A stretch of 21,124 nucleotides of DNA from positions 1 through 21,124 of IMG/VR virus record IMGVR_UViG_3300025736_000251. One strand, written 5' to 3'. This document shows, piece by piece, positions 1-21,124 of the stretch. How positions within the stretch are numbered: position 1 is the stretch's first letter; every line of letters starts with the position of its first letter. This DNA is from a virus. The notes beneath the pieces are model-generated. The model was not told the origin of the DNA and did not search any database. It saw nothing but the letters and a program-made list of their open reading frames with translations. The position numbers and the translations under genes were made by a program.

Positions 1-3000
1 TAAGATTTTATGCTAATAAATTAAGATATGGTTTTGCAAAGAATGTATATATTGATTATACATTACCAGACGTTGATAAAAATGTAACAGGCAATGAATG
101 TTACATTAAAGATGCTTGGAATAATACAGATTTAGAATATATATCAGCTTCATTAGGTGTAAAATGTAATATACATTTGAAGTCTGATGAAGCACAAACA
201 TCTTTTGATTTTCCTGTAGCTTTAACTGGTTGTACATTTAAGTTAGAAGATAACACAATTACTGTATTAAATAAAGATTCAGTGACAGTTGGTTATTTAG
301 TAGCACCATTTATGACTGATGCTAATGATAACAAAGGTACAGTTACAATGACTTATGCTGATGACACAATAACATATACAGCAGATACAGAATGGTTAGA
401 TGAAGCAACATATCCTGTAGTTATTGACCCTACCACATATCAAGTTGGTGCTAATGATAATGATGGGTACGCACATGGAAGTAGTTTCGATAAATCCAAT
501 ACTAATATTCAAATAGGCGCAACTTATGAAGCATTAAGTATATTTGCATTATTTACAAATATAGCAGTACCACAAGGGGCAACAATAACAGCAGCAAACA
601 TAACTTATGTTGCATATGCCAATGGTTCTGGGACAACACCAACTACTATATATTTTAATGACGTTGATGATGCAGCAGTGCCGACCAACGCGACAACTTA
701 TAATAGTAAAGTAGTTACTAGTGCTTCTGTATCATGGAGTATGCCAAATTTTACTTCTGGAACTTCATATGATAGTCCTGAAATAAAATCTATTATACAA
801 GAAGTTGTTGATAGAGCAAGTTGGGCAACTGGAAATGATATGTTATTACTTCATAAAGATAATGGAAGTGGAAGTTATAAATATAGACAAGCAAGGGCAT
901 ATGAATATGGAAGTCATACAGATGGTACAAGTTTAACAATAACCCATGAGACTTCAAGTAGTACCGACGAAGATGTAACAGGTAATTCAGAAGTTGATGC
1001 AAGTGTAAAAAGAGTTATCAATAAGAGTATTGTAGCCAACATTGGTGTGAGTTCAACTATTAAAAGAACAGTAAACAAAGCTATTAACTCTACTATTTCT
1101 ACACTTTCCAGCTTAATAAGAAGTGTAAGTAAAAACATAGTTTCAGCCGTAGGGGTAGTGGGGACAGTTTCAAGAGGGTTAGTTTTAAGTAAAACTGTAA
1201 CCTCTATTACAACAGTGAACGGTACAGTATTAACAAATGTTAATAAGAATGTGGTTACTTCAAACGTGAGTGTCGCAGGTACATTATCAACAACTGTTAA
1301 TAAGAGTATTAGTTCCTCTGTAGAGATTACAGGTACCATATTAGCCTCTGTTAATAAGAATATTTCCGTAGAGACATTGGTAACTGGTTTTGTGACCAGA
1401 ACAGTAGTTATACATAAAACTGTTATCGCAAACAGCAATACAATAAGTACATTATTAACGACTGTTAATAAGAACATTTCCTCGGGAACAGAAGCAGTAG
1501 GTTCAGTAGTAAGAACTGTACAATTTAGTAAGGGTGTTACAGCGAATACTAATACCACAGGTTCAGTTATAAGAATTTTAACAGCAAATAAAACTGTCAT
1601 TTCAAATAGTAATGTTACTACTACAATATTAACAGATGTCAATAAAGGTATAACTTCTTTAACAGAAGTAGATGGAACGTTATTGAGAGTTGTTAGTAAA
1701 AACATAATTGCGAACGTGGGTGTTACAGGTTATGTGAACAGTGGTAAGTTTGTAACAGCAAATACTAATGTGACTGGAACGATATTAACAGATGTCAATA
1801 AGAATGCATCTTCTAGTACAGATGTTGCAGGAACACTATTAACAAATGTTAACAAGAATATTTCAGGGGAAGTATCTGTAACTGGTTCTGTAACCAGAGT
1901 TTTAACTGTAGATAAGAGTATCACAGCAGAAGTATTAGTAGTAGGCTCTACAGTGAGAGTTATACAATACAATAAAACTGTTACTGCAAATAATATTGTA
2001 ACAGGAACATTGTTAACAAGTGTGAATAAAAATATAAGTGCTTCTACTGAAATTTCAGGTGCACTTTTAACGAGTGTTAATAATAATATTTCGGGAAGTA
2101 GTGTAGTAAGTAGCACAATAAATTGCATAGTTAGTAAAAGTATCACAGCCAATAGTTTAGTTGTAGCTTCAACATCAAGAGAGACTTTTTACCTGAAAAG
2201 TATTACAGGTAACTCTGATGTTGTATCGAATGTAACTAGAAATCCACAGAAGGATATTCAGTCAAGTATTGTAGTTCAAAGTATGGTGAGCAGATTAATA
2301 ATAAAAGCAATATCAACAAACGTTAATGTTATTGGTTCTGTGGGTAGACAATTGGTACTAAGTGAAGAAGTGATAGGTAGTAATTTAGTTGAGAGTAATG
2401 TAGAAAGAGTAGTATCAAAGACAGTACAAGCGAACGTTATTCTTGGTGAGGATATTTCAAGAGTAGTATCTAAAACGGTACAGGCAAGTGTTAATGTAGC
2501 TTCAAATGTAGAAAGAGACATAGAAGAATACAAGCCAATAACAGCCAATGTTTCAGCAGTTGGTTCAGTAACAAGAGTTTTACACGTAAGAAAGACTGTT
2601 ACTTCAACTACAGATACTACAAGTAATTTATTAACAAATGTTAATAAGAATATTGCTTCATATGTAGATGTTGCAGGAATAGTACAAAGAGTTATAAGCA
2701 AAACTTTTACTGCAAATGTAAATGTTACAGGAGAGATTGATTGTGGATGTTATATAATTGCCTACACAGATGTTGCAGGTACAGTAGAAAGAGCAGTGAA
2801 TAAAAACATAATTGTAAATGCAGATGTTTTAGGTGATGTGAGTAAGACGGTCAACAAAAATATAGTAGCGAATGTTACTTTTGGTTCAGAAGTAGGTAGA
2901 GTAGTCAATAAAGTTATAACAGGTAATGCTAGTGTAAGTTCTTCAATGATAAAAGAAATGACTAAATCATTTACGGCAGGAGTTTTAGTCGATGCAGATT

Positions 3001-3485
3001 TAATGAAGACTACCAGTAAGAGTTTTGTTGCAAATATTACTTGTGATACAGATTTAGTTAAAGCAGTGAACAAAGTAGTTGAAAGTAATGTATTAACAGA
3101 TGCTAATTTAAAAACAGTAATTAACAAAGTAGTAAGTAGTGCAGTGAATGTAGGTACTGATTTAACTAAAGATGTGGGTAAGGAAATTGAATGTCTTACA
3201 TTATCAGGTGATAGTCTTTCCAAGATAGTCTATAAGATTATTACAGCTAATACAGATATGACAGGGAGTAATATAAAGCAGATAAGTAAAGATTTTATAT
3301 CTGAGGTGGAGATAGAAGGATTAATCCAGAAGGTAGTAGATACTTTATTTTATCAGTGTTGTGTATCAAGTGAATATAGACAACTTACTTTAACAGCTAC
3401 ACCAATGAGCATTGTTTTAACAGCTACACCAATGAGCATTGTTTTATCAGCTATTTTTATTCGTGAGAATTGTGAGGTGAGATGA
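1..3485 (+). CDS. Giant repeat-rich fibre/adhesin with DNRLRE-like domain (5' end outside window)
   Basis: The frame is open from base 3 to the TGA at 3483-3485, so the start lies upstream and at least 1160 residues are visible. The first part (to about base 960) resembles DNRLRE/CBM96-type surface proteins: it contains EWLDEATYPVVIDPT near 389-433, the usual lead-in to that beta-sandwich, then a Ser/Thr/Tyr-rich beta domain. From about 970 to 3340 comes a degenerate 18-20 residue repeat, roughly 40 copies, consensus VNKNIxxxxxVxGTxLxx with VSK and HK variants, which suggests a beta-solenoid or stacked beta-hairpin shaft. The C-terminus has an exact 9-residue tandem duplication (TATPMSIVL). 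No transmembrane segment or LPxTG anchor is visible, which favours a virion fibre over a cell-wall protein. It lies 1 base before the next small gene and directly upstream of the terminase genes. Host-receptor binding is inferred; the repeat family is not one I recognise. Confidence 0.75.
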   Translation, partial: RFYANKLRYGFAKNVYIDYTLPDVDKNVTGNECYIKDAWNNTDLEYISASLGVKCNIHLKSDEAQTSFDFPVALTGCTFKLEDNTITVLNKDSVTVGYLVAPFMTDANDNKGTVTMTYADDTITYTADTEWLDEATYPVVIDPTTYQVGANDNDGYAHGSSFDKSNTNIQIGATYEALSIFALFTNIAVPQGATITAANITYVAYANGSGTTPTTIYFNDVDDAAVPTNATTYNSKVVTSASVSWSMPNFTSGTSYDSPEIKSIIQEVVDRASWATGNDMLLLHKDNGSGSYKYRQARAYEYGSHTDGTSLTITHETSSSTDEDVTGNSEVDASVKRVINKSIVANIGVSSTIKRTVNKAINSTISTLSSLIRSVSKNIVSAVGVVGTVSRGLVLSKTVTSITTVNGTVLTNVNKNVVTSNVSVAGTLSTTVNKSISSSVEITGTILASVNKNISVETLVTGFVTRTVVIHKTVIANSNTISTLLTTVNKNISSGTEAVGSVVRTVQFSKGVTANTNTTGSVIRILTANKTVISNSNVTTTILTDVNKGITSLTEVDGTLLRVVSKNIIANVGVTGYVNSGKFVTANTNVTGTILTDVNKNASSSTDVAGTLLTNVNKNISGEVSVTGSVTRVLTVDKSITAEVLVVGSTVRVIQYNKTVTANNIVTGTLLTSVNKNISASTEISGALLTSVNNNISGSSVVSSTINCIVSKSITANSLVVASTSRETFYLKSITGNSDVVSNVTRNPQKDIQSSIVVQSMVSRLIIKAISTNVNVIGSVGRQLVLSEEVIGSNLVESNVERVVSKTVQANVILGEDISRVVSKTVQASVNVASNVERDIEEYKPITANVSAVGSVTRVLHVRKTVTSTTDTTSNLLTNVNKNIASYVDVAGIVQRVISKTFTANVNVTGEIDCGCYIIAYTDVAGTVERAVNKNIIVNADVLGDVSKTVNKNIVANVTFGSEVGRVVNKVITGNASVSSSMIKEMTKSFTAGVLVDADLMKTTSKSFVANITCDTDLVKAVNKVVESNVLTDANLKTVINKVVSSAVNVGTDLTKDVGKEIECLTLSGDSLSKIVYKIITANTDMTGSNIKQISKDFISEVEIEGLIQKVVDTLFYQCCVSSEYRQLTLTATPMSIVLTATPMSIVLSAIFIRENCEVR
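3389..3442 (+). repeat. Perfect 27-base tandem duplication with partial third copy
   Basis: Two identical 27-base units (3389-3415 and 3416-3442) lie in tandem, followed by a degenerate partial third (TTTATCAGCT). They are in frame and give TATPMSIVL twice at the C-terminus of the fibre protein. No mismatch at third codon positions means the duplication is recent or is kept identical by recombination. Confidence 0.9.
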
Positions 3486-3486
3486 C

Positions 3487-3768
3487 ATGGCAATAAATTA
3501 TAATACCGTAAGATTAAAAGCAGAATTTAAAACTTTTGATGATGAATATGCTGACCCAACAGGAATAGCATTGAAGATTTATGACAAACTAAAGGAACAA
3601 ATAGGAGAGACTATAAGTATAAGTACTGTACAAAGGGTAAGTACAGGTATTTATGAGTATGACTATTTATTACCTTTAGATTACACTTCAATAGTTTATG
3701 AGTTTTCAGGAACTCTTAATGGGGAGATAATAACTGGAAGAAGTTCCATAGATTGTACTTGGACGTAA
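3487..3768 (+). CDS. Small beta-rich protein downstream of the fibre gene, unknown function
   Basis: A 93-residue protein starting at the ATG 3487, one base after the fibre stop; the fibre's last codons (GAGGTGAG) supply its ribosome binding site, so the pair is probably translationally coupled. The sequence alternates short hydrophobic and polar stretches (ALKIYDKL, GIYEYDYLLPL, SIVYEFSGTL) and ends in DCTWT, consistent with one Ig-like or baseplate-type beta-sandwich. It has no signal peptide or membrane segment. Position suggests a fibre-associated or adaptor protein, but I recognise no family and the function is open. A 102-base non-coding gap with a long hairpin follows. Confidence 0.7.
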   Translation: MAINYNTVRLKAEFKTFDDEYADPTGIALKIYDKLKEQIGETISISTVQRVSTGIYEYDYLLPLDYTSIVYEFSGTLNGEIITGRSSIDCTWT

Positions 3769-3780
3769 GATTAATACTTA

Positions 3781-3840
3781 ACAATTGTGTATATACAGGA
3801 TGGTTAAAACTATAACTGTTTTTATTATCCTGTATATTGT
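3781..3840 (+). promoter_or_regulatory. Long RNA hairpin upstream of the terminase genes
   Basis: ATATACAGGAT (3791-3801) and ATCCTGTATAT (3827-3837) form a perfect 11 bp stem. Inside it AAAAC (3806-3810) pairs with GTTTT (3818-3822), and wobble pairs bridge most of the gap, giving one nearly continuous stem with a 7-base loop. ACAAT (3781-3785) and ATTGT (3836-3840) could close the base instead. No U-tract follows, so it is not a classical intrinsic terminator; a processing or stability element, or a DNA site, fits better. Confidence 0.6.
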
Positions 3841-3870
3841 AGTACAATAAGATACAAGGAGGTGAATACA

Positions 3871-4320
3871 ATGTTAACAGTGCAAAAAACATTGTTTTGT
3901 GACTACTACTTAGTGTCCCTAAATGCAACAGAAGCGGCTAAGTTAGCAGGGTATGAGTCTAAGAAACCTGAGGGGGTGAGGGTTAAAGCTTGTAAGCTTA
4001 TGCAGGATAAAGAAATAAAGGAGTATATAGGTGATAGACTTAAACATAAGCAGGAAGGTCTTATTGTTAAACAGGATGATATTTTAGAGTACTTATCAGG
4101 GTGTATTTATGGAACAGAGAGTGAGAAACAGTTCATAGTATTAAGGTCTGGTGCAAAAGGAGCATACGAAGATACACTTGTTGAAAGAGAGCTACCTTTA
4201 AAAGCCAGAGATAGAATAAGAGCCGCAGAAGTAATGGCAAAGATTTATAAGTTGATGGATGGGTATAAGGATAAAGAATCCACCATAATAATTAACAATA
4301 CGATACCAAGAGAAGGGTAG
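3871..4320 (+). CDS. terS: Terminase small subunit
   Basis: A 149-residue protein that recognises phage DNA and recruits the packaging motor. I place the start at ATG 3871, which follows a strong AAGGAGGTG at 3856-3864; the in-frame GTG at 3862 is part of that ribosome binding site. The N-terminus TVQKTLFCDYYLVSLNATEA followed by AKLAGYE is the helix-turn-helix signature of the Terminase_2 (PF03592) family: a KQ..F...YL element, NATEAA, then AGY. The next stretch (VRVKACKLMQDKEIKEYI) matches the family's second conserved block. The C-terminal half carries the oligomerisation region. It ends 4 bases before the large subunit. Confidence 0.9.
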   Translation: MLTVQKTLFCDYYLVSLNATEAAKLAGYESKKPEGVRVKACKLMQDKEIKEYIGDRLKHKQEGLIVKQDDILEYLSGCIYGTESEKQFIVLRSGAKGAYEDTLVERELPLKARDRIRAAEVMAKIYKLMDGYKDKESTIIINNTIPREG

Positions 4321-4324
4321 ATAT

Positions 4325-5617
4325 ATGTCAGATGTAGAGGTGGATTTAAAAAACTGTATAGGTTCTGCGTACTATAAAATGTTTTGGGACTTGGAGGATA
4401 AGAAACATATTCACTATCTTTTAAAAGGCGGGCGTGGTTCTTTAAAATCTTCTTTTGTTTTCATTTACGTAATTTACAGTATGACAAGGGATGCACTTGA
4501 GGGTAGGACTACTCATTGTGTTGCTATGCGAAAGATTAAAGATACTATAAAAGACTCTATATTTGAAAACTTCTTATGGGCAATTGATATTCTAGGGTTA
4601 GGTCAGTATTGGGACTCTACTACAAGTCCAATGAAGATATGGTTCAAAGGTTCATCCATACTTTTTAGAGGGTGTGCAAATCAAAGAGACTATGAAAAGA
4701 TTAAGAGTATAAAGTTTAAAAAGGGTTATTGCAAGTATGTTGTGTTTGAAGAGTTGACAGAGTTTAACGGTATGGATGAAGTGTTAAGTATATTGCAATC
4801 TTTATTCAGGGGTACAAATGAAGCCAAAGCTTTTTATATGTACAATCCACCTGCAAGTAGGCTGAATTGGGTAAATAAAGAGTCAACACTTGAGAGGAGA
4901 GATAGGTTTGTTCATCACTCATCTTATTTAGATGCACCTAGAGAATGGTTAGGAGATATATTTATTCAAGAAGCAGAAGCATTGAAGATTATAAATCCAA
5001 GAAAATATAATCATATGTACATGGGTGAAGAGATAGGTGAGGGATTAGAAATTTATCCTTTAAGAACAATAGATAACCCAAATGGTGTACTTGAGATAAG
5101 ACCTATAACCAGTGAAGAGATAGCTAAAATGGATAAGATTGACAGAGGACTTGACTTTGGGTATAGCCATGCGAGTTGTTATGTAGAGTGTTATTATGAT
5201 AAAGCTAATGATTGGGTGTACATTATAGATGAAGTTTATCTGTATGGTGCTTCTAATTATTTACTTGCTAGCAAGATAAAAGAAAAAGCAGCAGGAAGAT
5301 ATATTACAGCAGATAGTGAAGACCCAAGAACAATTAACGAAATGATATTATACAAACTAAATGTAGGCAAAGCTAAAAAGGGCAAAGATAGTAAGGCACA
5401 TGGTATCAAGTGGTTATCAGATAGGGCAAGAATAATTGTGGATAAAAGAAGATGCCCAAACATAGCTAGTGATTTAGAGACCTATGAGTACAAGAAAGAT
5501 AAGTTTGGGAATATAGTATTTGACTTTCCTGACGAACCAGATGGTTCGGCGGCTGTACGCTATAGTTTGGAGAGATATACACTGGATAGTAAGATTAAAT
5601 TCGGGGTGAAGAGGTAA
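4325..5617 (+). CDS. terL: Terminase large subunit (PBSX/Terminase_3 type ATPase-nuclease)
   Basis: A 430-residue DNA packaging motor that translocates DNA into the prohead and cuts concatemers. Walker A is GGRGSLKSS at residues 35-43 (K41, S42). The Walker B and catalytic glutamate region is YVVFEELTEF with E142/E143. The C-terminal RNase H-like nuclease shows DFGYS with D277, and TADSEDP with D330 as the second acidic position; further acidic residues near the C-terminus (DFPDEPDGSAA) complete the domain. Length and motif order fit the PBSX-like Terminase_3 plus Terminase_3C architecture. The start is ATG 4325, preceded by AGAAGGG; the stop overlaps the next small gene's ATG by one base. 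Packaging mode (pac or cos) cannot be told from this sequence. Confidence 0.95.
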   Translation: MSDVEVDLKNCIGSAYYKMFWDLEDKKHIHYLLKGGRGSLKSSFVFIYVIYSMTRDALEGRTTHCVAMRKIKDTIKDSIFENFLWAIDILGLGQYWDSTTSPMKIWFKGSSILFRGCANQRDYEKIKSIKFKKGYCKYVVFEELTEFNGMDEVLSILQSLFRGTNEAKAFYMYNPPASRLNWVNKESTLERRDRFVHHSSYLDAPREWLGDIFIQEAEALKIINPRKYNHMYMGEEIGEGLEIYPLRTIDNPNGVLEIRPITSEEIAKMDKIDRGLDFGYSHASCYVECYYDKANDWVYIIDEVYLYGASNYLLASKIKEKAAGRYITADSEDPRTINEMILYKLNVGKAKKGKDSKAHGIKWLSDRARIIVDKRRCPNIASDLETYEYKKDKFGNIVFDFPDEPDGSAAVRYSLERYTLDSKIKFGVKR

Positions 5618-5781
5618 TGACAGTTAATGATTTATTTAAAAGATTAAAGGATGAACCACTTAACAAGATGATAACATTTAAAGAAGATTTGCATAAGAAG
5701 GGCTGGTCAAATATAAATATGCATATTGAAAATGATAATATTTATATCTATCCTGATAAGGAACACATATTTAACAGGTAG
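5617..5781 (+). CDS. Small 54-residue protein between terminase and portal, unknown
   Basis: ATG 5617 overlaps the terminase stop (TAATG), and GAAGAGG lies just upstream, so it is coupled to the terminase. The 54 residues read as an N-terminal amphipathic helical half (DLFKRLKDEPLNKMITFKED) and a beta-like half (NINMHIENDNIYIYPDKEH). There is no Cys or metal site, signal or membrane segment. Tight packing, a good ribosome binding site and normal codon use support a real gene. I recognise no family; candidate roles are a packaging accessory or portal assembly factor, which is inference from position only. Confidence 0.6.
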   Translation: MTVNDLFKRLKDEPLNKMITFKEDLHKKGWSNINMHIENDNIYIYPDKEHIFNR

Positions 5782-5810
5782 AATAAAAATGGGGAAGGAG
5801 ATTGAGATAA

Positions 5811-7250
5811 ATGAGTGAACTATTAAAAGTATTAGAAGCAGACATTCATAAGAAGCAAGGTAAATATGTTGCACGTTCTTATTTTAATTACCAGCCAGAG
5901 AAGGGTGAGTCAGAAATTAATACTTACTCTAATGGAAAGATTAACACAGTTAAAACAAATGACTCCTGCTACCTCTACACTAATTACTTTAAGATGTTAG
6001 TTCAGCAGAAAATCAACTACCTTTTGGCTAAACAGCCAGAACTTAAAATTGAAACTGAAAAGGTAACAGGTGCAGTGATTGTTGATATGCTGGAAGATGT
6101 ATTATTGACTGCTAGTTTAGATACTACTGCATGGCTTCACCTGTATGTAGAGAATGGTGTTCTTGATTGGATTTTAGTTAACGATAGGGAAATAATTCCT
6201 GTGTATGACAAGTACAAGAAGAATATTGTTGCGGTAATAAGGTACTTTTTAGAGGATAAAGAAACATATAGAGTTGAGACATGGGCATTAACAGGTGTTA
6301 AGGTAGAGTATATTGTTAAGGATAAGTTAAAGGGTGGAGAAGTGTTATCACACTATCAAGAAGAGACTTTTTATAATGGGGAGAGTGTAAACGTAGAGGG
6401 AAAGAACTTACCTTTCATACCCTTTATACCTATGTTTAATAACAAACAGAAGAAGTCAGACCTTGACGGTATTCAGGAATTAATTGATATGTACACATCT
6501 ATAAACTCAGGCTTCGTTGATAACATTAATCTTTTCCAAGAAGCAATTGTTAAACTGAAAGGTTTTTCGGGGGATACAGAAGAACTTGAAACAATCAGAA
6601 AGAATATGCAGAAGTATAAGATGGTAGGACTTCCTTCGGGTGGTTCAGATGGTGCAGACATGGAATATATGTCTATTGAAATTCCTGTGGAAGCTAGAAG
6701 AACTATGCTTGATTTGTTAAAGGAAAACATATTTAAAATAGGTCAGGGATTAGACCCAGATAGAATGGCAGGTGAGTCTAATATAACGAACGTTGTCATT
6801 AAAAGTAGGTACTCTTCTTTAGACATGAAAGTTAATGGTACTGAGAAGCAGTTAAGATTATTCTATGAAAAGTTTGTTGATTGTTTAAATGCTTTTTATA
6901 GAAGTAATGAGGAGAAGGATATTACTTTTAACAGGTCAATGATTTTCAATGAAGTAGAAGCAATAGATAACTGTATAAAATCTACAGGTTTACTTTCAGT
7001 TGAAACAGTACTTGAAAACCATCCTTTCGTCAAAAATGTTAAGGAAGAGTTGAAACGAATAGCGGCTGAGAAAAAGGTAAGGGACAAGGAAGTAAAAAAT
7101 AAAGAATTAACAGATGTTAAAGCAGAAGAAAAGAAACTATTAACAACTGTTAATAATGAGACACCAGAGGAGAAAGTTAAGAGGGAAGAGGAAAGATTGA
7201 AAGCCGAAGAAGAAGAAAGAGTAAAAGCAGAGCAATTAAAAAAGAGGTAG
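5811..7250 (+). CDS. Portal protein (SPP1 gp6-like)
   Basis: A 479-residue portal that forms the dodecameric DNA channel at one capsid vertex and docks the terminase. The start is ATG 5811 with GGGGAAGGAG at 5791-5800. Family features of Phage_prot_Gp6 (PF05133) include an N-terminal helix followed by a Tyr/Asn-rich loop (YVARSYFNYQPEKGE), the NYFKMLVQQKINYLLAKQP segment, ENGVLDWILVNDREIIPVYD, the PFIPMFNNKQKKSDLDGIQE block and a long helix with NSGFVDNINLFQEA. The last 80 residues or so are a very Lys/Glu-rich helical tail (KREEERLKAEEEERVKAEQL), likely at the crown. No MuF/gp7-like head morphogenesis gene follows, which is usual in SPP1-type clusters. Confidence 0.93.
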   Translation: MSELLKVLEADIHKKQGKYVARSYFNYQPEKGESEINTYSNGKINTVKTNDSCYLYTNYFKMLVQQKINYLLAKQPELKIETEKVTGAVIVDMLEDVLLTASLDTTAWLHLYVENGVLDWILVNDREIIPVYDKYKKNIVAVIRYFLEDKETYRVETWALTGVKVEYIVKDKLKGGEVLSHYQEETFYNGESVNVEGKNLPFIPFIPMFNNKQKKSDLDGIQELIDMYTSINSGFVDNINLFQEAIVKLKGFSGDTEELETIRKNMQKYKMVGLPSGGSDGADMEYMSIEIPVEARRTMLDLLKENIFKIGQGLDPDRMAGESNITNVVIKSRYSSLDMKVNGTEKQLRLFYEKFVDCLNAFYRSNEEKDITFNRSMIFNEVEAIDNCIKSTGLLSVETVLENHPFVKNVKEELKRIAAEKKVRDKEVKNKELTDVKAEEKKLLTTVNNETPEEKVKREEERLKAEEEERVKAEQLKKR

Positions 7251-7261
7251 GAGTGAAACAA

Positions 7262-7291
7262 TATACAAAAACAAGTAGTATATGGTATAAT
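7262..7291 (+). promoter_or_regulatory. Putative sigma-A promoter with extended -10 before the scaffold/capsid genes
   Basis: TGGTATAAT at 7283-7291 is a perfect TATAAT with the extended -10 TGN. TATACA at 7262-7267 matches 4 of 6 bases of TTGACA with an 18-base spacer. Transcription would begin near 7298, directly before the hairpin at 7299-7327, in a 164-base gene-free gap. The AT-rich background makes chance matches possible, but position and completeness support a promoter boosting capsid expression. Confidence 0.5.
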
Positions 7292-7298
7292 ATTTTCA

Positions 7299-7349
7299 TA
7301 TAGTACTTTCGTTAAAAATTTACTATACTCCTCATGGGACGAAACCATG
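7299..7349 (+). promoter_or_regulatory. Leader hairpins between promoter and scaffold gene
   Basis: TATAGTA (7299-7305) pairs with TACTATA (7321-7327) across a 15-base loop, and CATGG (7333-7337) pairs with CCATG (7345-7349) across 7 bases. The first hairpin would sit at the 5' end of a transcript from the promoter just upstream, where hairpins often protect mRNA. An alternative pairing of 7280-7285 (GTATATG region) with CATATA (7297-7302) competes with it. Confidence 0.4.
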
Positions 7350-7414
7350 TAAAAAAATGTGTTAATCAATTCAGCAGGACACAACCTGTCAAAAATGGAA
7401 AGGTGGAATTTACA

Positions 7415-7981
7415 TTGTCAGAGAAATTTAAATTAAAAGTTGGCGAAGAGTTATATAAAAGCATTTTAGCATTAGGTCTAAAGCCAGAGGAATTCGATTT
7501 AGTTAATGATGGTGCGTATATACCAAGAGCCAGACTTAATGAAGTTAGCGGTAAGTTGAAAGCAACTGAGGATAAAGTTTTAGCTCATGAAAAACAGTTG
7601 GAAGAAACTAAGGTTATGTTAAAAGGTAGTGAGGAATTCAAAACTAAATATGATGATTTGATTACCAAACACCAAGTTGACATTGCTGCTAAAGACAAGG
7701 AAATTGTAAATACATCTAAGAAGTTTTTAGTTGAACAGTATTTGAGAGAGTCAGGAGCAAAGCATACTAGTCTGTTAATGAAAGAAGTTGATTTAGACTC
7801 TTTATCAATAGACAATGATAAGTTGTTAGGACTTGATAAAATGGCTGAGAAACTAAAGACAGATTACAGTGATTTGTTTGTAGTAACAAAAACCAATAAC
7901 AGTACTAAACAATCTGATAAATCGGATAAGAACAATAACGAAGATGAAGAAGATTGGACAGCATTGTTGAAAGATATGTAG
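7415..7981 (+). CDS. Capsid scaffold protein (Phage_GP20-like)
   Basis: A 188-residue protein that probably guides capsid assembly. I chose TTG 7415: it follows AAAGGTGG (7399-7406) with 8-base spacing, whereas the upstream in-frame ATG 7334 has no ribosome binding site and lies within a hairpin stem. The protein begins LSEKFKLKVGEELYKSILAL, then GAYIPRARLNEVSGKL, the hallmark of GP20-type scaffolds (PF06810: DGxYIPKxRFNEVNxK), then a long Lys/Glu-rich coiled coil (about residues 55-115), and an acidic C-terminus (NNNEDEEDWTALLKDM), which in this family contacts the coat. It is directly upstream of the major capsid gene as expected. No protease gene is seen, so removal by exit rather than cleavage is likely. 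Confidence 0.85.
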   Translation: MSEKFKLKVGEELYKSILALGLKPEEFDLVNDGAYIPRARLNEVSGKLKATEDKVLAHEKQLEETKVMLKGSEEFKTKYDDLITKHQVDIAAKDKEIVNTSKKFLVEQYLRESGAKHTSLLMKEVDLDSLSIDNDKLLGLDKMAEKLKTDYSDLFVVTKTNNSTKQSDKSDKNNNEDEEDWTALLKDM

Positions 7982-7985
7982 TGAA

Positions 7986-8018
7986 TAAAAATTTGAAGGG
8001 AAGTGTGTTATTATAGCA
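7986..8018 (+). promoter_or_regulatory. Capsid gene leader, copy 1 of a duplicated ribosome-binding leader
   Basis: TAAAAATTTGAA followed by GGGAAGTG, TGTTATT and ATAGCA. It matches the leader at 9290-9321 except for one substitution in the Shine-Dalgarno, one indel in the spacer and the last base of ATA/ATC. It decides the capsid start: GTG triplets here (8003 and 8005) are out of frame. Confidence 0.8.
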
Positions 8019-8897
8019 AACACAATTGCATACGCAAAGGCTTATAAAGAGAAGTTAGACCAAGTTTACAAATTGGGTGCTTCAACAGCAATATTAGAAG
8101 CGGCTGAAAGTTCTTACAAGTTTAATTCTGAAAATGCACAGGAAATTCTATTGCAGAAGTTATCAATTCAGGGACTAGGAACTTATGCAAGAGATACTGG
8201 TTACCTAGCTGGTAATGCAGATATAACTTGGGAGACACATACATTTGGTCAGGATAGAGGTAGAAAATTCCTTCTTGATACAATGGATGCTAAAGAAGCA
8301 AAATTACAGGTTGGAAGACTTATGGCTGAAATGATGAGGGTTAATATTATACCTGAGATTGATGCTTATAGATTTTCTAAAATGTTCACTCTATGTGGTG
8401 CTGATGTTGCGGCTGATTTAACAGTTGATAATGTTGTTGCTGCTATTGATACAGGTATTGAAACTTTAGATAATGCAGAAGTAGGACAGGAAAATAGAGT
8501 TCTGTTTGTATCAAACGGAGTAAACAATCTATTGAAAAATTCAGGTGAATACTTCTCTACTAGAATTACACATGACAATATGGTTACGAAAATTAACAGG
8601 AAGATAACAATGCTTGACGACCTTCCTATGATTAGAGTACCATCGGCTAGATTTAATTCAGCTTACACTTTCAATGCGGCTGGTGCAGGTGGGTTTACAG
8701 CTACAGGTGATGCTCTGAATTTCATGATTGTTCCTTTAACTGATGTTATAGCAGTTATAAGACACATGGAGCCAAAACTTGTTGACCCTAAATACAATAC
8801 TGATGCTGACGGTTGGGTATTTGCTTCAAGATTATACCATGACCTATTCATTCCAGATAACAAGCTAGATGGAGTGTATATTCATAAAGTAGCGTAA
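8013..8897 (+). CDS. Major capsid protein (HK97-fold), apparent ATA start
   Basis: A 294-residue coat protein if started at ATA 8013. The N-terminus then reads MANTIAYAKAYKEKLDQVYK, typical of this coat family, which argues strongly that translation starts here and not at the in-frame TTG 8073 (no ribosome binding site there; it would remove 20 family-like residues). The frame opens after a TAA at 7986 and has no ATG, GTG or TTG before 8073; ATT (8010) is the only other near-start codon. GAAGGGAAGTG lies 7 bases upstream of ATA. Conserved-looking regions are the ADITWETHTFGQDRGRKFLL segment (E-loop/N-arm side), KLQVGRLMAEMMRVNIIPEIDAYRF (spine helix) and the DDLPMIRVPSARF P-domain part. It follows the scaffold and begins the capsid-decoration island. 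Identity is confident; start codon less so. Confidence 0.88.
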   Translation: MANTIAYAKAYKEKLDQVYKLGASTAILEAAESSYKFNSENAQEILLQKLSIQGLGTYARDTGYLAGNADITWETHTFGQDRGRKFLLDTMDAKEAKLQVGRLMAEMMRVNIIPEIDAYRFSKMFTLCGADVAADLTVDNVVAAIDTGIETLDNAEVGQENRVLFVSNGVNNLLKNSGEYFSTRITHDNMVTKINRKITMLDDLPMIRVPSARFNSAYTFNAAGAGGFTATGDALNFMIVPLTDVIAVIRHMEPKLVDPKYNTDADGWVFASRLYHDLFIPDNKLDGVYIHKVA

Positions 8898-8965
8898 TAA
8901 GGGCGTTTGAGGTTATTTTTGTAGCTTGATTGATTAATACCCCTAGAGTAACCATAACGCAGGAA

Positions 8966-9082
8966 ATGAAAAACGATGTGAAGAATGGTACGACATTTAG
9001 GTTATTTAAGACTAAATATAATCATCACCAAACTGTATGGACAAGGATTAAAAAAACTTGTATGAAGGCAGGTAATGATTAA
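8966..9082 (+). CDS. Possible 38-residue basic peptide in the gap after the capsid gene
   Basis: ATG 8966 to TAA 9080-9082. The peptide (MKNDVKNGTTFRLFKTKYNH then HQTVWTRIKKTCMKAGND) is rich in Lys/Arg and could bind nucleic acid. An AGGAA lies only one base upstream of the ATG, too close for good initiation. It could equally be a remnant of a lost gene or chance. No family recognised. Confidence 0.25.
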   Translation: MKNDVKNGTTFRLFKTKYNHHQTVWTRIKKTCMKAGND

Positions 9083-9121
9083 CGATTATTAACATATGTG
9101 TATAAAAGTAGTAGAGGACGG

Positions 9122-9185
9122 TTAAAATAAAATACTGGATTTAATATTGGTGAAGCAGGGTATTAAAGAACCAGTAAAGTTTTAA
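9122..9185 (+). ncRNA. Three-tier stem-loop, possible structured RNA element
   Basis: Three nested inverted repeats are collinear: TTAAAA 9122-9127 with TTTTAA 9180-9185; TACTGG 9133-9138 with CCAGTA 9171-9176; TTTAATA 9140-9146 with TATTAAA 9161-9167. All 19 pairs are Watson-Crick, with small asymmetric internal loops and a 14-base terminal loop. The nesting is more than I would expect from AT-richness alone, but no thermodynamic or covariation test was possible. Confidence 0.4.
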
Positions 9186-9203
9186 TTAAAGCCACACCAA
9201 GGC

Positions 9204-9291
9204 TAGTCCTTTATAACACCTTAACGATGTAGCAATGTAACACTGTAATTTAATAGAAAGAGAATATAAATAGGACTATAATAAAGTCCTA
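9204..9291 (+). promoter_or_regulatory. Mutually exclusive pairings before the heptad-repeat gene
   Basis: TAGGACT (9271-9277) can pair locally with AGTCCTA (9285-9291), forming a 7 bp hairpin that ends about 11 bases before the AAAGGAAG ribosome binding site. The overlapping AGGACTA (9272-9278) can instead pair with TAGTCCT (9204-9210). The two folds exclude each other, the layout expected of a translational switch. A TATAAT (9277-9282) with weak -35 TAGAAA (9254-9259) overlaps the same bases, so a promoter is an alternative reading. Confidence 0.35.
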
Positions 9292-9321
9292 AAAATTTGA
9301 AAGGAAGTGTTTATTATCGCA
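9290..9321 (+). promoter_or_regulatory. Heptad-repeat gene leader, copy 2 of the duplicated leader
   Basis: TAAAAATTTGAA, AGGAAGTG, TTTATT and ATCGCA. It is nearly identical to the major capsid leader at 7986-8018 and gives the same ribosome binding site, spacing within one base and an Ala second codon. It suggests the two products are expressed in matched amounts. Confidence 0.8.
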
Positions 9322-10104
9322 TTCACATTAAAAGGAAAGTTAGATAGTATTGGTGATGGTTTATCCACAGTTGATAGTGTAGCAGTTGTAATGGAAAGTT
9401 CCGCTGAGTCTTTAGCTAGTACAGCGGTAATACTTGAAAGTACAGCAGATATAATTGATAGTTCAGCTACAATTATTGAGTCAGTGGCTGGTGATATGTC
9501 AGGAGTACCAGACCAAGTAGATAGTGTTGGTGTTTCTGTGGAAGCAAATGATGTATTGATTGACTCAGTGGGAGCACAGGCAACTTCACAGGCAGTTCTT
9601 GGTAGTACTTATAGTTCTACTGCTACTGCTAATGTTGCAAGTGTAGGTTTACTTGACTCAGCATTATTGGTTCAGGTAGATAGTGTAGGAACTGTAGCAG
9701 TAGCTAATGATGCACTAGTTGATAGTGTTGGTACTAAAACTGCTTCTGTAGGAGCATTAGTAGCCGCAAATGACGCTCTGATTGATAGTATTGGTTTATT
9801 GGATAGTGCTATTATAGTTAAGGCAGATAGTAATGGACTCTTAAATTCAGGTATTTTAGTTAGTTCCGATAGTGTAGGAGACCAAGCTGACTCACTAGGA
9901 TTACTTGAGAGTGGTATTTTAGTAAGTGCAGACTCAAATGGTGGAGCAGTTGATAGTGTTGGTGTTTTAGATAGCACAGTTATTGTAAACGTGGACTCAG
10001 TTGGTGTACTTGCAGGTGCAGGTGCAACAGGTACAGCTTTATCTGGTGCATTATCTAGCCTTATGTCTAAACTAGAAGTTATTGATGAACAGGTTGCACC
10101 ATAA
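9316..10104 (+). CDS. Heptad-repeat virion protein, probable head fibre/decoration, apparent ATC start
   Basis: About 262 residues if started at ATC 9316 (MAFTLKGKLDSI...). GTG 9307 is in frame but lies inside the AAAGGAAGTG Shine-Dalgarno, and in the duplicated capsid leader the equivalent GTG is out of frame. Nearly the whole protein is a 7-residue repeat, with blocks such as DSVGTVA, VANDALV, DSVGTKT, DSIGLLD, SAIIVKA, DSNGLLN, SGILVSS and DSVGVLD. Early heptads read ESTADII and DSSATII. It is rich in Ser, Asp, Val and Ala and has almost no Lys/Arg after residue 12. Strict heptads suggest a parallel oligomeric rod; phi29 head fibre gp8.5 is a functional analogue, not a claimed homologue. 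The position after the capsid gene and the shared leader support a capsid-bound fibre. The non-repeat C-terminus (SGALSSLMSKLEVIDEQVAP) may be the attachment or trimer tip. Confidence 0.75.
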   Translation: MAFTLKGKLDSIGDGLSTVDSVAVVMESSAESLASTAVILESTADIIDSSATIIESVAGDMSGVPDQVDSVGVSVEANDVLIDSVGAQATSQAVLGSTYSSTATANVASVGLLDSALLVQVDSVGTVAVANDALVDSVGTKTASVGALVAANDALIDSIGLLDSAIIVKADSNGLLNSGILVSSDSVGDQADSLGLLESGILVSADSNGGAVDSVGVLDSTVIVNVDSVGVLAGAGATGTALSGALSSLMSKLEVIDEQVAP

Positions 10105-10116
10105 GGGAGGTAGCTG

Positions 10117-10278
10117 ATGGGAATATCTAAAGAGGTTCAAGATGTAGAAAGAAATACAGAAGAAATAATATTACATAGTTCAACAGGATCAAGATGGTTA
10201 GGCAGTACAGCTGGTAATAGTCCTGCACTTTTGGGAAGTATTACACCTTGGGTTATTGTTAGTGGGGGGGAACGATAA
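10117..10278 (+). CDS. Small 53-residue protein of the decoration island
   Basis: ATG 10117 follows AAGGGAGG (10103-10110) with a short spacer; stop TAA is at 10276-10278. The N-terminus is a charged helix (SKEVQDVERNTEEIILH), followed by a Ser/Gly/Trp-rich segment (SSTGSRWLGSTAGNSPALLG) and a beta-like end with a run of seven G bases (10264-10270). Its stop overlaps the next gene's apparent ATA start. A short helix plus a Gly/Ser beta segment would suit a fibre anchor or chaperone, but no family is recognised and this is inference from position. Confidence 0.6.
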   Translation: MGISKEVQDVERNTEEIILHSSTGSRWLGSTAGNSPALLGSITPWVIVSGGER

Positions 10279-10655
10279 ATACTTATGGTACCGCTAAAGA
10301 AATGTTTAATGGGGCAGAGGTTTATGCCTACCCTTACGTCCCTACAAAAATACACATTCATAAATTGTTAATAGTAACTACAAGCAAAGACGAAATTTTA
10401 TGGAAACTCCAATTTGCTAATTCTTTTTATGACGGTGAAAATCATACTTATGCTAATATGGCAGATGCAGTTGCAGCAGGAAAATATACAACAGCAATGA
10501 TTAATTTTGAGAATAAAAAATCTAATACTGTAAGTTTAGATTTTCAGGGTGGGAAAATAAGTGTAGGAAGTAAGTTGTGGTGTAGATGTTTAAATGATGA
10601 TGCTACAGAATCCACTATTAGTATTTTAGTAGGGGCACATGGATATTTAGTGTAA
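10275..10655 (+). CDS. Unknown beta-rich virion-type protein, apparent ATA start overlapping a stop (ATAA)
   Basis: The frame is open from 10263, after a TAG. ATA 10275 gives MNTYGTAKEMFNGAEVYAYP and a 126-residue protein. It overlaps the upstream stop as ATAA, mirroring the usual ATGA coupling, and follows the run of G bases at a good distance. The first ATG (10302) has only AAAGA two bases upstream and would remove nine residues. The sequence alternates beta strands (KIHIHKLLIVTTS, ILWKLQFANSFYD, TVSLDFQGGKISVG) and ends in STISILVGAHGYLV, like a compact beta-sandwich. A decoration or fibre-knob role is inferred from the neighbours; no family recognised. Confidence 0.65.
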   Translation: MNTYGTAKEMFNGAEVYAYPYVPTKIHIHKLLIVTTSKDEILWKLQFANSFYDGENHTYANMADAVAAGKYTTAMINFENKKSNTVSLDFQGGKISVGSKLWCRCLNDDATESTISILVGAHGYLV

Positions 10656-10678
10656 TTTAAAAAAGAAGGAGTTTATAT

Positions 10679-10861
10679 ATGATGTATGGGTGTGGTAGGA
10701 AACAAAAAGATTTACGCTATGATAATATACACGAAAAAGTTATAGGGCATAGTGGTGATAATCTTAGTTGTATAAGTTCACAACATGATAAGAGCGATAT
10801 AAACAAAGTGATAAGATTAACAAATGTTAATACAGTGATAGGTGGTGGTGTTTATGTGTAA
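10679..10861 (+). CDS. Small 60-residue protein, unknown
   Basis: Starts at the double ATG 10679/10682 after AAGAAGGAG (10662-10670), a strong site. The protein is polar, with three Cys/His-containing patches (MMYGCGRKQK, HEKVIGHSGDNLSCISSQHD), but their spacing is not a recognisable zinc finger. It ends in a GGGVYV stretch that overlaps the glycosyltransferase start by 8 bases, so the two are probably coupled. That coupling is the only clue: it may act with the glycosyltransferase or be one of its targets. Confidence 0.55.
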   Translation: MMYGCGRKQKDLRYDNIHEKVIGHSGDNLSCISSQHDKSDINKVIRLTNVNTVIGGGVYV

Positions 10862-11930
10862 ACCTTTAAACATTGCCCACGTAAGTCCTTTTGCTGTAAA
10901 TCGGTGTGGCTTATATGAAAGTGCCAGAGATATGGCAAGAGCAGATACTTTAGGTGGCAATCATGTTTCTTTCATAGATGCAGGAGTAGCCACTAAAACT
11001 AAACGTGAAGTACCTGTCATTGGTGGAAGTGATGATAGAGCAGGATTTAATATAGTTACTGGTAACCCTAAAGTATTGGATAGTGCAGATATAATAATCA
11101 TGCACACTGGTTTTAATGACTCTTATTTAGTTAAAAATCAGGCTCCTCTTTTGTGGGTAGTACACGGAAGACCTTTAGCTTGTTTCAGACCAGAGAGAAT
11201 GAAATCAGGACAAGCGTACTCTTTATATAACACTGTGAGTAATTGGCCTAGGACTAAAGGTATGTTATATTTTTGGCCTGAATTTAAAACTCATTGGGAA
11301 GGTGTACTTCATGGAAAAGATATTGTTTTAGACTATCCAGTAATTGATGAACTAAGATTTAGATGTTTAGAAAATACACAAGTGTTAAAGAAAAAGGGTG
11401 ATATAAATATACTTGTGTGTGACTCTGAAAGAGAAGATGTTGACCTGTACGAAATGGTAGTTGGTTTAGTAGAAGCGGCGAAAAAATATCAGGGTTTAAA
11501 AATCCACTTTTACGGAATGGATATACCAGATGGCAAACTCGCTAATTGCCATAATATATTACTCGGAAAATTAAAAGCAGTAGGGGCATTAGGTGACGTG
11601 TCAGGTAGAATAGGTGATATGGAAAAAGTATATAATTCAGTTGATTGTGTAATGTCACCTAACCGAATTATAACAAGGACTATAGGTGAAGCTTTATCTT
11701 GTGGAGTTCCTGTCATAAGTCAGAATAATAGTATGAACTTACTATCAGACTATACTTGTGACATGGCTGAACCCAAAGATATTGTAGAAGCCATAGGGTT
11801 ATTTATTAATGATAAGAACAATGGTTTAATTAACAAACGTGTAATAACAGATAGGGCACAAGTCTTTTCACTGAAAAATTACAGTGATAAGATGAATGAG
11901 GTATATAGAAAAATCATAGAGGGACGGTGA
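10854..11930 (+). CDS. GT4-like glycosyltransferase in the virion gene block
   Basis: A 358-residue GT-B fold enzyme expected to transfer sugar from a nucleotide-sugar donor. I chose ATG 10854 with AGGTGGTGG just upstream over the GTG run at 10842-10850, which overlaps that site. The N-terminal half begins NIAHVSPFAVNRCGLYESAR, the acceptor-domain first strand and Gly loop typical of GT4. LWVVHGRP is a mid-domain strand. The C-terminal donor domain shows INILVCDSE, a KIHFYGMDIPD strand, VYNSVDCVMSPN and the diagnostic RTIGEALSCGVPVIS, with E279 in the position of the GT4 nucleotide-sugar glutamate. The first E of the EX7E motif is not obvious. No signal or membrane segment, so it is cytoplasmic. 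Setting between virion genes suggests it modifies capsid or fibre proteins; DNA or host glycan modification are alternatives. Confidence 0.85.
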   Translation: MCKPLNIAHVSPFAVNRCGLYESARDMARADTLGGNHVSFIDAGVATKTKREVPVIGGSDDRAGFNIVTGNPKVLDSADIIIMHTGFNDSYLVKNQAPLLWVVHGRPLACFRPERMKSGQAYSLYNTVSNWPRTKGMLYFWPEFKTHWEGVLHGKDIVLDYPVIDELRFRCLENTQVLKKKGDINILVCDSEREDVDLYEMVVGLVEAAKKYQGLKIHFYGMDIPDGKLANCHNILLGKLKAVGALGDVSGRIGDMEKVYNSVDCVMSPNRIITRTIGEALSCGVPVISQNNSMNLLSDYTCDMAEPKDIVEAIGLFINDKNNGLINKRVITDRAQVFSLKNYSDKMNEVYRKIIEGR

Positions 11931-12220
11931 TACAATTGAGCAATATTATTATTGAGTCCTTAAAGAAACTAAGTAATAATTCAGAAGCAAATGTTGGGAC
12001 TTTAGGCGGTATTTATGAAGCTGGTACAGGAGCAGTCACACCAGCTACAGGTTATGTTTTCAATAAAATTGAAGTAATAACAGAAGCACAAATTACACTA
12101 GTTGGTAATATAACAGGTATCACAGCCGTTACATTCCCTGTAGGTACAGTTATTCAAGGTAAGTACACAAGTCTTACAGTGGCAAGTGGAACAGTTATGG
12201 CTTATTACGGTTATGTGTAA
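11927..12220 (+). CDS. Small beta-rich protein, possible head or connector accessory
   Basis: GTG 11927 overlaps the glycosyltransferase stop (GTGA), typical of coupling, with AGAGGGA just upstream; TTG 11936 is an alternative start that fits GGACGGTG spacing better. The 97-residue product has an N-terminal helix (SNIIIESLKKLSNN) and a C-terminal beta domain (ATGYVFNKIEVITEAQITLV, FPVGTVIQGKYTSLTVASGT) ending in MAYYGYV. The motif pGTvIxGxftsltvasGxvmAYxG recurs in small phage proteins near head-tail genes, usually unnamed. A structural accessory role is likely; nothing more specific can be claimed. Confidence 0.65.
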   Translation: MIQLSNIIIESLKKLSNNSEANVGTLGGIYEAGTGAVTPATGYVFNKIEVITEAQITLVGNITGITAVTFPVGTVIQGKYTSLTVASGTVMAYYGYV

Positions 12221-12260
12221 ATTTATACACAATCTTATAATAGAATGAGGGTGACTATAT

Positions 12261-12593
12261 ATGATGCGAGTTGTAGATAATTCAGCAGAATTTCTTTCCA
12301 AACTTAAAGCGAATAATCTTGATACTTTAGAAGCTATAGGAAAATTCAGTAAGGGGGTAATGGATGATAATGTTGCTGTAGATACTGGACTCCTAAAGAG
12401 TAATAATGATTATGTAGTTAGTCAAGATGAAGTACAAATGTCCAATAGTACTGAGTATGCACTACACCAAGAGTACGGAACTTCTAAGATGAAAGCACAC
12501 CCTTTTATGAAGCCAGCCGCTTTAAATCATACAGGGGATTTGGCAAGAATAGCGGCTGAACAATTAGGTAAGGGTATGAAGGGTAAGGGGTGA
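12261..12593 (+). CDS. HK97 gp10-family head-tail component
   Basis: A 110-residue protein starting at the double ATG 12261/12264 after GAGGGTG. It has the family pattern of HK97 gp10 (PF04883): an N-terminal helix (EFLSKLKANN), VDTGLLKSNNDYVV, a STEYALHQEYGTSKMKAHPF block and the MKPAALNH ending with a C-terminal helix. Members act at the head-tail interface during tail completion. It is followed after 4 bases by the next tail-completion gene, the usual pairing. Confidence 0.88.
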   Translation: MMRVVDNSAEFLSKLKANNLDTLEAIGKFSKGVMDDNVAVDTGLLKSNNDYVVSQDEVQMSNSTEYALHQEYGTSKMKAHPFMKPAALNHTGDLARIAAEQLGKGMKGKG

Positions 12594-12597
12594 TAGT

Positions 12598-12981
12598 GTG
12601 GAGATAGATAAATTAAAATATTATATCGCTCAAAGATTAACAAGTTTGACTTCTATAAATGTGTATAATGAAAAAGTACCTGATGGTGCAACTTATCCTT
12701 ATTTAGTATTTAAATTTCCTGCAAACAGTACTGTAGTCAGGCATAGGAAAGATTGGATTTTAGAGATAGATTATTGGTCTAATTCTTATGATGACACAGA
12801 CATATTACAGGCAGCCATTTATGTTAAATCAGGGACAGACAGTATTGTGGGTTTAGATAGCTCAACTCAATGTGAAACAGAAGGTTTTTATTACTGTAAT
12901 GTTGATTTTGAAGGTGAAATTCCCACAGACGAGTCTAATATGTCTAGGTATAACCAGAGATTTTTAATTAAAGTAGATTAA
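12598..12981 (+). CDS. Tail completion / terminator-type protein (DUF3168-like)
   Basis: A 127-residue protein starting at GTG 12598 with AAGGGGTG upstream. Features match tail terminator-like proteins next to gp10: IDKLKYYIAQRLTSLTSINV, then VPDGATYPYLVFKFP, which is the conserved P-x-x-x-x-YPY-V-F strand; a central DWILEIDYWSNSYDDTDI and a C-terminal beta strand (NQRFLIKVD). These proteins cap the tail tube and join it to the connector. Directly upstream of the tail-tube genes, as expected. Family assignment rests on pattern and position. Confidence 0.75.
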   Translation: MEIDKLKYYIAQRLTSLTSINVYNEKVPDGATYPYLVFKFPANSTVVRHRKDWILEIDYWSNSYDDTDILQAAIYVKSGTDSIVGLDSSTQCETEGFYYCNVDFEGEIPTDESNMSRYNQRFLIKVD

Positions 12982-12999
12982 AAGAAAGGAAGTGATTTT

Positions 13000-14106
13000 A
13001 TGTCAATCGTAGCAGTAACACCAACAATGCCAGTAGCTAATGACATTATTTTAGGTGAATTTAAGTGTTATGCAAACTATGGTCTGCCTACACAAATCCT
13101 TTTGGGTGCAACTAGGGATGGTTGTAAGGTTGATATTGAAAGAACTATCAAGGAGCTAACTTTTGATGGAGCATATGGTCCAACTTTAGATAGTGATGGT
13201 GTTCCTTTAGTAAGATATGAAAAGTTCATGGCAAAAATTACACTAAATAATTTATATTTAAAATATTTCACAAAGAAAACAATTTCAAATTGTGAAACTT
13301 CTGATACAGGGTGGAAGTCTAAAAACTGGGCAGAAGATGGTAATGGTGTGTACGTAGCTGAAACAACTATAGTCAATAGTGGTAACCAATCAGCAAAAAT
13401 TACAATTGCTACTGCTTCAACTGGTTTAGGTGTGAAGAATGTATTCACAGCTACAAAAGACCTTACTGCTTTTGATAATTCAGAAGTATCAGATACAGCA
13501 GATGCTATAGGTTTTGCAATATATATCACTACTCAGGATTTAACCGATTTGGGTACGGATAAGATAAGAATAACTTTTCATTGTGATGCTGATGAAACAG
13601 AAACAAATCATTATTTCTATGAAATTGCTGCAGCAGATTTAACAGCAGATGTATGGACTACATTTAAAGTGTTGAAGTCAGCATTTACAGAGGGTGGTTC
13701 TGGTGATTGGTCAACAATAACAGGTTTCTGTATTGAAGTCCCAACTGAAACTGATGCTGAACTTATATTTTATTTTGACAGTATTGATTTAATTCAGACT
13801 CATAGTGATAGCTCACCAATAGGTATCAACGGTTCTGGATTTGATTACACTGATGAAACAACATATAAAGAGTTCACAGCAAGTCTTGAAATTCCTGATA
13901 CAGACTATCTTGAAAATGTTACTTTAGTTGGTCAGAGAATGGATGGAAAAATGGTGAAGATTGTTTTAAAAAATCCATTGAATGATGGGAATATTTCATT
14001 GGCACTTGAGGATAAAGATGAAGTTGTAAATGAAACACAATTTACTTCTCACTTTAAATATGATGCTGGTTTAACGATTCCCGTTGAACTTTTTGAGTAT
14101 GTTTAA
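13000..14106 (+). CDS. Tail tube protein A with inserted carbohydrate-binding-like domain
   Basis: A 368-residue protein, ATG 13000 after AAAGGAAGTG. Residues 1-90 and about 287-368 align with the next gene: DIILGEFKCYANYG with DILLGEGVLYVDYG, GATRDGCKVDIERTIKE with GATRGGSKVEIERVIKE, and LALEDKDEVVNETQF with LEFKEKDEVISERTY. That is a typical tail-tube core. Between them, residues 93-270 form an extra domain: ISNCETSDTGW start, SGNQSAKITIA, a Trp-containing FKVLKSAF strand and a closing IFYFDSIDLIQ, the pattern of a CBM jelly-roll. It would project from the tail surface and could bind cell-surface sugars. The fold is inferred from strand pattern; no sugar-binding residues are assigned. Confidence 0.8.
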   Translation: MSIVAVTPTMPVANDIILGEFKCYANYGLPTQILLGATRDGCKVDIERTIKELTFDGAYGPTLDSDGVPLVRYEKFMAKITLNNLYLKYFTKKTISNCETSDTGWKSKNWAEDGNGVYVAETTIVNSGNQSAKITIATASTGLGVKNVFTATKDLTAFDNSEVSDTADAIGFAIYITTQDLTDLGTDKIRITFHCDADETETNHYFYEIAAADLTADVWTTFKVLKSAFTEGGSGDWSTITGFCIEVPTETDAELIFYFDSIDLIQTHSDSSPIGINGSGFDYTDETTYKEFTASLEIPDTDYLENVTLVGQRMDGKMVKIVLKNPLNDGNISLALEDKDEVVNETQFTSHFKYDAGLTIPVELFEYV

Positions 14107-14132
14107 TATGTATAAGGAAGGAGTGATTTGAA

Positions 14133-14690
14133 ATGGGCGTAAATACATTCACACCAGCCGTACCACAATCTGCAAAAGATATTTTGTTGGGCGAAGGTGT
14201 TCTATATGTTGATTACGGTGAAGTTGGTGAAGCTGTAATTGGTGCAACCAGAGGTGGTTCTAAAGTAGAAATTGAAAGAGTTATAAAGGAAGTTGCCTAT
14301 GATGGTTCTATGGGTGCAACAAAAGGAATGAGAAGGACAGAAAGATTTGTAGTAAAAATGATAATCAATTTCTTAAAGCTTACTTATACTAATTTCGTGT
14401 ACGGTTTAAATGCAACTGTAACTGATGGTGCAGACCAAGACGGAACTTATAAGAAGATTACATTCAATACTACTTTTGCCAGTACAGATTTATTGACGAA
14501 CATCACCTTTAAAGGGTACAAAGCAAATGGTAAGTATTGCATAATTACCATTGGTAATGCACTAGATATAGGTAATATAGGTTTGGAATTTAAAGAGAAG
14601 GACGAAGTTATTAGTGAGAGGACATATACTGGATTTTATACTTATGCCGCTCCTGTGACTCCTCCTTTAGCAATTCAGGAAGAAGTTTAA
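14133..14690 (+). CDS. Tail tube protein B (paralogue without insert)
   Basis: A 185-residue protein, ATG 14133 after AAGGAAGGAG. It is the compact counterpart of the preceding gene, with only a short NFVYGLNATVTDGADQD loop where the neighbour carries about 180 residues. Size and fold pattern match siphovirus major tail proteins that stack as hexameric rings around the tape measure. Either this is the main tube subunit and the upstream paralogue a minor decorated form, or they alternate. It is followed by a weak hairpin and the tail assembly chaperone, the usual order. Confidence 0.85.
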   Translation: MGVNTFTPAVPQSAKDILLGEGVLYVDYGEVGEAVIGATRGGSKVEIERVIKEVAYDGSMGATKGMRRTERFVVKMIINFLKLTYTNFVYGLNATVTDGADQDGTYKKITFNTTFASTDLLTNITFKGYKANGKYCIITIGNALDIGNIGLEFKEKDEVISERTYTGFYTYAAPVTPPLAIQEEV

Positions 14691-14695
14691 GTGAT

Positions 14696-14722
14696 GGGGT
14701 GTAATGCCCCTAACTTTCTTTT
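14696..14722 (+). terminator. Weak terminator-like hairpin after the tail tube genes
   Basis: GGGGT (14696-14700) pairs with GCCCC (14706-14710) around a 5-base loop, followed by TAACTTTCTTTT. The stem is short and the T-run is interrupted, so partial termination that lowers chaperone expression relative to tail tube is the most that can be proposed. Confidence 0.4.
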
Positions 14723-14777
14723 GTGAGCTAGAAAAGTCCTTGGAGAAAGGCAAATTTAAAAGATGAGGTGTTTTATT

Positions 14778-15167
14778 GTGGAGAAGAGAAAACTTAAAAA
14801 GAAAGAGATTATGATTGTGTCGAGAATTTTAGAAGATGTGAACTTTAAATACTATGTTGAGTATTTACTGTCCAATAAAGTGGATAAGATTTTAAAGGCC
14901 AGTAATGATAAGAATGAAAAAATCATGATGATTATGGGTGATGTATTTGCATTTGTGATACAGAACATTCATAAGGCAGAAGAAAATATTGATGCATTGT
15001 GTATTTCTTATTGTGGTCTTACTCAAGAACAAGTTGACGAGATGGAAGAAGACGATTATATTGAAACCTTAAAAACCGTATTCATGGCTGGCGTACCAAA
15101 GGTTATCGCTAGCTATGTTGATTTAGCAGAGGTTAAAAAAAAGTTTCAATCAGTGACAAAGAGTTAA
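14778..15167 (+). CDS. Tail assembly chaperone, short form (gpG-like)
   Basis: A 129-residue protein started at GTG 14778, seven bases after GAGGTG (14765-14770); an ATG at 14763 lies within that site. The sequence is helical and acidic (LEDVNFKYYVEYLLSNKVDK, GLTQEQVDEMEEDDYIETLK), matching chaperones encoded between tail tube and tape measure. Near its end the frame reads GTT AAA AAA AAG TTT, containing the A AAA AAG slippery heptamer (15137-15143). The product with a TAA stop at 15165 is the short form; slipping gives the long form. Confidence 0.85.
   Translation: MEKRKLKKKEIMIVSRILEDVNFKYYVEYLLSNKVDKILKASNDKNEKIMMIMGDVFAFVIQNIHKAEENIDALCISYCGLTQEQVDEMEEDDYIETLKTVFMAGVPKVIASYVDLAEVKKKFQSVTKS
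15137..15143 (+). promoter_or_regulatory. Programmed -1 ribosomal frameshift site A AAA AAG
   Basis: An eight-A run (15135-15142) followed by G gives the canonical heptamer A AAA AAG in the chaperone frame. A stop (TAA 15134-15136) in the -1 frame lies immediately before it, and the -1 frame is open from there to 15577. Such sites are conserved in siphovirus tail chaperones (lambda gpG/gpGT). Confidence 0.9.
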
Positions 15168-15577
15168 CAGATAGAGAAGTCCTTATAGGGATTGTTAAAA
15201 ATTATGAATTTATACAAGTATTCTTCACAGATGTTAATATTATAGAACCGTTAATTGGCTACTATAAAGATTTCAGCTATGTTGAATACATTTTGGACCT
15301 ACCTTTCGAGCGTGGGTTCAAGTTGTATTTAAAGTGTATTGATAACATAAAACAGGAACTTGAAAAGGAAGTCAAAGACCATGTTAGACAAATTTGGTTA
15401 ATAGAAATTCAGAATGGATACAAAGGAGATTTTGAAAAGTATTACAAATCTAAAGTGTCAGTTTCAAATGACAGGTCCTTGGGAAAAGATATGAGGGACT
15501 CCGAAGAAAAAAGAATAATTAACGATGTGACAAATAAGGACAATATTAAATTACAAGAAAGGAAAGTGGTAGCATGA
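15143..15577 (+). CDS. Tail assembly chaperone, -1 frameshift extension (gpT-like part of gpGT)
   Basis: Read from 15143 after the slip, the frame continues VSISDKELTDREVLIGIVKN and stays open for 144 residues to TGA 15575-15577. No ATG, GTG or TTG with a ribosome binding site starts it; the first candidate (TTG 15293) would discard a third of the frame. The fusion with the upstream chaperone would be about 266 residues. The segment contains aromatic-rich VEYILDLPFERGFKLYLK, a helical QELEKEVKDHVRQIWLIE and a charged C-terminus, as in gpT-type extensions that recruit tail-tube subunits to the gpG-coated tape measure. Its stop overlaps the next gene as ATGA. Confidence 0.88.
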   Translation, partial: VSISDKELTDREVLIGIVKNYEFIQVFFTDVNIIEPLIGYYKDFSYVEYILDLPFERGFKLYLKCIDNIKQELEKEVKDHVRQIWLIEIQNGYKGDFEKYYKSKVSVSNDRSLGKDMRDSEEKRIINDVTNKDNIKLQERKVVA

Positions 15578-16173
15578 TTGTGACAAGAGCGGAAGTTATG
15601 ACATTATTACAGATAGCTGACATAGACTACAATACTTTTATTGATATGAATATCCCTATTGCAGAACAAGCAGTGTGTAGTTATTGTAATAGTGACTTCA
15701 TTGACAAAAACTTTGATTACTTTTCTTCAAATGCAGTAAGCTTCGCAAACAGTACGAATAGTATTAACTTAACTGACATTGGAAATAAGAAAATAGTCGT
15801 CAACGACACCCTAAGAATTTATCGTTCGTTAAGAAATAACCAAACCTTCACTGTAAGTAGTGTTGCAACAGATAGCATTATTTTAAATGCAATAGATACT
15901 GTTACAGATGAAGATGCAGGAGAGGGAGTATTTGTTGCAAAAGTTAGGTACCCTGTACCTTTAAAATTTGTGGTAGCTAAAATGATTAAGTATGCTTTAT
16001 CTATTTCAGATATAGATTTTAATATCAAGTCGGAAAAGATTGATGATTACTCTGTAACATTTGTTGATAATGTATTTGGCTATCCTCAAAGTATTATGTC
16101 CCACCTAAATGCTTATAGACAAGTTTACAAGATAGATTTGTTTAATAACAGTAGGAGTGGAGGGTGTGTATAA
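15574..16173 (+). CDS. Probable head-tail connector/adaptor (gp6/YqbG-like)
   Basis: A 199-residue protein, ATG 15574 overlapping the chaperone stop, ribosome binding site AAAGGAAAG. It opens with a helical segment (AEVMTLLQIADIDYNTFIDM and NIPIAEQAVCSYCNSDF), then a beta insert (VNDTLRIYRSLRNNQTFTVS), and closes with a helix bundle (PLKFVVAKMIKYALS, SIMSHLNAYRQVYKIDLF). This helix-beta-helix pattern fits Phage_connect/gp6-type adaptors that dock on the portal. Unusually it lies after the tail chaperone; a baseplate or tail role is the main alternative. Confidence 0.6.
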   Translation: MIVTRAEVMTLLQIADIDYNTFIDMNIPIAEQAVCSYCNSDFIDKNFDYFSSNAVSFANSTNSINLTDIGNKKIVVNDTLRIYRSLRNNQTFTVSSVATDSIILNAIDTVTDEDAGEGVFVAKVRYPVPLKFVVAKMIKYALSISDIDFNIKSEKIDDYSVTFVDNVFGYPQSIMSHLNAYRQVYKIDLFNNSRSGGCV

Positions 16174-16503
16174 ATGGGTATTGATAAATATTTTATCGCT
16201 TGTACTAGGGTTAGACCTACAACAACTTTAAATACAAGTCTAAGACCAATTGTAACATATGTTAATACTAGTATAAGAGGTTATATAGCCAGTGGAAATA
16301 GCAACGAAAGATATGTGGCAGGTAAAGATACTATTGAGTCAGAGTTAAAGTTCTACTGTGATGATTTTAGTTTACTGATTAACGACTTGATAATTTATGA
16401 GAGTAAAACATATGAAGTAAATAGTGAGCCTAAAAATACTGCACATAAAAACAGTCACATTAAAGTAGCACTCAGAAAAGTAGATGATATAAAACAACAG
16501 TAA
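16174..16503 (+). CDS. Probable head closure/stopper-type protein
   Basis: A 109-residue protein, ATG 16174 directly after the previous stop, with GGAGGGTG upstream. It begins MGIDKYFIACTRVRPTTTLN and contains RGYIASGNSNERYVAGKDTI, then ESELKFYCDDF and the IYESKTYEVNSEPKNTAHKN strand pair with a final VALRKVDD strand. That small beta-barrel pattern with an internal loop fits head closure (SPP1 gp16-like/YqbH) proteins, which follow the adaptor. The pairing with the previous gene supports both calls; neither is certain. Confidence 0.6.
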   Translation: MGIDKYFIACTRVRPTTTLNTSLRPIVTYVNTSIRGYIASGNSNERYVAGKDTIESELKFYCDDFSLLINDLIIYESKTYEVNSEPKNTAHKNSHIKVALRKVDDIKQQ

Positions 16504-16521
16504 GGAAGGTGGTGCTAGGGT

Positions 16522-19500
16522 ATGCAAATTGCTGAGTTATTTTATAGTGTTAGAGGTGAGGGTTTTGATAAGTTATCAGGCCAAATTAAAAGTGTAGGCA
16601 GTGGTTTTTCAGCCGTAGGTTCAACACTTACTAATAAGGTAACAAAACCCATCATGGGTGTTGCATCTTCAATTATAGATACCACAATGACCTTTGATAA
16701 ACAAATGTCTAAGGTATCTTCCGTGACAGGTGCTACAGGTAAAGATTTTACAGCACTTAGAGAAAAAGCTATAGAGATGGGTTCAGGAACTTCAAAAACT
16801 GCAACAGAAGCGGCAGAAGCTATTGAGTATATGGGTTTGGCTGGTTGGGATTTAGAAAGGATTAATGAAAGTTTAGAGCCTGTCTTGAGAGCAAGTGAAG
16901 CAGGAGCTATGGATCTTGGTTTGACTTCTGATTTGGTGACCGATAGTATGTCTGCTTTAGGTTTAGAGCAAGGAGACCTCACAAAGTATTTAGACATAGG
17001 TGCAAATGCTCAGAATAATTCCAATCAATCAATGCAACAATTTTTAGAAGCAATGGTTATAGCTGGTGGTACTTTTAAGATGTTTAATGTACCTTTGGAA
17101 GAAGCAGGTGCATTGTTAGGTATATTAGCAAATAGGGGTTTCAAAGGTAAAGAAGCAGGAACGGCTTTGACTTCTGTAATGGCTAATTTAACTAGTGGGA
17201 CAGGTCAAGCTGGAAAGGCAATGGGAGATTTAGGAATAGAGGTCTATGATGGAAATGGTAAATTCCGTGGAATGACAACTATTCTAAAAGAGTTGAACGG
17301 AAAGTTTGACGGAATGACAGAAGCACAAAGAAATACTTATATTCAGATGATAGGTGGTAAGACAAGAACCAAAGAATTAAATGCTTTATTGAATGGTACT
17401 TCTGAGGAGTTAGATGATTTAACTGATACCTTACATGACTCAGACGGTGCCTTAAATAAAATGGCTCAGACAATGCAAGATAATCTTGCAGGACAAGTAA
17501 CTAAACTTAAAAGTAAACTGGAAGGTATAGCTATACAAATTGGGGATAGACTCACACCCTATATAAGAATAGCGGCTGATGTTGTACAGGCTTTAGCTGA
17601 TGCTTTTTACGCACTACCTACACCTATAAAAGATATTATAATAATAGGTGCTTTATTAGTTGCCGCAATTGGTCCAATTTTATTGGTCATAGGGGGTACT
17701 ATAACAGCAGTTGGTATGTTAGTAGGTGCAATAGGTACACTGGGAACGGTAATTACTACTGTGGGGTTGCCTGTTATTGCTACCATTGCAGGGATAGCCG
17801 CAGGAATAGTAATATGGACAACAGCTATAACCTTAGTTGTAGCCAAACTAGGAATATTTAAAGATGCTTTGGCTTCTTTAAAAGCAATAATTTCTGGTGA
17901 TGTTCAAACAATGTTTAATTTGTTACATAAAAACTTCGGTATGTCTGCGAAAGATGCTGGTATATGGTCTGAAAGATTTGGGGAAATAGCAGACAAAGCA
18001 AAGATTGTAGCAAAAGTTATTACAGATAATTTATCTATTGCAATGGGTATATTAGGGCAAGCCATTGGTACTTTAATGTCAGGAGGAATGGCAGACTTAA
18101 ACTCAGGTACACAAGAGAGTAAGAATATGTTTATGGGTATGGTTACAGGTATCATAAAATGGGGTGGGGAGTTAATTGACTACCTCTATAAAATGCTTGA
18201 TGCCTTTGGTCTAATACCTACAGCCTTAAAGTTCAGTAACAATGAAATAGCAGGTCAGTATATAGAATTGAGAGCTACAACAGATAATCATTTCCAAGAT
18301 TTAATGACTGCTCAACTTATGTTTAATGGCGAATTTACAGAGGCTAATCTTGCAGGTTACGCAAAAAAACTTGCTGATACTAAAACTGCAATGGATGCAG
18401 AATTAGCATTAGTACTGGAACAACTTAACATACGAAAAGAAAGAGAAATTGCAGGTCTTACAGAACTTTTTGCAAATAGTCAGGCATTGTCACAAGAAAA
18501 TGAAGCTGTAAAACTAGAAAGTTTAAAAGCTTATTATGTTCAAGAGGAAGAAGGATTAAGAACAAATCTTGCTAGACAGAAAGAAATACTTACTGTAGCT
18601 TTTGCAGAAAAACGAAACTTAACAGCCAATGAAAATGCTGAGTTAACTTTTCTGAGAGAGTCAGCAGGTGCAAGACAGCTTACATATATAGCTACAAGTT
18701 CAGCAGAACAAACAAGAATATTAGAGGAAACAAAGAACCTTACAATAAAAATTAGTAAAGAACAAGCAATGGGACTTATAACAGAAGCTAACAGAGCGTA
18801 TGATGGAGTAGTTAAAAAAGCAACAGAAAAGAAAAATAAAATTATTCAAGAAGCTATAACTCAAAGGGACGAAACAGGAATTCTTTCGGCAGAAGAAGCG
18901 GCTAATATTATTAAAGAAGCAAAATGGCAGTATTCAATGACAACAGGTTATGCAGAAGATACAAAGAATGAAACAATTAATGCGGCAGAAATGGGTTCTA
19001 AAGGTGTCATAACGGCAAAAGAAAAAGAAGCCAGAGATGTAGAGACACAGGCTCAAAAAATAGAGAAGGTATTAATACAAATATGGAATGACATAAAGGG
19101 AAAAATACCTGGGATTGTTAAAGAGATGGGTAAGGATATAGTAACTTACATTGAGGATAATAAACCAGCTATAGTAGCCGCGGCTTTAAGAGTAGGTAAA
19201 GCTTTAGTGCAAGGTATAATAGATGGAATTGGTTCATTGATGGGTTCTCTTGCGGCTAAAGTAGCTAGTGCTTTAACTCTAGCGGCAAGGGCACAAAGTG
19301 CGGCTACACAACCTGCAACTACAGGAAGACCTTCAGGCAGGGCAGGAATATATAGTGGTAAACAGTATGCTGACGGAGTAACCAATGCCCATGGTGGATG
19401 GGCTATGGTAGGAGAACAAGGCCCCGAATTAATGTATGTACCTAAAGGCTCTGATATTTACAGTAACCCTGAAACAAGAGGTATGATGAATAGCACTCCA

Positions 19501-19635
19501 AATATAGGTGGGGGACAGGGTGTATCAGGTATGAATATGTATGGTGATGTAATAATTGATGCTCATAATGTACAAGATTTCACTGATGTAGTAGCTGTAC
19601 TAAAAGGTATAAAGAGAGAGAAAAGTATGAGATAA
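16522..19635 (+). CDS. Tail tape measure protein (TP901 core)
   Basis: A 1037-residue protein, ATG 16522 after AAGGAAGGTGG. The N-terminal part is the TP901-type core: FDKQMSKVSSVTGATGKDFT, then LREKAIEMGSGTSKTATEAAE and EYMGLAGWD, and KLKSKLEGIAIQIGDRLTPY ending the core near residue 345. A hydrophobic block (about residues 370-440) has several possible membrane segments, as in tape measures that insert in the host membrane at DNA entry. A long coiled coil with alanine/glutamate repeats covers about 610-850. The C-terminus carries GGWAMVGEQGPELMYVPKG (near 958-976), a conserved tape-measure ending. By the usual rule of about 1.5 angstrom per residue, the tail would be roughly 150 nm. No lytic transglycosylase domain is obvious. 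Confidence 0.94.
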   Translation: MQIAELFYSVRGEGFDKLSGQIKSVGSGFSAVGSTLTNKVTKPIMGVASSIIDTTMTFDKQMSKVSSVTGATGKDFTALREKAIEMGSGTSKTATEAAEAIEYMGLAGWDLERINESLEPVLRASEAGAMDLGLTSDLVTDSMSALGLEQGDLTKYLDIGANAQNNSNQSMQQFLEAMVIAGGTFKMFNVPLEEAGALLGILANRGFKGKEAGTALTSVMANLTSGTGQAGKAMGDLGIEVYDGNGKFRGMTTILKELNGKFDGMTEAQRNTYIQMIGGKTRTKELNALLNGTSEELDDLTDTLHDSDGALNKMAQTMQDNLAGQVTKLKSKLEGIAIQIGDRLTPYIRIAADVVQALADAFYALPTPIKDIIIIGALLVAAIGPILLVIGGTITAVGMLVGAIGTLGTVITTVGLPVIATIAGIAAGIVIWTTAITLVVAKLGIFKDALASLKAIISGDVQTMFNLLHKNFGMSAKDAGIWSERFGEIADKAKIVAKVITDNLSIAMGILGQAIGTLMSGGMADLNSGTQESKNMFMGMVTGIIKWGGELIDYLYKMLDAFGLIPTALKFSNNEIAGQYIELRATTDNHFQDLMTAQLMFNGEFTEANLAGYAKKLADTKTAMDAELALVLEQLNIRKEREIAGLTELFANSQALSQENEAVKLESLKAYYVQEEEGLRTNLARQKEILTVAFAEKRNLTANENAELTFLRESAGARQLTYIATSSAEQTRILEETKNLTIKISKEQAMGLITEANRAYDGVVKKATEKKNKIIQEAITQRDETGILSAEEAANIIKEAKWQYSMTTGYAEDTKNETINAAEMGSKGVITAKEKEARDVETQAQKIEKVLIQIWNDIKGKIPGIVKEMGKDIVTYIEDNKPAIVAAALRVGKALVQGIIDGIGSLMGSLAAKVASALTLAARAQSAATQPATTGRPSGRAGIYSGKQYADGVTNAHGGWAMVGEQGPELMYVPKGSDIYSNPETRGMMNSTPNIGGGQGVSGMNMYGDVIIDAHNVQDFTDVVAVLKGIKREKSMR

Positions 19636-19725
19636 TATAAGTGCCTTAACAGAATGATAATTAACAATGTTACAATACACGATATGGTAATTAACAATGT
19701 TACAATTAACAGAATGATAATGAAT
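19636..19725 (+). repeat. Six tandem 15-base degenerate repeats directly after the tape measure stop
   Basis: Consecutive 15-base units start at 19636, 19651, 19666, 19681, 19696 and 19711, most ending TTAAC. Units 2 and 6 (AGAATGATAATTAAC, AGAATGATAATGAAT) and units 3 and 5 (AATGTTACAATACAC, AATGTTACAATTAAC) are near copies. The period is five codons and stays in frame with the tape measure, giving RMIIN NVTIH DMVIN NVTIN RMIMN before TAA 19726. No ribosome binding site precedes it, so independent translation is unlikely. Confidence 0.75.
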
Positions 19726-19765
19726 TAAAGAAAGGAATGATAAAGGTAGGGGAAAAAACCAGTTT

Positions 19766-19959
19766 TTGAGTAATGAAAAACATTTGAAAGTTAAACTAAC
19801 AAACAGACAAGTAACTGAAATTAGGAAAAACAAGAAAATGGTGCTAAACAAAAAGAACTTTCTAATCTTTATGGTGTTGACCAATCGTGTATATCACGCA
19901 TTGTAAACTATAAAAGACGTGAAAGTCAAGAAGGGAGTGGGTTACCATACCTTGGGTGA
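19766..19959 (+). pseudogene. Frameshifted helix-turn-helix protein remnant
   Basis: Two frames together encode a small DNA-binding domain. The first (frame of TTG 19766 or 19784) reads KHLKVKLTNRQVTEIRKN; the second, shifted -1 near AGGAAAAAC (19823-19831), continues QENGAKQKELSNLYGVDQSC then ISRIVNYKRR to TGA 19957-19959. The join gives a K-LT-x-x-QV-x-EIRK...GAKQKELSNLYGVDQSCISRI unit of the kind found alone or at the C-terminus of phage HNH homing endonucleases. One extra A in the A-run would restore the frame. It is either decayed, a homopolymer sequencing error, or a frameshift product. The end overlaps the next gene's leader. Confidence 0.6.
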
Positions 19960-21124
19960 ATAGTAACGCAGGTGGTGGAGGAAATTTAGAGTTCTATAGT
20001 TCCAGACAATGTGCTTCGGAAATTACATTACCTTCTGCCTGTGCTGTAACAAAATTACGAGCTAGTTTAGGGTCAGTTTGGGGATGGGGAAATTTAGTAA
20101 GGTTAGCAATATGGCAAGTATCTGGAGCTACTATTGAACAAACTTCAACTTTTGATGTAACTTCTTCAATGCTTACCTATGAAGAGTCAATTACTTCCAC
20201 CGTTTTAGCCGCAGGTAATTATTGGGTGGGGCCTTATTGGAGTGCTATAGGTATAAAGGTAGGTGTAGGCACTACAGGTAACGGAACTTATTATAAACTT
20301 AATAATGCAACTTACCCTTCAATTGTAACAATGGCTGACTATTTAGGTTCTTCACATAATGATATGGAAGTGGGTATGTTTTACATAACTGCACCCATAG
20401 TTGTGACAGATTGTGTTGCAACCAGAGTATCAGACAATAATATATCCTTAGCTTGGACTAATAGTGCTTCTACAGACCAGCCTATAGATTATTACGCAGT
20501 GTGGAGATGGGACTCCATAAATGGGTGGTATCGTATAGACGGAGGTACTGTAGCAGGTGATTTAAGTAGTTACTCTGACACAACTACAATTGCTAATATG
20601 CAGTATAAGTACATAGTTGAACCGCGTAATGATGCAGGTTATGGTGTTAGTTCAACATCAAATACCATAAATACTACACCTGCTGCACCTTCAAGTATAG
20701 TAGCAACTAGACTTGGTGTTACAGTAGGTATTACATGGGTTGATAATGCAATAAATGAAGATAATTATGAGATTGAAAAAAATGAGTCAACAGATGAAGG
20801 TGTAACATGGGAAGGTTGGACAGTAGATTTATTACCTGACCAAGCCGCAGATATTATAAGTTACACAGATACAAGTCCATATGTTTATGGTAAGTACAGA
20901 ATTAGAGCAATAGAAAATACAGGTAGTTTAACTAGTGCATGGGTTGAAAGTAACGATGTAATAACAATAGCTTCTCCAAGTGCTCCAACAGGAATGGTGC
21001 CAGATAGCATAGCCTACGATGCTGTGGGTGCTTATACTTTTCAGTGGACTCATAATCCCGTAGATGGTACTGCACAAACTAAATATTCATTACAATATCG
21101 TGTAGTTGGTGCGGCATGGCCAGG
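19947..21124 (+). CDS. Fibronectin-III tail fibre / baseplate protein, 3' end outside window, apparent ATA start
   Basis: Open from 19923 to the window edge. ATA 19947 lies 7 bases after AAGGGAGTG and gives MPWVNSNAGGGGNLEFYSSR; the next candidate, GTG 19956, is 16 bases from the site. At least 392 residues are visible. The first 150 residues are a beta-sandwich resembling carbohydrate-binding or collar domains (QCASEITLPSACAVTKLRAS, LVRLAIWQVSGATIEQTS, GNYWVGPYWS). Fibronectin type III-like domains follow: VATRVSDNNISLAWTN with YYAVWRWD and YKYIVEPRNDAGYG; IVATRLGVTVGITWVDNAIN with YRIRAIENTGS; then MVPDSIAYDAVGAYTFQWTH with YSLQYRVVG. FnIII arrays are common in phage fibres. Placed after the tape measure where Dit/Tal genes are usual, it may replace or precede them. 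Confidence 0.78.
   Translation, partial: MPWVNSNAGGGGNLEFYSSRQCASEITLPSACAVTKLRASLGSVWGWGNLVRLAIWQVSGATIEQTSTFDVTSSMLTYEESITSTVLAAGNYWVGPYWSAIGIKVGVGTTGNGTYYKLNNATYPSIVTMADYLGSSHNDMEVGMFYITAPIVVTDCVATRVSDNNISLAWTNSASTDQPIDYYAVWRWDSINGWYRIDGGTVAGDLSSYSDTTTIANMQYKYIVEPRNDAGYGVSSTSNTINTTPAAPSSIVATRLGVTVGITWVDNAINEDNYEIEKNESTDEGVTWEGWTVDLLPDQAADIISYTDTSPYVYGKYRIRAIENTGSLTSAWVESNDVITIASPSAPTGMVPDSIAYDAVGAYTFQWTHNPVDGTAQTKYSLQYRVVGAAWP

Follow-up and report, generated by a model that had tools for sequence, protein, structure and literature searches.

The window, by which we mean the whole stretch of DNA analysed here (21,124 bases; virus record IMGVR_UViG_3300025736_000251; GC 34%), carries genes with which a tailed phage packages its DNA and builds its head and tail, including those for terminase, portal, scaffold and major head protein as well as tail genes. 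The named phages nearest to it at the capsid and terminase proteins are less than 41% identical, and a host search with capsid and terminase alignments over genome contigs found no relative. No tRNA or known RNA element was found within the 21,124-base window, and no IF3 gene was found in the nine relative records searched, which are mostly probable fragments. Among the 21 genes of the window, three are read here as starting at an ATH codon (ATA, ATC or ATT), two start at TTG and two at GTG; the leaders, start codons and genes of the four sites treated below lie on the plus strand. The scaffold gene most probably starts from TTG 7415, which has the Shine-Dalgarno (SD) sequence AAAGGTGG, rather than from ATG 7334, and relatives carry ATG or GTG in that column. 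A protein that by eye reads as glycosyltransferase-like is encoded at 10854-11930, amid the virion genes, and is conserved in relatives. At 15135-15167, where frames 14778-15167 and 15137-15577 overlap, there is an A8 run, an arrangement resembling the programmed frameshift known from tail assembly chaperone genes.

The major head (capsid) protein gene (8013-8897) encodes 294 aa when Met is placed at ATA, and its product matches the PHROG 422 major head protein (E 4e-78), with residues 2-293 aligned to positions 2-293 of the 297-position profile. For each gene of the window we read off the codon that relatives carry in the aligned start column; for the capsid gene (8013-8015) this is ATG in 11 relative contigs (L004-L011 and L018-L020) and ATA in the window, L002 and L003. 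The leader (7986-8012) consists of the block TAAAAATTTGAAGGGAAGTGT, which includes the SD (GAAGGGAAGTG), followed by TGTTATT, and from the in-frame stop TAA 7986 the frame reads AAA TTT GAA GGG AAG TGT GTT ATT ATA. There is not a single ATG, GTG or TTG in the frame between this upstream stop and codon 2 of the conserved N-terminus. The SD has a duplex energy of -12.6 and an aligned spacing of 5 to the ATA. The first canonical codon past the ATA is TTG 8073, 20 codons in and lacking an SD. Codons 2-20 differ from those of L004-L006 by seven synonymous changes and one replacement (Q to E), an excess with p ~4e-4 in a rough test that assumes 3/4 of random changes to be replacements. Because these changes are mostly synonymous, the codons following the ATA appear to be translated, and this, together with the alignment of the profile from residue 2 and the lack of an SD, argues that TTG 8073 is not the capsid start.

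Between the capsid gene and the next structural gene, at 8898-9290, a 38-aa ORF occupies the place of the Phage_min_cap2-like minor head gene of L006. The structural protein gene that follows (9316-10104; 262 aa) encodes DSVG repeats and matches nothing in PHROG or Pfam; its orthologues occupy the same position after the head genes. Its start column (9316-9318) is ATG in ten relative contigs and ATC in the window, L002 and L003. The leader (9290-9315) again comprises a block, TAAAAATTTGAAAGGAAGTGT, that contains the SD and is followed by TTATT, and the SD (duplex energy -12.9) has an aligned spacing of 4 to the ATC. GTG 9307 is in the frame of the repeat protein but forms part of the SD itself (aligned spacing -5), and the next canonical codon after the ATC is ATG 9391, 25 codons in. 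Relative to the orthologues, codons 2-25 show seven synonymous changes and four replacements (p ~0.008, rough and under the same 3/4-replacement assumption); being rich in synonymous changes, these codons too appear to be translated, and since ATG 9391 also has no SD, we conclude that the latter is not the start.

The third gene (19947-21124) runs past the end of the window and encodes a fibre-like virion protein that carries an Fn3-like domain; the fn3 match is weak in the window and significant in the relative L023. Both fibre relatives, L022 and L023, are 57% identical to the window protein and begin MPWAASNAGGG from an ATG in the same column as the ATA (19947-19949), which occurs in the window alone. 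The SD (AAGAAGGGAGTGGG) and spacer occupy 19930-19946, with a duplex energy of -13.7 and an aligned spacing of 5 to the ATA; GTG 19956 lies three codons after the ATA and 14 nt from the SD. With this GTG close by and only one contig carrying the ATA, the fibre is probably an ATA-started gene but the weakest of the three cases. Over 9 kb the window and contig 3300025697_000301 (L012/L023) are nearly identical, and then, at 19637-20378, they diverge into two fibre alleles with 57% protein identity, of which one begins at ATA and the other at ATG; these alleles are best read as the outcome of a recent fibre swap. Directly upstream of the fibre gene, at 19816-19959, is a helix-turn-helix or HNH-type remnant lacking a start codon, whose stop overlaps GTG 19956.

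The ATG genes of the window have SD duplex energies of -9 to -17 and spacings mostly of 2 to 6, and the three ATH sites fall within these values. RNA structure at the three starts shows no excess over shuffled sequences (z 0.09, -0.42 and -1.31). A 21-base block, TAAAAATTTGAARGGAAGTGT, is common to the capsid and repeat-protein leaders (7986-8006 and 9290-9310) and has no further copy in the window when up to three mismatches are allowed; in IMG/VR its 20-base core was found, besides the window, only in L002 and L003, and in relatives the SD core AAAGGAAGTGT is most of what the two leaders have in common. The shared leader block may place both genes under common control. Introns ending at the start codons were considered and dropped: the scaffold stop and the capsid ATA are just 31 bases apart, and Rfam gave no match.

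L002 and L003, which stem from other metagenomes, are 99.4-99.7% identical to the window, each with its own SNPs (23 and 39 substitutions, respectively). Because these substitutions are clustered at different places, the three sequences are not copies of one assembly, and because two further assemblies with distinct SNPs share the ATA and ATC, a sequencing error at 8013 or 9316 is unlikely. As the outgroups carry ATG, we take this codon to be the ancestral start of the capsid and repeat-protein genes; ATA in the one and ATC in the other arose by different substitutions, which implies at least two independent losses of G, and the fibre would be a third. About 12 starts could be compared with the sister lineage (L004-L006 and L015), which has ATG throughout, while the window lineage departs from it at five (scaffold TTG, capsid ATA, repeat protein ATC, g11936 TTG and g12598 GTG; one-sided sign test 0.03). 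These small numbers hint that start choice may be generally relaxed in the window lineage. A genetic code in which ATA is read as Met throughout, as in animal mitochondria, was rejected: internal ATA aligns with Ile 213 times and with Met 7 times, and internal ATC and ATT likewise align with Ile, so there is no recoding and the code is unchanged.

The original prediction placed ATH starts at four genes, and the codons stand where it put them (ATA 8013, ATC 9316, ATA 10275 and ATA 19947). An alignment that it proposed as a check, to see if relatives have ATG in the ATH column, bears it out at 8013, 9316 and 19947, each with a fitting SD. Its statement that no canonical start is well placed is correct for the capsid and also for 9316; at 19947 it needs the qualification that GTG 19956 is nearby, and both GTG alternatives it named, 9307 and 19956, have an unsuitable position with respect to the SD. 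The statement fails at 10275, where ATG 10117 had been overlooked and the supposed start belongs to a frameshifted gene.

That gene is a single one, beginning at ATG 10117 with the strong SD AAGGGAGG and split into two frames (10117-10655), the first of which closes at TAA 10276-10278, right after a G7 run (10264-10270) that causes the frameshift and is the sole G or C run of six or more in the window. The run is G7 in the window and L003, G6 in L012 and G5 in L002, and L002 has one uninterrupted ORF of 178 aa (L002:5094-5630). The orthologues in L006 and L015 (74-75% identical) are also continuous, with the frame unbroken at the 10275 site. ATA 10275 was therefore rejected as a start, because it lies in the second half of the 10117 gene, which the G-run splits and G5 restores to one frame; the good Shine-Dalgarno that had been seen before it is the G homopolymer. 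L012 starts shortly before the G-run, and across 5.4 kb it differs from the window by one SNP and the G-run. An ORF-internal homopolymer at 10117-10655 thus has different lengths in near-identical genomes, the gene being broken in three of four and full-length with G5 only, and the run would be either a phase-variable tract or a weakness of assembly. Phase-variable genes with poly-G tracts are known, for example, in Campylobacter; there, as here, the length of a G homopolymer inside an ORF sets the frame and varies between near-identical genomes, whereas the 10117 gene has just 5-7 G, is a phage gene and is known from assemblies alone (PMC7099621). A structure model of the 10117 protein (pLDDT 31) is too poor for use.

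We propose that the capsid (ATA), the repeat protein (ATC) and probably the fibre (ATA) initiate at a codon that replaced an ancestral ATG, with a probability of about 0.72. This would give one lineage a set of AUH-started late genes, two of them well supported and one probable. An ATT directly precedes the ATH codon in both the capsid (8010) and repeat-protein (9313) genes, and as E. coli infC and pcnB provide precedents for AUU starts, these two genes might instead initiate there, with ATA and ATC serving as second codons for Ile; initiation would then still be non-AUG, though from a codon with more precedent. However, the aligned SD spacing of the ATT codons is 2 and 1, against 5 and 4 for the ATH codons, the ATG of relatives sits in the ATH column while their -1 position is in some cases a stop or another codon, and the fibre start has no ATT upstream. 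Owing to the SD spacing and the column of the relatives' ATG, we favour ATH and consider initiation at ATT unlikely. It is less likely still that the ATH codons are sequencing or assembly errors, or that they mark defective genomes with no working start. The window is a contig assembled from a metagenome, one G-run in it does vary, and the artefact that the original prediction had allowed for is possible at 19947, where the ATA is known from a single contig; it is improbable at 8013 and 9316, where ATA and ATC are common to three assemblies with different SNPs, and the ATH genes are otherwise intact, their first codons differing from relatives mostly synonymously.

Use of canonical starts at GTG 9307, GTG 19956 and TTG 8073 would have the merit that all three are in frame, and GTG 19956 could be coupled to the upstream frame, which ends at TGA 19957-19959 (a GTGA overlap). 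The upstream frame itself lacks a start codon, though, and the GTG is too far from the SD to be well placed, GTG 9307 lies within the SD, and a start at TTG 8073 would lose 19 conserved residues, which makes this reading slightly more doubtful than an artefact. The least probable account, to which we give very little weight, is that the altered starts are a side effect of a homing endonuclease: a recognition site overlapping the start codon would have changed in the carrier lineage, and initiation would simply put up with the new codon. It draws on the helix-turn-helix remnant that adjoins the fibre start upstream and resembles phage HTH/HNH proteins (PHROG E ~4e-4), and on the short ORF upstream of 9316 at the position of the relatives' minor head gene. 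But the matches of the remnant are weak, the short ORF is unassigned, the capsid start has no such neighbour, and the idea covers the origin of the codons, not how translation starts.

In IMG/VR, a pattern of GGAG, 5-12 bases, ATH and 'ANTIA' gave 32 matches with zero capsid starts, and the identical pattern with ATG gave at least 120; 80 of these were examined, and in 55 the ORF was 200 aa or longer, many of the products being recognisable by eye as head proteins. Patterns with GGAG do not cover the GGGAAG-type SD of the window, and a closer pattern (AGGAAGTGT, ATH and a MAN-like start) yielded no plausible capsid among its 23 matches. A crude scan for an SD plus ATH flagged 6 of 1212 ORFs in the other contigs compared, too rough a result for a rate, and in the window it recovered the capsid only, at its ATT. 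No description of an AUA-started phage capsid gene was found in the literature searched, coverage of which was partial. Three AUH starts among 21 phage genes, the capsid included, is unusual.

In bacteria, AUH starts are known for few genes and are usually weak; E. coli infC, for example, starts at AUU. The AUU codons of E. coli and the phage codons are alike in being third-base near-cognate starts disfavoured by IF3, but AUU limits the expression of infC and pcnB, whereas the phage uses AUA and AUC for a product expected to be abundant. For pcnB, an AUU start is named in the title of a paper that PMC13009471 cites. In vitro, IF3 acts against weak third-base pairs (PMC10158994). Mapped starts in S. 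aureus include AUA in infC, ccpN and citZ and AUU in cvfC1, with extended SDs noted for infC, ccpN and cvfC1 (PMC13009471). The phage sites share with these an AUH codon at the initiation site, a properly spaced extended SD and a conserved frame. The S. aureus genes, however, are cellular and mostly encode regulators or factors, and the ccpN, citZ and cvfC1 reporters give ~10-30% of AUG output (PMC13009471), whereas the phage sites belong to virion genes including the capsid, number three in one genome and are known from sequence alone. Output at that level would be odd for a coat protein, which argues against an AUA capsid start. The well-annotated Bacillus siphovirus SPP1 is similar to the window phage in its virion-gene plan and in having SDs that fit a Gram-positive-like 16S tail, but 80/80 of its ORFs start at AUG (90%), GUG or UUG and none at AUH, as opposed to AUH at three genes here (PMC6316719).

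If the ATH codons are used, then by analogy with the known bacterial cases the ordinary host initiator tRNA would accept AUA or AUC via a third-position mismatch, and the extended SD would fix the position of initiation at the ATH codon. AUH initiation would then be efficient enough in the host for virion building, and host start-codon discrimination might be relaxed, perhaps through initiation factors or temperature. That a coat protein can afford an AUA start suggests efficient AUH initiation in the host, and we tentatively raise the possibility, though with doubt, that the host, or the phage during infection, has a relaxed start selection under which AUA and AUC are efficient even for the most abundant virion protein. 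Sample 3300025697, the source of one related contig, is tied by one paper to Antarctic Ace Lake, although the identifiers given there are inconsistent (PMC8116208); a cold setting for the phage is only a lead. Were start selection relaxed, the ATG of late genes could be free to drift, or the AUH codons could constitute a timing switch, with late genes favoured once initiation-factor discrimination falls.

If these starts are real, gene finders limited to ATG, GTG and TTG would shorten such proteins at the N-terminus without any warning. The column test applied in this analysis, which looks for a lineage with ATH where its relatives have ATG and for codons under selection downstream, could be extended to all viral genomes. 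The AUH starts known so far mark a small number of cellular genes that are weak by design. Their use by a phage for its coat protein and further late genes would suggest either that initiation follows other rules in the host or that late translation is timed in a novel manner.
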